Part shown: positions 1 to 64,000 of the stretch, one piece after another
Layout: each line of letters opens with the position of its first letter
Numbering within the stretch: position 1 is the first letter of the stretch
Assembly: GCA_013361955.1 (NCBI GenBank)
Contig: JABFXA010000047.1
Span: forward strand, 18,207-82,206
Length of the DNA stretch: 64,000 nt
From: Nocardioidaceae bacterium
GTDB lineage: Bacteria; Actinomycetota; Actinomycetes; Propionibacteriales; Nocardioidaceae
Direction of reading: 5' to 3'
Program-made: the position numbers and the translations under genes
Notes under the pieces: model-generated
What the model saw: only the letters and a program-made list of their open reading frames with translations
Database searches by the model: none
Told to the model about the DNA's origin: nothing

Positions 1-90
1 TGGGTGCGCGCCGCGTTCGCAGCGTCCGTGCAGGGCGACACCGACTACCAGCTCTGTGAGCGCTGCGTGGTCAGGAAGGAAGGCGCGTGA
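1..90 (+). CDS. 3' end of a truncated ORF, unknown product
   Basis: Open frame from the window edge (WVRAAFAASVQGDTDYQLCERCVVRKEGA) ending in TGA at 88-90. Confidence 0.35.
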   Translation, partial: WVRAAFAASVQGDTDYQLCERCVVRKEGA

Positions 91-127
91 GGAGGCCCAC
101 CGATCGAATGCCCCGACCTGGTGTTGA

Positions 128-520
128 TCAGGATTCCACCGGCGGCGGGCCGGCGAGCGGTCGTACCTCGATCGGGATGCCCATCGGCGCCCCGCCGGGG
201 CCGGGCGACGACGACGCCTTGGCGGCGATCGCGTACGCCCGCTCCTCGCTGTCGCAGTCGACGATCCAGAAACCGATGAGGAACTCCTTGGCCTCCGGGA
301 ACGGGCCGTCGCTGACGGCAGGTGAGCCGTCGTCGTAGCGCACGATCCGCGCCTGGTCGGGCCAGCTGAGACCGGCGTTGAACACCATCTCGCCGTTCTC
401 CTCCAGCTCGCGGTCGAACGCGCGCTGGAACCCGAGCATGTTCTTGATGTCCTGCGGGGCCCAGCTCAGCGCCTCGTCGCCGGCATCGCGACCTACGTGC
501 ATCATCAGCATGTACTTCAC
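128..520 (-). CDS. YCII/DGPF-domain protein
   Basis: MKYMLMMHVGRDAG...DGPFPEAKEFLIGFWIVDCDS; the DGP(F/Y)xExKE signature is present. Confidence 0.85.
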   Translation of the reverse strand: MKYMLMMHVGRDAGDEALSWAPQDIKNMLGFQRAFDRELEENGEMVFNAGLSWPDQARIVRYDDGSPAVSDGPFPEAKEFLIGFWIVDCDSEERAYAIAAKASSSPGPGGAPMGIPIEVRPLAGPPPVES

Positions 521-680
521 CGCAACCTCCTTCGACGGTGACGTTCTCCGTGGCTGACACTAGGCCAGATCCGGGAGGTTCTTGTCGGGCGTCATGCTCG
601 CATCCCACTCGTGCACGAGGTCGTTGTCGCGGCGCGCTCGTTCGCGGAAGCCGCACTCGAGCCCATCGCCAACCGGGTGC

Positions 681-1931
681 TCAACCCGCGGCGATGGCGT
701 GGAAGGCGGCGACCAGGGTGTCGATGTCGTCCTCGGACGCCACGAGCGGGGGGGCCAGGCGGACGGTCTGTCCGTGCGCTTCCTTGGCGAGGATGCCGTG
801 CTCGAGGAGCTGTTCACAGATGCGCCGCCCGGTGGCGAGCTCGGGGTTGACGTCGACGCCGGCCCAGAGCCCGCGGGCTCGCACCTCGTCGACCCCGTGG
901 CCCACGAGCCCGCCGAGTCCCGACGCCAGACGCTGGCCGAGGGTCAGCGCGCGTTGCTGGAACTCCCCCGTCTCGAGCATGGCGATCACCTCGCGGCCGA
1001 TCGCGGCGGCCAGGGGGTTGCCGCCGAAGGTCGAGCCGTGCGAGCCCGGGGTGAACACCGCCAGTACGTCGCCGTCGGCCGCGATCGCCGACACGGGGTA
1101 CAGGCCGCCTCCGAGCGCCTTGCCGAGGATGTAGACGTCCGGCACGACCTCCTCGTGGTCGCAGGCGAAGGTCCGCCCGGTCCGGGCGAGCCCGGACTGG
1201 ATCTCGTCGGCCATCATCAGGACCCCGGCGGAGTTGCACAGCGTGCGTACCTGCTGCAAGTAGCCGTCGGGCGGGATGATCACGCCGCTCTCGCCCTGGA
1301 TGGGCTCGAGCAGCACGGCGACGGTGGAGTCGTCGACGGCGGCCTCGAGGGCGGCTAGGTCGCCGTACGGCACCAGCCTGAAGCCGGGGGTGTACGGCGC
1401 GTAGTGGGCGGTCGCGACGGCATCGGTCGAGAAGGAGACGATGGTCGTCGTCCGTCCGTGGAAGTTGCCCTCCATCGCGACGATCGTTGCCTGGCCCTCG
1501 GGGACACCCTTGACGAGGTACCCCCACTTGCGCGCGAGCTTGAGGGCCGTCTCGACGGCCTCGGCACCCGAGTTCATCGGCAGGATCATCTCCTTGCCGG
1601 TCAGCTGGGCGAGGTCGCGGGCGAACGGGCCGAGCTGGTCGTTGTAGAACGCCCGCGAGGTCAGCGTCAGGCGGCCCAGCTGCTCCTGCACGCGGGCCAC
1701 CAGACGGGGGTGCGAGTGGCCGAAGTTCAGGGCGCTGTAACCGGCCAGGCAGTCGAGGTAGCGACGCCCCTCGACGTCGGTCACCCAGGCGCCTTCGCCG
1801 GCCGAGAGCACCACGCGCAGCGGGTGGTAGTTGTGCGCGGAGTACGCCTCGTTCAGCTCGATGTGGACCTCGGTGTCGTTGACGGGGAGGTCGCCCGCCC
1901 CGGCGCCGGAGCTACTCGTCATGCCCGGCAT
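681..1931 (-). CDS. rocD: ornithine--oxo-acid aminotransferase
   Basis: Class III PLP aminotransferase: EAYSAHNYHPLRVVLSAGEGAWVTDVEGRRYLDCLAGYSALNFGH, MADEIQSGLARTGR, LGKALGGGLYPVSA. Start chosen at MPGMTSS. Confidence 0.9.
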   Translation of the reverse strand: MPGMTSSSGAGAGDLPVNDTEVHIELNEAYSAHNYHPLRVVLSAGEGAWVTDVEGRRYLDCLAGYSALNFGHSHPRLVARVQEQLGRLTLTSRAFYNDQLGPFARDLAQLTGKEMILPMNSGAEAVETALKLARKWGYLVKGVPEGQATIVAMEGNFHGRTTTIVSFSTDAVATAHYAPYTPGFRLVPYGDLAALEAAVDDSTVAVLLEPIQGESGVIIPPDGYLQQVRTLCNSAGVLMMADEIQSGLARTGRTFACDHEEVVPDVYILGKALGGGLYPVSAIAADGDVLAVFTPGSHGSTFGGNPLAAAIGREVIAMLETGEFQQRALTLGQRLASGLGGLVGHGVDEVRARGLWAGVDVNPELATGRRICEQLLEHGILAKEAHGQTVRLAPPLVASEDDIDTLVAAFHAIAAG

Positions 1932-2231
1932 CGTCTCACCGGAATCGTGCCGACCGCCCGTCGATCGCGGCGGCGTGCCACCTCGACGGCTGCCTCGTCG
2001 ACTGATCGTCCATTCCTTCAACTAATCGCGTCGGGTTCTGCTCGCGGCGTGGCAGCGCTGACGTCGCAGCTGCCCGGCTGATCGCAACCGGGCCGGCGAG
2101 GCGGTGGTGGGCTGCCCGCGACCCCGCGTGCCGGTCGTTCCCCCAAACATCAGATGTCTAGACGCCTTTTGTATTATTTTCTGCCGAATGTGAGCCGGAA
2201 ATGGCAGCAGAGACCCCATCAATCTGTCGTA

Positions 2232-2244
2232 TGACCTAGACCAC
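2232..2244 (+). promoter_or_regulatory. DasR-type (dre-like) operator candidate upstream of the GH20 operon
   Basis: TGACCTAGACCAC matches the core TGGTCTAGACCAC at 11 of 13 positions; a perfect GTCTAGAC palindrome lies nearby at 2156-2163. Confidence 0.45.
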
Positions 2245-2370
2245 AGGGATGTCTTGTGACTAGGGTCCCCCTCGAAGCAGCACCAGCTCAGCAACGAACT
2301 GCGTCGGCCGGCTCCAGTGCGGTTGCGCTCGGGATCAACATCGTCATCCGCACGTGATGGAGAGATCGAT

Positions 2371-5067
2371 ATGAGTGTTCGTCTATCCCGCTTACTAATC
2401 CTGGTCGCGACGGTTGCGCTGGTCGCCGCCCTGCCGCTGAGCCTCACGTCGGCAGCGCGCGCCGGCACGCCTGAGGCGTCGCCGGCGGTCACGACGCCGA
2501 CCACCGTGCCGGCCCTCTCGGACTGGGTGCCGGCGAGCGGCAGCTTCCGGCTGACGTCGCGGAGCCGGGTGCTGGTCGGCTCGGACGCCGTCGTCGACGA
2601 GGCCGACACCTTCGTCGCCGACGTCCGGTCGTTGCTGCACCGCTCGCTGCCCCGCGCCCGGTCGGCTGAGTCCCCGAAGCCGGGCGACATCGTGCTCAGC
2701 CTCGACTCCAAGCGCAGGAACCTCGGCGCGGAGGGTTACGAGCTCCGCGTGGGCGACTCGATCCGGATCACCGCGAAGACCTCCGCGGGCGCGTTCTACG
2801 GGACCCGAACCGTGCTGCAGATGCTGCACGCCGGCGCCACGGTTCCGGCCGGCAAGGTCGTCGACGTCCCGACGTACGCGCAGCGCGGCGTCGGGGTCTG
2901 TGCCTGCTACATCCACGTGACCGTGCCGTGGCTCGAGCGCCTGGTCAAGGACTCGGCGTACCTGAAGCTGAACCAGCTGTGGCTCGAGCTGAAGGTGAAG
3001 AGCAGCGCGCAGCCGGAGGCCAACGAGTGGGGCTACTACACGCCCGAGGAGATCTCCCGCCTGCAGCAGGTCGCCGACCGGTACCACGTCACCCTGGTCC
3101 CCGAGGTGAACTCACCGGGTCACATCGACCCCTGGATCCGGAACCGGCCGGACCTGCAGCTGACCGACGCCGACGGCAACAAGCAGATCTCGCGGCTCGA
3201 CATCACCAAGCCCGAGGCGTTCGACTTCCTCACGTCGATCATCGACGAGTACTTCCACGTCTTCCACACGCCGTACTGGCACATGGGCGCCGACGAGTAC
3301 ATGCTCGGCTCGGACTACGACAAGTACCCGCAGATGCTCGCCTACGCGCGCGAGAAGTTCGGTCCGGACGCCGTCCCCCAGGACGCCTTCATCGACTTCA
3401 TCAACCGCGTCAACGCCTACGTCAAGGCCAAGGGCAAGACCCTGCGGGTCTGGAACGACGGGATCTCGTCGAAGGCCACGGTGCCGCTGGATCGCGACAT
3501 CGTCGTCGAGCACTGGACCCCGAGCGACGTGAAGCCGTCCGAGCTGCTCGCCGAGGGCCGGCCGGTGATGAACGCCTCCAACGCGCTCTACCACGTGCGG
3601 GGCACGTACACGATCAACACCGAGGGCCTGTACGACAAGGGCTGGACACCGCGCACGTTCGAGGGCGAGACCGTCGCCGACGACACCGGCATCACCGGAG
3701 CCAAGATCACCATGTGGCCCGACAACGGGTCCGGCAACACCGAGAACGAGGTCCAGGACGAGGTCCGGATGCCGCTGCGCTTCATCGCGCAGGCGACCTG
3801 GGGTGACTCCACGCCGGACCCGACGTACGCCGACTTCGAGGCGCGCGCCGACCAGGTGGGACGCGCTCCCGGCTTCGACGAGGACGAGCCCGCGCCCGTG
3901 CGCCCGGGCCGGTACCAGCTCTCCGTCGGCGACTCGTTCCTGACCGGCGAGAGCAACGCGAACGGCGCGCGCGTCGTCGTGGGCTCGAAGGGGACCGACT
4001 TCCGGATCTCGCCGACGGCCGACGGCTACGACGTGATCCAGGACCCGGCGACGGGCCGCTGCGTCGAGTCACGGCGTGGAGCCCGCAGCGTCAACACGCC
4101 GCTGGAGCCGTACGCGCCGATCACGTTGGAGGAGTGCTCGGCGAGCAACCGCCTGCAGCGGTGGCAGATCGCGGCCGCCGGCGACGGGGTGACGCTCACG
4201 AACGCCATCACGCAGATGATCGCGGTCCGGAGCGGGGGCGGCCTCGTCCAGCAGGTCCCGGACGGTCACGAGCCGCAGGTACTCGGCCTGGTCGGCCAGT
4301 TCGAGACGACGGGAGCGGTTGCCCGGCGGACCATCGGCCCTGGCGAGAGCACGCCGCTGACCGTCAGCCTGACCAACGGCAGCGCGGCGCCGGTCACGGA
4401 CGTGCAGGTGCAGGTGTCCGGGCCCGGCGGCTGGACCCTTCAGCCGACGGAGCAGACCCGGCCCAGCCTGGCGTCCGGAGAGACCTGGACGCCCACCTTC
4501 ACCGGCACGTGGACGGGCGACCAGCCTCGCGACACGCTCGGCCTCACGGCCACGGTCAGCTACACCGGTACGTCGGGCCGGCAGACCACCGAGGTCCCCG
4601 TCCTCTGGGACGACCCGCCCGCGATCGCCGGCGACCTCGCCGGTGGACGGCAGGCCAGCCAGGTGAGCACGGCGTACGGCGGCACCGCGGACCGGGCCGT
4701 GGACGGCAACACGAGCGGCACGTGGGGCGACGGCTCGACCACGCACACGGAGGAGAACATCGACCAGCCCTGGTGGCAGGTCGACCTCGGTGCGCAGGAG
4801 TGGATCGGCAGCGTCGAGCTCTTCAACCGCACCGACTGCTGCTCGAGCCGCCTGACCGACCCGGTCATCCTGCTCTCCGACACCCCGCTGCCCGACGACC
4901 TCGACGCGGCCATGGCGACGCCGGGCGTGGTCAGCGTCCGCGTCAGCGGCACCGTCGGCACCTCGGTGCGGGTGCCGGTGTCCGGCCACAAGCGGTACGT
5001 CCGCGTCCAGCTGCCCGGCAGCTCCAGGACGCTCTCCCTCGCCGAGGTGGTCGTCCGTGCGCAGTGA
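2371..5067 (+). CDS. secreted beta-N-acetylhexosaminidase (GH20) with a C-terminal F5/8-type discoidin/CBM32-like domain
   Basis: Signal peptide; GH20 motifs YHVTLVPEVNSPGHIDPW and YWHMGADEYM; C-terminal TADRAVDGNTSGTWGDGSTTHTEENIDQPWWQVDLG. Confidence 0.9.
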   Translation: MSVRLSRLLILVATVALVAALPLSLTSAARAGTPEASPAVTTPTTVPALSDWVPASGSFRLTSRSRVLVGSDAVVDEADTFVADVRSLLHRSLPRARSAESPKPGDIVLSLDSKRRNLGAEGYELRVGDSIRITAKTSAGAFYGTRTVLQMLHAGATVPAGKVVDVPTYAQRGVGVCACYIHVTVPWLERLVKDSAYLKLNQLWLELKVKSSAQPEANEWGYYTPEEISRLQQVADRYHVTLVPEVNSPGHIDPWIRNRPDLQLTDADGNKQISRLDITKPEAFDFLTSIIDEYFHVFHTPYWHMGADEYMLGSDYDKYPQMLAYAREKFGPDAVPQDAFIDFINRVNAYVKAKGKTLRVWNDGISSKATVPLDRDIVVEHWTPSDVKPSELLAEGRPVMNASNALYHVRGTYTINTEGLYDKGWTPRTFEGETVADDTGITGAKITMWPDNGSGNTENEVQDEVRMPLRFIAQATWGDSTPDPTYADFEARADQVGRAPGFDEDEPAPVRPGRYQLSVGDSFLTGESNANGARVVVGSKGTDFRISPTADGYDVIQDPATGRCVESRRGARSVNTPLEPYAPITLEECSASNRLQRWQIAAAGDGVTLTNAITQMIAVRSGGGLVQQVPDGHEPQVLGLVGQFETTGAVARRTIGPGESTPLTVSLTNGSAAPVTDVQVQVSGPGGWTLQPTEQTRPSLASGETWTPTFTGTWTGDQPRDTLGLTATVSYTGTSGRQTTEVPVLWDDPPAIAGDLAGGRQASQVSTAYGGTADRAVDGNTSGTWGDGSTTHTEENIDQPWWQVDLGAQEWIGSVELFNRTDCCSSRLTDPVILLSDTPLPDDLDAAMATPGVVSVRVSGTVGTSVRVPVSGHKRYVRVQLPGSSRTLSLAEVVVRAQ

Positions 5068-5086
5068 CATCGGAAGGAGCCGGAAC

Positions 5087-7978
5087 ATGAGGCAGCAGAA
5101 CGCGCGCGGACGCGCCCGGCGGTGGATTGCCATCGCCCTGGGAGCCGTGCTGACATCGTCGGTCATGACCGCGACCGCGTCGCCGTCGGACGCCGACCAG
5201 GGCACGACGCTGCTGCTGGTCCGCTTCAACGGGCAGGACAGCGGCACCGGCTACCAGACCGCGGACGACGAGGTGGTCGACGGCAGCATGTCGATCACCG
5301 GCGGCACCATCCGCAACGGCGTGCTCTCGCTGCCGGGCGACACCAGCCGCGCGGTGTTCCGGCCCGCGGCTGACCTCATCGGAGCGCAGGGTGTCACCCA
5401 GGACGTCGTCGTCGAGGCCCGGCTGCGCCGGACGGCGACCGCGGACAGCCTGGACACAATGCTGGGCTTCTTCGGCAACGGCAGCTACCGCTTCCGCGAC
5501 GGCCGCACCGGGGAAGCCACCCTGTGGAGCGACGGGCACGACGAGGCGAAGACGTCGGCGGCCCCGGCGGTCGGCTGGCGGTTCCGGCACATCGCCCTCG
5601 TCTACGACTACCGAGCCGACGGGAGCTCGACGCTCACCGCCTACGCCGACGGCTGCCCCGTCGGCACCGCCGAGGTCGGCGGTGCGCTGACGCCGGCGGT
5701 CGACGCGATCGGCTTCGGCGGCGACGTGCACCCGGCTGCCGGTCGCCGCGGCCTGGCGGCGGACATCGACTCGATCGCCGTCTCGACGTACACCGGCCGG
5801 TTCAGCCCCGACAGCTTCCGGCTGCCGAACCGCTACAGCGCTCCGGCCCGGGACCTGCCCGCCCACGTCGTCCCCGTGTCACCGTGCGACAGCGCCAGCC
5901 AGCTGCAGACCAAGGCGGGCAACGTCGTACCGACGAAGCGGCAGCTCGACTGGCAGCGCCAGGAGCTCACCGCCTTCGTGCACTTCGGCGTGAACACCTT
6001 CACCGACAGCGAGTGGGGCACGGGGATGGAGGACCCGGCCGTCTTCGACCCCTCCGACCTCGACGCGGACCAGTGGGCGCGGACGCTGAAGAACGCCGGG
6101 TTCAAGACCCTGATCCTGACGGTCAAGCACCACGACGGGTTCGTGCTCTACCCGAGCCGCTACACCGATCACTCGGTGAGGAGCAGCCCGTGGCGCACCG
6201 GTCGGGGCGACGTCCTGCGGGAGGTCGTCGAGGCCGCGAAGCGGCAGGGCATCGGCGTGGGTGTGTACCTCTCACCCGCCGACCTGCACGAGATCCACGC
6301 CCCCGGCGGACGCTACGGGAACGGCAGCCCGACCAGGCCGTCCACCATCCCCACCCTGGTCGACGGCGACGACCGGTCCGAGAAGGTCGCCTCCGGCGCG
6401 CTGCCCACCTTCCGGTACGACGTCGACGACTACAACCGCTACTTCCTCAACCAGCTCTACGAGCTGCTCACGCAGTACGGCCCGATCAACGAGTTCTGGT
6501 TCGACGGGGCGAACCCGGAGCCGGGCGTCGACGAGACCTACGACGAGCAGGCCTGGTTCGACCTGATCCGGAAGGTGCAGCCCGACGCCACCATCGCGGT
6601 CGGCGGTCCCGACGTCCGGTGGGTGGGCAACGAGTCCGGCTCGGCTCGGGAGAGCGAGTGGAGCGTGCTCCCGTTCGGGGGCGAGCCCGGGCCGACCGGC
6701 GGCGAGATGCTCGCCGACGCGACCAGCAAGGCCGTCTCGAGCGAGGACCTGATGCGTCAGGCGGACTTCCTGCGCTGGTACCCCGCGGAGGTCGACGTGT
6801 CCATCCGGCCCGGCTGGTTCTACCACGCCAGCCAGGACGCCTCGGTGAAGTCGCTGCCCCGGCTGCTGTCGATCTACCAGCAGTCCGTCGGACGCAACAG
6901 CGTGCTCCTCCTCAACGTCCCGCCCGACCGTCGCGGTCTGATCAACGAGACCGACGCGGCCCGGCTCGCCGAGTTCGGCAACGCCATCCGCGATGCCTAC
7001 GACGACGATCTCGCGGCCGGCGCCACGGTGCGGTCCGACGTCGCCTCGCCGGCCACGCACCCGGCGGGCGCGGTGGCCGACGGCGACCCGACGTCGTACT
7101 GGACGCCGGCCTCGGCGCGGACCGCGACCCTCGAGCTCCAGCTCGCCCGGCCGAGCACGTTCAACACGGTGAGCCTCCAGGAGGCGGTCGAGGTGGGCCA
7201 GCGCATCTCGTCGGTGGCCGTCGACGCCTGGACCGACGGCGAGTGGGTCGAGGTCGCGTCGGGCACCACGGTCGGCTACAAGCGCCTGCTCCCGACGTAC
7301 GAACAGGTCAGCACCGACCGCCTGCGCGTCCGGATCCTCGACTCGCGCGGCGCCCCGACACTCACGACCGTCGGGCTGTACGACGACCCCAACCGGCCCC
7401 AGCCGCAGACGTTCGACTCGTTCGCGGAAGCGATGACCAACGTCGGCATCACCAACGACAACGACACGGCGCGCGGTGACATCGACGGCAGCGGCTCGAG
7501 CTTCTCGGCACAGGCGCTGGCAGCGGTGGGCATCGTCCCCGGCGGCACGACGACCCACGACGGCATCACCTTCACCTGGGCGAACGTGTCACCGGGTGCC
7601 CCCGACCACGTCGTGGCGGGCGGCCAGACCATCAAGATGACGGCGTCAGGCAGCAAGCTCGGCTTCGTCACGACGGGGACCTACGGCGCCAGCCACGGCA
7701 CGGTGATGATCAGGTACGCCGACGGCACGGTGCAGCGCGACGACCTCGCCACGGCGGACTGGCTCGCAAGCGCCGCCCCGTCAGGCAGCGACATCCTCGC
7801 CACGACGGCCTACCGCAACCGGCCGAACGGCCAGGACACCAACGCGGCGAAGCTGTTCTTCACCGCCATCCCGATCGACCCCGCGAAGACCGTCGCGTCG
7901 GTGACCCTGCCGAACATCAGCGCCGAGGCGCTCGAGGGCACCCCCGCGATGCACGTCTTCGCCATCGCAGCCGACTGA
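5087..7978 (+). CDS. secreted alpha-L-fucosidase (GH29), multidomain
   Basis: Signal peptide; LTAFVHFGVNTFTDSEWG, TLILTVKHHDGFVLYPSRYTDHSV, NEFWFDGANPEPG; N-terminal LamG-like region, F5/8-like region, and a distinct C-terminal domain. Confidence 0.9.
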   Translation: MRQQNARGRARRWIAIALGAVLTSSVMTATASPSDADQGTTLLLVRFNGQDSGTGYQTADDEVVDGSMSITGGTIRNGVLSLPGDTSRAVFRPAADLIGAQGVTQDVVVEARLRRTATADSLDTMLGFFGNGSYRFRDGRTGEATLWSDGHDEAKTSAAPAVGWRFRHIALVYDYRADGSSTLTAYADGCPVGTAEVGGALTPAVDAIGFGGDVHPAAGRRGLAADIDSIAVSTYTGRFSPDSFRLPNRYSAPARDLPAHVVPVSPCDSASQLQTKAGNVVPTKRQLDWQRQELTAFVHFGVNTFTDSEWGTGMEDPAVFDPSDLDADQWARTLKNAGFKTLILTVKHHDGFVLYPSRYTDHSVRSSPWRTGRGDVLREVVEAAKRQGIGVGVYLSPADLHEIHAPGGRYGNGSPTRPSTIPTLVDGDDRSEKVASGALPTFRYDVDDYNRYFLNQLYELLTQYGPINEFWFDGANPEPGVDETYDEQAWFDLIRKVQPDATIAVGGPDVRWVGNESGSARESEWSVLPFGGEPGPTGGEMLADATSKAVSSEDLMRQADFLRWYPAEVDVSIRPGWFYHASQDASVKSLPRLLSIYQQSVGRNSVLLLNVPPDRRGLINETDAARLAEFGNAIRDAYDDDLAAGATVRSDVASPATHPAGAVADGDPTSYWTPASARTATLELQLARPSTFNTVSLQEAVEVGQRISSVAVDAWTDGEWVEVASGTTVGYKRLLPTYEQVSTDRLRVRILDSRGAPTLTTVGLYDDPNRPQPQTFDSFAEAMTNVGITNDNDTARGDIDGSGSSFSAQALAAVGIVPGGTTTHDGITFTWANVSPGAPDHVVAGGQTIKMTASGSKLGFVTTGTYGASHGTVMIRYADGTVQRDDLATADWLASAAPSGSDILATTAYRNRPNGQDTNAAKLFFTAIPIDPAKTVASVTLPNISAEALEGTPAMHVFAIAAD

Positions 7979-7995
7979 GCTCGGAGGAGAACGAC

Positions 7996-10377
7996 ATGGA
8001 CGGCAATCGCACCGACGGCTACGACCGTCGTACCTTCCTCAAGCTGGGCGGGCTGGTGGCTGCCGCACCGGTCATCGCCACGGCGCTCGACACCGGGTAC
8101 CTGGCGTCGCCGGTCCTGGCGGCGAGCCAGGGCGGCCCGGTGGTCAGGATGGACGGCGCGGCCGACGGCGACCGGATCCTCATGGAGGGGCTGCCGGTCG
8201 GCAACGGCCGCCTCGCGGCGCTGGTGGGCGGCGGCGCCGTCGAGCACGTCGCCCTCAACGAGGGCACGCTGTGGAGCGGCGGGCTCAACCCCTCCGGCGA
8301 CTACGGCTCGATGGGGAGCTACAAGGCGCTCGGCAACCTCTTCGTCGACCTCGGCCACGACCCGGCCGGGATCACGGACTACCGCCGCGAGCTCGACCTC
8401 GAGACGGGCGTCGTCACGGTCAGCTACACGTACAAGCGGCTGCGCTACGTCCGGGAGACCTTCGCGAGCCACCCGGACGGCGTCATCGTCACGACGATCA
8501 CCTGCAGCTCGCCGCGGTCCCTTTCGGGGTCGGTGCGGATCGTCGACGGGCGCGGGCGTACGTCGTCGGCGTACGTCGTCCGACCGGGAGAGCTCTCGGT
8601 CACGGGCGCCGTGGCGGATGGCGTGCGCTACGGCTGGCAGGTTCGCGTCGACGCCGTCCGCGCGCAGCGCGTCTCGGCCGACCAGGCCACCCGGTCCACG
8701 TCGTTCACCCGGGCCAACTCGGTGACCGTCGTCGTGGGGGCACGCACCGACTACGTGCCCGACGCGGGCGTCGCGTTCCGGAATGCCTCCGACCCTCTTG
8801 ACACCGCGGCCGGCGAGGTGAGTGCGGCGGTCGGGCGCGGAGCGAAGGAGCTGCGGGCCCGGCACGTCGGCGACCTCGGCGCGCTGCTGAGCCGGCAGAG
8901 CATCGACCTGGGCCAGTCCACCAGCGCCCAGCTCGCGGCGCCGACGTTCCAGCGGGTGTCGGACAACCAGAGCACTCCGGACCCCCAGCTCTACGCCCTC
9001 TACTACCAGTTCGGCCGCTACCTCGTCGCGTCGACGTCGCGAGCGGGCGGGGTGCCGCTGAACCTCCAGGGTCTCTGGAACGTCTCGGACAACCCGCCCT
9101 GGAGCTCGGACTACCACCACGACATCAACATCGAGATGTGCTACTGGCTGTCCGACCCGGGCAACCTCCCGGGCACCATCGACCCCCTCGTCGACTACCT
9201 CCACGCCCAGATCCCGGCCTGGCGCACCGCCACCCAGGCACGCATCCACAGACCGGGCTCGGCCGAGCCCGTCCGCGGCTGGACGGTGCGGGTGTCGAGC
9301 AACATCTCCGGGGGACTCGGCTGGGACTGGCTGCCCGGTGGCTGTGCCTGGTTGGCCTGGCACCTGTGGGACCACTACACCTACACGCTGGACGAGACGT
9401 TCCTGCGGGAGCGTGCCTACCCGGTGCTGAAGGAGGTCTGCGAGTACTTCCAGGACCTGCTGGTCGACGACGGCGCCGGGCGCCTCGTCGTCCCCGACAC
9501 GTGGACGCCCGAGCAGACGATCGGAACCCCGTGGCGGCACACACCCGTCGGCTTCGAGACCGGCGCGGAGATGCGCCCCTACGAGGACGGCGTCAGCCTG
9601 GACCAGGAGCTCGCGTGGGACGCCTTCGGGAACTTCATCGAGGCCTCCCAGATCCTGGGGCTGGACGCGGACTACCGAGCCACCGTCGCCGACCTCCGCT
9701 CGCGGCTGCACGTACCCGCGGTCGGGAGCTGGGGCCAGCTGCAGGAGTGGTACCCGGACCGGGACGACCCGACCAACACGCATCGGCACGTCTCGCACCT
9801 GTGGGGGCTGTTCCCGGGTCGACAGTTCACGACCGACCTCGCGCCCGAGCTCGTCGAGGCGGCCCGGGTGTCGTTGAAGGCACGTGGCATCGGCCCCACC
9901 GGCTGGTCGGCCGCCTGGAACGCCAACCTCTGGGCGACGCTCGGCGACTCCGAGCGGACCATGCAGGCGCTGCGCAACCTCACCCAGCCGGTCACCTCCG
10001 ACCACGACACGGTCGACATGAACTACCACGGCGGGGTGTACCCCAACATGTTCGACGCCCATCCGCCGTTCCAGATCGACGGCAACATCGGCGGTGCCCG
10101 CGCGTTCATCCAGGCGATCGCGGCGAGCTCGCTCGACCGGATCGACCTGCTGCAGGCCCTTCCGTCGGCCTGGGCGTCCGGTTCGTTCACCGGCATCCGT
10201 GCGCGCGGGGGCTTCGAGGTCGACGTCGCCTGGGCGAGCGACGCGCTCTCACGGGTGACGATCCGGTCGCTCGCGGGTCGCGAGACCGAGCTGCGGTACG
10301 GCGACCGGCGTACCCGGGTCGCCATCCCGAAGGGAGGATCAGCGACGTACGACGGTGACTTGCGCGTCGTCGGATGA
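7996..10377 (+). CDS. alpha-L-fucosidase (GH95), Tat-type signal
   Basis: Twin-arginine DRRTFLKLGG; LPVGNGRLAALVGGGAVEHVALNEGTLWSGG; NLQGLWNVSDNPPWSSDYHHDINIEMCYWLSDPGNL; QIDGNIGGARAFIQA; strong RBS (GGAGGAG). Confidence 0.92.
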   Translation: MDGNRTDGYDRRTFLKLGGLVAAAPVIATALDTGYLASPVLAASQGGPVVRMDGAADGDRILMEGLPVGNGRLAALVGGGAVEHVALNEGTLWSGGLNPSGDYGSMGSYKALGNLFVDLGHDPAGITDYRRELDLETGVVTVSYTYKRLRYVRETFASHPDGVIVTTITCSSPRSLSGSVRIVDGRGRTSSAYVVRPGELSVTGAVADGVRYGWQVRVDAVRAQRVSADQATRSTSFTRANSVTVVVGARTDYVPDAGVAFRNASDPLDTAAGEVSAAVGRGAKELRARHVGDLGALLSRQSIDLGQSTSAQLAAPTFQRVSDNQSTPDPQLYALYYQFGRYLVASTSRAGGVPLNLQGLWNVSDNPPWSSDYHHDINIEMCYWLSDPGNLPGTIDPLVDYLHAQIPAWRTATQARIHRPGSAEPVRGWTVRVSSNISGGLGWDWLPGGCAWLAWHLWDHYTYTLDETFLRERAYPVLKEVCEYFQDLLVDDGAGRLVVPDTWTPEQTIGTPWRHTPVGFETGAEMRPYEDGVSLDQELAWDAFGNFIEASQILGLDADYRATVADLRSRLHVPAVGSWGQLQEWYPDRDDPTNTHRHVSHLWGLFPGRQFTTDLAPELVEAARVSLKARGIGPTGWSAAWNANLWATLGDSERTMQALRNLTQPVTSDHDTVDMNYHGGVYPNMFDAHPPFQIDGNIGGARAFIQAIAASSLDRIDLLQALPSAWASGSFTGIRARGGFEVDVAWASDALSRVTIRSLAGRETELRYGDRRTRVAIPKGGSATYDGDLRVVG

Positions 10378-10411
10378 TGACTCGTACGCTGCCGACGACC
10401 CAGGAGGCGAT

Positions 10412-11659
10412 GTGACGGTCCAGCCCCGGCCCCTCACCGGACGACTCGACCAGTCGTCGATGAGGCGGGCCAACCTCGCGCTGATCCTTCGCCACCTCCA
10501 GCGGGCCGGCAGTGGCACGCGCTCCCGCATCGCGCTCGAGACCGGGCTCTCGAAGGCGACCCTGTCGAACCTCGTCGTGGAGCTCATCGATCGGCATCTC
10601 GTGCGCGAGGACGGTCCCGACCGGGGCGGAGGCGTCGGCCGTCCCGGCTTGACCGTCTCGCTGGACGGCCGGGCGGTGGCCGGCGTCGGCGTCGAGATCG
10701 ACAGCGAGTACGCGGCCGTCAGCGCTGTCGATCTGCAAGGGACGGTGATCCGCGAGACGGAGGCGCCGGTCGATGTCGTCGCTCTCGGCCCCGAGGCCAC
10801 GCTGGACCGGGTGGCCCGGCTGATCGGCAGGACGGTGCTGTCTCTCACAGAGGCGCGGGTCCACGTCGCCGGGATCACGGTCTCGGCGCCGGGCGTCATC
10901 GACTACACCACGGGGACCCTCCGCTTCGCGCCCAACCTCGGCTGGCGTGACATCCCGCTCGTCGAACGGCTGACGGACCGCTTCAGCCAACCGTTCCCGC
11001 AGATCGCCCTGGAGAACGACGCCAAGCTCGCCGCCATCGCGGAGTACGCCTCGGGCTACCAGCAGCAGGGAGTCGAGGACCTCGTGTACCTCGCCGGCCA
11101 GGCCGGTATCGGCGCCGGAATCGTCGCCAACGGGCAGCTGGTGAGGGGCTGGTCCGGCTTCTCCGGGGAGGTGGGGCACCTGCCCCTCGACCCCACGGGA
11201 CGGCCCTGCGCCTGCGGACGCACCGGGTGCTGGGAGGGACTCATCGGCCTCAGGGCCCTGCTTCGCCGAGCCGCCGACGACTCCGACCCGATCCACGACC
11301 CGAGGCGCCTCCTCGAGGACCGGCTCACGGAGCTCCACGAAAGGGCCGTGGCTGGTGACGCGCGAGTGCTGGAGGCGATCCACGACGTGGCGACCGACCT
11401 GTCCCGCGGGATGTCCATCGTGGTCGACGTGCTCAATCCCGAGGTCGTCGTCCTGGGCGGCTACTTCGCCATCCTGGGTGACCTGATGCTCGAGCCCGTG
11501 CGCGCCGGCCTCGCGACCCGACGCATGGACGACGGCAGCGCTGTACGAGTCGAGCCCTCGCGCCTCGGCATGACGTCGACGTCCCTCGGCGGCGCGATCG
11601 CGGCCCTCGAGGAGGTCTTCAGGGACCCCCTCCTGGTCCCCGTCCAGGCTCGTGGTTGA
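10412..11659 (+). CDS. ROK family transcriptional regulator
   Basis: N-terminal HTH (MRRANLALILRHLQRAGSGTRSRIALETGLSKATLSNLV); ROK Zn motif CACGRTGCWEGLIG; AGGAGG precedes GTG at 10412. Confidence 0.9.
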   Translation: MTVQPRPLTGRLDQSSMRRANLALILRHLQRAGSGTRSRIALETGLSKATLSNLVVELIDRHLVREDGPDRGGGVGRPGLTVSLDGRAVAGVGVEIDSEYAAVSAVDLQGTVIRETEAPVDVVALGPEATLDRVARLIGRTVLSLTEARVHVAGITVSAPGVIDYTTGTLRFAPNLGWRDIPLVERLTDRFSQPFPQIALENDAKLAAIAEYASGYQQQGVEDLVYLAGQAGIGAGIVANGQLVRGWSGFSGEVGHLPLDPTGRPCACGRTGCWEGLIGLRALLRRAADDSDPIHDPRRLLEDRLTELHERAVAGDARVLEAIHDVATDLSRGMSIVVDVLNPEVVVLGGYFAILGDLMLEPVRAGLATRRMDDGSAVRVEPSRLGMTSTSLGGAIAALEEVFRDPLLVPVQARG

Positions 11660-11832
11660 AGGCGCCTGTCGCAGCCTGCTGCCACAGGACGAGGAAGCGA
11701 GCAGCGATCGGCGACTCCCCGCACCCTCCCGTACCTGGCGGGGACAACGGTTTCGCAGGCGAGGTCAGGGGCACCATCGTGGTCAGGTCGTTGCGGTGAG
11801 GGCCGCACCGACGCGGAGCCGGAGGTGGAACC

Positions 11833-11970
11833 GTGCCCGTCTTGGTGGTGCCCGGTGAGGGCAGCGAGTCTGACGCGGCACTGTTCGTGGTGGTCGGCGG
11901 TGTCCTGGCCCTGGCGGTGGTGATCCTCGCGGTCGGCTACTTCCTCTGGTTCCGGACACCGCGACGCTGA
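11833..11970 (+). CDS. 45-aa predicted membrane protein
   Basis: GTG start; MPVLVVPGEGSESDAALFVVVGGVLALAVVILAVGYFLWFRTPRR, one TM helix; preceded by GGAGG. Confidence 0.35.
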   Translation: MPVLVVPGEGSESDAALFVVVGGVLALAVVILAVGYFLWFRTPRR

Positions 11971-12287
11971 CCAGGACGGATCCCGGGATCACGAAGGGCC
12001 ACGGGTCACGTGCGATGGCTGCTGGTGACACTCTTCCTGATGGGCGCTGCGTTCCTGGCTGCCGTGGTCGTCTACGGCCTGGTGGTGATGTGTCGCAGCT
12101 GCGAGAGACGCGGGTGGAAGGTGAAGGGCCTTTCGTCCGGGAGGAGCTCGGTCACGAACGTCCCGACGCCTGAGTGTGTCGCTGGGTGCGACAGCCCGGG
12201 CGTCCTGATGGTCGCGGTCGCCATCCGGGCATGCGGCCACCCACATGACTGACGTCCGCTCATGGACGGTCACTAGGGTCTGGGCCT

Positions 12288-12716
12288 GTGCCAGATGTCA
12301 AGCAAGTCCAGGTCACCTTCGACTGCGCCGAGCCCGAGCTCGTCGCTCGGTTCTGGTGCGAGGTACTGGGGTACGTCGTCCCGCCGGTCCCCGAGGGGTT
12401 CTCCACGTGGGACGGGTTCCGGCATTCGTTGCCGCCCGAGGAGCAGGGTGCGTGGTTCGCCTGCGTCGATCCGACGGGCGTGGGTCCGCGACTGTTCTTC
12501 CAGCGCGTGCCCGAAGGCAAGGTGGCCAAGAACCGGGTACACCTCGATGTTCGGGTCGGAACCGGCCTCGAGGGCGAGGAGCGGCTGGCCGCACTCGAGG
12601 CCGAGTGCGCGCGGCTGGTCCCGTTCGGTGCCACCCGGGTGCGACTGCTGTACGACGGCACCGACTCGTGCATCGTGATGCAGGACATCGAGGGCAACGA
12701 GTTCTGTCTCGACTGA
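12288..12716 (+). CDS. VOC/glyoxalase-like family protein
   Basis: KQVQVTFDCAEPELVARFWCEVLGYVV...CIVMQDIEGNEFCLD. Confidence 0.85.
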   Translation: MPDVKQVQVTFDCAEPELVARFWCEVLGYVVPPVPEGFSTWDGFRHSLPPEEQGAWFACVDPTGVGPRLFFQRVPEGKVAKNRVHLDVRVGTGLEGEERLAALEAECARLVPFGATRVRLLYDGTDSCIVMQDIEGNEFCLD

Positions 12717-12834
12717 GGAAGCCTGCCGAGCGCTCATCGACGGATCCGCGTGTTCGGCCCGAGCCGTTCGCGGCGGTACGCCGTACCTCCCGGGGGGTCA
12801 TGCTCCTGTCCTGCTCACCCTCGGGATCGGCCTG

Positions 12835-13269
12835 TCAGCCCTCCGCGGAGGTCGACCATCGCAGTCTTTGCTGCAGCAGGACGTCCAGGGCGACGGATTC
12901 GCCGTCGCGGGCACCTTGCCCTGTTTGAAGCGGCGGAGAGGAGGCATGGACCGGTACTCTGCGCCAGCGGCCGAAGCGCTGCGGCGCCACGACGAGGACG
13001 TAGTAGCCGCCGTCCAACCCGACGCCGACCGAACGGTCGCGTCGCAGGTACCAGCCGACGACGCCCGTCCGATATCGGCTACGTCCCGACCACGGGCGAG
13101 CCGTCAGCTCCTCGGTCGCGAGACCTGCCCGCGTCGCCTGCGCGACGAACCGATCGATCAACAGCTGCGCCTCCCCCGACTCCTGCTCGCGGCGTCGCTG
13201 CTCCGCCTCGAAGTGGTAGCGCGCCCGTTCGGCGCGTTCCTCCCGACGCTTGGCTGGATCCTCGCCCAT
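12835..13269 (-). CDS. hypothetical protein
   Basis: AGGAGG RBS before the ATG at 13269; MGEDPAKRREERAERARYHFEAEQRRREQESGEAQLLIDRFVAQATRAGLATEELTARPW; actinobacterial codon bias. Confidence 0.5.
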   Translation of the reverse strand: MGEDPAKRREERAERARYHFEAEQRRREQESGEAQLLIDRFVAQATRAGLATEELTARPWSGRSRYRTGVVGWYLRRDRSVGVGLDGGYYVLVVAPQRFGRWRRVPVHASSPPLQTGQGARDGESVALDVLLQQRLRWSTSAEG

Positions 13270-13507
13270 CGCTACCTCCTTCTCGGGCCACGCCCCGGGT
13301 TGGTGCCAACACTTCCATCGTCGCTCCGAGCAGTGCTGCTGGTCTGACGTCGCTCCACCTGTCGGCGGCATGTCCCGCCGCCGCGGAGGTCGGTATCGGC
13401 TGCATTCAGGCCCGCTCGGCCTCCCTGCCACATGTCAGCAGTTGCTCAGAAGCCCGGACCCGCCAAGGCCATCCAGGACCTACCTCCGGCAGGGCAGGTT
13501 CGGAGCC

Positions 13508-13750
13508 TTACTCGCGTGTCGTTCGAGTCAGCCTCCAACGCGAGACGTGGAACGCCGATACGGCCGCGATGGGAGTTCCGAAGAGCAGGACGAGCGTTTC
13601 CAACGGACTCACGTCGACGCCAGCCACCAAGAGCACCACGAGAACAGCCAGGGCGATACCACCAAGGCCGGCGGTCACCACCGCAGCACGGTGCGGCGGG
13701 CGGATGAGCCAACCGAGGACGAGGCCGATCGGGAAGATGAGAATGGCCAC
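13508..13750 (-). CDS. small membrane protein (80 aa)
   Basis: Three hydrophobic segments: MAILIFPIGLVLGWLI...LVVLLVAGVDVSPLETLVLLFGTPIAAV. Confidence 0.5.
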   Translation of the reverse strand: MAILIFPIGLVLGWLIRPPHRAAVVTAGLGGIALAVLVVLLVAGVDVSPLETLVLLFGTPIAAVSAFHVSRWRLTRTTRE

Positions 13751-13979
13751 GTGACCTCCTACGACGGGGCACCGGGTGAGCCGAGCTCGTTGAGCCGGCG
13801 GCGAAGCCGCTCACCATCACACCCGACTTCGCGCCCATCCACCACGTGCCCTGCCTCCCTGGCAACCGCGCGCATGGCGGCATGCGCGGACGTCGATCCG
13901 ACGGGCCGCCAGAAAGCACACCACCCATCTCGCGCAGTTCGGGACGCATTCTGTCCGGAACCACTCCTAGGCTGGGGTC

Positions 13980-14339
13980 ATGGCTATCGCTCGGTTTCCG
14001 GTGGTCGTCCTCGACTGCCCTGACCCCAGAACATTGGCCGACTTCTACAGTGCCCTGCTCGGCTGGAAGATCGAAAGGAGCGACGACGACTGGTGTTCGA
14101 TTCGAGCCGACTACGGCGACTCGCTGGCCTTCCAGAGAGTCGACTCCTACGCAGCACCACAGTGGCCGAGCCAATCCATTCCGCAGCAGATGCACATCGA
14201 CGTGGACGTCGACGACCTCGACCGGGCCGAGGCCGCTGTGCTCCAGCTCGGCGCTTCCAAGCATGACCACCAACCGGGGACAACCTTTCGGGTCTTCCTC
14301 GACCCGGCCGGACACCCCTTCTGCCTCTGCACCGACTGA
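13980..14339 (+). CDS. VOC/glyoxalase-like family protein
   Basis: FPVVVLDCPDPRTLADFYSALLGWKIE...FRVFLDPAGHPFCLCTD. Confidence 0.85.
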   Translation: MAIARFPVVVLDCPDPRTLADFYSALLGWKIERSDDDWCSIRADYGDSLAFQRVDSYAAPQWPSQSIPQQMHIDVDVDDLDRAEAAVLQLGASKHDHQPGTTFRVFLDPAGHPFCLCTD

Positions 14340-14559
14340 GACATCCCGGTCGCGATCTCGACAGCGACTCGACTGGACCGGACGAGCCGAAGAACAGGTC
14401 TTCTCTCGGCGTCAGCGGAACCGCGGCATGCGCCACCTGCTATCTGGCCAGCAGCAGGGCAGTGCCAAGGTCGGCGTCGCTCGCGCAAGCTGCCGGCCGT
14501 GATACCGGACTTCACCGAGTGCAGGTGGCACCCCAGGACGCCCGTGGAACGATGAGCGG

Positions 14560-15304
14560 ATGAGCGACTTCTCGGGCGAGTGGCGGGCGTGGCACGATGC
14601 CCGCGAGCAGCGACTTCGCGATCCGCAGGGGTGGCTGGCGATCACCGCGATCCACTGGCTGTCCGACCGACCCGAGCGCTTCGACGACGTACCCGGTACG
14701 TGGACCGGTGACGCGGACGGTGCCACCGTCACCCTCGTCGACGCCGAAAGCCTCACGACCGAGACCGCCAGGTTGACCAAGGGCGTCCACCACCTCGGCC
14801 CCCTCGACGGCGTCGGCCTCGCCGTGGCCTTCGACGGTGCCGTCGCCCAGGTTGCCGACCGCGACGGCCGCGTCATCGTGCGCCCGCGTCACCCGGACTC
14901 CCCGAACCTGCGTGCGTACGCCGGCACGCCCTGCTACCCGCCCGACCCGTCCTGGCTGGTTGCGGCCCGCTTCGTCCCCCACCCCGAGCCGACCGACGAC
15001 GCGGTCGGCGAGGTGGTCTTCGACCATGCCGGCGCCGAGCACAGGCTGGTCGCCTGGGACGACGACGACGGCCTCTGGATCCTGTTCCGCGACGCGACGT
15101 CCGGCGTGACGACGTACGCCGCGAGCCGACAGCTGGTCACCCCCGGCGCCGTCACCGGAGGGGGAGGTCTGGATCGACTTCAACCGGGCCCACAACATGC
15201 CGTGCGCGTACACCGACTTCGCGACCTGCCCGCTACCCCCGGTTGGCAACACGCTGCCGTTCGCGGTCGAGGCGGGGGAGAAGGTCCCCGCCCGACGGGC
15301 GTGA
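14560..15304 (+). pseudogene. DUF1684 family protein, apparent +1 frameshift near 15146
   Basis: Frame 1: MSDFSGEWRAWHDAREQRLRDPQGWLAITAIHWL...YAASRQLVTP; resumes one frame over as APSPEGEVWIDFNRAHNMPCAYTDFATCPLPPVGNTLPFAVEAGEKVPARRA*, the characteristic family C-terminus. Confidence 0.78.
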
Positions 15305-15368
15305 CACCGATCGCGGCGGAAGCACGCACGGGCGGCCCACCCAGCCACCCGACGCTGGACGGACGTGG

Positions 15369-16600
15369 TCAGCCGAGCTTGAAGGGGTCTCGAAGCTCGC
15401 CGGTGAGCTCGACGTACACCGACTCGGTCTCCAGGTACTCCTCGACGGCCGCGAGTCCGTTCTCGCGGCCCACGCCGGACTTCCCGAACCCGCCGAAGGG
15501 CATGTCGGGGGCCACGACGCGGTAGGCGTTGACCCAGACGCTGCCGGCCCGGAGCGATCACCGTGGGCTGGATGAACAGCCCACCGAGGTCGGTGGCGGC
15601 CTGGCCGCCGGCGGCGAAGGTGCCGCCTTCCTCGCCGGCCGTCCTGAGGAAGCCGAGGACCTTCTCGTACTGGAGCAGGTTCGCCACCGGTCCCATCTCG
15701 GTGTCGGGGTCCATCGGGTCGCCGAGCCTGATGGTGTTCGCGCGTGCCACGATCTTGGCGATGAGCTCGTCGGCCACACGCTCGTGCACCACGAGCCGCG
15801 ACCCGGCCATGCAGGTCTGTCCGGTCGCCGCGAAGACGCCCGCGACCACGCCGTTCGCGGCCGCGTCGAGGTCGGCGTCGGGGAACACCAGCGGGCAGGA
15901 CTTGCCGCCGCGCTCGAGCGTGGCTCGGTTGACGTTCCCCATCGCGGCCCTGGCGACCGAGACACCGGTGGCCGTGGAGCCGGTGAAGGCGACCTTGTCG
16001 ATGCCGGGGTGGCTGGCCAGTGCCTCACCCGTGGAGCGGTCCCAGCCGGTGACCACGTTGACGACGCCCGGAGGCAGCCCGGCCTGGGTGAGGATCTCGG
16101 CGAACGCGACGGTCGAGCACGGTGAGTGCTCCGACGGCTTCACCACGCAGGTGTTGCCGGCGGCGAGCAGAGGAGCGAGCTTCCAGGTGAACAGCAGCAA
16201 CGGGCTGTTCCACGGGGTGATGCACCCGACGACGCCGACCGGCTCCTTGCGCGTGTAGGCGAAGTAGTTGGGGTTCGCGAGCAGGACGGTGGATCCCTCC
16301 AGCTTGTCCGCAATGCCGGAGGAGTAGTTGAACCACGAGGACAGGCCGGCCATCTGGCCGCTCATCTCGCGCATCAGCTTCCCGGAGTCGCTCACCTCGA
16401 GCCGCGCCAGGCGCTCGGCGTTCGCGTCCAGGGCATCCCCGCAGGACGGCCGCGCGCCGGAACCCCGTCATCGAGCCCCACTCGCCGTCGGTCGCCGCCC
16501 GCGCAGCAGCGACCGCCGCGTCGACGTCCTGGGGGTTGCCGTCAGCCACCCGGGCCCACGCCTGCCCGATGTAGGGGTTCGCGCGGTCTCGTCCGGATGT
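15369..16600 (-). pseudogene. aldehyde dehydrogenase family pseudogene (N-terminal truncation, frameshift, internal deletion)
   Basis: Fragments in different frames: NPYIGQAWARVADGNPQDVDAAVAAARAATDGEWGSMTGFRRAAVLR / GDALDANAERLARLEVSDSGKLMREMSGQ...TGQTCMAGSRLVVH...GLFIQPTVIA / RAGSVWVNAYRVVAPDMPFGGFGKSGVGRENGLAAVEEYLETESVYVELTGELRDPFKLG*. Confidence 0.85.
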
Positions 16601-16629
16601 CGTGCCGCGCCCGCCTTGCTCGCCCGCCC

Positions 16630-18213
16630 TCACTCGGGGAGGTTCGCCCGCAGGAACCGCACTTCCTCCTGGTCGAGTCGGGCCTGCACCTGGCGCAGCA
16701 CGATGTCGTCGATGCGCTGCTGGTCGCGCAGCTCGAGCAGCGCCTCGCGTCGCCGGGCGAGGAGGGCGAGTGAGAGGCTTCGGTACTGGTCGTCGTGCTG
16801 GATGACGGGGTCGCCCTCCGCGCCGTCGGCCGCCAGGAGCTTGCGCTGCTTGTCCAGCTCGTGCCGCACTCGTTCGACCACCATCGTGCCGCTGCCGAGC
16901 TCGCGGGCCGTGGTGTCGAGGGCCTCGACTGCTGCGTCGAGGGTGTACTCGTCGGCGAAGTGCAGCTCCTCGGCGACCGAGGTGTCGACCGGCAGCCGTG
17001 CGAAACGCACGACCGACGGGAGCAGGAGCGCCTGGAGAAGGGTCAGCACGATCACGCCGCACGCGATCAGCACGATCAGGTCCCGGTCGGGGAACGGGGC
17101 GCCGGAGTCGAGGGTGTGCGGCACGGCGAGGACGGCGGCGAGAGACACGGCGCCGCGGAAACCGGCCACCGCGCTCACCGTGCGCTGCCGTGCCGGGACG
17201 CGGCGCAGCCGCTGGGCGGGGCGCCGATCGAGGAGCCGGATGACGTACGGCGTGGTGTAGGTCCACGCCCATCGCACGCCGATGACCACGGCGGCGACGA
17301 CGAGGACGTCGACCAGCGCGCGAAGCGTGGTGGTGCTGTCCAGACCGCGGAAGGCGGTCTGCGCCGAGATTCCCACCAGCACGAACAGCGCGCTGCTGAG
17401 CACCGTGGTGGACAGCGCCCAGAACGGGATCACGATCTGCCGGGTCACCGCCCCCGTGATGCGTGGCGTCACCTGGCTCATGAACAGCCCGCAGACCACC
17501 ACGGCCAGTACGCCGGAGGCGTGCACGGCATCGGCCAGCAGGAACGCCGCGAACGGGGTCACCAGCATCGCGATGCTCTCCAGCATCGGATCGTCCATCC
17601 GCCGGCGCAGCTGCCAGCTGACCAACCCGATCAGCGCGCCGGCCAGCACGCCTGCGCCGTACGCCCACACCAGCAGCCAGGTCACGTGCCAGCCGGTGAG
17701 GTCTTCCTCGCCGACCGTGACGCCGACGGCCAGCCCGTAGATGACGAGGGCGGTGCCGTCGTTGACCAGGCTCTCGGCGCGCAGCACGGTGACCGTGCGG
17801 CGCGGCAGGTCGCGGGCCAGGACGCCGACCGCGGTCGCGTCGGTCGGCGCGAGCGCGGCGCCGAGGACCCACGCCGGCCCCCATGCGAGGCCGAGCCCGT
17901 GCGCGGCGGCGGCGACCGCGGCAGCGGTGACGGCGACCAGCGCGGTGCTGGTGAGGACGACGATCCGCAGGTTGTTGCGGATCTCCCGCAGCGAGGTCGT
18001 CAGGCTCTCCCAGTACAGCAACGCGGGCAGGAACACCAGCAGCACCGCCTCCGGCGGCAGTTGGGCCTGCCGCAGGTGCGGGACGAACCCCACCAGCAGC
18101 CCGACCCCCACGAGCAGGATGGCCGGCGCGATCGGGTAGCGGCGCGCGAGGGCGCCGCACGCGACCAGGGCGACACCGAGCAAGACCACCATCTCGAGTC
18201 CAAGCACGAGCAC
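16630..18213 (-). CDS. Na+/H+ antiporter (CPA1 family)
   Basis: ALLYWESLTTSLREIRNNLR, LGAALAPTDATAVGVLARDL, ESLVNDGTALVIYG, GFRGAVSLAAVLAVP; about 12 TM segments. Start codon uncertain. Confidence 0.88.
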   Translation of the reverse strand: MLVLGLEMVVLLGVALVACGALARRYPIAPAILLVGVGLLVGFVPHLRQAQLPPEAVLLVFLPALLYWESLTTSLREIRNNLRIVVLTSTALVAVTAAAVAAAAHGLGLAWGPAWVLGAALAPTDATAVGVLARDLPRRTVTVLRAESLVNDGTALVIYGLAVGVTVGEEDLTGWHVTWLLVWAYGAGVLAGALIGLVSWQLRRRMDDPMLESIAMLVTPFAAFLLADAVHASGVLAVVVCGLFMSQVTPRITGAVTRQIVIPFWALSTTVLSSALFVLVGISAQTAFRGLDSTTTLRALVDVLVVAAVVIGVRWAWTYTTPYVIRLLDRRPAQRLRRVPARQRTVSAVAGFRGAVSLAAVLAVPHTLDSGAPFPDRDLIVLIACGVIVLTLLQALLLPSVVRFARLPVDTSVAEELHFADEYTLDAAVEALDTTARELGSGTMVVERVRHELDKQRKLLAADGAEGDPVIQHDDQYRSLSLALLARRREALLELRDQQRIDDIVLRQVQARLDQEEVRFLRANLPE

Positions 18214-18419
18214 ATCGTGACCAGCAACCGGCCGTCTGCGCCACGCCCGGCGCCGATCTGCCGACGCAGGCGGGCCTGCCGGTGCGAGCGCCTCGAGGGT
18301 GGGCGCGATCAGTGCGACGAGCGGTCGGTCTGTGACGAGCGGTCGGTGACGCTCGGGGCGACGGACGTCGCGGCATGCTGGACCTGCAGGCGACCAGCTG
18401 AGTCGACAGGAGATCCGAC

Positions 18420-19091
18420 ATGTCCGAGGAGAGCACCCCTGCTGCACCCACCACCTATCCCGCCCGGCTCGAGGTCGACTACACGGTCGAGCGCAATCGT
18501 GTGACGACGGCGTTCCGGCTCGTGCTGGTCATCCCCATCGCCATCGTGTACAGCGTCCTCACCGCGGGCGCCACCACCACCACGACGTACGTCGAGACCG
18601 GCACGACCGCGAGCAAGACCGTCAGCACGACGAGCGGTGGCATCGTGGCCGGGTTGTTCTTCGCCACGCTCCTGATGGTTCTCCTCCGGCAGCGCTACCC
18701 ACGCTGGTGGTTCGACTTCGCGCGAGAGCTCACCAGGTTCGCCGCCCGCATCGGCGCCTACGTCGTGCTGCTCACCGACGAGTACCCGTCAACGGTCGAC
18801 GAGCAGAAGGTCCATCTCGACATCGACTACCCCACCGTCGAGCGTGACCTGAACCGGTGGCTGCCACTCGTCAAGTGGTTCCTCGCGATTCCGCACTACA
18901 TCGTGCTGTTCTTCCTGTCGATCGGCGCCTTCTTCGTGGTCATCGTTGCCTGGTTCGCGGTCCTGTTCACCGGCCACTACCCGCGCGGGCTGTTCAACTT
19001 CGTGGTCGGCGTGGGCCGCTGGGCACTGCGAGTCAACGCCTACGCGTTCCTGCTCGTCACCGACAAGTACCCACCGTTCTCGCTCGACTGA
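18420..19091 (+). CDS. DUF4389 family membrane protein
   Basis: YPARLEVDYTVERNRVTTAFRLVLVIP...RNRWLP-type LNRWLPLVKWFLAIPHYIVLFFLSIGAFFVVIVAWFAVLFTGHYPRGLFNFVVGVGRWALRVNAYAFLLVTDKYPPF. Confidence 0.8.
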   Translation: MSEESTPAAPTTYPARLEVDYTVERNRVTTAFRLVLVIPIAIVYSVLTAGATTTTTYVETGTTASKTVSTTSGGIVAGLFFATLLMVLLRQRYPRWWFDFARELTRFAARIGAYVVLLTDEYPSTVDEQKVHLDIDYPTVERDLNRWLPLVKWFLAIPHYIVLFFLSIGAFFVVIVAWFAVLFTGHYPRGLFNFVVGVGRWALRVNAYAFLLVTDKYPPFSLD

Positions 19092-19346
19092 GTCCCGAAC
19101 GAGTCCGGCCCTCGTCGTGAGGGCGCCCTGGGCCGTTCGCGGCGGTGAGGCTCGTCGCGAGACGCCCACATGAATGCGCGGAGCCTTGACGTGCGTGGTG
19201 TGGTCAACGCGAGCTTCGAACGGCGTGGGCGCGGTCATCCCGAACACGAGGGCAAGGGCGGCGTGGGGGTCTCCGCCGACGGACTTGTCGGCCTTCATCG
19301 CGCGGCCAGAGTGGGGGAGTGTTCTGCCGGCCTCTGCGGGGCCCTG

Positions 19347-19374
19347 GATTATGCAGGCAGATGCCTGCATAATC
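19347..19374. promoter_or_regulatory. 28-bp perfect palindrome, candidate ArsR operator
   Basis: GATTATGCAGGCA-GA-TGCCTGCATAATC, 13-bp arms, ending 6 bp before the likely GTG start of the ArsR-SRPBCC gene. Confidence 0.7.
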
Positions 19375-19380
19375 GGGGGC

Positions 19381-20208
19381 GTGGGACCAGACATGGTTTT
19401 CAAGGCGCTGGCGGACCCTGGCCGGCGGCGGCTCCTGGACATGCTTCATGAGCGTGCCGGGCTGACGCTCGGCGAGCTCTGCGATGGGCTCGACATGCGC
19501 CGTCAGTCGGTCAGCCAGCACCTTGAGCTCCTCGAGGCAGCCGATCTCGTCACCTCGGTGCGTGACGGCCGCCGCAAGCTCCACTACCTGAACCCCGTGC
19601 CGCTGCACCAGATACAGACCCGCTGGATCTGGAAGTTCGAGGAGACGTATCTCGCGGCGCTGGACACGATCAAGAACCGCGCGGAGGCAAGTGCGATGTC
19701 CGAAACCGTCAACACAGGGGAAGTCCCTGACTACGTCTACACGACCTACATCCGGGCCACGGCGGAGGAGGTGTGGCACGCTCTCACCGACCCGGACGTC
19801 ACCGCGAGGTTCTGGGGGCATTCGCAGGTCTCCGACTGGCGCGTCGGCAGTCGAGTCGAGCACGTGCGGGTCGATGGTTCGGGCATCGCTGACGCGGCCG
19901 GAACCGTGCTGGAGGTCGATCCTCCGCGCCGGTTGTCGTTCGGCTTCGGGGACCCGGGCGACGCCGCGGATCCCACGGCTGAACAAAGCGTGGTGACGTT
20001 CGAGATCGAGCCGTATCGCGACATCGTCAGGCTCACCCTCACTCAGTCGCGGTTCCGGTCGTCGGCCGATCGGGAAACGGCCGGGGAGGGTTGGCCGACA
20101 GTGTTCGCCAACCTCAAGACGCTCCTCGAGACGGGCGACGTGCTGCCTACACCGCCCTGGGAGTTCCATGCCGACGAGCGCGCAGCTCACATGGCGAAGC
20201 ACAGATAG
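19381..20208 (+). CDS. ArsR-type HTH fused to an SRPBCC (AHSA1-like) domain
   Basis: MVFKALADPGRRRLLDMLHERAGLTLGELCDGLDMRRQSVSQHLELLEAADLV, then TYIRATAEEVWHALTDPDVTARFWGH...ANLKTLLETG. Confidence 0.86.
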   Translation: MGPDMVFKALADPGRRRLLDMLHERAGLTLGELCDGLDMRRQSVSQHLELLEAADLVTSVRDGRRKLHYLNPVPLHQIQTRWIWKFEETYLAALDTIKNRAEASAMSETVNTGEVPDYVYTTYIRATAEEVWHALTDPDVTARFWGHSQVSDWRVGSRVEHVRVDGSGIADAAGTVLEVDPPRRLSFGFGDPGDAADPTAEQSVVTFEIEPYRDIVRLTLTQSRFRSSADRETAGEGWPTVFANLKTLLETGDVLPTPPWEFHADERAAHMAKHR

Positions 20209-20360
20209 CAGAGCGCCTGGACGGCGGCGCGCGAATCCAGTGCTGCGCGGACCGACCTCATGCTCGAAACCCCCGATCGCGGCGGTAGGACGCATCCTCT
20301 CGGCCGCGCGGGCCGCGGCGGATCGGCACCCGGCGGCCAGAAGTGTGGGCGGTGCTGGGC

Positions 20361-20810
20361 CTAGCCCGCTGCCTTCTTGACAAGCTGGCGAATCCGCTTC
20401 TCCTCGGCCTGGCCGATCTCGATCACCGCGTACGACGTCACCCACATCGCGCCGTCGTCGAGCTGGGCAGCCTCCTCGAAGCCGAGGGTGGCGTAGCGGG
20501 ACTTGAACTTCGACGCAGGCTTGAAGAAGACGACGACCTTGCCGTCGCGGGCGTAGGACGGGAAGCCGTACCAGGTCTTCGGGTCCAGCCCTGGGGCGAC
20601 GTCGAGCACGATCCGGTGGATCGCTTCGGCGAGCCCGCGGTCGGGCTGCGGCAGCGCCGTGATTGCCTCGACGCACGCCTCCGCCTCGTCGGCCTTCTTC
20701 GCGCCGCCCTTCTTCTCCGCGCGCAGCTCGGCTGCCCGCTGCTTCATGGCGGCCAGCTCGTCCTCGGAGAAGCCGGAATCGGATGTGTTGGGTGTGGTCT
20801 TGGTAGCCAT
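20361..20810 (-). CDS. DUF1801-like protein
   Basis: LAEAIHRIVLDVAPGLDPKTWYGFPSYARDGKVVVFFKPASKFKSRYATLGFEEAAQLDDG. Confidence 0.7.
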   Translation of the reverse strand: MATKTTPNTSDSGFSEDELAAMKQRAAELRAEKKGGAKKADEAEACVEAITALPQPDRGLAEAIHRIVLDVAPGLDPKTWYGFPSYARDGKVVVFFKPASKFKSRYATLGFEEAAQLDDGAMWVTSYAVIEIGQAEEKRIRQLVKKAAG

Positions 20811-21146
20811 GGCCTCACCCTAGAAGCGTCTCGCGGGCGGAGACTTCTCGAATCCTGACCGGTTCCGATTCTTGGAGCGAGGCCCCTGACCGGCAGGTCC
20901 ACGTCACCCAGCGTTGATCCGGGTTCGCCGGTTTCGTCCCCATCGGAGGGCAGGCTCATCGGCTGATGAGTGCGTCCGGCAGGCGGCGGGGAAAGACGCG
21001 CAGGAGGAGGGCCTCCTCGAACGCGACGGTCGCCGCTGATCCCGAGGATGGCTCGTCAGGGGCTTGTCCTTGGTCGGCGCCCGGGCGTTGACTGGTTCGA
21101 GCGGGGAGCCGGGTCGATGTGGCTCGGCCTTGATGTCAACGGGGGC

Positions 21147-21614
21147 ATGATGACCATCTCGCAAGGGGACCTACAGCTGCTCGAGGACCCGGTGGCGCAG
21201 GAGCTGCTGGGGTCGAAGGAGCTGGCCAGGCTTGCGTACTCGTGGCTCGACGGTACGCCTCGAGTCGTTCCGATCTGGTTCCACTGGACAGGAGAGGCGC
21301 TCACCTTCGGCAGCCCACCCCGAGCGCCGAAGGTTCGCGCGCTGGAGCACACGCCGAGTGTGGCGGTCACGATCGACTCGGCCACGGGATGGCCGTACCA
21401 CGCGTTGCTGGTGCGTGGTGTGGCGACCGTGGAGGTGCTCGACGGCGTCAGCGACGAGTACGCCGCCGCGGCGCACCGCTACTTCGGCGGCGAGCAAGGT
21501 GCCGCATGGGTGCAACAGATCGGCGACCAGCCGATGGCGCGGATCACGGTGAAGCCGACCTGGGTGGGCGTGCTGGACTTCGAGACACTCTTCCCCAGCG
21601 CGCTGTCCAGGTGA
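21147..21614 (+). CDS. pyridoxamine 5'-phosphate oxidase-like FMN-binding protein
   Basis: LAYSWLDGTPRVVPIWFHWTGEALTFGSPPRAPKVRALEHTPSVAVTIDS. Confidence 0.8.
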   Translation: MMTISQGDLQLLEDPVAQELLGSKELARLAYSWLDGTPRVVPIWFHWTGEALTFGSPPRAPKVRALEHTPSVAVTIDSATGWPYHALLVRGVATVEVLDGVSDEYAAAAHRYFGGEQGAAWVQQIGDQPMARITVKPTWVGVLDFETLFPSALSR

Positions 21615-21647
21615 GTGTCGGACCGAGCTCGACGGCAGTGCGGCCGG

Positions 21648-22673
21648 TCAGAGGATCCCGCGGTCAGTGAAGGCCGTCGTGACGGCCTTCGCTGCCGGGG
21701 TGCCGTAGAGACTCCTGGCCGCCGCGACGGTGCGGTTCGCGAGGTCGGTCATGGACGTGCCCGGGAAGTCGAACGACGCCTGCAGGATGATCGTGTCGGC
21801 CTTGACGTTGCCGAGGGCCTGTCGGATGTCCCACAACGCGCGCGACCAGATCTGGCCGTCGTGGTGCACCTCGCCGTTCAGGTCTGTCGGGTAGTGCAGG
21901 TTGGTGTCGACGCGGCGCAGGCAGTGGGGCACGGTCCTCGTGTAGGAGGTGGAGTCCCAGTCGGCCACGCACGGGAGCGGCTCGCGCTCCGGGACGCCGA
22001 GACTCGTGGCGACGACGTCGGAGACGGTCACCGCCCAGTAGTCGCCGAAGCCTTCGCTGATCGCGCCGGCCTCCTCGGAGTTGAAGCTGAAGCTCTGCGC
22101 GAAGTGGATGGCGTGGCCGTACTCGTGCAGGATCACCTCGGCATCCTCGGCGTCATCCACCCCGCCCTTGCCGAAGCGGATCTCGCTCGTGGGGTGGTCG
22201 CTGGCGAAGGAGTTGTCCGCCCCGAGCTGGTTGATCCGCACCCGCTGGGGCACGTTGTCGATCGCCCGCCGGGTGCTGCCGAAGCCGAGGCGCTGGATGT
22301 ACTTCTGCGACTCGGTGACCCAGTAGTAGGCCATCACCTGCTCGAACTCGTCCTGGTGCCGGGTGTAGCGGAAGGTGTTGGTAGCCGACACGGCGGGGTT
22401 GCCGGTCTCGCTGACGACGGTCGCGAAGTCACCGCTCAGCCGGCCGGTGCCGTCGAGGTTGGTGAGCGTGACGTCGTGGTAGGCGGCCGCGGGCACGGCG
22501 GCGTCCGCGTCCTTCTGGTCCGTCAGGGACTCATCACCCAACGACTGGACGGGGTTCGACACGAAGACCGATCCAGTACCCGTGCTGCCGGCCGAGGGAG
22601 CGGCTGCGGTGGCGGTCGTTCCGACCGCGGTGACGAACCCGGCCACCGTCACGCTCACCAGCAGTTTCCACAT
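21648..22673 (-). CDS. secreted zinc metallopeptidase, fungalysin/M36-like
   Basis: Signal peptide [41 protein letters not shown] with downstream [15 protein letters not shown]. Confidence 0.78.
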
Positions 22674-23037
22674 CTTCCGACCTCCTCGGACGAACCCGCA
22701 CGGAGACCCCGATGGTATCCACCGCCGGAGCACTCGTCGCCCGACGATGCGCGGTGAACATGACGTGGCTGCGCTTCGTGACCGTCTGACCGGAGATCTC
22801 CCGCAATCAGACCATGTGGGGTGTGTGTTGTGCCCGGACCGGAGCGTCCCGGGACGACCGCACGGGGCGTCCCCCAGGAACGGCGTAGCGGATATCCGAA
22901 TCGACGGGGCACCCCGGACAGCACGTCGGGGTCAATGCCTCCATGGGGTCATCCCTGGACACGGGGTCGGACCTAGCGTGAGGAGGCAACGTCGATGCGG
23001 GGGCGCGCGATGTGCCCTCGCGGCAGGGAGGTACGCG

Positions 23038-23466
23038 ATGGCCGCGCGACTCAACCTGACGATCCTGGCGACTGCGGCGGTCACCGGGCTGACCCTTGCC
23101 GGGCAGCCGTCGGCGACCGCGGCACCCGGCCCGTCCGACCAAGTGGCGGAGCTGGTCCTGTGCCCCTCCGCGGGCGGTCCCTTCCCGGTCGGCGCGGTGC
23201 GGTTCCGCGACCGCGGTGACGGCACGCAACGGCTGCGGGTCATCGTGTTCAGTGGCGGTCCCCCTGACACGACGGTGATGTTCGTGGGCCGCCAGGTCTC
23301 CGGACCGGGACTGCCGGCGACGCTGACCCTCGACGGTGGGGGCGGTGGAAAGGTCGACCTGCGGGGCGCCTTCACGGTCGACGAATCCGGCCTCGGGCCG
23401 GCGATCACCGGCTTGATCGAGGGCGTGCCGGTGGCCTCGACCGACCCCGACAACGAGTGCGGGTAG
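23038..23466 (+). CDS. secreted hypothetical protein
   Basis: Signal peptide [37 protein letters not shown]-like RBS; about 142 aa. Confidence 0.5.
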
Positions 23467-23608
23467 CGAGTGCGGGTGAGGCAGTCCTACGTGTTCTGGC
23501 TGAGCCGAGGCGTGGGCGCGCAGCGAGGCCGGTGACGCGGACGAGGTCGAGAGGTCGTTCGAGTGTGCCCGCGACCGCTGCCTGCGGACGAGACACGTCG
23601 CACCTCGG

Positions 23609-24844
23609 CTATGAAAGTGCTCCGGTGCTCCCATCGAGGTCGACGGTGACGTGGCTGCTGCGGTGGGTGAGGAACGAGATGTCGGCGTCGGTGCGCGCCA
23701 GAGCAGCCGCTCGGTCGTACGCCTGCACGGCCTCGTGGGGTCTTCCGAGCCTTTCCAGCATCGATCCGCGTGAGGCATGAAGCAGGGGGTATCCGTCGAG
23801 CTCCCCGGCGACACCGTCGAGCAGGGCCAGGGCCGCCTCCGGCCCGTCGGTCTCGGCGACGGCGACGGCTCGGTTCAGCGCCACGACCGCTGTCGGCATG
23901 ACCGCGAGCAGCCGGTCGTAGAACCGCACGATCGCCGACCAGTCGGTGTCCTCGTAGCGAGGTGCGGCGCAGTGCAATGCCTGGATCGCCGCTTGCAGCT
24001 GGAAGGGCCCGAGCCGGCGGCGGCGCATGCAGGCCAGTACCAGGGCCTGACCGGTTGAGATCAGCGAGCGGTCCCACAGCGACCGGTTCTGGTCCTTCAG
24101 CAGGACGACGTGTGTCCCGTTGCCACGAGACGGCATCCGTGCGTCACTGAGCAACATGAGGGCCAGCAGTCCGACCGCCTCGGGCTCGCCGGGCAGCAGC
24201 GTCACCAACCCACGGGTCAGCCTGATCGCCTCGACCCTCAGGTCGCAGCGGTCGACGTCGTCGGCGCCGGCGTTGTAGATCAGGTACAGCACCGAGAGCA
24301 CCGCGCGCAGCCGGCCCGGTAGCTCGGCGTCGTCGGGCACCCGGTAGGAGATGTGCGCCGCCTTGACCTTGCTCTTCGCGCGCACCAGGCGCTTCAACAT
24401 GGTCGCCTCACTCACCAGGAAGGCCGATGCCACCTCTGCGGGGGTGAGTCCCGCGATCAGGCGGAGGGTCAACGCCACCTGGTGCTCGACCCGGATCGCC
24501 GGGTGGCAGCAGGTGAAGATGAGCCGCAGCTGGTCATCACTCATCGGCCCTGAGTCATCCGGACCGGTTGCGGACTCGACCCGTAGCCGATCGGTCGCGA
24601 GCTGCTCGGTGAGCTCGCGGCCCCGCCGGCCACGACGTACGACGTCGACGGCGCGGTTCCGCGCGGTTGCGACGATCCAGCCGGCCGGGTTGTCCGGGAC
24701 GCCATCCCTCGGCCACCGGCGCAGTGCGCTCACGAAGGCGTCCTGAACCGCGTCTTCAGCGAGGGTGATGTCACCGAAGAGGCGGGTCAACGTCGCCACG
24801 GCCTGGCCGTGCGCCTCGCGGAACGTCCGCTCGATGTCGTCCAT
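23609..24844 (-). CDS. ECF RNA polymerase sigma factor with a long C-terminal extension (ECF42-like)
   Basis: MDDIERTFREAHGQAVATLTRLFGDITLAEDAVQDAFVSALRRWP...GWIVATARNRAVD; C-terminal TPR-like extension; adjacent YCII gene. Confidence 0.88.
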   Translation of the reverse strand: MDDIERTFREAHGQAVATLTRLFGDITLAEDAVQDAFVSALRRWPRDGVPDNPAGWIVATARNRAVDVVRRGRRGRELTEQLATDRLRVESATGPDDSGPMSDDQLRLIFTCCHPAIRVEHQVALTLRLIAGLTPAEVASAFLVSEATMLKRLVRAKSKVKAAHISYRVPDDAELPGRLRAVLSVLYLIYNAGADDVDRCDLRVEAIRLTRGLVTLLPGEPEAVGLLALMLLSDARMPSRGNGTHVVLLKDQNRSLWDRSLISTGQALVLACMRRRRLGPFQLQAAIQALHCAAPRYEDTDWSAIVRFYDRLLAVMPTAVVALNRAVAVAETDGPEAALALLDGVAGELDGYPLLHASRGSMLERLGRPHEAVQAYDRAAALARTDADISFLTHRSSHVTVDLDGSTGALS

Positions 24845-24855
24845 CCACCTGCCCG

Positions 24856-25236
24856 TCAGTCACCGGCCTCGACCCGTCCGGTCGCCCGGAACGGCCGCAC
24901 CTCGATCGGGTGGTTGATCGCCTCGACGACCTTGTTCGCCCACGAGAGCGCCTCGTCGAGGTCCTCGGCGTTGATGATGTAGAACCCGCCGATGTGCTCC
25001 TTCGCCTCGACGAACGGCCCGTCGGTCGTCACCTTGTCGAGGCCTGTGCCGCCACTCACCACCGTGGCGGCGTCAGGGCCGTGCAGCGCGCCACCGAACG
25101 CGAAGGCTCCGGCGCGATCCATCTCCTCCTCCAGGGCGATCACCCGGCCCATGAAGGCCTGCATCTCCTCGGCCGTGGATGGGACACCCGCCGCCTGGCC
25201 CTCGACGTCGTACACCGCCAGCAGGTACTGGTTCAT
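24856..25236 (-). CDS. YCII/DGPF-domain protein
   Basis: MNQYLLAVYDVEG...VTTDGPFVEAKEHIGGFYIINAEDLDEALSWANKVV. Confidence 0.88.
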   Translation of the reverse strand: MNQYLLAVYDVEGQAAGVPSTAEEMQAFMGRVIALEEEMDRAGAFAFGGALHGPDAATVVSGGTGLDKVTTDGPFVEAKEHIGGFYIINAEDLDEALSWANKVVEAINHPIEVRPFRATGRVEAGD

Positions 25237-25357
25237 CCGAGCTCCTCGTCTCCGCGGGACCATCCCGCTCCGATCTTCTGACGAACGGCGGGGGCTGAGC
25301 AGGACACCTCGCGCCCAGCATCTCAGCACTGTCCCTGCAGAGGTCTACGCTCCGATC

Positions 25358-26092
25358 ATGAACCGGATCGACCGCTTGTACGCGGTCGTCGAGGAGCTGC
25401 GGGCGGCCGGACCGCGAGGGCGCACGGCACGGCAGCTGGCCGGGCACTTCGAGGTCAGCGTCAGGACCATCGAGCGCGACCTGAGTGCGCTGGGCCAGGC
25501 TGGAGTGCCGCTGGCGACGAAGCAGGGGCGAGCCGGAGGCTTCACGCTCGATCGCTCGATGAGTCTGCCGCCGCTCAACTTCACGCCGCGCGAGGCAGCG
25601 GCGGTCGCCGTGGCGTTGACCCGCGGCGAGCACGTGCTCTTCCGGCGTGACGCCCGCAGCGCGCTCCTGAAGATCGTGGCCGCGATGCCCGAGCGGTCGC
25701 TCGCGGAGGCCCGGGCCACGGCCGAGAAGGTGCGGCTGCTCGTCCAGCCGGCTGCCGATCCCGATGCGGAGATTGCGGAGAGAATCTGGCGGGCCGTGCG
25801 CGACAACCACGTGCTGCGGATCCGCTACATCGACGTGGGCGGTGTCGAGACCGAGCGCGAGGTGGAGCCGCAGCACGTGGTGGTCGGTCCCAACGGCTCG
25901 TACCTCACCGCCTGGTGCCACCTCCGGGAGGACGAGCGGGTGTTCCGCCTGGATCGGATCACGCACGCCGAGCGGACGGCGTCGCTGCCGCGTCCGCAGC
26001 GCATCGTCCCGGAGCCGGTCGTCGACGGCCACGAGACGAAGCTGCCGGCGTCGGCGCTGCGTCCTGAAGTCCTGTTGCGAACACCGACATAG
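25358..26092 (+). CDS. HTH/WYL-domain transcriptional regulator (YafY/DeoR-type)
   Basis: MNRIDRLYAVVEELRAAGPRGRTARQLAGHFEVSVRTIERDLSALGQAGVPL...LRIRYIDVGGVETEREVEPQHVVVGPNGSYLTAWCHLREDERVFRLDRI. Confidence 0.88.
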   Translation: MNRIDRLYAVVEELRAAGPRGRTARQLAGHFEVSVRTIERDLSALGQAGVPLATKQGRAGGFTLDRSMSLPPLNFTPREAAAVAVALTRGEHVLFRRDARSALLKIVAAMPERSLAEARATAEKVRLLVQPAADPDAEIAERIWRAVRDNHVLRIRYIDVGGVETEREVEPQHVVVGPNGSYLTAWCHLREDERVFRLDRITHAERTASLPRPQRIVPEPVVDGHETKLPASALRPEVLLRTPT

Positions 26093-26167
26093 GGCTGTCG
26101 CGAGCGCACGAGACGGTGGGCGCACCCGCCGCCCCGGTGGGTGATCCGATTGCAGAAGGAGACAGCC

Positions 26168-26557
26168 ATGAGCAACCCAGCTCCCGGCACGCTGGCCTGG
26201 TTCGAGGTCGGCACCAGCGACCCCGACGGTGCCGTCAAGTTCTACGGCAGCCTGTTCGACTGGTCCTTCGACGCCGACGGCCCGGCTGCGTCCGCAGGGA
26301 TGGACTACCGCAACATCAAGGCCTCCGGCGCCGATCGCCCGATGGGCGGCGTCTTCGGCACGCGCGGGCAGGTGCCCGACCACGCGGTGTTCTACATCCT
26401 GGTCGCCGACGTCGAAGCCACCTGCGCCGACGCTGAGCAGCTCGGCGGGTCGGTGGTCGGCAAGCATCTCGACCCCGGTCCCGGTGCCCCGACCTTCGCC
26501 TATCTGCGCGACCCGTCGGGCAACCTGTTCGGTGTCTTCAGCCCGCCCACAGCCTGA
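26168..26557 (+). CDS. VOC family protein
   Basis: PGTLAWFEVGTSDPDGAVKFYGSLFDWSFDAD...FAYLRDPSGNLFGVFSP. Confidence 0.87.
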   Translation: MSNPAPGTLAWFEVGTSDPDGAVKFYGSLFDWSFDADGPAASAGMDYRNIKASGADRPMGGVFGTRGQVPDHAVFYILVADVEATCADAEQLGGSVVGKHLDPGPGAPTFAYLRDPSGNLFGVFSPPTA

Positions 26558-26928
26558 TGCCGCGAGCCGCCCGGGGAACCTCCCCGTCGGAGCCCTCCGG
26601 CGGGGACGAACCCCGCGCACTCTACGACGAGCTCACCGACGACCTGCTCTACGACCCGGCCATCGGCCGGGCAACGATGATGGGCTATCCCTGCGTGCGG
26701 CTCGCGGGCAGGTTCCTCGCGTGCTACGACGACAGGCAGGAACGCCTGGTCGTGAAGCTGCCCCGGGAGCGGGTCGCCGAGCTCGTCGAAGGCGGTCACG
26801 GCGACCCGTTCGCCCCGGCCGGCAAGGTCTTCCGTGAATGGGTGTCCGTCCCCGACCCCGACCGGCAACTGTGGCAGACACTGCTCGCCGAGGCCGTCGA
26901 CTTCGGGCGGCACGGACTGGCCGACTAG
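26557..26928 (+). CDS. TfoX/Sxy N-terminal-like protein
   Basis: LYDELTDDLLYDPAIGRATMMGYPCVRLAGRFLACYDDRQERLVVKLPRERVAELVEGG. Confidence 0.6.
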   Translation: MPRAARGTSPSEPSGGDEPRALYDELTDDLLYDPAIGRATMMGYPCVRLAGRFLACYDDRQERLVVKLPRERVAELVEGGHGDPFAPAGKVFREWVSVPDPDRQLWQTLLAEAVDFGRHGLAD

Positions 26929-27096
26929 CCCCCGGCCGGCAAGCCCTGCCGGCGCACCATGTCTGGCCCTTCGAGGAGCTGGCTGTTCAGCTCGACGTCG
27001 TCGGTCGGCCCGTCGGACGGAGTGGCCGGACCGTGGCCCGGTGTCCGGACGAGGCGCCGACGGCCCGATTGGGAGGGTCCGCTACATTCGCGACAC

Positions 27097-28128
27097 GTGA
27101 GTGCCCAGGCTCCTTCCGCCGTCATCCTGGTCCGCGCCGAGCGGTTCGTGCCGAACCCGGCGACCGCCGCGGACAACGCCTTCCAGACCGATGCCCCGAC
27201 GGGCCAGTCCGACGACACGACATCCGCCAAGGCAGTCGCCGAGATGGACGCCGTCGCCGCCGCGTTGCGGTCCGTCGGAGTGCGGGTGCACGTCTTCGAC
27301 GACGAGGACCACACCCGGCCCGACAGCGTGTTCCCGAACAACTGGCTGTCGACCCACGCGGGTGGCTATGTCGCGGTCTACCCGATGTACGCCTCCAACC
27401 GTCGCCACGAGCGCCGCGCGGACGTGCTCGAGCTGCTGAAGTCGTCGTACCGCGTGCAGGCGATCGTCGACTACTCGGGCCTCGAGCCTGACGGGATCTT
27501 CCTCGAGGGGACGGGAGCGATGGTGCTCGACCACGTCTCCCGGGTCGCCTACACAGCGGTCAGCCACCGCGCCGACACCCACGTGCTCGAGCGGTTCTGC
27601 AGCGACTTCAACTACGAGCCGATGGCGTTCGAGGCGGTCGACTCCGAGGGCGTGCCGGTCTACCACACGAACGTGATGGCCTGCATCGGGACCGACGTGG
27701 CGCTGATCGCGTTGGAGATGATCCCCGACGAGCTCCGGCGCGAGCAGGTGCGCGAACGGTTGACCGTGAACGGTCGCACGGTGGTCGAGCTGACCGAGCA
27801 GCAGGTCCGCGAGTTCGCGGGGAACGCCGTCGAGCTGTGCGGGCGTACGCCGGAGGGGCGGCGGCGCTACGTCATGGCGATGTCCGGACGGGCCCGGCGC
27901 AGCCTGCGGCCGGACCAGGTCGCGGCGATCGAGGAGTCGTGCGAGATCGTGGCCGTGGACATCCCCACGATCGAGCTCGCGGGCGGGTCGGTGCGCTGCA
28001 TGATCGCGGGCGTCCACCTCGACCGGCGCCCGGCGGAGGAGCCGGAGCTCATCACCGAGGCGGTCGAGGCGATCAACGAGGACAACCCGGTCACCCTCGA
28101 CGGGCAGGACGTGCTGCTCGACGCCTGA
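27097..28128 (+). CDS. ctlX: arginine deiminase-related protein / citrulline utilization hydrolase CtlX family
   Basis: AVILVRAERFVPNPATAADNAFQ...DSVFPNNWLSTHAGGYVAVYPMYASNRRHERR...GIFLEGTGAMVLDHVSRVAYTAVSHRAD...YHTNVMACIGTDVALI. Confidence 0.87.
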   Translation: MSAQAPSAVILVRAERFVPNPATAADNAFQTDAPTGQSDDTTSAKAVAEMDAVAAALRSVGVRVHVFDDEDHTRPDSVFPNNWLSTHAGGYVAVYPMYASNRRHERRADVLELLKSSYRVQAIVDYSGLEPDGIFLEGTGAMVLDHVSRVAYTAVSHRADTHVLERFCSDFNYEPMAFEAVDSEGVPVYHTNVMACIGTDVALIALEMIPDELRREQVRERLTVNGRTVVELTEQQVREFAGNAVELCGRTPEGRRRYVMAMSGRARRSLRPDQVAAIEESCEIVAVDIPTIELAGGSVRCMIAGVHLDRRPAEEPELITEAVEAINEDNPVTLDGQDVLLDA

Positions 28129-28162
28129 ACGTCTCTCGGTGGCCCCGTTGCGGAGGAGAGCT

Positions 28163-29311
28163 GTGAGGGACCTGCGAGTCGGCGTGATCGGGTACGGGCT
28201 GCGGTCGGGGCTGGTGCGGCTCGCGCACCGACCCGGCGCGGGCAGTGCGCTGGCCGGGATCTGCGACCCGCGCGCGGAGCGACGCGAACAAGCCGTTGCG
28301 AACCTTGGCGCCGGGGTCGTCGTGGTCGAGACGGTCGAGGACCTGCTGGGTCTGGACCTGGACGCGGTGTTCGTGCTCTCGCCGGACCACCTCCACGAGG
28401 AGCACGCGGTGGCCGTGCTCGAGGCGGGCGCGGCGGCGTACCTCGAGAAGCCGATGGCGATCACGACCGCGGGCTGCGACCGGATCCTGGCGACCGCGGC
28501 CCGCACCGGCTCGAAGGTGTACGTCGGGCACAACATGCGGCACATGCCGGTGGTCGCCGAGATGCGACGGCTCGTCGTCGAGGGCGCGATCGGCAGCGTG
28601 AAGGCGGTGTGGTGTCGGCACTTCGTCGGCCACGGCGGCGACTTCTACTTCAAGGACTGGCACGCGGAGCGCGCGAAGAGCACCGGTCTGCTGCTGCAGA
28701 AGGGCGCCCACGACATCGACGTCATCCACTGGCTGGCCGGCGGCTACTCCCGTTCGGTCAGCGCGATCGGCACGCTGGCGGTCTACGGCGGTCTCCCGCA
28801 CGACGGGCCCGGCGGCTACCTGCCGTCGACGGGCTGGAACGCGCACGCGCTCACCACCTGGCCGCCGGCCGCCCAGACCGGGATCAACCCGGCGGCCGAC
28901 GTCGAGGACCTCTCGATGATGCTGATGACGCTCGACAACGGGGTGCTCGCCAGCTACCAGCAGTGCCACTTCACCCCCGACTACTGGCGCAGCTACACCG
29001 TCATCGGCGACGCCGGCCGGCTGGAGTGCTTCGGCAACGGACCGGGCGGCGAGATCCGGGTCTGGAACAGTCGCAAGGCCGGGTACGCCGAGGCGGACCT
29101 CGTCGTCCCGATCCCCGCCGCCGAGGGCGGACACGGCGGCGCCGACCCGAGCATCGTCGACGAGTTCCTCGGCTACGTGCGCGACGGGGGAGAGACGCTG
29201 ACCTCGGTCGTGGCGGCGCGCGAGGCGGTCGCCGCGGGGTACGCGGGGACGCAGTCGCTCCGTTCGGGCGGCAGGCCGGTCGCGATCGCGCCGCCCTCGT
29301 CGCCTCGTTGA
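28163..29311 (+). CDS. Gfo/Idh/MocA family oxidoreductase
   Basis: LRVGVIGYGLRSGLVRLAHRP...AVFVLSPDHLHEEHAVAVLEAGAAAYLEKPMAIT. Confidence 0.9.
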   Translation: MRDLRVGVIGYGLRSGLVRLAHRPGAGSALAGICDPRAERREQAVANLGAGVVVVETVEDLLGLDLDAVFVLSPDHLHEEHAVAVLEAGAAAYLEKPMAITTAGCDRILATAARTGSKVYVGHNMRHMPVVAEMRRLVVEGAIGSVKAVWCRHFVGHGGDFYFKDWHAERAKSTGLLLQKGAHDIDVIHWLAGGYSRSVSAIGTLAVYGGLPHDGPGGYLPSTGWNAHALTTWPPAAQTGINPAADVEDLSMMLMTLDNGVLASYQQCHFTPDYWRSYTVIGDAGRLECFGNGPGGEIRVWNSRKAGYAEADLVVPIPAAEGGHGGADPSIVDEFLGYVRDGGETLTSVVAAREAVAAGYAGTQSLRSGGRPVAIAPPSSPR

Positions 29312-29396
29312 GCGACGCCGGAGGGCTCCCGGTCCAGGGTCCGCGGTGCGACAATCGACGCGAGCGGGAGGGCCTGGGGGCCCGGGAGGACACGTC

Positions 29397-31054
29397 ATGC
29401 AGCCACCGTCCGCGCAGATCCTGGCGCTGGCGCTGGACCACACGACCGACGGCGTCATGCTGTTCGACGGCGAGTGGACGATCCGCTACGTCAACGCCGT
29501 GGCGGCGGCGCTGCTCGGTGGCCCGGCCTCGGAGCTGACCGGCCGGAACTACTTCAACGTGCTCCCGGACGCGGCCGGCACGTTCTGGCACGACTTCCTG
29601 CTCCGTGCGCGCGACTCCGACGAGCCGGTGAGCTGGCGCGGGTACTTCGAGCGGACCGGCCGGTGGTTCACGGCCACGGTGCGACCGCTCGGCGAGGACC
29701 TGTGGCACCTGTCGTTCCGACAGGACCCGCCCGAGGCGACCGGGCTCAACGACAACGCGGGCCGGCGGCGGCCCGACGAGGTGGGCGATCGGGCCAGGCT
29801 GCGGTACCTCGCCGACGTGAGCGAGACGCTGAGCAGCACGGTCGACGTCCGCGAGGCGGTCCGGCGGCTCGCCGGCCTGGTCGTCCCCCGGCTGGCGGAC
29901 TGGGCGCTGGTGGCGGTGCTCGACGAGCACGGGCGAGCGGACGAGCAGGCCTGGGTCCACCACGACGCGGCCGCGCAGCGCGACCTCGACGCGTACATGA
30001 GCGCCCGCACGCCGAGCCCGACGGCGAGCTTCCGCTCGCCCGCGCGCTGCGGTCGGGTGTCCCGGTGCACGTCCCGGACCTGACCGCGATCCCCCTCACC
30101 GACCTGCTGTCGACCGAGGAGGCGCAGGAGGCAGGCGTTCGGCTGGACACCCGGTCGGTCACGGTGGTGCCGCTGCTGACCCACGGGCGAACCTTCGGAG
30201 CGCTGGCCCTGCTGAACACCGGTGAGCGCCCGCCGCTCACCGAGCCGGAGATCGCCGAGGCCACCGAGGTCGCCAGGCGGGCCGCGGTCCCGTTGGACAA
30301 CGCCCGCCTGCACGACAAGCAGTCGAAGCTGGTCGAGACCTTCCAGCGCAGCCTGCTCGCCGAGCCCCCTCGCGTCGACGGCCTGGAGATCGCCGTCCGC
30401 TACCGCCCCGCCAGCAGCTTCCAGCAGGTGGGTGGGGACTGGTACGACGTGTTCGGCCTGCCGGACGGCGCCACGTCGCTGGTGATCGGTGACGTCGTCG
30501 GCCACAGCGTCGAGGCCGCGGCGGCGATGAGCCAGATCCACGGCATCGTCCGCACCGTGGCCTGCGAGCAGCCCAGCCGCCCCTGCGAGTCGCTGGCCCG
30601 GGTGGACCGGGTGCTCACCCAGCTCGACGTGGACGCGCTCGCCAGCGTCCTCCTCGCCCGGCTGGAGCCCGAGGTCGCCGGCACCCGAACCCTGTGCTGG
30701 TCCTCCGCCGGCCACCCACCGCCGGTGCTGCTCCGCCACGACGGCACGCTCCGGGTCCTCGACGCGCCGTCGGACCTGTTGCTCGGCACCGACCTGATCG
30801 GCGCTCTCAGCCCCGGCCGCCGCGAGACGCACGAGACGGTCCTGGACCCCGGCGACACGGTCCTGCTCTACACCGACGGCCTGGTCGAGATCGGCCGCAT
30901 GGACATCGGGCAGGGCATCCGGGAGCTCACCGCCGCGCTCGACGAGCTGCACGGCCAGTCACCCGACGAGCTCTGCACCCGGCTGCTCCAACGCCTCGCC
31001 CCCGGCCGGACCGACGACGACATCGCCCTGCTCGCCGTCCGCGTCACCGGCTGA
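29397..31054 (+). pseudogene. PAS-GAF-SpoIIE/PP2C serine phosphatase, apparent frameshift near 30008
   Basis: PAS + GAF in frame 1 (MQPPSAQILALALDHTTDGVMLFDGEWTIRYVN...DAYMSAR), continuing in another frame as HAEPDGELPLARALRSGVPVHVPDL...VGGDWYDVFGLPDGATSLVIGDVVGHSVEAAAAM...DDIALLAVRV. Confidence 0.82.
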
Positions 31055-31062
31055 CCCGGCGC

Positions 31063-32355
31063 TCAACCCGCCGAGACGTACGGGATGGTCTGCGGCCCTT
31101 CGGGCAGCACGCAGACCCGCGCGTCGGGACCCGCGTCGCGCAGGGCGCGCAGCACGGTCTCGGCGACGTCGTCGGTGTGGCCGAGGTGTGCCGCGGCCAG
31201 GTCGTCGCGGGACAGGTGCGCAGAGTGCACGACCACGTCGGCGTGGCTCTGCACCTTCGCCTGCACCTGCACCTGCCACTGGTCGGGCACGGTGCGCTCG
31301 CGCGCCGCAATCGCGTCCAGGAGCGCCTGCGGCGAGTCGGCGGAGGCGAGCACCTCGCGGTACGAGCCGTGGTCGGGGAAGCCGTCGCGACACTCGGCGG
31401 CGCACACGATCGTGCCTCCCGGACGGACCACCGTCATCGCCGCGGACATGCCCTTCACGGACTGGTAGAGGTTCTGGTCGAGAGGGAACCCGGCGTTGGT
31501 GGTCACCACCACCTCGAACGGCGAGGGCACCGGCTGCATCGCCAGCCGTCGCGACGCCTCCCGGGCCGCCTCGTGCATCGGCGAGAGCTCTCCGCCGAAG
31601 GCGGCCACGATGCGCTGCTCGCGGTTGAGCACCACGTCGAGGGCGAAGGACACGCCCCCGACCGCCGCCACCACGGCCCGGATGTCGTCGTGCACCGGGT
31701 TGCCCTCGCACACCGCCCAGGTCGCGGCCGGGTCGCCGATCCGGCGGGCGTCGTGCAGGGTCAGCACCGTCTCCAGGCCGGCCAGGCCCGGGGCGACGAG
31801 CTTGGGACCACCGCTGAAGCCGGCGAAGAAGTGCGGCTCGACGAACCCGGTGGTGATCCGCAGGTCGGCCTCGACCCAGTGCCGGTTCAGCCAGACGGGT
31901 ACGTCGCGACCGTGTCGGCCGAGCCAGACCAGCGAGGAGTCGTCGCGGGCGTCGTGGTTGACCACGCGCACCCGTTTCAGCAGGTCGTCGCCGAGCATGG
32001 CGCGCAGCTCGTCCTCGGTGTTGCCGCGGTGCGTGCCGGTGGCCACCAGCACGACCACGTCGTCGGGGTCGACGATCCCGTCCAGCTGCTCGAGCACGGC
32101 GGGGACCATCAGGTGGCGTGGCTGGGGGCGGGTGCCGTCGCAGATCGAGATCGCCACCTTCTGCCCCGGACGGGCCAGCTCGCGCAGCGGCGGCCCGGCG
32201 ACGGGCTCGCGCAGGGCGTCGAGCAGCAGGGCTCGCTCGTCGTCGGGAGCCGGCACGTAGGTCGGCTCGACGACCGTGGTCCGGTCGGCCGGAAGGGCCA
32301 CGTCGAGCCCCTTCTCGCCGTACGCGAGCCGGATGGTGACCTGGTCGGTGCTCAC
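31063..32355 (-). CDS. larA: LarA family (nickel-pincer lactate racemase-like) protein
   Basis: ISICDGTRPQPRHLMVPAVLEQL, VLVATGTHRGNTEDELRAMLG, GFVEPHFFAGFSGGPKLVAPGLAG. Confidence 0.85.
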   Translation of the reverse strand: MSTDQVTIRLAYGEKGLDVALPADRTTVVEPTYVPAPDDERALLLDALREPVAGPPLRELARPGQKVAISICDGTRPQPRHLMVPAVLEQLDGIVDPDDVVVLVATGTHRGNTEDELRAMLGDDLLKRVRVVNHDARDDSSLVWLGRHGRDVPVWLNRHWVEADLRITTGFVEPHFFAGFSGGPKLVAPGLAGLETVLTLHDARRIGDPAATWAVCEGNPVHDDIRAVVAAVGGVSFALDVVLNREQRIVAAFGGELSPMHEAAREASRRLAMQPVPSPFEVVVTTNAGFPLDQNLYQSVKGMSAAMTVVRPGGTIVCAAECRDGFPDHGSYREVLASADSPQALLDAIAARERTVPDQWQVQVQAKVQSHADVVVHSAHLSRDDLAAAHLGHTDDVAETVLRALRDAGPDARVCVLPEGPQTIPYVSAG

Positions 32356-34490
32356 GCCGGGCACTCTACGGTCCGCCGCGTCGCGTGCACGAGCAGCGCC
32401 GTCTGGGGAGGGCGCCGCGGGATCCACACGCCGATGTCCTCGCACTGGGCGCCCGTGACCGGTGCGCCGCCCGTGGGTCCGTGGTCGGGCAGCGGCGAAC
32501 CCGTCGACGTACCGATCCACCGCAGGTCGTACGCCGCGTCGCGACGCAGGCCGGGCCAGCGCAGCGTGCACCCCCGGTTGTGCGGTGGTTCGTCGAGCTG
32601 CGCATGGCAGAACAGCGCGGTCTCCTGGTCGGTCGCGACGACGCCGTGGGCGATCACGGTGTCGTCCGTGGCGTCCACCCGCACGACCCGCCCGGAGTGC
32701 AGCAGCGGGCGGAACTGCTTGTGCAGGGCCACCCAGCCGGCGAGCTCCTCCAGCTCGTCCTCGGTGGCCCCGGTGAGGTCCCACTCGATGCCGAACGCCA
32801 GGAAGAAGGCCGTCGCCGCGCGGAAGCCGAGACCGAGGGAGCGTCCGGTCTGGTGCGAGGTGGGCGCGGACACGTGTGCACCGAGGTACTCCGGCGCGAT
32901 CAGCTGCTGGGTCCAGCGCTGGATGTGCTGGCGTGTGAGGGCGTCGGTCATGTCGGAGGTCCAGAACCGCTGCACCCGTTCGACGACACCGAGGTCGATC
33001 CGCCCGCCGCCGGACGCGCACGACTCCCAGGCCACCTGGGGGTGTCGTCGCCGCAGGTCGTCGAGGAGTGCGTAGTACGCCTGGTTCTGCCTGTACGCCG
33101 CCGGCGCCCCGCCGTGGTGGGCACTGCCGGCCTCGAGGAGGTCGCGGTTGTGGTCCCACTTCACGTAGTCGATCCGGTGCTCCGAGAGCACCGCGTCGAC
33201 GCGGTCCCGGAGGTAGGTCCACACCTCCGGGTTGGTGAGGTCGAGAACCTGCTGGTTGCGGTGCAGGAGGGGTTCGCGGCCCGCGGCGGACAGGATCCAG
33301 TCGGGGTGCTCCCGGTAGAGCCGGGAGTCGGGGTTGACCATCTCGGGTTCGAACCACAGGCCGAACTGCATGCCCAGCTCCCGGACGTGGTCGGCGAGCG
33401 GGCCGAGGCCGTGCGGCCAGACGGTCTCGTCGACCCACCAGTCGCCGAGCCCGGCCCTGTCGTCACGGCGGCCGAGGAACCAGCCGTCGTCGAGCACGAA
33501 CCGCTCGACGCCGACCCGGGCGGCCAGGTCCGCAAGGCGGGTCAACCGGTCGACGTCGTGGTCGAAGTACACCGCCTCCCAGACGTTCAACGTGACCGGC
33601 TGCGTCGCGGGGTGCGCGGCGAGCGATCGCTGCCAGCCGTGGAAGGCGTGGGCCGCGGGATCGAGACCGGCGAGCGAACCGGCGCACACCACCCAGGGCG
33701 TCGAGTAGGACTCGCCCTCGCGCAGGACAAGCTCGCCGGGCAGCAGCAGCTCGCCGCCGCTCACGGTGGTCTCGGTCGACTCGGTGCGCTGGACGGCGAG
33801 CACCGAGCTGCCGCTGGTGGCGACGGAGACGGCGAGCAGCTCGCCGCGGGAGAAGGAGAACCCCGGCGTGCCGACGACGACCACGCTCGCGGAGTCGAGA
33901 CCGGGTCTGCCGCGGCGGGACTCGCGGAGCCAGAGCCCGTCGTTGACCCCGTGCCGTTGCGGGGCTCGCTCGTGCTCGTGCCGTCCGGTGAAGTCGAGGA
34001 CCTCGGTCGCGGTCGCGGGCACCGGCAGCGCGACCTCCAGGCCCTCGAGCAGGTACGGTGTCCCGCCGAGGTTCGTCAGGGTGTGCCGCGCGCGCAGCGC
34101 CCCACCCGGCAACGACTCGACCTCGGTGCGGAGGCCCAGCCCGGCTCGCTCGTCGCGGGCGTCGAGGACCCACCGGTCGTCGGCGACCTCGGACCCGACG
34201 CGCCGGAACCAGGTCGTCCAGGCCCGGCCGGCCACGTCACGGGCGGCTCCGGTCGGATGGTCGCCGAGCCGGTGGCCGCGCAGCCCCGGCCTCCCGAACG
34301 ACCCGTGCGCGTGCTCCACGAGCAGCGGGGTGCCGCGCCCCGGAGCGAGCAGGCCGGTGAACCTGTGCTCCGGGGCCACGGCGTCCGACGTACCGGCCCA
34401 CGTCACCACCGGGAGCCGGTCGGGGTCGGTGTCGTCGACGACCAGCCGAGTGACGGCGGGCCCGGACGGGGCGGCGGGCGGGAACAGCAT
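32352..34490 (-). CDS. alpha-galactosidase (GH36)
   Basis: WEAVYFDHDVDRL, ERFVLDDGWFLGRRDD, FGLWFEPEMVNPDS, RIDYVKWDHNRD, WESCASGGGRIDLG, FWTSDMTDA. Confidence 0.93.
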   Translation of the reverse strand: MLFPPAAPSGPAVTRLVVDDTDPDRLPVVTWAGTSDAVAPEHRFTGLLAPGRGTPLLVEHAHGSFGRPGLRGHRLGDHPTGAARDVAGRAWTTWFRRVGSEVADDRWVLDARDERAGLGLRTEVESLPGGALRARHTLTNLGGTPYLLEGLEVALPVPATATEVLDFTGRHEHERAPQRHGVNDGLWLRESRRGRPGLDSASVVVVGTPGFSFSRGELLAVSVATSGSSVLAVQRTESTETTVSGGELLLPGELVLREGESYSTPWVVCAGSLAGLDPAAHAFHGWQRSLAAHPATQPVTLNVWEAVYFDHDVDRLTRLADLAARVGVERFVLDDGWFLGRRDDRAGLGDWWVDETVWPHGLGPLADHVRELGMQFGLWFEPEMVNPDSRLYREHPDWILSAAGREPLLHRNQQVLDLTNPEVWTYLRDRVDAVLSEHRIDYVKWDHNRDLLEAGSAHHGGAPAAYRQNQAYYALLDDLRRRHPQVAWESCASGGGRIDLGVVERVQRFWTSDMTDALTRQHIQRWTQQLIAPEYLGAHVSAPTSHQTGRSLGLGFRAATAFFLAFGIEWDLTGATEDELEELAGWVALHKQFRPLLHSGRVVRVDATDDTVIAHGVVATDQETALFCHAQLDEPPHNRGCTLRWPGLRRDAAYDLRWIGTSTGSPLPDHGPTGGAPVTGAQCEDIGVWIPRRPPQTALLVHATRRTVECPA

Positions 34491-34509
34491 GTCGACGAGC
34501 CTGGCACGG

Positions 34510-34995
34510 TCAGCGCAGCGCCCTCGCGTAGTGGACGCCGGGGACCCCGACGAAGCCGAGCGACTCGTACAACGCGCGTGCCGGTGCGTGGAACTCGTCG
34601 CCGCCGGTGCCGATGTGCACCACGACGACCTCGAGCTCGCCCAGCCGCGCCAGGACGGCACCGCAGAGAGCAGCGCCGACGCCGCGACGCTGGACGTCCG
34701 GGTGGACCGCGACCATGGCCAGACGCGCCGACCGACCGTCGTCGGTCACCTGCCATCCGACGTAGCCGAGGACCCGGCCCTCGTCCTCGGCGAGCGTGAT
34801 GAACCGGGCCTGGGCCGGGTCGTGCAGGGACGGCACCTCGTGGCGGTAATCCGCCTCCCAGTCGCCGTGGACATGGGCAAAGATCGTGGGGGTCATGAGG
34901 ACCGGCCAGTGCTCCTCGAACAACGGGCGGAACGCCTCGATGGTCAGGTCGACGAGCGCGGGCAGGTCGAAGGGTTCGCAGTCGCGGATGTGCAT
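34510..34995 (-). CDS. GNAT family N-acetyltransferase
   Basis: MHIRDCEPFDLPALVDLTIEAF...RLAMVAVHPDVQRRGVGAALCGAVL...ALYESLGFVGVPGVHYARAL. Confidence 0.87.
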   Translation of the reverse strand: MHIRDCEPFDLPALVDLTIEAFRPLFEEHWPVLMTPTIFAHVHGDWEADYRHEVPSLHDPAQARFITLAEDEGRVLGYVGWQVTDDGRSARLAMVAVHPDVQRRGVGAALCGAVLARLGELEVVVVHIGTGGDEFHAPARALYESLGFVGVPGVHYARALR

Positions 34996-35224
34996 GTGGG
35001 CATCGCTTTCTGAGTGCGGGAAGGAAGGCCGCGCGACCAGGACGGTCGGGCGGTGCGGCGACGGTCGACGAAGGACCGCGGCACTCAGCGGCGGGTACGC
35101 CAGGAGGCGAAGGTGGAGCAATGCACGAACGCGACGATACAGCCGGCCGCGGCGGTGAGGACCCGGGCGGACGACTGCCCGTCGGCCAGCGTGCGCGCGC
35201 CGCACATGCCGGGTCGGAGGTGAC

Positions 35225-36310
35225 ATGCGGGCTGTCCTTCTCGGTGGGACGATCTCGCTGGTCCTGTCCCTGTTCGGCACGCGGCTCGCGATCCGCCAGT
35301 TCACGATCTGGGGCTTCGGGCAGGAGATCCGCAAGGACGGTCCGACCACCCATCACGTGAAGCGGGGTACGCCGACGATGGGCGGCTGCGCGATGGTGCT
35401 GTCGGTCGTCCTCGGCTACGGCGCCGCCAAGCTGCTGACCCGCGAGGCGCCGTCGTCCTCGGCGCTGCTGCTGCTCCTGCTGTTCGTGGGGATGGCTGTC
35501 GTGGGGTTCCTCGACGACTTCATCAAGATCCGCCGGCAGCGCAGCCTCGGGTTGAGGAGCAGGGCCAAGATCGTGGGCCAGGCACTCGTCGCCCTCGCCT
35601 TCGGCGTACCGGCGCTGCGCGGGGCGACGAGTGGCGACGGAACGGCGCCGGTGTCCGACCGGCTGTCCTTCGTGCGCGACGTCGGGCCCGAGCTCCCCTG
35701 GATCCTGCTGCTGGGGGTCATCTGGCTGATGGTGACGGGGACGAGCAACGCCACGAACCTGACGGACGGCGCCGACGGCCTCCTGGCCGGCAGCGCGTCC
35801 GTCGTCTTCGCCGGCTACACGATCATCGGCATCTGGGAGAACAACCACCACTGCAGCGGGTCGGCCCTCGGGAACGCCACCTGCTACCAGGGGGCCGCGC
35901 CGCTGGACCTGGCGACCGTGGCGGCCGCGATGACGGGTGCCTGCATCGGGTTCCTGTGGTGGAACGCGTCACCGGCCCGGATCATCATGGGCGACACCGG
36001 CTCGCTCGCTCTCGGGGCGGCCATGGCGGGGCTCGCCCTGATGACCAGGACCGAGCTGCTGCTGGTCGTGCTGGGCGGTCTCTTCGTGGCCGTCACCTGC
36101 TCGGTCATGCTCCAGGTGTCGTGGTTCAAGGTGACCAGACGTGCCACCGGCGTCGGCAGGCGGCTGTTCCTGATGGCGCCGCTCCAGCACCACTTCGAGC
36201 AGCTCGGGTGGCGGGAGGTGACGGTGTGCGTCCGGTTCTGGATCGTCGCCGGTCTCTGCGTGACCGCCGGCCTCGGGATCTTCTACAGCGAGTGGCTGAC
36301 GACGATCTGA
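35225..36310 (+). CDS. mraY: phospho-N-acetylmuramoyl-pentapeptide-transferase (MraY) outside a dcw cluster
   Basis: GPTTHHVKRGTPTMGG, GFLDDFIKIRRQRSLGLRSRAKI, SNATNLTDGADGLLAG, GDTGSLALGAAMAGLALMTRTELLL, MAPLQHHFEQLGW; about 10 TM segments. Confidence 0.92.
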   Translation: MRAVLLGGTISLVLSLFGTRLAIRQFTIWGFGQEIRKDGPTTHHVKRGTPTMGGCAMVLSVVLGYGAAKLLTREAPSSSALLLLLLFVGMAVVGFLDDFIKIRRQRSLGLRSRAKIVGQALVALAFGVPALRGATSGDGTAPVSDRLSFVRDVGPELPWILLLGVIWLMVTGTSNATNLTDGADGLLAGSASVVFAGYTIIGIWENNHHCSGSALGNATCYQGAAPLDLATVAAAMTGACIGFLWWNASPARIIMGDTGSLALGAAMAGLALMTRTELLLVVLGGLFVAVTCSVMLQVSWFKVTRRATGVGRRLFLMAPLQHHFEQLGWREVTVCVRFWIVAGLCVTAGLGIFYSEWLTTI

Positions 36311-36336
36311 GCGGCTCACATCTCGACGTGCCCCCG

Positions 36337-37020
36337 CTACTCCCGCAGATCCGGGAGCGGCCAGGCGGGATCGGGTCGGAAGGTCTCCCAGCCCTCGCAG
36401 AACGGCGGACCCCACCGCGCGACGACTGCCTCCGCGTCGGCCGCGTGGTCCTCGATGGCGGCGACCGTGGGCCGATCGAAGACACCTTGCGCGACCGCGA
36501 GCGCGAGCTCGTCCTCGTCCTTGCGCGTCACGCTGCGGTCCGGGTCGACGACCAGGTCGAGCACGTGGTCGCTCGTGTACACCGCACGGTCGTCGCGGAC
36601 GTGGGGCTGCTCGAGGTTGACGTACCAGCCCGCGAGCTCCCCGGAACCCCCGGCGAAGAGGACCCACACGGACCAGGGTCGGCCGGTGGGTGCGACCCGC
36701 AGCTGGTCGAAGAGAGTGTGCGTGCCCCGCTCGTCCACGAGGTCGGCCGTGAACAGCGTGCCCGGGTCGTCCCGCTTGCCGCGACCGTCGGCCCGGGCCG
36801 CGCGTCGTACCGGCGACCCGCAGCGGAGCCACACCACGAGACCGTCCGCGTCGTCGCGGACCACCGTCACCGGTTGCGCGAAGTGCGGGACCGACGTGTC
36901 CACGACGGTCCCGCCGGTGCCGAGGGGGCCGGTGCCCTCTCGCCAGATGACCTGGGTGCCGGCCGACCAGTACGGCGGTCCGCCCGATCGTCGACGTTCG
37001 TGACTCACGCCGTCGAACAT
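36337..37020 (-). CDS. DUF402 family protein
   Basis: PWSVWVLFAGGSGELAGWYVNLEQPHVRDDRAVYTSDHVLDLVVDPDRSVTRKDEDELALAVAQG. Confidence 0.8.
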   Translation of the reverse strand: MFDGVSHERRRSGGPPYWSAGTQVIWREGTGPLGTGGTVVDTSVPHFAQPVTVVRDDADGLVVWLRCGSPVRRAARADGRGKRDDPGTLFTADLVDERGTHTLFDQLRVAPTGRPWSVWVLFAGGSGELAGWYVNLEQPHVRDDRAVYTSDHVLDLVVDPDRSVTRKDEDELALAVAQGVFDRPTVAAIEDHAADAEAVVARWGPPFCEGWETFRPDPAWPLPDLRE

Positions 37021-37087
37021 GTCACAACCCGCGGGCCAGCGGTGTCTCCATGGTGAACGACCCACCTGTCGACTCGATGGAGGAACC

Positions 37088-37672
37088 ATGAACAGCACCA
37101 CCCGGGTACCCCCGGCGGAGGTCACCGGTCTCAAGGGAGCGCTGGTGAGACGGATGTCCATCAAGACGCTCGGCAAGGTCCCGACCGCCGTGGGCGTCTA
37201 CTGGCACAACCCCAAGGTGTTGATGACCAGCTTCAGGATGGGCGGCAAGGTGCAGCAGTGGGACGCCTGCGACGAACAGCTGAAGTCCTTCGCGCACATG
37301 GCAGTCGCGTCGATGATCGGCTGCAGCTGGTGCCTGGACTACAACTACTTCCAAGCCCACAACGAGAACCTCGACCTGGACAAGGCTCGGGAGGTGCCCC
37401 GGTGGCACACGTCGGACGCCTTCACGACGCTCGAGCGAGAGGTGATGGCATACGCCGAGGCGATGAGCCAGACCCCACCGGCCGTCACCGACGAGATGTC
37501 GGCGCGGCTGCTCGACCAGCTCGGGGCCGCGGCACTGGTCGAGCTGACGGCGGTCATCGCGTTCGCGAACCTGACCACGCGGACCAACGTCGCCTTCGGC
37601 ATCGAGTCCGACGGCTTCGCCCAGGCCTGCGGTCTCAAGCCGCTGAGCCAGCCGGCCGCCGCACGGTCGTGA
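37088..37672 (+). CDS. carboxymuconolactone decarboxylase/AhpD-like protein
   Basis: LKSFAHMAVASMIGCSWCLDYNYFQAHNENLDLDKAREVPRWHTSDAFTTLEREVMAYAEAM. Confidence 0.82.
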   Translation: MNSTTRVPPAEVTGLKGALVRRMSIKTLGKVPTAVGVYWHNPKVLMTSFRMGGKVQQWDACDEQLKSFAHMAVASMIGCSWCLDYNYFQAHNENLDLDKAREVPRWHTSDAFTTLEREVMAYAEAMSQTPPAVTDEMSARLLDQLGAAALVELTAVIAFANLTTRTNVAFGIESDGFAQACGLKPLSQPAAARS

Positions 37673-37697
37673 GCCGGGGCTGCTCGGACTGGACACC

Positions 37698-38222
37698 ATG
37701 AGGAAGGGCACCGTGGGGGACCGGTGGGGCGTCACCGACGACGAAACCTCGCTGCACTACCCGTGCGACGACTTCGTGACCTCTCCGAACCTGCAGGCGT
37801 GGCGAGGCGTCTCGGTGCAGGCTCCCCCCGCGGCGGTGTGGTCGTGGGTCCTCCAGATCAGGGTGGCGCCGTACTCCTACGACTGGATCGACAACCGCGG
37901 CCGCCGCTCACCCCGGCGGCTGCTGGACCTGCCCGAGCCACAGGTCGGCGACGCCTTCACGTCGTCGGGCAACCGGCCGCTCGGTCGGATCGTGTCGGTC
38001 GAGCAGGAACGTCAGCTGACGGGGAGGATCCTGGGCGCGTTCATGTCCTACGTGCTGGTTCGCGACGACGTCACGACGAGACTGCTCCTCAAGGTCGCGA
38101 TGTCGACCCATCGCCTCGCGGCTCCGGCCATCCGCGTCGGTGACCTGGTGATGGCGCGACGTCAGCTGCTGAACCTCAAGCAGCTCGCCGAGCGAGGACC
38201 TCGCCCCGGGTCGGAGTCCTGA
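37698..38222 (+). CDS. SRPBCC family protein
   Basis: VQAPPAAVWSWVLQIRVAPYSYDWIDNRGRRSPRRL...VEQERQLTGRI. Confidence 0.7.
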   Translation: MRKGTVGDRWGVTDDETSLHYPCDDFVTSPNLQAWRGVSVQAPPAAVWSWVLQIRVAPYSYDWIDNRGRRSPRRLLDLPEPQVGDAFTSSGNRPLGRIVSVEQERQLTGRILGAFMSYVLVRDDVTTRLLLKVAMSTHRLAAPAIRVGDLVMARRQLLNLKQLAERGPRPGSES

Positions 38223-38486
38223 CCGAACTGCGCTCGCGCTGGCTGAGGTCGGCGGCGAGGTCCTCGATGACCAGCGACGTGGTGTGGATCAGCACGGAGC
38301 TCGCCCCGGGCCGCAGGTCGCCGTCGACCGCACCCAGCCAGCGGGCGAGCCGGTCGGGCTCGGTGAGGGCCGACCACAGGTCGTCGACGTCGGTGTCGAA
38401 CCGGTCCTCGAGCCGCACGGTGTCGGTGCCGTCCGCGGCGCGAAGCGTGCCGAGGACGCGCAGGTTGCCGGGGTGTGGGTGCTCAT
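38176..38486 (-). pseudogene. remnant of an SRPBCC/AHSA1-like gene (frameshift near the start codon, apparent internal deletion)
   Basis: ATG at 38486 begins MSTHTP in one frame; homologous sequence GNLRVLGTLRAADGTDTVRLEDRFDTDVDDLWSALTEPDRLARWLGAVDGDLRPG is in another frame and jumps to a typical C-terminal motif (IEDLAADLSQRERSSVRT) without the middle of the fold. Confidence 0.55.
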
Positions 38487-38507
38487 CGCCAGGGCCTCCT
38501 CTTGACA

Positions 38508-38523
38508 GCGGACGCGCGTCCGC
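38508..38523. promoter_or_regulatory. 16-bp perfect palindrome between -35-like and -10-like elements
   Basis: TTGACA (38502-38507), GCGGACGCGCGTCCGC (38508-38523), then GA and TAGAAA. Confidence 0.5.
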
Positions 38524-38527
38524 GATA

Positions 38528-38559
38528 GAAACCAGACAGTTATCTAACCAACTGGTTTC
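38528..38559. promoter_or_regulatory. inverted repeat upstream of the VOC-ArsR-SRPBCC operon
   Basis: GAAACCAG-N16-CTGGTTTC with nested CAGTT...AACTG. Confidence 0.5.
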
Positions 38560-38574
38560 CAATAGGGAGCGACC

Positions 38575-38991
38575 ATGACCACCACCGAGATGCGGCTCGA
38601 GCTCATCCACCTGCCGGTCAGCGACGTCGACCGGGGCCGCGACTTCTACGTCGAGCAGTGCGGCTGGACGCTGCTCACCGACCACGTCCAGACGGACGAC
38701 ATGCGGATCGTGCAGATCTGCCCGCCCGGGTCGGGGTGCGCGATCCTGCTGGGTCGCAACATCCCGGAGATCAGCGACATGCCGGTCGGCGTCCAGCGGG
38801 GACTGCACCTGGTCGTCGCCGACATGGAGCAGGCGACCAAGGAGCTGGCCGGCCGCGGTGTCGAGCTCGGCGAGGTGCAGGACCTGGGCGGCTGCCTGTT
38901 CTGCCGGTTCGAGGACCCCGACGGCAACTCCTGGCTGCTACAGCAGTGGCCCGAGGGCGGCTTCCCGCACGAGGACCTGGCCGGCGCGTGA
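38575..38991 (+). CDS. VOC family protein
   Basis: LELIHLPVSDVDRGRDFYVEQCGWTLLTDH...FEDPDGNSWLLQQWPEGGFP. Confidence 0.9.
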   Translation: MTTTEMRLELIHLPVSDVDRGRDFYVEQCGWTLLTDHVQTDDMRIVQICPPGSGCAILLGRNIPEISDMPVGVQRGLHLVVADMEQATKELAGRGVELGEVQDLGGCLFCRFEDPDGNSWLLQQWPEGGFPHEDLAGA

Positions 38992-39362
38992 GCAGCGTCG
39001 CCCTGGGCCAGGGGCCGGCGGGCGCGCGCGACCCGCTGTCGCTGGTCTTCGCCGCGCTCGCCGACCCGACACGCCGGGCGATGCTCACCCGGCTGCGGCG
39101 CGGTCCGGCGACGGTGGCCGAGATCGGCGAGCCGTTCGACATGACCGGCCCGGCCGTCTCCAAGCACCTCCGGGTGCTCGAGCGCGCCGGGCTGGTCAGC
39201 CGCGGGCGGGTCGCGCAGTCCCGGCCGGCCACCCTGCAGGCCGAGCCGATGAGACAGGTCGCGGAGTGGGCCGAGGAGTTCCGCGAGTTCTGGGAGAAGC
39301 GCTACGACCGTCTCGACGACTACCTCAGCACGATGGCCGACGACCCCGAGGACCGCGCATGA
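38988..39362 (+). CDS. ArsR family transcriptional regulator
   Basis: GTG start overlaps the upstream stop; LSLVFAALADPTRRAMLTRLRRGPATVAEIGEPFDMTGPAVSKHLRVLERAGLVSR. Confidence 0.9.
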   Translation: MSSVALGQGPAGARDPLSLVFAALADPTRRAMLTRLRRGPATVAEIGEPFDMTGPAVSKHLRVLERAGLVSRGRVAQSRPATLQAEPMRQVAEWAEEFREFWEKRYDRLDDYLSTMADDPEDRA

Positions 39363-39844
39363 CGATCTGGCCCGACACCTTCGACGTGACCACCCCCGAC
39401 GACGTCTCGATCGTCGTACGCCGTGACTTCGACGCACCACCCGGCAAGGTCTGGCGGGCGATGACCGAGCCGGAGCACCTGCGCCGCTGGCTCGGCGACC
39501 CGTCCTTCCCGCTGACCACCTGCGAGATGGACGTGCGCGTCGGAGGCGGCTACCGGTGGGTGTTCAGCCAGCCCGACGGCCCCGGCACGATGGGGGTCCG
39601 GGGCAGGTACGACGAGGTCGAGCGGCCGCACCGCATCGTCTCCACCGAGCAGTTCGACGACTTCCCGGGCCCGAGCGTCAACACGCTCGTGCTCGACGAG
39701 CGCGCCGACGGCCGCACCGCGATGCAGCAGACCATCCGGTACGTCGACCGCGAGATGCGCGACGGCTGGGTCGCCTCGGGGATGACCGAGGGGCTCGGCC
39801 GCGGCTACGTTCGGCTCGACGAGGCGCTCGCCGCCATCGACTGA
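39359..39844 (+). CDS. SRPBCC/AHSA1 family protein
   Basis: ATGA overlap with the ArsR gene; VRRDFDAPPGKVWRAMTEPEHLRRWLGDP...GVRGRYDEVERPHRIVSTEQFDDFPG. Confidence 0.9.
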   Translation: MTIWPDTFDVTTPDDVSIVVRRDFDAPPGKVWRAMTEPEHLRRWLGDPSFPLTTCEMDVRVGGGYRWVFSQPDGPGTMGVRGRYDEVERPHRIVSTEQFDDFPGPSVNTLVLDERADGRTAMQQTIRYVDREMRDGWVASGMTEGLGRGYVRLDEALAAID

Positions 39845-39859
39845 GCCGCGCGAGCACCG

Positions 39860-40423
39860 TCAGTGGGCGGGCTTGCGGTGCTGGGTCAGGACGGCGGCGC
39901 CGACCGGCTCGGCGAGCACGCACTCGAGGTCGACGTGGCCCCCGGTCGAGGGGAAGAGCCGGGCCCCGGTGCCGAGCACCGTGGGGAAGGTCAGCAGCCG
40001 GTACTCGTCGACCAGGTCCGCGGACATCAGCTGGTGGACCAGGCTGAGGCTGCCGGTGACGATGACGTCCCGGGTCTCGCGCTTGACCACGTCGAGCAGG
40101 TCGCCGTCCAGGACCCGAGAGTTCGGCCACGCGGCCGTGTCCGCGTCGGTCAGGGTGCGCGAGGCGACCAGCTTCTGCGCCGCGTTCATCCGCGTCGAGA
40201 AGGGGTCGTCGCGGTCGGGCCACAGCCCCGAGAACAGCTGCCAGGTGGTGCGCCCGAGCAGCATCACCCCGTCGTCCAGCGAGCGGCCCAGCCGGAACTT
40301 GTCCCCGGCGACCGCCTGGGGGCCGTGGCGGAACGCCCAGCCGCCGGGCGGCGTACCGGCGCTCCAGTCCGGGTCGGACACGACCCCGTCGAGGGTGATG
40401 AACTCGATGACGATGACGCTCAT
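39860..40423 (-). CDS. dihydrofolate reductase/RibD C-terminal family protein
   Basis: MSVIVIEFITLDGVVSDPDW...GVMLLGRTTWQLFSGLWPDRDDPFSTRMNAAQKLVASRTL. Confidence 0.87.
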   Translation of the reverse strand: MSVIVIEFITLDGVVSDPDWSAGTPPGGWAFRHGPQAVAGDKFRLGRSLDDGVMLLGRTTWQLFSGLWPDRDDPFSTRMNAAQKLVASRTLTDADTAAWPNSRVLDGDLLDVVKRETRDVIVTGSLSLVHQLMSADLVDEYRLLTFPTVLGTGARLFPSTGGHVDLECVLAEPVGAAVLTQHRKPAH

Positions 40424-40479
40424 GGCGGGTCTCCTCGGGTTGGGTTCTCGCTGGTACGTACCGGCGGAACCGCGCGAAC

Positions 40480-41427
40480 TCATCGCGACCGAGGCATTTC
40501 TTCGGCAGGAATCTCCGCCGCCAGCCCGAACGCCGGGAACAGCCGCGGGTCGGCGAACGTGACGTTGTGCCGGACCCGGCCGTCGGCGACGGCGAGGACC
40601 TGCAGGCTGTGCACGCGGCAGCCGCCGCCCGGCGCCGGCGCGTACGCCGCGAGGGCGGGCTGCCCGTTGGCGGTGAGCTCGCGCATCACCCACCCCGGTC
40701 CGCGCATGTCGAACACCCGCTCCAGGAAGCGTCCGTAGTCGAGACGTCCGCGGTACCAGAGCGGCACCGGCGGCATCTCGAGGACCGCGTCGTCGGCCAG
40801 CAGCCGCACGAGCCCGTCGACGTCCGCCGCCTCGAAGGCGTGCAGGTACTGCTGCACGACCTCCCGCGCCGTCGCGTCCTCCGGCTCGGCGATCGTGGCG
40901 GCGTCACCGACCTGGGACAGCGCGGCGCGGGCCCGCTGCAGGGTGCTGTTCACCGCGGCCACCGACGTGCCCAGCTGGTCGGCGACCTCGGCGGCGGAGA
41001 ACGCCAGCACGTCGCGCAGCAGGAGCACGGCGCGTTGTCGTGCGGGGAGGACCTGCACGGACGCGACCCAGGCGAGCCGCAGGTCGGCGCGCACCTCCAG
41101 GTCGTAGCGCGCGTCGGGGAACGGCTCCAGCCACGGAACGTCGAGCGCCGCCACCAGGGGCGCGCCGGCATCGTCGCTCGGCGCCCCCAGGCCGGAGGGG
41201 AGCGGACGCCGGCCGCGCCCCTCGAGCGCGGTCAGGCAGACGTTGGTCGCGATCCGGTGCAACCAGGTCCGCACCGACGCGCGGTCGGGGTCGTAGCGCT
41301 CCCGCGCCTTCCACGCCCGCAACAGCGTCTCCTGCACGGCGTCCTCGGCCTCGTGGAACGAGCCGAGCATCCGGTAGCAGGACCCGACCAGCTCACCGCG
41401 GTACGGCTCGAAGTCCACCGGGGGCAT
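40480..41427 (-). CDS. ECF-type sigma-70 factor with a SnoaL-like C-terminal domain
   Basis: ELVGSCYRMLGSFHEAEDAVQETLLRAWKARERYDPDRASVRTWLHRIATNVCLTALEGRGRRPLPSGLGAPS; C-terminal NTF2/SnoaL-like region. Confidence 0.9.
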   Translation of the reverse strand: MPPVDFEPYRGELVGSCYRMLGSFHEAEDAVQETLLRAWKARERYDPDRASVRTWLHRIATNVCLTALEGRGRRPLPSGLGAPSDDAGAPLVAALDVPWLEPFPDARYDLEVRADLRLAWVASVQVLPARQRAVLLLRDVLAFSAAEVADQLGTSVAAVNSTLQRARAALSQVGDAATIAEPEDATAREVVQQYLHAFEAADVDGLVRLLADDAVLEMPPVPLWYRGRLDYGRFLERVFDMRGPGWVMRELTANGQPALAAYAPAPGGGCRVHSLQVLAVADGRVRHNVTFADPRLFPAFGLAAEIPAEEMPRSR

Positions 41428-41448
41428 GATGCCGCACACCGCCGACCG

Positions 41449-41835
41449 TCAGCGGCTGCTCACGCCTTCGGGGACGTCGACCTGCCGGTCCAGGCGGTCG
41501 ACGAGCCCGAGCCGCAGGTGCTCGCTGTGGAACACCGCCTGGTCGAGGAGCTCGGCGACATGGTCGTCGTACAACCGGTAGACGATGCTGCGGCCCTGTC
41601 GCTCGCCCTCGACGAGACCGAGGTTGCGCAGCAGCCTGAGCTGGTGGGAGACCGCCGACTGCTCCATGCCGACCTCGTCCGACAGCTCGCCCACGGTCGC
41701 GGTGCCGCTGCGCAGCCGGCCGAGGATCAGCAGCCGGCTGGGGGTGGCCAGTGCCTGCATCGTCGCGGCCACCGTCTTCGCGGTGCGGGCGTCGAGCTCG
41801 GCGGCCGCCATGTGGCCCTCACCGGCATGTCCCAT
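41449..41835 (-). CDS. ArsR/SmtB family metalloregulator
   Basis: MQALATPSRLLILGRLRSGTATVGELSDEVGMEQSAVSHQLRLLRNLGLVEGERQGRSIVYRLYDDHVAELLDQAVFHSEHLRL; metal-ligand-like DDHVAELLDQAVFHSEH helix. Confidence 0.9.
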   Translation of the reverse strand: MGHAGEGHMAAAELDARTAKTVAATMQALATPSRLLILGRLRSGTATVGELSDEVGMEQSAVSHQLRLLRNLGLVEGERQGRSIVYRLYDDHVAELLDQAVFHSEHLRLGLVDRLDRQVDVPEGVSSR

Positions 41836-41862
41836 GCGGTCACCCTAGCGTGCGCGGATTGG

Positions 41863-41878
41863 ATGAACATGTGTTCAT
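41863..41878. promoter_or_regulatory. SmtB/ArsR-type operator
   Basis: ATGAACATGTGTTCAT, perfect palindrome containing TGAACA-N2-TGTTCA, between divergent arsR and CDF genes. Confidence 0.8.
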
Positions 41879-41896
41879 GCATCTACACTTCACCGG

Positions 41897-42922
41897 GTGA
41901 GGCAGACCGTCGAGCACCCGCACCACGACCACGGACATGTTCACGGGCACGGGCACGGGCACCGTGGTGGGCTGGTCGGCCTGCTGTCCTCGGTCTTCCG
42001 CCCGCACAGCCATGACGCGTCCGACTCGGTCGACGACGCGCTGTCGTCCAGCGCGCGCGGCATCCGGGCGCTGAAGGTGAGCCTGCTCGCGCTGCTGGCC
42101 ACCGGGCTGCTGCAGGCGGTGGTGACGGTGTCCACCGGGTCGGTGGCGCTGCTGGCCGACACCATCCACAACGTCACCGACGCGTTCACCGCCGTCCCGC
42201 TGGGCATCGCGTTCTGGCTGGGGCGCCGACCGCCGACCCGCCGGTTCACCTACGGGTACGGCCGGGCCGAGGACCTGGCCGGCGTGGTCGTGGTGCTGGT
42301 GATCGCCGGGTCCGCGGTGGTGGCCGGCTGGGAGGCGTTCCGGCGGCTGCTGCACCCCGCGCCGGTCGAGCACGTCGGCTGGGTGGCCGCCGCCGGCGTG
42401 ATCGGCTTCGTGGGCAACGAGCTGGTCGCGATCTACCGGATCCGGGTCGGCCGCGACATCGGGTCCGCGGCCCTGGTCGCCGACGGGTTGCACGCCCGCA
42501 CCGACGGCATCACCTCCCTGGCCGTCGTGCTCGGCGCGGTCGGTGTCGCGCTCGGCTGGCCGCTCGCCGACCCGATCGTCGGCCTGGCGATCACTGCCGC
42601 GATCGTCGCGGTCCTGTGGGGCGCCGCCCGCGACGTGTTCGGACGGCTCATGGACGCGGTCGACCCGGCGATGACCCTGGTCGGCCAGCGCGCCCTCGAG
42701 GAGACCGACGGGGTCCGCTCCGTCCCGCAGGTCCGGTTGCGCTGGTCCGGCCACCAGCTGCACGCCGACGCCACCGTCGACGTCGACCCCCACCTCTCCG
42801 TCGACCAGGCCCATGACGTCGTACACGCGGCCGAGCGCAACCTCACCCGGGCTCTGCCCAAGGTGAGCGCCGCGGTCATCCACGCGCACCCCGCCGCGCC
42901 TCCGCGGTCGGGAGCACGCTGA
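41897..42922 (+). CDS. cation diffusion facilitator (CDF) metal efflux transporter
   Basis: His-rich N-terminus HPHHDHGHVHGHGHGH; LLADTIHNVTDAFTAVPLGIAFWLGRRPPTRRFTYGYGRAEDLAG; LVADGLHARTDGITSLAVVLGA. Confidence 0.93.
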   Translation: MRQTVEHPHHDHGHVHGHGHGHRGGLVGLLSSVFRPHSHDASDSVDDALSSSARGIRALKVSLLALLATGLLQAVVTVSTGSVALLADTIHNVTDAFTAVPLGIAFWLGRRPPTRRFTYGYGRAEDLAGVVVVLVIAGSAVVAGWEAFRRLLHPAPVEHVGWVAAAGVIGFVGNELVAIYRIRVGRDIGSAALVADGLHARTDGITSLAVVLGAVGVALGWPLADPIVGLAITAAIVAVLWGAARDVFGRLMDAVDPAMTLVGQRALEETDGVRSVPQVRLRWSGHQLHADATVDVDPHLSVDQAHDVVHAAERNLTRALPKVSAAVIHAHPAAPPRSGAR

Positions 42923-42957
42923 CCCCAGGACGTGAGGACCGTCACCCGACGGTCCGA

Positions 42958-42990
42958 GTTCACGTTGCGTTCAGGTCCCGTTCATACGGT
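42958..42990 (+). promoter_or_regulatory. PHO-box-like triple 11-bp direct repeat
   Basis: GTTCACGTTGC GTTCAGGTCCC GTTCATACGGT: GTTCA at 42958, 42969 and 42980, 36 bp upstream of the DUF4956 start codon. Confidence 0.65.
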
Positions 42991-43025
42991 CGCCGTCGTT
43001 TGTCGACCGAAGGGCACCTGACCGA

Positions 43026-43664
43026 ATGGACCTCTCCTCGGACACCGTGAGCATGCTGGGCCGTCTCGGCCTGGACGTGCTGGCGATGTTGTTGTTGATC
43101 GGCTGGCTGTACCGGCGACGCCTGGCGGCGCCCGAGATGGCCCTGGTCTTCACCGCCCTCAACGTGGGCCTGTTCGCGGCCGTCTCCACGATCGGGAACG
43201 GCGACTTCCCCACCGGCATCGGGTTCGGGCTGTTCGGCCTGCTCAGCCTGGTGCGGCTGCGCAGCGCGGCGTTCACGCTCAAGGACGTCGCGTACACCTT
43301 CGTGGCGCTCGTGCTTGCGCTGGTGAACGGCCTTCCCGAGCGGGACCTGCTCCTGGTGGTCGCCCTGAACGTCGTGCTGCTGGCCGCGCTGTGGGTGGTC
43401 GACGAGACCCGCACCAGCGCCCCGGTGAGCCGGGTGATGCGGGTGACCCTGGACGTCGCGGTGCGCGACCTGGCGCTGGCCACCGAGGAGGTGCGGCGCC
43501 GGCTGTCGGTGCAGCCGCTGAGCGTCGTGGTCGAGGACGTCGACCTGGTCCGCGAGACCACCCGGGTCGCGGTCCGCTACGCCGTCGACGACCGACAGCC
43601 CACGAGCCCGAGCGACGAGGAGCCGGACGGGCTGGCCGCGGAGGAGCTGTCCGATGCCCGATGA
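43026..43664 (+). CDS. DUF4956 family membrane protein
   Basis: LIGWLYRRRLAAPEMALVFTALNVGLFAAVSTIGNGDFPTGIGFGLFGLLSLVRLRSAAFTLKDVAYTFVALVLALVNGL. Confidence 0.87.
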   Translation: MDLSSDTVSMLGRLGLDVLAMLLLIGWLYRRRLAAPEMALVFTALNVGLFAAVSTIGNGDFPTGIGFGLFGLLSLVRLRSAAFTLKDVAYTFVALVLALVNGLPERDLLLVVALNVVLLAALWVVDETRTSAPVSRVMRVTLDVAVRDLALATEEVRRRLSVQPLSVVVEDVDLVRETTRVAVRYAVDDRQPTSPSDEEPDGLAAEELSDAR

Positions 43665-44424
43665 CCTGATGGACCTGTCGTCCCTGCAGCCCGTGTCGCT
43701 CGCCGAGGTGATGGCCGAGGCGGCGCAGCTGACCCGGGTCGACCGCAAGTACGTCGTGCGCACCGACACCGCCCAGCGGCTGGTCGACGCGCTGCCGGCG
43801 TCGTACCGGGTGCTCACGATCGGCGACCGGGTCGTGACGACGTACCACAGCACCTACTTCGACACCGAGGACCTGGCGACCGCGCGGGCGCACGTGCAGC
43901 GCCGCCGGCGCCGGTGGAAGGTCCGACGGCGCCTGTACGTCGAGGACGGCTTCGCGCGCATCGAGGTCAAGGCCAAGGACGGCCGCGGGCTCACCGTCAA
44001 GACGGTCGCGGCGACCGACGCCGACGGCTCCCTGGGCGAGGACGAGACCGCCTTCCTGCGGGAGACGTTCGCCACGCAGGGCCTGACCTTCGACATCGCC
44101 TCGCTGCGCCCGACCATGGGCGTCAGCTACCGCCGCGCGACCCTGGCGCGCACCGGCCCGGACCCGGCGCGGCTGACCGTCGACTGGGCGGTGAGCTGCC
44201 GCCTCGACGGCCGCTGCGTCCGCCTCGACGACGGGCACGTGCTCGTCGAGACGAAGGGCGAGCCGATCCCCGGCGACGCGGACCGGCTGCTGGTGCGGCT
44301 GGGCTGCCGCCCGTCGTCGTTCAGCAAGTACGTCTCCGCCGCCGCCCTGCTCCGCGACGACATCGCGGACAACGACGTCCGCCGGATGCGGGGCCGCCTG
44401 CTGCACCTGGAGGGCGCCGCGTGA
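43654..44424 (+). CDS. VTC-domain polyphosphate polymerase family protein
   Basis: LTRVDRKYVVRTDTAQRLVDALPASYRVLTIGDRVVTTYHSTYFDT...KVRRRLYVEDGFARIEVKAKDGRGLTVKT...HVLVETKGEP...SSFSKYVSA; Arg/Lys-rich tunnel-type motifs. Confidence 0.87.
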   Translation: MPDDLMDLSSLQPVSLAEVMAEAAQLTRVDRKYVVRTDTAQRLVDALPASYRVLTIGDRVVTTYHSTYFDTEDLATARAHVQRRRRRWKVRRRLYVEDGFARIEVKAKDGRGLTVKTVAATDADGSLGEDETAFLRETFATQGLTFDIASLRPTMGVSYRRATLARTGPDPARLTVDWAVSCRLDGRCVRLDDGHVLVETKGEPIPGDADRLLVRLGCRPSSFSKYVSAAALLRDDIADNDVRRMRGRLLHLEGAA

Positions 44425-45263
44425 CGCACACACCTCCCCGCCGGTACGTCGTGGTCCTCGTCCTCGCGCTGGTCGCCGTCCTCGTCGGCCTGGCCGGACC
44501 GTGGGCGTACGCGTCGTTCGTCGACACCTCCGCCAAGGACCGCATCGAGGCCGACCCGCCGCCGGCCCTGTTCCCCGACCGGACCGTCGCGCCGCTGCAG
44601 CAGGACGTGACCGCCCAGGAGCCGAGGGCCCACGCGCTGATGAGGACCTGGTGGCGCGAGCACGGGCGCGACGAGCACGACGCCGCCTTCGTCGGGTGGC
44701 TCGGGCGGACGCTGCCGGGGCCACCGTCGTCGACGCACCGGACCGCCGAGGTCGCCCAGGTGCAGCGACTCGCGGGCATCCGCACGGCCTCCGGCGTGCG
44801 CGCCTCCACCTGGCTCGAGGCCTACGGCAAGAAGGACCTGTGGAAGCTCTACGCCCACGACCAGGCCGAGATGGTCGGTTCCGACCGCGGTGACCACCGC
44901 AAGGAGGCGCTGAAGGACATGCTCACGATGGCGAAGGACGTGGCGGACAGCCTGGCGCTGCGCTACGAGCAGCCGGCGCCGTACGTCCTGCACCCGTCGC
45001 TGCGGCCGGAGAAGGCGGTGACCAAGGGCCAGACCTGCCCGTGCTCCTACCCCTCGCGGCATGCCGCGCGCGGAGCCGCGGCCACCACCTTCCTGTCCGG
45101 TCTCGACCCGCACCGGAGCCAGCAGTACCACTGGACCGAGGCGGAGATCGACTACTCGCGGGTCTACATGGCCGGGCACGTGCCCAGCGACATCACCGGC
45201 GGGGCGCTCCTCGGCGACCTGATCGGCGAGTACTTCCTGGTCACCCGGCACGACTCCGCGTAG
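44421..45263 (+). CDS. membrane-anchored PAP2-family acid phosphatase
   Basis: GTG overlaps the VTC stop codon; N-terminal TM; CPCSYPSRHAARGAAATTFLSGL and YSRVYMAGHVPSDITGGALLGDLIGEYFL (PSRH and SRxxxxxHxxxD motifs). Confidence 0.82.
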   Translation: MTHTPPRRYVVVLVLALVAVLVGLAGPWAYASFVDTSAKDRIEADPPPALFPDRTVAPLQQDVTAQEPRAHALMRTWWREHGRDEHDAAFVGWLGRTLPGPPSSTHRTAEVAQVQRLAGIRTASGVRASTWLEAYGKKDLWKLYAHDQAEMVGSDRGDHRKEALKDMLTMAKDVADSLALRYEQPAPYVLHPSLRPEKAVTKGQTCPCSYPSRHAARGAAATTFLSGLDPHRSQQYHWTEAEIDYSRVYMAGHVPSDITGGALLGDLIGEYFLVTRHDSA

Positions 45264-45305
45264 GGGCCGTACGGCGGCTCGGGCCGGCCGGCTGCGGCGC
45301 GTCAT

Positions 45306-45998
45306 GTGCCAGGATCGGGCTGTCCAGCCGCCGAGGTGGTGCCCGTGGTCGAGCCGATGGTCCGGGGGGAGCCGCGGTGGCCGATGGCCGCCGCGGTCGT
45401 CGCGGCCTCGGCGCTCACCCTCGCGCGGCCGGCCGAGGTCCGGGTGGCCCCGGCCTGGGTGCTCCCGGCGGTGGAGGCGGCCCTGCTGGTCGTCCTGGTG
45501 GTGCGCGACCCCGGGCGGATCGACCGGCGGTCGCGGGTGCTTCGCGCGGCGTCCATCGGCGCGGTCGGGCTGCTGGTCCTGGACGCGCTCTTCGCAACCG
45601 GTCGTCTCGTCGTGGCGCTCGTCGAGGGCGGGAAGCTGACAGGCTCCGCCACGGCGCTGCTGACCGCGGGGGTGGTCGTGTGGGTCTCGAACATCATCGC
45701 GTTCGCGTTGCTCTACTGGGAGCTCGACAGCGGCGGCTCCGCGGCCCGCGCACACGGGCTCCCGGAGACCCCGGACATCGCGTTCCCGCAGCAGCTCAAC
45801 CCGGAGCTGGCCCCGACGGAGTGGCGGCCGCTCTTCCACGACTACCTCTACCTCGGCCTGACGTCCGCGACGGCGTTCAGCCCCACGGACGCGATGCCGC
45901 TGGCCGGCTGGGCCAAGCTGGCCATGTCCGTGGAGTCGCTCATCTCACTGACCGTGCTCGGGCTCGTCGTGGCCCGCGCGGTCAACGTGCTCACCTGA
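45306..45998 (+). CDS. multi-pass membrane protein, DUF1345-like
   Basis: At least 5 hydrophobic segments; HDYLYLGLTSATAFSPTDAMPLAGWAKLAMSVESLISLTVLGLVVARAVNVL. Start codon uncertain. Confidence 0.65.
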   Translation: MPGSGCPAAEVVPVVEPMVRGEPRWPMAAAVVAASALTLARPAEVRVAPAWVLPAVEAALLVVLVVRDPGRIDRRSRVLRAASIGAVGLLVLDALFATGRLVVALVEGGKLTGSATALLTAGVVVWVSNIIAFALLYWELDSGGSAARAHGLPETPDIAFPQQLNPELAPTEWRPLFHDYLYLGLTSATAFSPTDAMPLAGWAKLAMSVESLISLTVLGLVVARAVNVLT

Positions 45999-46059
45999 GC
46001 AGCCGGCTGCCCTCCGCAGGGTCGAGCAGGCGGAGGGGCAGCGGCGCGGTCCGGCCGGG

Positions 46060-46503
46060 TCAGCGGGTGGTCGACAGCCGCCCTGCGAGCGTGGGCACCA
46101 CGATCAGCGCGGCGATGGTGTGCAGCGTGATCAGGGTGGCTGCGGAGCCGGCGTCGAACCCGAACGTCAGGTCCGGGACGAAGGACAGCGCGGTCAGCAC
46201 GACGGCCGTGCGCACGAAGGTGGACCGCGGCCGGCGGGCCTTGCGCGCCATCGCGGCCGCCATGCCGACGCCGAGGAGCGAGAACACCAGCGTCAGCTGG
46301 GCGAACGCGCCGACCGGGATGCTCTCGCCGGTGCTGTCGGCGAACGAGACGCCGGCCGCTGACGCGACCGCGGCGAGCACGGTGGTGGTGACCGCGGCGA
46401 CGACGGCCGCGGCGACGCCGTGCTTCCAGACGGGCTGCCGCTGGGTGGCCGGAGTGTGCGCAGCGGCGGTGGGGTGGGTGGTGACCTGCGTGGTGGTGGA
46501 CAT
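46060..46503 (-). CDS. DUF6069-like membrane protein
   Basis: Four hydrophobic segments; HGVAAAVVAAVTTTVLAAVASAAGVSFADSTGESIPVGAFAQLTLVFSLLGVGMAAAMARKA...FDAGSAATLITLHTIAALIVVPTLAGRL. Confidence 0.6.
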   Translation of the reverse strand: MSTTTQVTTHPTAAAHTPATQRQPVWKHGVAAAVVAAVTTTVLAAVASAAGVSFADSTGESIPVGAFAQLTLVFSLLGVGMAAAMARKARRPRSTFVRTAVVLTALSFVPDLTFGFDAGSAATLITLHTIAALIVVPTLAGRLSTTR

Positions 46504-46717
46504 GGGGGGCTCCGTTGTCTCGGTCGGGCCGCTCGGTAGCGACCCACGTGCCCTGTCCACGAACGGGTGGACGCGGATTCGACAGGTCGGGCGGAGAAAA
46601 CGTCCGACGGATCGGAGCGCACGGATTTGTGTGGCAGGTTGTCGTATCGAGGCGATGCCGTTCGTGGTGAGGGCGAAGGCGGTCGTCGGGACCGCCCGGA
46701 ACTGAGGAGAACCTGCG

Positions 46718-47080
46718 ATGACGCACTACCTGCTGGCCGTGCACGGCCCGACCGAGATGGGCGAGTTCGGCAACTACGGCTCCAAGGAGGAGATGGAGAA
46801 GGCGTTCGCCGACACCGGCGCCTTCAACGACAAGCTGCGCGCCGACGGCTACTGGGTCTTCGGGGGTGGGCTGGAGCCCGCCTCGACGGCGACCGTGGTC
46901 GACGGCCAGGCCGAGACGCCGGTGATGACCGACGGCCCGTACCTCGAGACGAAGGAGATCATCGGGGGCTTCTGGGTGATCGACGCGCCCGACCTCGACG
47001 TGGCGCTCAAGCTCGCGGCCGCGGGGTCCAAGGCGTGCGGGGGCAAGGTCGAGGTCCGTCCGTTCGCGGGCCTCGCCTGA
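46718..47080 (+). CDS. YCII/DGPF-domain protein
   Basis: MTHYLLAVHGPTEMGEFGNYGS...VMTDGPYLETKEIIGGFWVIDAPDLDVALKLAAAGSKACGGKVEVRPF. Confidence 0.9.
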   Translation: MTHYLLAVHGPTEMGEFGNYGSKEEMEKAFADTGAFNDKLRADGYWVFGGGLEPASTATVVDGQAETPVMTDGPYLETKEIIGGFWVIDAPDLDVALKLAAAGSKACGGKVEVRPFAGLA

Positions 47081-47107
47081 GCCGGCCGACTGACCCGAGA
47101 ACGATCG

Positions 47108-48319
47108 ATGCAGCACGAACGGGCGGCCGTCGAGCGGGTCTTCCGCGAGGAGTACGGCCGCCTGATCGCCTCGCTCGTCCGCCGCTTCGGTGACATCGAC
47201 GTCGCCGAGGAGGCGGCGGGCGAGGCGCTCGTGGTCGCGCTGGAGAAGTGGCCGGAGTCCGGCGTACCTCCCAACCCCGGCGGCTGGCTCACCACCACCG
47301 CCGGGAACCGCGCGATCGACCGGATCCGCCGCGAGAAGCAGCGCGACGCCAAGCATCAGGCGGCCCTCATGGACTACGACGACACGCCTCACGAGCCGAC
47401 CGGGCCGGTCGAGGACGACCGGCTGCGGCTGCTGTTCACCTGCTGCCACCCCGCACTCGCACCGGAGGCGCGGATCGCGCTGACGCTGCGGCTGCTCGGG
47501 GGGCTGACCGTGCCCGAGATCGCGCAGGCCTTCCTGGTCCCCGAGACCACGATGGCGCAGCGGATCACCCGGGCGAAGAAGAAGATCCTGGCCGCGAAGG
47601 TGCCCTACCGGGTGCCCGAGGCCGCCGACCTCCCCGAGCGGCTCGGCGGCGTGCTGGCGGTGCTGTTCCTGGTCTTCAACGAGGGCTACCTCGCCACCGG
47701 CGACGGCGACCCGGTGCGCGCCGAGCTCACCGGCGAGGCGATCCGGCTGGCCCGGATCCTCCGCCAGCTGCTCCCCGACGAGCCGGAGGTGGCCGGTCTG
47801 CTCGGCCTGCTGGTGCTCATCGAGGCCCGCCGCGAGGCCCGCGTGCGCAACGGGCAGCTGGTGCCCGTCGACGAGCAGGACCGCGCCGGCTGGGACCACG
47901 CGCTGATCGCCGAGGGGCACGGGCTGGTCCGCGAGTGCCTGGCGACCAACCGCCCCGGCCGCTACCAGATCCTGGCCGCCATCAACGCCGTGCACACGGA
48001 CGCGGCCACGGCGGCGGACACGGACTGGTCGCAGGTGGTCGCGCTCTACGACCAGCTGACCCGCCTCGACCCGTCGCCGATCGTCGCCCTCAACCGCGCG
48101 GTCGCCATCGCGGAGCTGGACGGTCCCGAGGTGGCGCTGGCGCTGGTCGACCGGCTGCCGCTCGAGGGGTACCACCCGTGGCACGCCACCCGCGCCGACC
48201 TGCTCCGCCGGCTCGGCCGCAGCGTCGAGGCGAAGGAGGCGTACGACGCCGCGATCGGCGCCACGCAGAACACCGCCGAGCGTGCCTACCTGAGCCGCAA
48301 GCGCGGCGAGCTGGTCTGA
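47108..48319 (+). CDS. ECF RNA polymerase sigma factor with a long C-terminal extension (ECF42-like)
   Basis: VFREEYGRLIASLVRRFGDIDVAEEAAGEALVVALEKWPESGVPPNPGGWLTTTAGNRAIDRIRRE...LLFTCCHPALAPEARIALTLRLLGGLTVPEIAQAFLVPETTMAQRITRAKKKI. Confidence 0.92.
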   Translation: MQHERAAVERVFREEYGRLIASLVRRFGDIDVAEEAAGEALVVALEKWPESGVPPNPGGWLTTTAGNRAIDRIRREKQRDAKHQAALMDYDDTPHEPTGPVEDDRLRLLFTCCHPALAPEARIALTLRLLGGLTVPEIAQAFLVPETTMAQRITRAKKKILAAKVPYRVPEAADLPERLGGVLAVLFLVFNEGYLATGDGDPVRAELTGEAIRLARILRQLLPDEPEVAGLLGLLVLIEARREARVRNGQLVPVDEQDRAGWDHALIAEGHGLVRECLATNRPGRYQILAAINAVHTDAATAADTDWSQVVALYDQLTRLDPSPIVALNRAVAIAELDGPEVALALVDRLPLEGYHPWHATRADLLRRLGRSVEAKEAYDAAIGATQNTAERAYLSRKRGELV

Positions 48320-48371
48320 GCCGCGCAGGCGTCGCGCCGCCGGGAGGGACCGCCGGGCCTGACCTCCTCGC

Positions 48372-49103
48372 TCAGAGGTGGTGCTGGACCCAGAGGTTCT
48401 CCTCGACGTACTCCGCGACGTCCGCGTCGCGGTCGACGTCGAGGGGGTTCAGGGCGTCGGGGACGACGTACGTCCCGGTGACGGGGAGCGGCATGTCCGC
48501 CCATCCCTCCCACTCGGCGACCGTGCCGCGGACCACCATCGAGCGCGCGGCCGGCCCGAGGATGGTGGCGCCCATCCGCTGGTGGGTGCGGATCCACGGG
48601 TCGAGGTGCAGCCCGTCGTCGCGGGCCCACCCGGCGTAGTCGGCCATCGACTGCAGCGGGTAGCGGTGCTTCCAGGTGGGCCGCAGCGGAGCGACGACCT
48701 CGGTCATCCCGCGCTCCCGGGCCCGGCCGGCCAGCGCCTGCAGGACCTGCTGGGCGAGGCCCTGCCGGTCGTAGGCCTTCGCGACCGCGGCCGCCATGAA
48801 CGACAGCGCGGTCGGCGGCCGGCCCTGGTCGTGGTCCTCGACGGACCGGGCGAGCGTGCCCTCGTAGCCGTCGGGCAGGTCCTCGAAGCGGCCGTCCCAC
48901 GAGAACGGGACACCCCACCCGCCCGCGGCCACCGTGCCCTCGTCGAGGAGCAGCACGTCGTACTCGGCGAAGTACGTGCTGACCAGGGGCAGGTACGTCG
49001 GCCCGGCCGTGCCGTGGAAGACGAACTCGGGCCAGCGCTCCTTGAACGCGGCGCCCGCCTCCTGCTCGAGGTCGGGCCGCTCGCTGCTGGTGACGACGTC
49101 CAT
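48372..49103 (-). CDS. GNAT-like N-acetyltransferase
   Basis: LSFMAAAVAKAYDRQGLAQQVLQALAGRARERGMTEVVAPLRPTWKHRYPLQSMADYAGW...DPWIRTHQRMGATILGPAARSMVVRGTV. Confidence 0.75.
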   Translation of the reverse strand: MDVVTSSERPDLEQEAGAAFKERWPEFVFHGTAGPTYLPLVSTYFAEYDVLLLDEGTVAAGGWGVPFSWDGRFEDLPDGYEGTLARSVEDHDQGRPPTALSFMAAAVAKAYDRQGLAQQVLQALAGRARERGMTEVVAPLRPTWKHRYPLQSMADYAGWARDDGLHLDPWIRTHQRMGATILGPAARSMVVRGTVAEWEGWADMPLPVTGTYVVPDALNPLDVDRDADVAEYVEENLWVQHHL

Positions 49104-49167
49104 CCGGACATTCTGGGCCAGGCGGTCCGGGGGTGGCGGTCGGGCCGGGTCGGGCAGAGTGGGGTCC

Positions 49168-50235
49168 ATGATCGAGCTGCGCAGCGACAACGCCGCGGGG
49201 GTGGCGCCGGAGATCCTCGCGGCCGTGCAGGCCGCGAACACCGGCTCGGCGCTGGCGTACGGGGGCGACGACCTGACCGCCGACCTCCAGGAGGTGGTGC
49301 GGAGGGTCTTCGAGCACCCCGCCGCCCGGGTCTTCCCGGTCACCAGCGGGACCGCCGCGAACTCGCTCGCGATCTCGGCGGCCACGCCGCCGTGGGGCGC
49401 GGTGCTGTGCCACTCGTCGGCCCACATCATCACCGCGGAGGGCGGGGCGACGTCGCTGTTCGGCGGCGGCGCGGTGATGCGCGGCGTCGACGGTGCGCAC
49501 GCGCTGATCGACCCGGAGCGGCTGCGGGAGGTGCTGGAGTCGGTCCGGTGGGGCGACCCGCACGAGAGCCAGCCGAGCGTGCTGTCGCTGACGCTGCCCA
49601 GCGACCACGGCACCGTGTACGACGTCGACCAGGTCGCGAAGCTCGTCGCGGTCGCCCGCGAGCGCGGGCTGCGCACGCACCTCGACGGGGCGCGCCTCGC
49701 GAACGCCGTCGCCGCCCTCGGCTGCGCACCCGCGGACGTGACCTGGCGGGCCGGCGTGGACGTGCTCTCGCTCGGCGCGACCAAGAACGGCGCGCTGAGC
49801 GCCGAGGCGATCGTGGCCTTCGACAGCGCGATCGCCGACGAGCTGGTGTACCGCACCAAGCGCTCCGGCCACGTCACCAGCAAGATGCGGTTCCAGTCGG
49901 CGCAGCTGGCGGCGTACCTCACCGACGGGCTGTGGCTGCGCCTGGCGAGCAACGCCAACCAGCGGATGGCCGCGCTGGTGGCCGAGCTGCAGTCGCTGGC
50001 GGCGTACGGCGTGCGGCTGCTCGACCGCGTCGACGTCAACATGGCCTTCGTCGAGATGCCGGCGGCGGCGATCGACGCGGCGACCGAGGCCGGCGTGCAG
50101 TTCTACCGGATGGGCCCGACCACCGTGCGGCTGGTCACCAGCTGGCAGACCACCGCGGAGGACGTCGCGGCGGCCGCTGCCCGGTTCCGCGAGGCGTGTT
50201 CGTCGGCCCGGGACGGTGAGACGCTGACGGGATGA
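49168..50235 (+). CDS. low-specificity L-threonine aldolase family (PLP)
   Basis: MIELRSDNAAGVAPEILAAVQAANTGSALAYGGDDLTADL...VTSGTAANSLAIS...THLDGARLANAV...LSLGATKNGAL. Confidence 0.87.
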   Translation: MIELRSDNAAGVAPEILAAVQAANTGSALAYGGDDLTADLQEVVRRVFEHPAARVFPVTSGTAANSLAISAATPPWGAVLCHSSAHIITAEGGATSLFGGGAVMRGVDGAHALIDPERLREVLESVRWGDPHESQPSVLSLTLPSDHGTVYDVDQVAKLVAVARERGLRTHLDGARLANAVAALGCAPADVTWRAGVDVLSLGATKNGALSAEAIVAFDSAIADELVYRTKRSGHVTSKMRFQSAQLAAYLTDGLWLRLASNANQRMAALVAELQSLAAYGVRLLDRVDVNMAFVEMPAAAIDAATEAGVQFYRMGPTTVRLVTSWQTTAEDVAAAAARFREACSSARDGETLTG

Positions 50236-50612
50236 TCCTCGCCTGCCACACCCTGATCTACTCCGACGACGCCGACGCCACCCGGACCTTCTTCCGCGAC
50301 GTCCTCGGCTTCCCCTCGGTCGACGCCGGCACCGGCGACCACGACTGGCTGATCTTCCGGACCGGGCCGAGCGAGCTGGGCGTGCACCCGACCGGTCCGT
50401 TCGACGACGGGTCGAGCTCACCACGGCACCACGCGATCAGCTTCGTCGTCGACGACCTGGACGCCACGATGGCCGAGCTGCGGGCCAAGGGCGCGGAGTT
50501 CAGCTCCGGCCCGGACGACCACGGCTACGGGATCGTCGCGATGGTGCGGGTGCCGGGCGCCGACGACGTGCAGCTCTACCAGCCGAGGCACCGCACGGCG
50601 TACGCGCTCTGA
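50232..50612 (+). CDS. VOC family protein
   Basis: ATGA overlap with the upstream gene; ACHTLIYSDDADATRTFFRDVLGFPSVD...PRHHAISFVVDDLDATMAELRAKGAEFSSGPDDHGYG. Confidence 0.87.
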   Translation: MILACHTLIYSDDADATRTFFRDVLGFPSVDAGTGDHDWLIFRTGPSELGVHPTGPFDDGSSSPRHHAISFVVDDLDATMAELRAKGAEFSSGPDDHGYGIVAMVRVPGADDVQLYQPRHRTAYAL

Positions 50613-50671
50613 CCGATGATTCTCGGCGAGCACGACGGTCTGACCCGGCGTACCCGCACTCAGGAGGAACC

Positions 50672-51283
50672 ATGAGCAAGGTCATCGCTGCCATCACCAC
50701 CTCCGTCGACGGCTACGTCGTCGGGCCGGACGACAGGCCCGGGCAGGGACTCGGCATCGGGGGTGAGCGCCTCCACTACTGGGTGATGGGCGGCCCCTGG
50801 ACGTACGCCGACGACGGCCGCGACACAGACGGCATGCACGGCGCCGACCGGGAGTACTTCGAGGCGCTCACCGAGGGGCTGGGCTGCGGGATCGTCGGCC
50901 GCACCATGTACGACGCCGCGGGCGCCTGGGGCGGCACGAACCCGTTCCCCGGCACCCTGATCGTGCTCACCCACCGCACCGAGGACCAGCCGGACCCGAG
51001 CACCGGCTTCCTGTTCGTCGACGGCTTCGACGCCGCGCTGCAGAAGGCACGCGAGCTCGCCGGCGACGCCACGGTGTCCCTCGGCGGCGGTGCCGACCTG
51101 ATCCGGCAGGGCCTCGCGGCGGACGTGGTCGACGAGCTCGCGATCTCCACCGCACCGGTCGTGCCGGGCGGCGGGAAGCGGCTGTTCGAGGGGTTCGAGC
51201 GAGACCTCGACCTCGACGTGCTCGGCACCTGGAGCTCGCCGTTCGCCACCCACGTGCGGTACGCCGTCAAGCGACCGGGGTAG
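50672..51283 (+). CDS. dihydrofolate reductase/RibD C-terminal family protein
   Basis: MSKVIAAITTSVDGYVVGPDD...GCGIVGRTMYDAAGAWGG...ADVVDELAISTAPVVPGGGKRLFEG; AGGAGG RBS. Confidence 0.87.
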   Translation: MSKVIAAITTSVDGYVVGPDDRPGQGLGIGGERLHYWVMGGPWTYADDGRDTDGMHGADREYFEALTEGLGCGIVGRTMYDAAGAWGGTNPFPGTLIVLTHRTEDQPDPSTGFLFVDGFDAALQKARELAGDATVSLGGGADLIRQGLAADVVDELAISTAPVVPGGGKRLFEGFERDLDLDVLGTWSSPFATHVRYAVKRPG

Positions 51284-51324
51284 CGGTCGGCCGGCCGGTG
51301 CCGCCCCGGCCGCTCAGGCGCTAC
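51280..51324. terminator. GC-rich stem-loop at the end of the DHFR-like gene
   Basis: GTAGCG..CGGCCGG...CCGGCCG..CGCTAC nested inverted repeat starting at the stop codon; no U-tract. Confidence 0.3.
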
Positions 51325-51359
51325 CGTCGGGAGCGGACAGCGTTCCGGTAGGGGAGTGG

Positions 51360-52559
51360 ATGAGTTACTCCGACGGGGCAGGCCTCGACGGGCTGCAGCA
51401 GACGGTCGACCGGCTCGCCGCGCGGCTCGGACGCTCGGTCGCCATCGACGACACCCAGGGCCGGCTGGTGGTCTCGAGCGGGCACTTCGGCGAGGAGGAC
51501 GAGCTCCGGGTCTTCGCCATCGTGCACCGGTACTCCGACCCGCGGGTGCTCGCGCACTTCAAGAAGCACGGCATCTACTCGTGGGACCGGCCCGGCCGCA
51601 TCCCCGCGGACGCCGAGCTGGGGTTCAAGGCGCGGGTGTGCTGCCCGATCCGCGACCACGACATCCTGTTCGGGCACCTGTTCCTCATCGACGAGGGCGT
51701 CGAGGACGACGAGGTCGAGGAGGCCGCGGCCGCCACGGTCCAGATCGGGCAGCTGATGTACCGGCGGCTGATGCTGCACGAGGAGTCGCAGCAGCGGGCG
51801 GCCGAGCTGACCCGCGGCCTGATCTCGTCGGAGCCCGCCGACCGCGCCCGCGCCTGGGACCGGCTCGCGGACCAGGAGGTCGTGGCCGGCACGGACTGCA
51901 GCGTGGCCCTGGTCGCTCGGGTCGTCGGCCCGGTGCCGGACACCGAGGACGTCCAGGCCGACCTGCAGGCCGCGGTCGAGATGGCCACCGGCGACCGGGC
52001 CCGCGCGAGCGTCGCCTGGGTGCGGCCGGTCGAGGCCGTGGTCCTCGTGCTCGGCGGCGGGCAGGCCCTCGCGCGTCAGGTCGCGGAGCGCATCGCGGCG
52101 CGGATGGTCGCGGTCGGACGTCGGATGGTCGTCGGGATCGGCGGCGAGGAGGCCGGCGCCGACGGCGCGGCGGCCTCGCACGACGACGCGAGGCTGGCGG
52201 CCCGCGCGGCCACCTTGCTGCCGGAGCTCGGGCCGGTCGTGGGTGCCGAGAGCCTCGGGGTCTACCGGTTGCTGCTCAGGCTCCCACCCGGGGAGCTCGC
52301 TGCGTCCCGCTACCCGGCCGAGCTGCGCCGGCTCGTCGACGCCGACAGCAACGACAACCTGGTCGAGACCCTGGCGGCGTACCTGTCCTGCGCGGGCGAC
52401 GTGACCGCGGCCTCGGCCGCGCTGCACGTGCACCGGTCCACCTTGTACTACCGGCTCGGCCGGATCGAGGAGATCGCCGGCGTCGACCTGCGCGACGGGG
52501 AGCAACGGCTCCGGCTGCACCTCGGGCTGAAGATGCGCAGGCTCGTCGAGCGGTCCTGA
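51360..52559 (+). CDS. PucR/CdaR-type helix-turn-helix transcriptional regulator
   Basis: C-terminal RLVDADSNDNLVETLAAYLSCAGDVTAASAALHVHRSTLYYRLGRIEEIAGVDLRDGEQRLRLHLGLKMRRL. Confidence 0.9.
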   Translation: MSYSDGAGLDGLQQTVDRLAARLGRSVAIDDTQGRLVVSSGHFGEEDELRVFAIVHRYSDPRVLAHFKKHGIYSWDRPGRIPADAELGFKARVCCPIRDHDILFGHLFLIDEGVEDDEVEEAAAATVQIGQLMYRRLMLHEESQQRAAELTRGLISSEPADRARAWDRLADQEVVAGTDCSVALVARVVGPVPDTEDVQADLQAAVEMATGDRARASVAWVRPVEAVVLVLGGGQALARQVAERIAARMVAVGRRMVVGIGGEEAGADGAAASHDDARLAARAATLLPELGPVVGAESLGVYRLLLRLPPGELAASRYPAELRRLVDADSNDNLVETLAAYLSCAGDVTAASAALHVHRSTLYYRLGRIEEIAGVDLRDGEQRLRLHLGLKMRRLVERS

Positions 52560-52576
52560 CCGGGCCCTGACCTGCA

Positions 52577-52598
52577 CGTTCCGACGATTGTCGGAACG
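52577..52598. promoter_or_regulatory. 22-bp palindrome, candidate PucR-type operator (or short terminator)
   Basis: CGTTCCGAC-GATT-GTCGGAACG; degenerate second copy TTGCCGACCTGGTCCGAA at about 52611-52628. Confidence 0.5.
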
Positions 52599-52690
52599 GC
52601 GGCGCCGAGTTTGCCGACCTGGTCCGAAGCGGCGCCGGCTCGTCGTGAGGAGGCTATGGCGCACGTCACTGCCAACCGAATGAGGTCATC

Positions 52691-54058
52691 GTGAGTGCCA
52701 TCAACGCCTTCGACGACGCGCCGTTGTCGCGGTTCCACAAGAGGCTCGCGGTCTTCACCGCAGGTGGACCGTTCCTCGACGGCTACATCCTCAGCATCAT
52801 CGGGGTGGCCATGGTGCAGCTCGCTCCCGAGTTCGACATGAGCCCCTCGACCCAGGGCCTGGTCGGCGCCGCCGCCCTGATCGGCATCTTCTTCGGCGCG
52901 TTCGTCGGCGGCTGGGCCACCGACAAGCTCGGCCGCCACCTGCTGTTCACGATCGACCTGATCGCGCTGGTCGTGTGCTCGGTCGCACAGGGACTCGTCA
53001 ACGACGTCGGGTGGCTGATCGCGCTGCGGTTCCTGGTCGGGATCGCGGTCGGGGCCGACTACCCGATCGCCACGTCGCTGCTCGCGGAGTTCACCCCGCG
53101 CCGCTACCGCGGCAAGCTGCTGGGCGCGTTCGTCACCACCTGGTTCCTCGGCGCCGCCACGGCGTACGTCGTGGGGCAGTTCCTGCTGCACGTCGACGGC
53201 GGCTGGCGGTGGATGCTGGCCAGCGCCGCGCTGCCCGGCCTGGTGATCGTGATCGCCCGGATGGGCACCCCCGAGTCGCCGCGGTGGCTGGCGAAGAACG
53301 GCCGCGAGGACGAGGCGCTCGAGGTCATCCACAAGGTGTACGGCGAGCACGTGACGCTGCACGACCTGCAGGAGGCCGACCAGGCCGAGACCCAGGAGCA
53401 CGTCGGGCTCCGCGCCCTGGTCAGCGCCGGCTACGGCAAGCGGATGGCCTTCATCACGATCTTCTGGACCTGCTCGATCGTGCCGCTCTTCGCGGTCTAC
53501 GCCTTCAGCCCGGCGATCCTCAGCGCCCTGAACCTCGGAGACGACCTCGCGCACATCGGCTCCGCGGCGATCACCGTGCTGTTCCTGGTCGGCTGCCTGG
53601 TCGCGGTCGGGCTGGTCGAGCGGATGGGCCGCCGGCCGCTGATCATCCACAGCTTCCTCTGGAGCGGCGTCGCGCTGCTCGCGCTCGGGCTGTTCCCGCA
53701 CGCCGCCCCCGTCGTGATCCTGGCCCTGTTCGCGACGTACGCGGTGCTCATCGGCGGCACCCAGATCCTGCAGTGGGTCTACCCGAACGAGCTGTTCCCC
53801 ACCGAGATCCGCGGCTCCGCGGTGGGCCTGGCCTCCTCGCTGAGCCGGATCGGCGCGGCGGTCGGCACCTACCTGGTCCCGGTGGCCCTCTCCGGCATCG
53901 GCATCGGCCCGACCATGCTGCTGGGCGGTCTGATCACGCTGGTCGGCGCGGCCGTGTCGCTCGCGTGGGCCCCCGAGACCCGCGGCAAGACGCTCGCCGA
54001 GTGCGCCTCGCTCACCACGACCACCGCTGTCGGCACCGTCGCGAAGGCCGTGTCGTGA
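52691..54058 (+). CDS. MFS transporter (sugar porter/AAHS-like)
   Basis: TAGGPFLDGYILSIIGVAMVQLAPEF, GGWATDKLGRHLLFTIDLI, PIATSLLAEFTPRRYRGKLLGAF, YPNELFPTEIRGSAVGLASSLSRIGAAVGTYLVP; 12 TM. Confidence 0.92.
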   Translation: MSAINAFDDAPLSRFHKRLAVFTAGGPFLDGYILSIIGVAMVQLAPEFDMSPSTQGLVGAAALIGIFFGAFVGGWATDKLGRHLLFTIDLIALVVCSVAQGLVNDVGWLIALRFLVGIAVGADYPIATSLLAEFTPRRYRGKLLGAFVTTWFLGAATAYVVGQFLLHVDGGWRWMLASAALPGLVIVIARMGTPESPRWLAKNGREDEALEVIHKVYGEHVTLHDLQEADQAETQEHVGLRALVSAGYGKRMAFITIFWTCSIVPLFAVYAFSPAILSALNLGDDLAHIGSAAITVLFLVGCLVAVGLVERMGRRPLIIHSFLWSGVALLALGLFPHAAPVVILALFATYAVLIGGTQILQWVYPNELFPTEIRGSAVGLASSLSRIGAAVGTYLVPVALSGIGIGPTMLLGGLITLVGAAVSLAWAPETRGKTLAECASLTTTTAVGTVAKAVS

Positions 54059-55431
54059 GGGACGTCGTGATCGTCGGCGGTGGCATCGCCGGCCTGTCCG
54101 CGGCCTGGCGGCTCCGGAACCGCGACATCTGCCTCCTCGAGGCGGACCACCGGGTCGGCGGACGGATCCGGTCAGAGCGCCGCGGCCGGTACTGGCTGAA
54201 CTGGGGCGGGCACGTCATCGCCGGCGACGGCAGCTCCACCGACGCGCTCCTCCGCGAGGTCGGCGTGACCGCGCTGACCGTCCCCGGCTCCCTCAAGGGG
54301 ATGGCGATGAACGGCGCGCTGCTGACCGGCGGGCCGGTCGCGACGTACCCGTTCCGCATCCCGATGTCGCTGCGCGACCGTGCCGCGATCCTGCGCGCGG
54401 GGGCCAAGGTGGGGGTCGGCGCGCTGCGCTACAACGCGCTGGTGCGCCGGCACGCCGCCGAGCCGCCGCTGGCGCTGCAGCAACGGGTGTACGACTTCGA
54501 GGACGACCGGACCTTCCGGGACCTGACCGGCGACCTGCCGCCCGACGCCTCGAAGCTGTTCGAGACCGTGGTGACCCGCTCCGCGGGCGACGTGGACGAG
54601 ATCTCGGCCGGCTGCGGGATCGGCTACTTCTCGCTGGTCTTCTTCGCCGGCAAGGGCCTGAACCGCAACATCGTCGGCGGCCCGTCCACGATGACCGAGG
54701 CGCTCGCGGCCGCCCTGGGCGAGCGGGTGCATCTCGGCGCCGAGGTGCGCGAGGTCGTGCACCGCCGTGACTCGGTGCTGGTCCGGTACGCCCAGGGCGG
54801 TGTCGAGCACGAGGTCGAGGCGCGGGCCGTGGTGCTCGCGACCACCGCCGGGGTGGCGCACCGCGTCGGCGTCGACCTGCCGTCCGACGTCCGCGACGCG
54901 CTCGGGCAGGTGGTCTACGGGCCGCACGTCAGCAGTGCGTTCCTCACCGACGAGACCGGGCCCCGGCCCTGGGACTCGACATACGCGATCGCGGCCCCGA
55001 GGAGCTCGTTCGCGATCGCGCTGAACCACGCCAGCCTGGTGCGGGCCGCCGAGCAGACCCGGCAGCCCGGGGGCAGCATGATGACCTTCTCGCCGGCGGG
55101 TCGTCGGCGCGCACTGCTCGACAAGACCGACGCCGAGGTGGTCGAGATCCATCTGCGCGACCTGGACGCCGTGCTCGGGCACGACTTCGCGTCCACGGTC
55201 GTCGAGGCCAGGTCCGCCCGCTGGGTCGAGGGCTCGCCGTACCGGTTCCCCGGCCGGGGCAGGCTGCAGCCCGCGCTGACGCGGGGCGGCAGCCGGGTCT
55301 TCCTCGCCGGCGACTACCTCGGCACCTTCTACATCGACTCCGCGGTCAGCACCGGCTTCGCCGCCGCCCAGCACGCCGCCGCGCTCTGCGGCGCCGTCCC
55401 CACCCCCACTCTCGAGAGGAACCTCCGATGA
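54055..55431 (+). CDS. FAD-dependent amine oxidase family protein
   Basis: GTG overlaps the MFS stop; RDVVIVGGGIAGLSAAWRLRNRDICLLEADHRVGGRIRSERR; GGSRVFLAGDYLGTFYIDSAVSTGFAAAQHAA. Confidence 0.88.
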   Translation: MRDVVIVGGGIAGLSAAWRLRNRDICLLEADHRVGGRIRSERRGRYWLNWGGHVIAGDGSSTDALLREVGVTALTVPGSLKGMAMNGALLTGGPVATYPFRIPMSLRDRAAILRAGAKVGVGALRYNALVRRHAAEPPLALQQRVYDFEDDRTFRDLTGDLPPDASKLFETVVTRSAGDVDEISAGCGIGYFSLVFFAGKGLNRNIVGGPSTMTEALAAALGERVHLGAEVREVVHRRDSVLVRYAQGGVEHEVEARAVVLATTAGVAHRVGVDLPSDVRDALGQVVYGPHVSSAFLTDETGPRPWDSTYAIAAPRSSFAIALNHASLVRAAEQTRQPGGSMMTFSPAGRRRALLDKTDAEVVEIHLRDLDAVLGHDFASTVVEARSARWVEGSPYRFPGRGRLQPALTRGGSRVFLAGDYLGTFYIDSAVSTGFAAAQHAAALCGAVPTPTLERNLR

Positions 55432-56327
55432 CCGACTCCCTGCGCGGCGTGCTCGTCGCCCTGGCCACCCCCGCGACCACCGACGGCGCCCTCGACGAGG
55501 CGGCCCTGCGGGCCCTCGTCGACCGGACCATCGACGGCGGGGTGCACGGCGTCGTCGCCTGCGGCTCGACCGGCGAGTTCACCGCCCTGACCACCGACGA
55601 GCGCCGGCGGGTCGTCGAGGTCGTCGTCGACCAGACCGCCGGACGCGTGCCCGTCGTCGCCCAGACCGGCGGCACCAGCGCCGCGAAGGCGATCGCGCTG
55701 ACCCGGCACGCCGAGGCCGCCGGTGTCGACGTGGTGATGCCGGTGGCGCCGTACTACGAGCCTCTGACGCTCGACGAGACCCGGCACTACCTGCGTCGCG
55801 TCGCGGGCTCCGTGCAGGTCCCGGTGATGCTCTACAACCTGCCGCACGCGACCGGTGTCGACCTCGCCCCCGAGGTGGTGGCGGGACTCGCCCGCGAGGT
55901 CCCGAACATCCGGTACGTGAAGAACACCAGCCCGGACATGGCGCAGGCCGCCCGGCTGATCCACGAGTACGGCGACCTGGTCGGCACGTTCGTCGGCTGG
56001 GACAGCCTGATCCTCTCCGCTCTCGTCAGCGGGTCGGCGGGCGTGATGGCGGGCACCGCCAACGTGGTGCCGGCCGAGCTCGTCGAAGTCCACGACCGGG
56101 TGCGCGAGGGTGACCTCGCGGCCGCCCGTGCGGCGTGGGCGCGGGTCCACCCGCTGCTCGACGCGGCCCTCTCCACGTCGTACGTCGCCGCGGTCAAGGC
56201 CGCGATGGAGGCGATCGGGCACTCCGCCGGACCCGTGCGCGACCCGCTGCTGCCGCTCGGCCCGGCCGACGCGGCCCGCATCGAGCAGCTGGCCGCCGTG
56301 TTCCGGCGCCAGCCTGCGGGAGTCTGA
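55428..56327 (+). CDS. DapA/HTPA synthase family (class I aldolase/deaminase superfamily) protein
   Basis: LRGVLVALATPATTDGALDEAALRALVDRTIDGGVHGVVACGSTGEFTALTTDERRRVVEVVV...PVMLYNLPHATGVDL...IRYVKNTSPD. Confidence 0.9.
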   Translation: MTDSLRGVLVALATPATTDGALDEAALRALVDRTIDGGVHGVVACGSTGEFTALTTDERRRVVEVVVDQTAGRVPVVAQTGGTSAAKAIALTRHAEAAGVDVVMPVAPYYEPLTLDETRHYLRRVAGSVQVPVMLYNLPHATGVDLAPEVVAGLAREVPNIRYVKNTSPDMAQAARLIHEYGDLVGTFVGWDSLILSALVSGSAGVMAGTANVVPAELVEVHDRVREGDLAAARAAWARVHPLLDAALSTSYVAAVKAAMEAIGHSAGPVRDPLLPLGPADAARIEQLAAVFRRQPAGV

Positions 56328-56332
56328 GCGGG

Positions 56333-57406
56333 TCAGGCGTCGACGACCAGGTCGCTGGTCGGGGTCGCGCAGCAGAGCAGGATCCTCTGCTGCGCGATCT
56401 CGCGCGGCCGGATGCCCCCGGCAGGTTCCATGTCGACGGTGCCCTCCAGCAGCGTCGACCTGCAGGTGCCGCACACGCCCTCGCCGCACGAGGACGGCAG
56501 GCTCAGCCCCGCCCGGGCCGCGGCGCCCAGGATGGAGGTGCCCGCGCCGCACTCGAGGGTGCGGCCGGACCGCCGCAGCTCGACCGTGTACGTCGGTCCG
56601 GCCGGCGGGCCGTCGTCCGGCGGCGGGCCCGGCGTGCCGAGGTCGAAGCTCTCCTCGTGACAACGCGCCGGGTCGGCGCCCGCCTCGGCGAGCAGGGTGC
56701 GTGCCGCCGCCATGTAGGGAGCCGGCCCGCACGTGAACACCTCACGCTCCAGCAGGTCGGGCGCCGCGGCCAGCAGGTGCGCGAGGGTGAGCCGGCCCCG
56801 AGGCCCGGTCCACGTCTCGGCGGCGGAGTCCGCCTCGCAGATGGTGACCACCCGGACCCCCGGGACCTGCTCGGCCAGGTGCTGCAGCTCGGCGCGGAAC
56901 ACGATGTCGTCGGGGGTGCGGGCGTTGTGCACGAGGACGACGTCCGCGCCGTCACCGCGGTCGCGGCGGTCCCGGGTCATCGACATCAGCGGGGTGATCC
57001 CGCTGCCGGCCGAGAGGTAGAGGTGCTTCGCGGCGGGGTGCCGCGACGTCGTGAAGACGCCGTACGGACCGGAGACCTGCAGCATCGTGCCGGCGCGCAC
57101 GGTGTCGTGCAGCCAGCCGGACACCGGCCCGCCGGGCACCCGCTTCACGGTGAGCTCCAGGGTGCCGGGGGCGGTCGGCGGCGACGCGATCGTGTAGCAC
57201 CGCTCGACCGGCCCGGTGTCGAGGTCGGCGGTGAGCGTGACGTGCTGCCCGGGCTCGAACACGAACCGGCCGCCCCGCGGGTGGCGCAGCACGAACGTCC
57301 GGACGTCGTGGGTCACCGGCCGCACGTCGACGCAGACCAGCGGTTCGTCGACGACGGGGAGCCAGGTCTGGGGTGCGACGAGGGGCAGGTCCAGCGTCGC
57401 GGTCAC
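56333..57406 (-). CDS. hybrid FAD/2Fe-2S ferredoxin reductase (GbcB-like Rieske oxygenase partner)
   Basis: FEPGQHVTLTADLDTGPVERCYTIASPP, YLSAGSGITPLMSMTR, FTCGPAPYMAAARTLL, SCGEGVCGTCRSTLLEGTVDM...RILLCCATPTSDLVVD. Confidence 0.9.
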   Translation of the reverse strand: MTATLDLPLVAPQTWLPVVDEPLVCVDVRPVTHDVRTFVLRHPRGGRFVFEPGQHVTLTADLDTGPVERCYTIASPPTAPGTLELTVKRVPGGPVSGWLHDTVRAGTMLQVSGPYGVFTTSRHPAAKHLYLSAGSGITPLMSMTRDRRDRGDGADVVLVHNARTPDDIVFRAELQHLAEQVPGVRVVTICEADSAAETWTGPRGRLTLAHLLAAAPDLLEREVFTCGPAPYMAAARTLLAEAGADPARCHEESFDLGTPGPPPDDGPPAGPTYTVELRRSGRTLECGAGTSILGAAARAGLSLPSSCGEGVCGTCRSTLLEGTVDMEPAGGIRPREIAQQRILLCCATPTSDLVVDA

Positions 57407-58677
57407 GCCAGGTGCTCCCGGACGCGGGCGACGTACCAGCGGACGAGCGCGTCGACCTGGTACTCGCTGGGGGCGTACGGACCGGGCCGGTACGCCGGGC
57501 TGCCGACGCCCTGCTGGGCCCGCGCGCACAGCGTCGCGTCCTGCTCGTTGGTCCGCCGCCACACGTGCGTGAGGGCGTCCGGGTCGTAGTCGACCCCCTC
57601 CTCCGCGTCCTCGTGGACCAGCCAGGTGGTGCGCACCAGCGTGCGATCCGCCGCGAGGGGCAGCGCCGCGAAGGTGACGGCGTGGTCGGCGAGGAAGTGG
57701 AACCAGGCGTTCGGCTGGTTGTGCAGCGAGAGCCTGCCCAGTCGCGGGCTGTCCAGGTCGCCGAGCAGCCGCCGCGAGGCCGCGGTGCCGTCGAGCGTGT
57801 AGGACTCCCCGGCCCCGTCGAGCGCCTCGCGTTGCACCCGGAATCCGCTGGTGCGAGTGTCGAGCTCCTCGACGGCGGCGTGCGGCATCCCGCGCAGGGT
57901 GCACGACGCCTGCAGGTCGGCCTCGGCCCGCAGGTACCGCTCGTGCGCCGGCCGCAGCCGTGCGGGGATCTCGTCCTCGGCGTACCCGTAGGTGGGGAAG
58001 AAGGTGCGGATCAGCTCGGGGTGCCCGGCCTCGCAGTGGTAGCACTCGCGGTTGTTCTCCATCACCAGCTTCCAGTTGGCGTCCTCGACGAGGTCGAGCT
58101 GCGCGGCGACCTTCGTGCGATGCAGCTGGTGCGGCAGCAGGTACGGCGTGATGGTTGCGACGACCTCGTCGAAGTCGGCCGGGGGGTCCTCGGCGAGGCA
58201 GAGGTAGACGAGCCCGGCGACCACCCGCACGTGCACGGGCCTGAGCCCGAAGCAGCTGGTGTCGAAGCCCGGGCGCTGGTCGCCGGCGCGCAGCAGCGAG
58301 CCGTCGGTGGCGTAGGTCCACTGGTGGTAGCCGCACACGATGTTGCCGACCGACCCGGCCCGCTCGGTGAGCACCCGGGAGCCACGGTGGCGGCAGACGT
58401 TGTGCAGCGCCCGGACCACCTCGTCGTCGTCGCGCAGCACGATCACGGAGTAGCGGCCGATGTCGACGGTCACGAAGTCGCCGGGCTCGCGTACCTCCGC
58501 CTCGGTGACCGCGAAGATCCAGGTGCGGGCCCACACCGCCTCGACGTCGAGGTCGAACACCCGCGGGCTGGTGTAGCAGGGCCCGGGCAGGCTGTGTCCC
58601 GGCGGCCTCGCGTCGAGCAGGGCGAGCAGGTCGGCCCGGTCGGTGCTGGTGGATGGCTCCTGGACGAAGGCGCTCAT
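57403..58677 (-). CDS. Rieske [2Fe-2S] ring-hydroxylating/N-demethylating oxygenase alpha subunit (GbcA/stachydrine demethylase-like)
   Basis: ALHNVCRHRGSRVLTERAGSVGNIVCGYHQWTYATDGSLLRA; DANWKLVMENNRECYHCEAGHPELI mononuclear-iron motif. Confidence 0.9.
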   Translation of the reverse strand: MSAFVQEPSTSTDRADLLALLDARPPGHSLPGPCYTSPRVFDLDVEAVWARTWIFAVTEAEVREPGDFVTVDIGRYSVIVLRDDDEVVRALHNVCRHRGSRVLTERAGSVGNIVCGYHQWTYATDGSLLRAGDQRPGFDTSCFGLRPVHVRVVAGLVYLCLAEDPPADFDEVVATITPYLLPHQLHRTKVAAQLDLVEDANWKLVMENNRECYHCEAGHPELIRTFFPTYGYAEDEIPARLRPAHERYLRAEADLQASCTLRGMPHAAVEELDTRTSGFRVQREALDGAGESYTLDGTAASRRLLGDLDSPRLGRLSLHNQPNAWFHFLADHAVTFAALPLAADRTLVRTTWLVHEDAEEGVDYDPDALTHVWRRTNEQDATLCARAQQGVGSPAYRPGPYAPSEYQVDALVRWYVARVREHLA

Positions 58678-58693
58678 CGGTTCCTCCCTGCGG

Positions 58694-60733
58694 TCAGAGG
58701 GCGAGGCACAGGCGCAGTGCGTCGTACGTCGCGGCGTGGATGTTGCGGCTGGCGACGGCGTCGCCGACCCGGAACAGCGCGAAGCCGCCGTCCGGGTTCG
58801 TGTGCACCTGCTGGGGGCGGATCGCCAGCAGCGCCCGGTGGTCGACCGCGCCGAGGTTGCGCGAGAGCGGGACCAGGTCGCGGTACAGCTCGTCGTTGGG
58901 CAGCGTGCCGTGCTCGACGACCACGTGGCTGACGTGCCGCTCCCGCTCGACGTCGGCGTAGTCGCTGCGCAGCCGGGCGCGCAGCCCGCCGGCGAGGTCG
59001 CGCTCGACCGAGACGAGCCGGTGGCCGAGCGTCACCTCGACGCCGTGCCGCGCGAAGGCGGCCAGGTAGGCGGGGGAGTTCATGCTGCCGACCAGCGGGC
59101 CGACGGTGCGCTCGGGGGTGACCAGCTCGACGGTGGCCCCGCGGGTGGCCAGCAGCTCGGCGGCGTCCAGGGCCGGCTCGGCGCCGTTGTCGTCGTACAC
59201 CAGCACGCGCCCGTCGGGCTGCACGCCGCCGGACATCACGTCCCAGGTGTCGTGGAGCAGGTGCCCACCGGTGCGGACGACGTCGGTGTTCGGCAGCCCG
59301 CCGGTCGCGACGATGACGACGTCCGGGTCCTCGGCCAGCACGGTGCCGGTGTCGGCGAGGATGCCGAGGCGGAGCTCCACGTCGTGGTGCTTGAGCTCGG
59401 CGACCCGCCAGTCGACGATGCCGATCAGGTCGCGGCGCCGCGCCGCCGCGGCCGCGAGGCGCACCTGGCCGCCGGGGGTGTCCGAGGCCTCGAGGACGAC
59501 GACGCGGTGGCCGCGCTCGCCCAGCACCCGGGCCGCCTCCAGCCCCGCGGGTCCGGCGCCGACCACGACCGCCTTCCTCCGCGCGGCGGCGGGCGGGGTG
59601 AGATGGGCGAGGGTCTGCTCGCGCCCGCTGGCCGGGTTGTGGATGCACTTGGCGTCGCCGGACTGGTAGATCGCGTCCAGGCAGTAGTTCGCACCGACGC
59701 ACGGGCGGATCCGGTCCTCGTCGCCGGCCGCGACCTTGCGCACCAGGTGCGGGTCGGCGATCTGCGCGCGGGTCATGCCGACCAGGTCGACGAGCCCCTC
59801 GCGGACCGCGTACCGCGCCGTGGCGACGTCGGAGATCCGCGAGGCGTGCATGACCGGGACGTCGACCGCCCGCCGGATCTCTCCCGCGAACGCGAGGTGC
59901 GGCGCGGACGGCGTGCCCATCGACGGGATCACCTTGGCCAGCGTCGCGTCGCTGTCGATGGTTCCGCGGATCACGCTGAGGAAGTCGATCCCGTCCTCGA
60001 CGTACGCGCGCAGGGCGCGGAGCGCCTCGTCACGCCCGAGTCCTTCGGCGGCGTCCTCGTCCATCGACATCCGGATCCCGACCACGAAGTCCGGGCCGAC
60101 CGCCGCACGGATGGCCCGGACCACGCGACGCGGGAAGGTCATCCGGTGCTCCAGGCTGCCGCCCAGCTCGTCGTCGCGGTGGTTGGTGGCCGGGGACAGG
60201 AACGCGTCGAGCAGGTGCCCGTACGACTGCAGCTCGATGCCGTCGAGACCGGCGGCCTGGCAGCGTTGCGCCGCGGCCGCGTAGTCGTCGACGATCCGGT
60301 CGAGGTCCCAGGGCTCGGCGACCTTGGGGAAGCTGCGGTGCGCCGGCTCCCGCAGGGGCGACGGGTACACCAGCGGCAGCCAGTCGTCGGTGTAGCTGCT
60401 GGACCGGCGGCCGAGGTGCGTGACCTGGCACATCACCGCGGCGCCGGCCTCGTGCACGTCGTCGGCCAGACTGCGCATCCACGGCACGATGTCGTCGCGG
60501 TACAGCAACAGGTTCCCGAACGCCGGCGGGCTGTCCGGGGCGACCACGGCCGAGCCGCCGATCATCGTCAGGCCGACGCCGCCGCGGGCCTTCTCGAGGT
60601 GGTAGAGCCGGTACCGGTCCTTCGGCATCCCGTCGACGGCGTACGCCGGCTCGTGCGACGTGCTCACCACACGGTTGCGCAGCGTCAGGTGCTTCAACGA
60701 GAACGGCTCGAGGAGCGGGTCGAGGGATCGCAC
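58694..60733 (-). CDS. OYE-type NADH:flavin oxidoreductase/FAD fusion (N-methylproline/dimethylglycine demethylase-like)
   Basis: LFEPFSL-type DPLLEPFSLKHLTLRNRVVSTSHEPAYAVDGMP, QVTHLGRRSS, GLDGIELQSYGHLLDAFLSPATNHRDDELGG, RPCVGANYCLDAIYQSGDAKCIHNPASGRE (4Fe-4S cysteines), VVVGAGPAGLEAARVLGERGH. Confidence 0.9.
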   Translation of the reverse strand: MRSLDPLLEPFSLKHLTLRNRVVSTSHEPAYAVDGMPKDRYRLYHLEKARGGVGLTMIGGSAVVAPDSPPAFGNLLLYRDDIVPWMRSLADDVHEAGAAVMCQVTHLGRRSSSYTDDWLPLVYPSPLREPAHRSFPKVAEPWDLDRIVDDYAAAAQRCQAAGLDGIELQSYGHLLDAFLSPATNHRDDELGGSLEHRMTFPRRVVRAIRAAVGPDFVVGIRMSMDEDAAEGLGRDEALRALRAYVEDGIDFLSVIRGTIDSDATLAKVIPSMGTPSAPHLAFAGEIRRAVDVPVMHASRISDVATARYAVREGLVDLVGMTRAQIADPHLVRKVAAGDEDRIRPCVGANYCLDAIYQSGDAKCIHNPASGREQTLAHLTPPAAARRKAVVVGAGPAGLEAARVLGERGHRVVVLEASDTPGGQVRLAAAAARRRDLIGIVDWRVAELKHHDVELRLGILADTGTVLAEDPDVVIVATGGLPNTDVVRTGGHLLHDTWDVMSGGVQPDGRVLVYDDNGAEPALDAAELLATRGATVELVTPERTVGPLVGSMNSPAYLAAFARHGVEVTLGHRLVSVERDLAGGLRARLRSDYADVERERHVSHVVVEHGTLPNDELYRDLVPLSRNLGAVDHRALLAIRPQQVHTNPDGGFALFRVGDAVASRNIHAATYDALRLCLAL

Positions 60734-60779
60734 CCGGCCAGTCTGGGAGCGGGTTCCGGCGATGCACCAGGCCGGGAAA

Positions 60780-60797
60780 GTGCATGGTGTCATGCAC
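60780..60797. promoter_or_regulatory. LysR-type dyad
   Basis: GTGCATG-GTGT-CATGCAC inverted repeat in the divergent promoter between lysR and the demethylase operon; fits T-N11-A. Confidence 0.6.
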
Positions 60798-60806
60798 AAT
60801 CGCTGC

Positions 60807-61721
60807 ATGATCGACCGGCGGCTGCAGGTGCTGCGGATGGTCGCCGCCTGCGGCACCGTCACCGGTGCCGCCGAGGCCCTGCACTACGCGCCCTCGGCCG
60901 TCTCGCAGCAGCTGCGGACGCTGGCCAAGGACCTCGGGGTGGACCTCGTCGTCCAGGACGGCCGCCGGATCCGGTTGACGCCAGCCGCCCGCGTGCTGCT
61001 CGCGCGCAGCGAGGACCTGTTCGCCACCTGGGAGGAGATCCGCGCCGAGCTGGCCGCCGCAGGCGACCAGGGCCGCGGGACCCTGCGGCTGTGCGGGTTC
61101 TCGACCGCCGCCGCCGCGCTGCTGCCGCCTGTCGCGGTCGGCGTCCGCGCCGCCCTGCCCGGGTGCGAGGTCCGGGTCGTCGAGGTCGGGCCGCGCGAGT
61201 GTTTCGAGCTGCTGCTCGCCGACGAGGCCGACCTGGCCGTCGTGGTCGCCACCAGCGAGGTGCCCGCCAGTGCCGACCCGCGCTTCGAGATCGGGCACCT
61301 CCTCGACGACCCCCTCGACCTGCTCGTCCCGGAGGGGCACCGGCTGGCGGGGACGTCGGCGGCGCTGCTGAAGGACGTGGTCGACGAGCCCTGGGTGATG
61401 GACCGTCCCGGCAGCCCCTACCACCAGCTGCTGCAGACCGCCTGCGCCTCCGCCGGCTTCACGCCCGTCGTCGCCCACCACGCCACCGAGTGGGACACGG
61501 GTGCGGCTCTGGTCGGCGCCGGCCTCGGCGTCGCGCTGGTCCCGCGGCTGGCGCACATGCCGATGGGGTACCCCGTCGTACGGGTGCCGCTCACCGGCGA
61601 CCCGATGCCCTCGCGGCACATCCTCACGGGGATCCGGCGCGGCAGCCGCAACCACCCGATGATCGCCGCCGCGCTCGGCTGCCTGCACGAGGTCGCCACG
61701 GCGTTCGCCGGCCGGCACTGA
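60807..61721 (+). CDS. LysR family transcriptional regulator
   Basis: MIDRRLQVLRMVAACGTVTGAAEALHYAPSAVSQQLRTLAKDLGVDLVVQDGRRIRLTPAARVLL. Confidence 0.92.
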   Translation: MIDRRLQVLRMVAACGTVTGAAEALHYAPSAVSQQLRTLAKDLGVDLVVQDGRRIRLTPAARVLLARSEDLFATWEEIRAELAAAGDQGRGTLRLCGFSTAAAALLPPVAVGVRAALPGCEVRVVEVGPRECFELLLADEADLAVVVATSEVPASADPRFEIGHLLDDPLDLLVPEGHRLAGTSAALLKDVVDEPWVMDRPGSPYHQLLQTACASAGFTPVVAHHATEWDTGAALVGAGLGVALVPRLAHMPMGYPVVRVPLTGDPMPSRHILTGIRRGSRNHPMIAAALGCLHEVATAFAGRH

Positions 61722-61991
61722 CCGGTACGCGGGCGGGGTGGGCGGTCCCACGGACCAGGTGGGACCGCCCCCCATCGCCGCGCCGGGCGCGCACAGGGAT
61801 GCCCGACGCAGTGGACGCCCGTGTCTCCCGGGCCTCACAGGGGTGATCGCATGCGGGACCGGTGAGGTGACGGACGCGGGAAAGGTCCCGGCTGCGGCGG
61901 CCGGTCCAAGCCACCGCGCACCGACCACGCTTGAAAACCGCCGCGCTGGGCAATGACCCCGCGAACATCCGACGCAGGAGAGGGATCCGTC

Positions 61992-62210
61992 ATGGGCATT
62001 GGTCTGGGCATCGTGCTGGTGATTCTCGGGTTGGTCCTCGCGCTCAACGTCCTGAACTTCGACATCGGTTTCGTCGACGACAGCGCACTCGGCTGGATCC
62101 TGCTGATCGTCGGGGTCGTCGCGCTGGTGCTGTCCGTGGTGATGAACCGTCAGCGCCGTACCACCCACCACGTCGAGGAGCGGCGCATCGACGGGCCGCC
62201 GCGCGCGTGA
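61992..62210 (+). CDS. DUF6458-like small membrane protein
   Basis: MGIGLGIVLVILGLVLALNVLNFDIGFVDDSALGWILLIVGVVALVLSVVMNRQRRTTHHVEERR. Confidence 0.7.
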   Translation: MGIGLGIVLVILGLVLALNVLNFDIGFVDDSALGWILLIVGVVALVLSVVMNRQRRTTHHVEERRIDGPPRA

Positions 62211-62407
62211 CCATCATCCGTCTCCCCGTGCCGGGACCCGTGCGCGACCACCGCCGGCGGGTCGTGCTCGCGTCGCTGCGGATCGTGCCGGGGGTCGCGC
62301 TCCAGCTGAGCGTGGTCCGTCGGCCCCGCGAGCGCGGGTCGCCGCCGGCGCCGCCGGGCCACTGGCCGGACCTCGCCCGCGGGATCTGGCTCGACGAGCC
62401 CGCCTGA
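62207..62407 (+). CDS. small hypothetical protein overlapping the upstream stop
   Basis: GTG start in GTGA overlap; VTIIRLPVPGPVRDHRRRVVLASLRIVPGVALQLSVVRRPRERGS... Confidence 0.3.
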   Translation: MTIIRLPVPGPVRDHRRRVVLASLRIVPGVALQLSVVRRPRERGSPPAPPGHWPDLARGIWLDEPA

Positions 62408-62740
62408 CCCCGCTGCCCTCCGAAGCCCGCTCGGCGGGACGGGCCCTGCCCGCCGGCACCTGCTCCGTCCGCACGTACGACGACAGGGTGTCCTCGCCCG
62501 GGTGCCGCCACCAGTCGAGGCCCAGCGCCGCGACCAGCGGGACGGTGATGGCGAGAGCCAGCGCGAAGGTCAGCATCGCGGCGCCGTACCCGCAGGTCTC
62601 CCGGGCATGACGTGCGGTCGGGGATCGATGTGGTGAGTGATCTCTCGTCCCGCCGCATGCCGCGACGCGCCGGTGCCGTCCTACCCCTGCGAGGCTCGGG
62701 TGGCGCAGACTGGCGGCGACCCCACCGGAAGAAGAGCCCA

Positions 62741-63100
62741 GTGCCGGACGCGAACGCACCGCAGCCGCCGGTATCAGGAGACATCGTCGCGCTCGAGGGC
62801 GACCAGGACATGGAGAGCACCTCGCTGTGGGTGGCCACCATCGCCGACTCCTTCGGCACGCACTGCTTCCTCACGATCGACCTGACGCGGGTGACGCTGC
62901 TGTCCGCGGCCGCGATCCGCGGTCTCGAGGCACTGGCGGTGCAGGCCCGCGTCGACGACGTCGTCCTCGACGTGGTCACCACCCGCGACAGCCACGCGCA
63001 CCGGGTGCTGGCGCTCCTGCAGCTGATCGGGCCCGACCCGATGAGCCCGTCGCCGCTGCACGTGCGGCTGCTCGACCCGGCCGACGAGCGGGACGACTGA
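62741..63100 (+). CDS. STAS-like domain protein
   Basis: GTG start; CFLTIDLTRVTLLSAAAIRGLEALAVQARVDDVVLDVVTTRDSHAHRVLALLQL. Confidence 0.55.
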   Translation: MPDANAPQPPVSGDIVALEGDQDMESTSLWVATIADSFGTHCFLTIDLTRVTLLSAAAIRGLEALAVQARVDDVVLDVVTTRDSHAHRVLALLQLIGPDPMSPSPLHVRLLDPADERDD

Positions 63101-63116
63101 CCCCCCGCCGTCCAGG

Positions 63117-63743
63117 TCAGAGCGCGCGGGACCGCGGCCGTCGGACCGTCAGCGCGCTGGCGAACCACCCCAGCCAGAAGCCGAACCCCACCCACGCGAA
63201 CGCCGGCCAGATCAGCGCCGGGGTCCACACCGAGCCGACGACGAGCCCGGCGGCGAGCATCAGGTGCACGGCCCACTCCCAGCGTCCCGCGCGGCGCCGG
63301 ATCACCGCGACCGTCAGCAACGCGAAGCCGGCGGCGACGGAGGCGAGGAACTGCCCGGGGAAGCCCTCGCCGCGGTCCTCGAACGTCACCGCGTAGCTGC
63401 CGGTCGGGAACGGCCAGAAGTCGAAGGCGCCGACGACGGCCGACGTCACCACCAGGAGCTGCGCCATCCGCAGCAGCACGACGGCCGCGAGCGTGTCGGT
63501 CTCGCTGGACCGGCGGACCAGGCACTCGAGTCCCGGCAGCAGCAGGAGCAGCGCGAAGGGCAGCACCTTCGACGTGTCCATCCAGGTCAGGCCGAGCACC
63601 AGCCGCATCTCGTTCACCGAGCTGCTGCCGTGCGCCTCGAGCTGGTGCACCGCGACCGCCGCCCACACCACCCCCGCGGTCAGGGAGCACACCGAGCCGG
63701 CCAGCAGCAACCGGTGAACCGGCACCCCGTTCACGCCTTCCAT
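63117..63743 (-). CDS. multi-pass membrane protein
   Basis: 208 aa with about 6 hydrophobic segments, MEGVNGVPVHRLLLAGSVCSLTAGVVWAAVAVHQLEAHG... Confidence 0.6.
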   Translation of the reverse strand: MEGVNGVPVHRLLLAGSVCSLTAGVVWAAVAVHQLEAHGSSSVNEMRLVLGLTWMDTSKVLPFALLLLLPGLECLVRRSSETDTLAAVVLLRMAQLLVVTSAVVGAFDFWPFPTGSYAVTFEDRGEGFPGQFLASVAAGFALLTVAVIRRRAGRWEWAVHLMLAAGLVVGSVWTPALIWPAFAWVGFGFWLGWFASALTVRRPRSRAL

Positions 63744-63864
63744 GATCGTCCCGGGTCGGTCCGACGGGAACCTGCTTCACAGGCTCCCGACAGCCGGGTG
63801 GCAGGAGCGGGACAGTCGCTGCGGACAGGGTGTGCCTCTCGTTCCCTCGACGACTGGAGAAACC

Positions 63865-64000
63865 GTGAGTGACCAGCCCCCCAGCGGCAACCGCTGGGAG
63901 CCGACCGACGAGACCGCGCCGATCGCGGCCGGGACCGGCCGGCCGAGCCGGCCGGACGAGCCGGCGCCGGACGGGCCGGCCCGGGTCGAGGGTGCGCACG
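63865..64000 (+). CDS. 5' part of a gene running off the window (Pro/Asp-rich N-terminus)
   Basis: GTG start, VSDQPPSGNRWEPTDETAPIAAGTGRPSRPDEPAPDGPARVEGAH with no stop. Confidence 0.5.
   Translation, partial: MSDQPPSGNRWEPTDETAPIAAGTGRPSRPDEPAPDGPARVEGAH

Follow-up and report, generated by a model that had tools for sequence, protein, structure and literature searches.

The DUF4956-VTC-PAP2 operon in the window (the whole 64-kb stretch of DNA analyzed here) is, in our assessment, probably the effector part of a self-standing cassette of five genes, which is completed by a kinase and an OmpR-family regulator. Bacterial VTC-DUF4956 pairs are mentioned just in passing in the few papers that we found, and a five-gene cassette with a nearly single-target operator offers an unusually clean handle on what they do. 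DUF4956-VTC pairs are already known as accessories of Pel (PMC7112168); in the open-licence literature, we found no description of a version with PAP2, of the operator that goes with it, or of a two-component system linked to it.

Three perfect GTTCA units start at positions 42958, 42969, and 42980 of the window, spaced by 11 bp as the first-pass annotation had it, and the 33-bp block that they form ends ~36 bp before the first ATG, that of DUF4956. The translational coupling claimed for the three genes downstream was likewise confirmed: DUF4956 and VTC overlap by 11 bp, and VTC and PAP2 by 4 bp. The Pfam assignments hold, with all three matches above the cut-offs. The features are as follows:

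42958..42979, plus strand: putative operator, two 11-bp direct repeats (GTTCACGTTGC and GTTCAGGTCCC) spanning the -35 region, in a register shared with orthologous operons
42980..42990, plus strand: third GTTCA, running into a predicted -10 element, TACGGT (42985-42990), which corresponds to a fixed-phase TAnnnT in orthologues
43026..43664, plus strand: DUF4956 membrane protein, 212 aa (PF16316, 1.1e-41)
43654..44424, plus strand: candidate VTC-domain polyphosphate polymerase, 256 aa, without an SPX domain (PF09359, 3e-19)
44421..45263, plus strand: PAP2-family acid-phosphatase-like protein, 280 aa, with an N-terminal membrane anchor or signal (PF01569, 3.3e-9)

The triple repeat without mismatches occurs at a single site in the 64-kb window, where 0.01 sites are expected even allowing up to two mismatches. 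It is also single in the whole 4.7-Mb genome, in which four other places have two mismatches. Given these counts and the conservation of the element in orthologous operons (described below), we rejected a chance origin of the repeats. The runner-up site in the genome sits between phoU and a SenX3-like kinase, a natural position for a PHO box, which made a PhoRP reading of the window operon plausible and worth testing. We also noted that an ArsR-like regulator (minus strand) and a CDF cation-efflux transporter (plus strand) lie directly upstream of the operon (41449-42922), in the place occupied by a two-component system in most relatives, and that just 3' of it (45306-45998) lies a membrane protein that matches DUF1345 weakly, at a score under the Pfam cut-off.

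The distribution of the operon was assessed by searching 342 genomes of the family (Nocardioidaceae) with the PAP2 protein and, in addition, by a scan of named genomes. The search returned the window and 17 strong orthologues. A DUF4956 gene lies upstream of PAP2 in 17 of these 17, VTC is detectable in all but one (L045), and the 4-bp VTC-PAP2 overlap is kept in most. The scan, which named Nocardioides, Marmoricola, and Aeromicrobium as near relatives, found the operon also in 17 Streptomyces species (DUF4956 was not detected in one of the 17 loci, L090) and in one Frankiales MAG. The dedicated PAP2 partner that the first-pass annotation had proposed is thus a conserved third gene across these loci. 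Of the 342 Nocardioidaceae genomes, 94 have VTC genes, hence PAP2-bearing operons are a minority version; the other Nocardioidaceae DUF4956-VTC pairs that we examined carry various other, often secreted, proteins instead (identified by eye). At one Nocardioides ungokensis locus (L052, 3318-5080, minus strand; the same locus as L091), frameshifts disrupt both VTC and PAP2.

Aligned upstream regions of the orthologous operons share TTCA-N7-TTCA, followed by TAnnnT at a fixed phase (Streptomyces, for instance, has CTTCATGGTCTGTTCATGTGACATCCCTACCGTC, and Nocardioides rubriscoriae has ATTCATCCAGGCTTCACGTTGCGTTCGTAGTGT). A fixed-rule search found this element in 32 of 35 PAP2-type operons, which include related sequences and are not 32 independent events, although their matches span two families and the Frankiales MAG. 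The same rule gave 0 hits among 26 DUF4956-VTC operons that lack PAP2, and 1 among 10,500 shuffled sequences. Of the three misses, L045 does carry the element, which there extends past the assumed start codon. The cis element is therefore real and specific to PAP2-type operons: the 11-bp register, whose conservation had been named as one of the points on which the original proposal could fall, is kept, and a third PAP2 gene recurs together with upstream repeats, while the 26 examined pairs lacking PAP2 have no element. Only part of the array survived the comparison. The first two 11-bp units are conserved as repeats, but the third is not; its slot just before the -10 element is mostly TTCC or TCCC in other species. 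An ancestral box of three units was rejected because, in most species, this third position simply belongs to the stretch before the -10 element.

A pair of 11-bp units covering the -35 region, with a -10 element after it, is the arrangement of established PhoB promoters, and by analogy the layout would fit use by an OmpR/PhoB-family activator. Across seven Streptomyces genomes (8-13 Mb), the near-perfect element was found at the operon, and two other sites each matched with two mismatches. One of these two, a second copy of the element in Streptomyces bungoensis (L202, ~1501-1532), stands before a glycosyltransferase-like gene. We further noted that the predicted -10 element at L042, L047, and L051 lies only ~7-10 bases before the DUF4956 ATG, which suggests a leaderless mRNA.

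An OmpR-family response regulator and a kinase adjoin the operon in 16 of 17 Streptomyces loci, transcribed divergently and 147-258 bp from DUF4956. The response regulator is also adjacent in 10 of the 17 other Nocardioidaceae loci, in two of which (L041 and L052) it lies upstream on the same strand. The remaining seven, and the window, are without an intact adjacent regulator, and one of the seven has a related regulator ~6 kb away. The five genes (kinase, regulator, DUF4956, VTC, and PAP2) recur while their flanks differ between genomes. In a quick likelihood tree, the operon-adjacent regulators formed two sister groups in one starred clade, distant from RegX3 proteins of the same family, and their recognition helix (SNAIDVHVSKVR) differs from that of RegX3 (TKTLDVHVKRLR). 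The regulator reached none of the NCBIfam equivalog cut-offs shown, that of PhoB among them (199.6 bits against a cut-off of 296.2), and the kinase scored best with the heavy-metal sensor subfamily, again below the cut-off. Judged by these sequence comparisons, the linked regulator is not PhoP/RegX3. We also considered whether the linked pair could be CutRS; the site published for that system, TAWATAAA, is unlike this element (PMC12802291). In one Nocardioides genome (L039 1-1413; G184:C2:360461-361126), the operon and a related response regulator are separated by an alkaline-phosphatase-like gene. In the window genome, the assembly of which is ~90% complete, we found no protein belonging to the linked-regulator clade.

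The first-pass annotation had placed the operon under PhoRP. In that case the operon would be a target of PhoRP (SenX3-RegX3), switched on by phosphate starvation, and its GTTCA repeats would be a PHO box. Several observations fit: the 11-bp GTTCA register is found also at phoU-senX3 in the window genome and in 15 relatives, the window units all start with G, like PHO units, and the linked two-component system is absent from the window assembly. PHO units of S. coelicolor are likewise 11-bp repeats, with the core GTTCACC (PMC4415409). The cassette element has in common with the PhoP/RegX3 PHO box of actinobacteria at least two 11-bp direct repeats, a TTCA core, and a position upstream of the -10 element. 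It differs in its consensus (C/ATTCATG versus GTTCACC), in its linked regulator, and in occurring about once per Streptomyces genome in a near-perfect search.

We compared the two types with a PHO-box matrix trained on phoU promoters only, from 16 of the same genomes, which carry GTTCAC-type pairs. In leave-one-out scoring, 15 of 16 phoU PHO boxes were positive, while 15 of 15 regulator-linked operon boxes (with Streptomyces collapsed to five variants) were negative. Operon boxes favor C or A at position 1, T at position 6, and G at position 7, where PHO boxes have G, C, and C. The proposed matrix check thus went against a PHO box for the operon boxes as a class, and left the window box intermediate, at -0.8. 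With a different OmpR-family pair as the conserved neighbor and operon boxes separable from those of phoU, control by PhoRP is not supported as first stated, and we consider it rather unlikely.

A related alternative is that the linked regulator owns the box in most species and that its loss (in the window, L047, and L051) lets the box drift toward GTTCA and come under PhoP. Of six boxes that have no regulator beside them, three score close to the boundary or exceed it (window -0.8, L047 +2.2, and L051 +3.0), and no regulator-linked Nocardioidaceae box is positive. Nevertheless, L042, L046, and L098 also lack an adjacent regulator yet are clearly non-PHO, L038 has the linked regulator yet scores -0.6, and the numbers are small and the species related; as a general account we find this doubtful. 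For the window species, the intermediate box score and the absence of the linked regulator from the assembly make capture by PhoP possible: the box may be drifting toward PhoP, or the regulator may be encoded in the missing tenth of the assembly. Because the kinase-regulator pair is not in that assembly, the promoter there would answer either to a regulator that the assembly misses or to some relative of it, PhoP being one candidate. Elsewhere, regulation of the operon by the linked kinase-regulator pair is likely.

The predicted structure of the VTC protein (pLDDT 94.8) supports its assignment. Its best PDB matches were the tunnel domain of yeast Vtc4 with polyphosphate or nucleotide (3g3r/3g3q; E 5e-11, TM ~0.6), and Vtc4 and Vtc2 ranked above other tunnel enzymes, including triphosphatases. 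Residues R91, R93, E104, K106, K116, R161, E199, and K225, charged positions of the kind expected to line the tunnel, are invariant in 30 homologues. Three of them, R91, R93, and E199, are likely the counterparts of Vtc4 R264, R266, and E426, mutation of which impairs yeast VTC (PMC9911596). Vtc4 was not among the hits when PDB sequences were searched with VTC profiles or with a canonical VTC, hence this mapping rests on motifs. A VTC domain as originally called is therefore upheld by the PF09359 match, the Vtc4-like fold, and the invariant set of basic and acidic residues, and synthesis of polyphosphate by this protein is plausible and, we think, somewhat favored.

The AlphaFold2 model of DUF4956 comprises five membrane helices, predicted with low confidence, and a confidently predicted ACT/ferredoxin-like C-terminal domain. 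A fold search with this model gave no significant match, and a relative also matches MgtC. The model and the MgtC match agree with the published description of SIR_1592, the Pel-cluster membrane protein being described as an MgtC-like domain plus an ACT domain (PMC12345266). As for the third protein, profile searches matched PAP2 to the class A acid phosphatase PhoN. Like the class A non-specific acid phosphatases (PhoN/PhoC) of the PAP2 superfamily, it has the second and third motifs, which are kept in nearly all orthologues as PSRH and SRx5Hx3D. It differs from them in having PSRH in place of PSGH, in that the lysine of the classical KX6RP motif is not evident, and in being membrane-anchored and encoded in an operon with a polymerase. 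Its N-terminal hydrophobic segment suggests that the catalytic domain lies outside the cell. In L054 (4131-5042, plus strand), the histidine of PSRH and the SR of the third motif are lost, and this PAP2 is probably inactive.

On the cassette account, the phosphorylated linked regulator would bind the two TTCA 11-bp repeats, which replace a -35 box, and would turn on essentially one promoter, that of DUF4956-VTC-PAP2. VTC would then polymerize polyphosphate from ATP at the inner face of the membrane, DUF4956 would anchor VTC and probably pass the chain outward, and the exported PAP2 would hydrolyze or trim the phosphorylated product outside. The yeast VTC complex (Vtc4 polymerase, Vtc1/Vtc3 membrane channel) has the same tunnel-domain fold, represented by the best matches 3g3r/3g3q, and there too a membrane partner comes with the polymerase, which makes coupled synthesis and translocation the obvious model (PMC9911596). 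By contrast, the cassette VTC is without SPX, its partner is DUF4956 (five helices plus an ACT-like domain) rather than a three-helix protein of the Vtc1 type, and the cassette has putative two-component transcriptional control and an added exported phosphatase. Export of polyphosphate via DUF4956 is speculative and, we think, less likely than not. Equally tentative is the fullest version of the account, in which the cassette would be a self-contained system for regulated polyphosphate synthesis and export, with a private two-component pair, one promoter, DUF4956 as the bacterial counterpart of a Vtc1-type channel threading the VTC product across the membrane, and PAP2 processing it outside.

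It is also conceivable, though less likely than not, that no polyphosphate is made and that the substrate of the VTC-like tunnel protein is some other phosphate-containing compound used in building the envelope, with PAP2 acting on a lipid pyrophosphate or a phosphorylated glycan. DUF4956 and polyphosphate-polymerase genes accompany Pel exopolysaccharide operons (PMC7112168, PMC12345266), and the Pel-linked DUF4956-VTC-CotH genes may likewise act on another substrate. Other Nocardioidaceae DUF4956-VTC pairs precede secreted proteins, four Streptomyces cassettes have UppP (BacA) genes nearby, and triphosphatases are among the tunnel-fold enzymes. Against this, the best structural matches were Vtc4 and Vtc2, not triphosphatases, and no polysaccharide genes recur around the cassettes. 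The Gram-positive Pel DUF4956-VTC-CotH genes (Streptococcus, Clostridium, and Bifidobacterium) resemble the cassette in the adjacency of DUF4956 and VTC, but the cassette has PAP2 as its third gene, its own two-component system, and a conserved operator. Neither Pel genes nor CotH recur in the cassette neighborhoods, and the window operon is flanked by the CDF transporter and the weak DUF1345 match.

If the cassette account holds, switching one regulator in Streptomyces should reveal the product of the polymerase, whether it is exported, and which signal calls for it. The cassette would thereby test for a bacterial VTC-style route to polyphosphate distinct from PPK, and would provide a matched operator-regulator pair as a tool. 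Lastly, we noted two gene families in the vicinity of Streptomyces cassettes. A closely related MFS efflux-type transporter (~86% identical) recurs near L076, L080, L082, L084, L090, L092, and L096, and a BacA/UppP undecaprenyl-diphosphatase-type family is found near L074, L082, L092, and L100 (match tested in L092).
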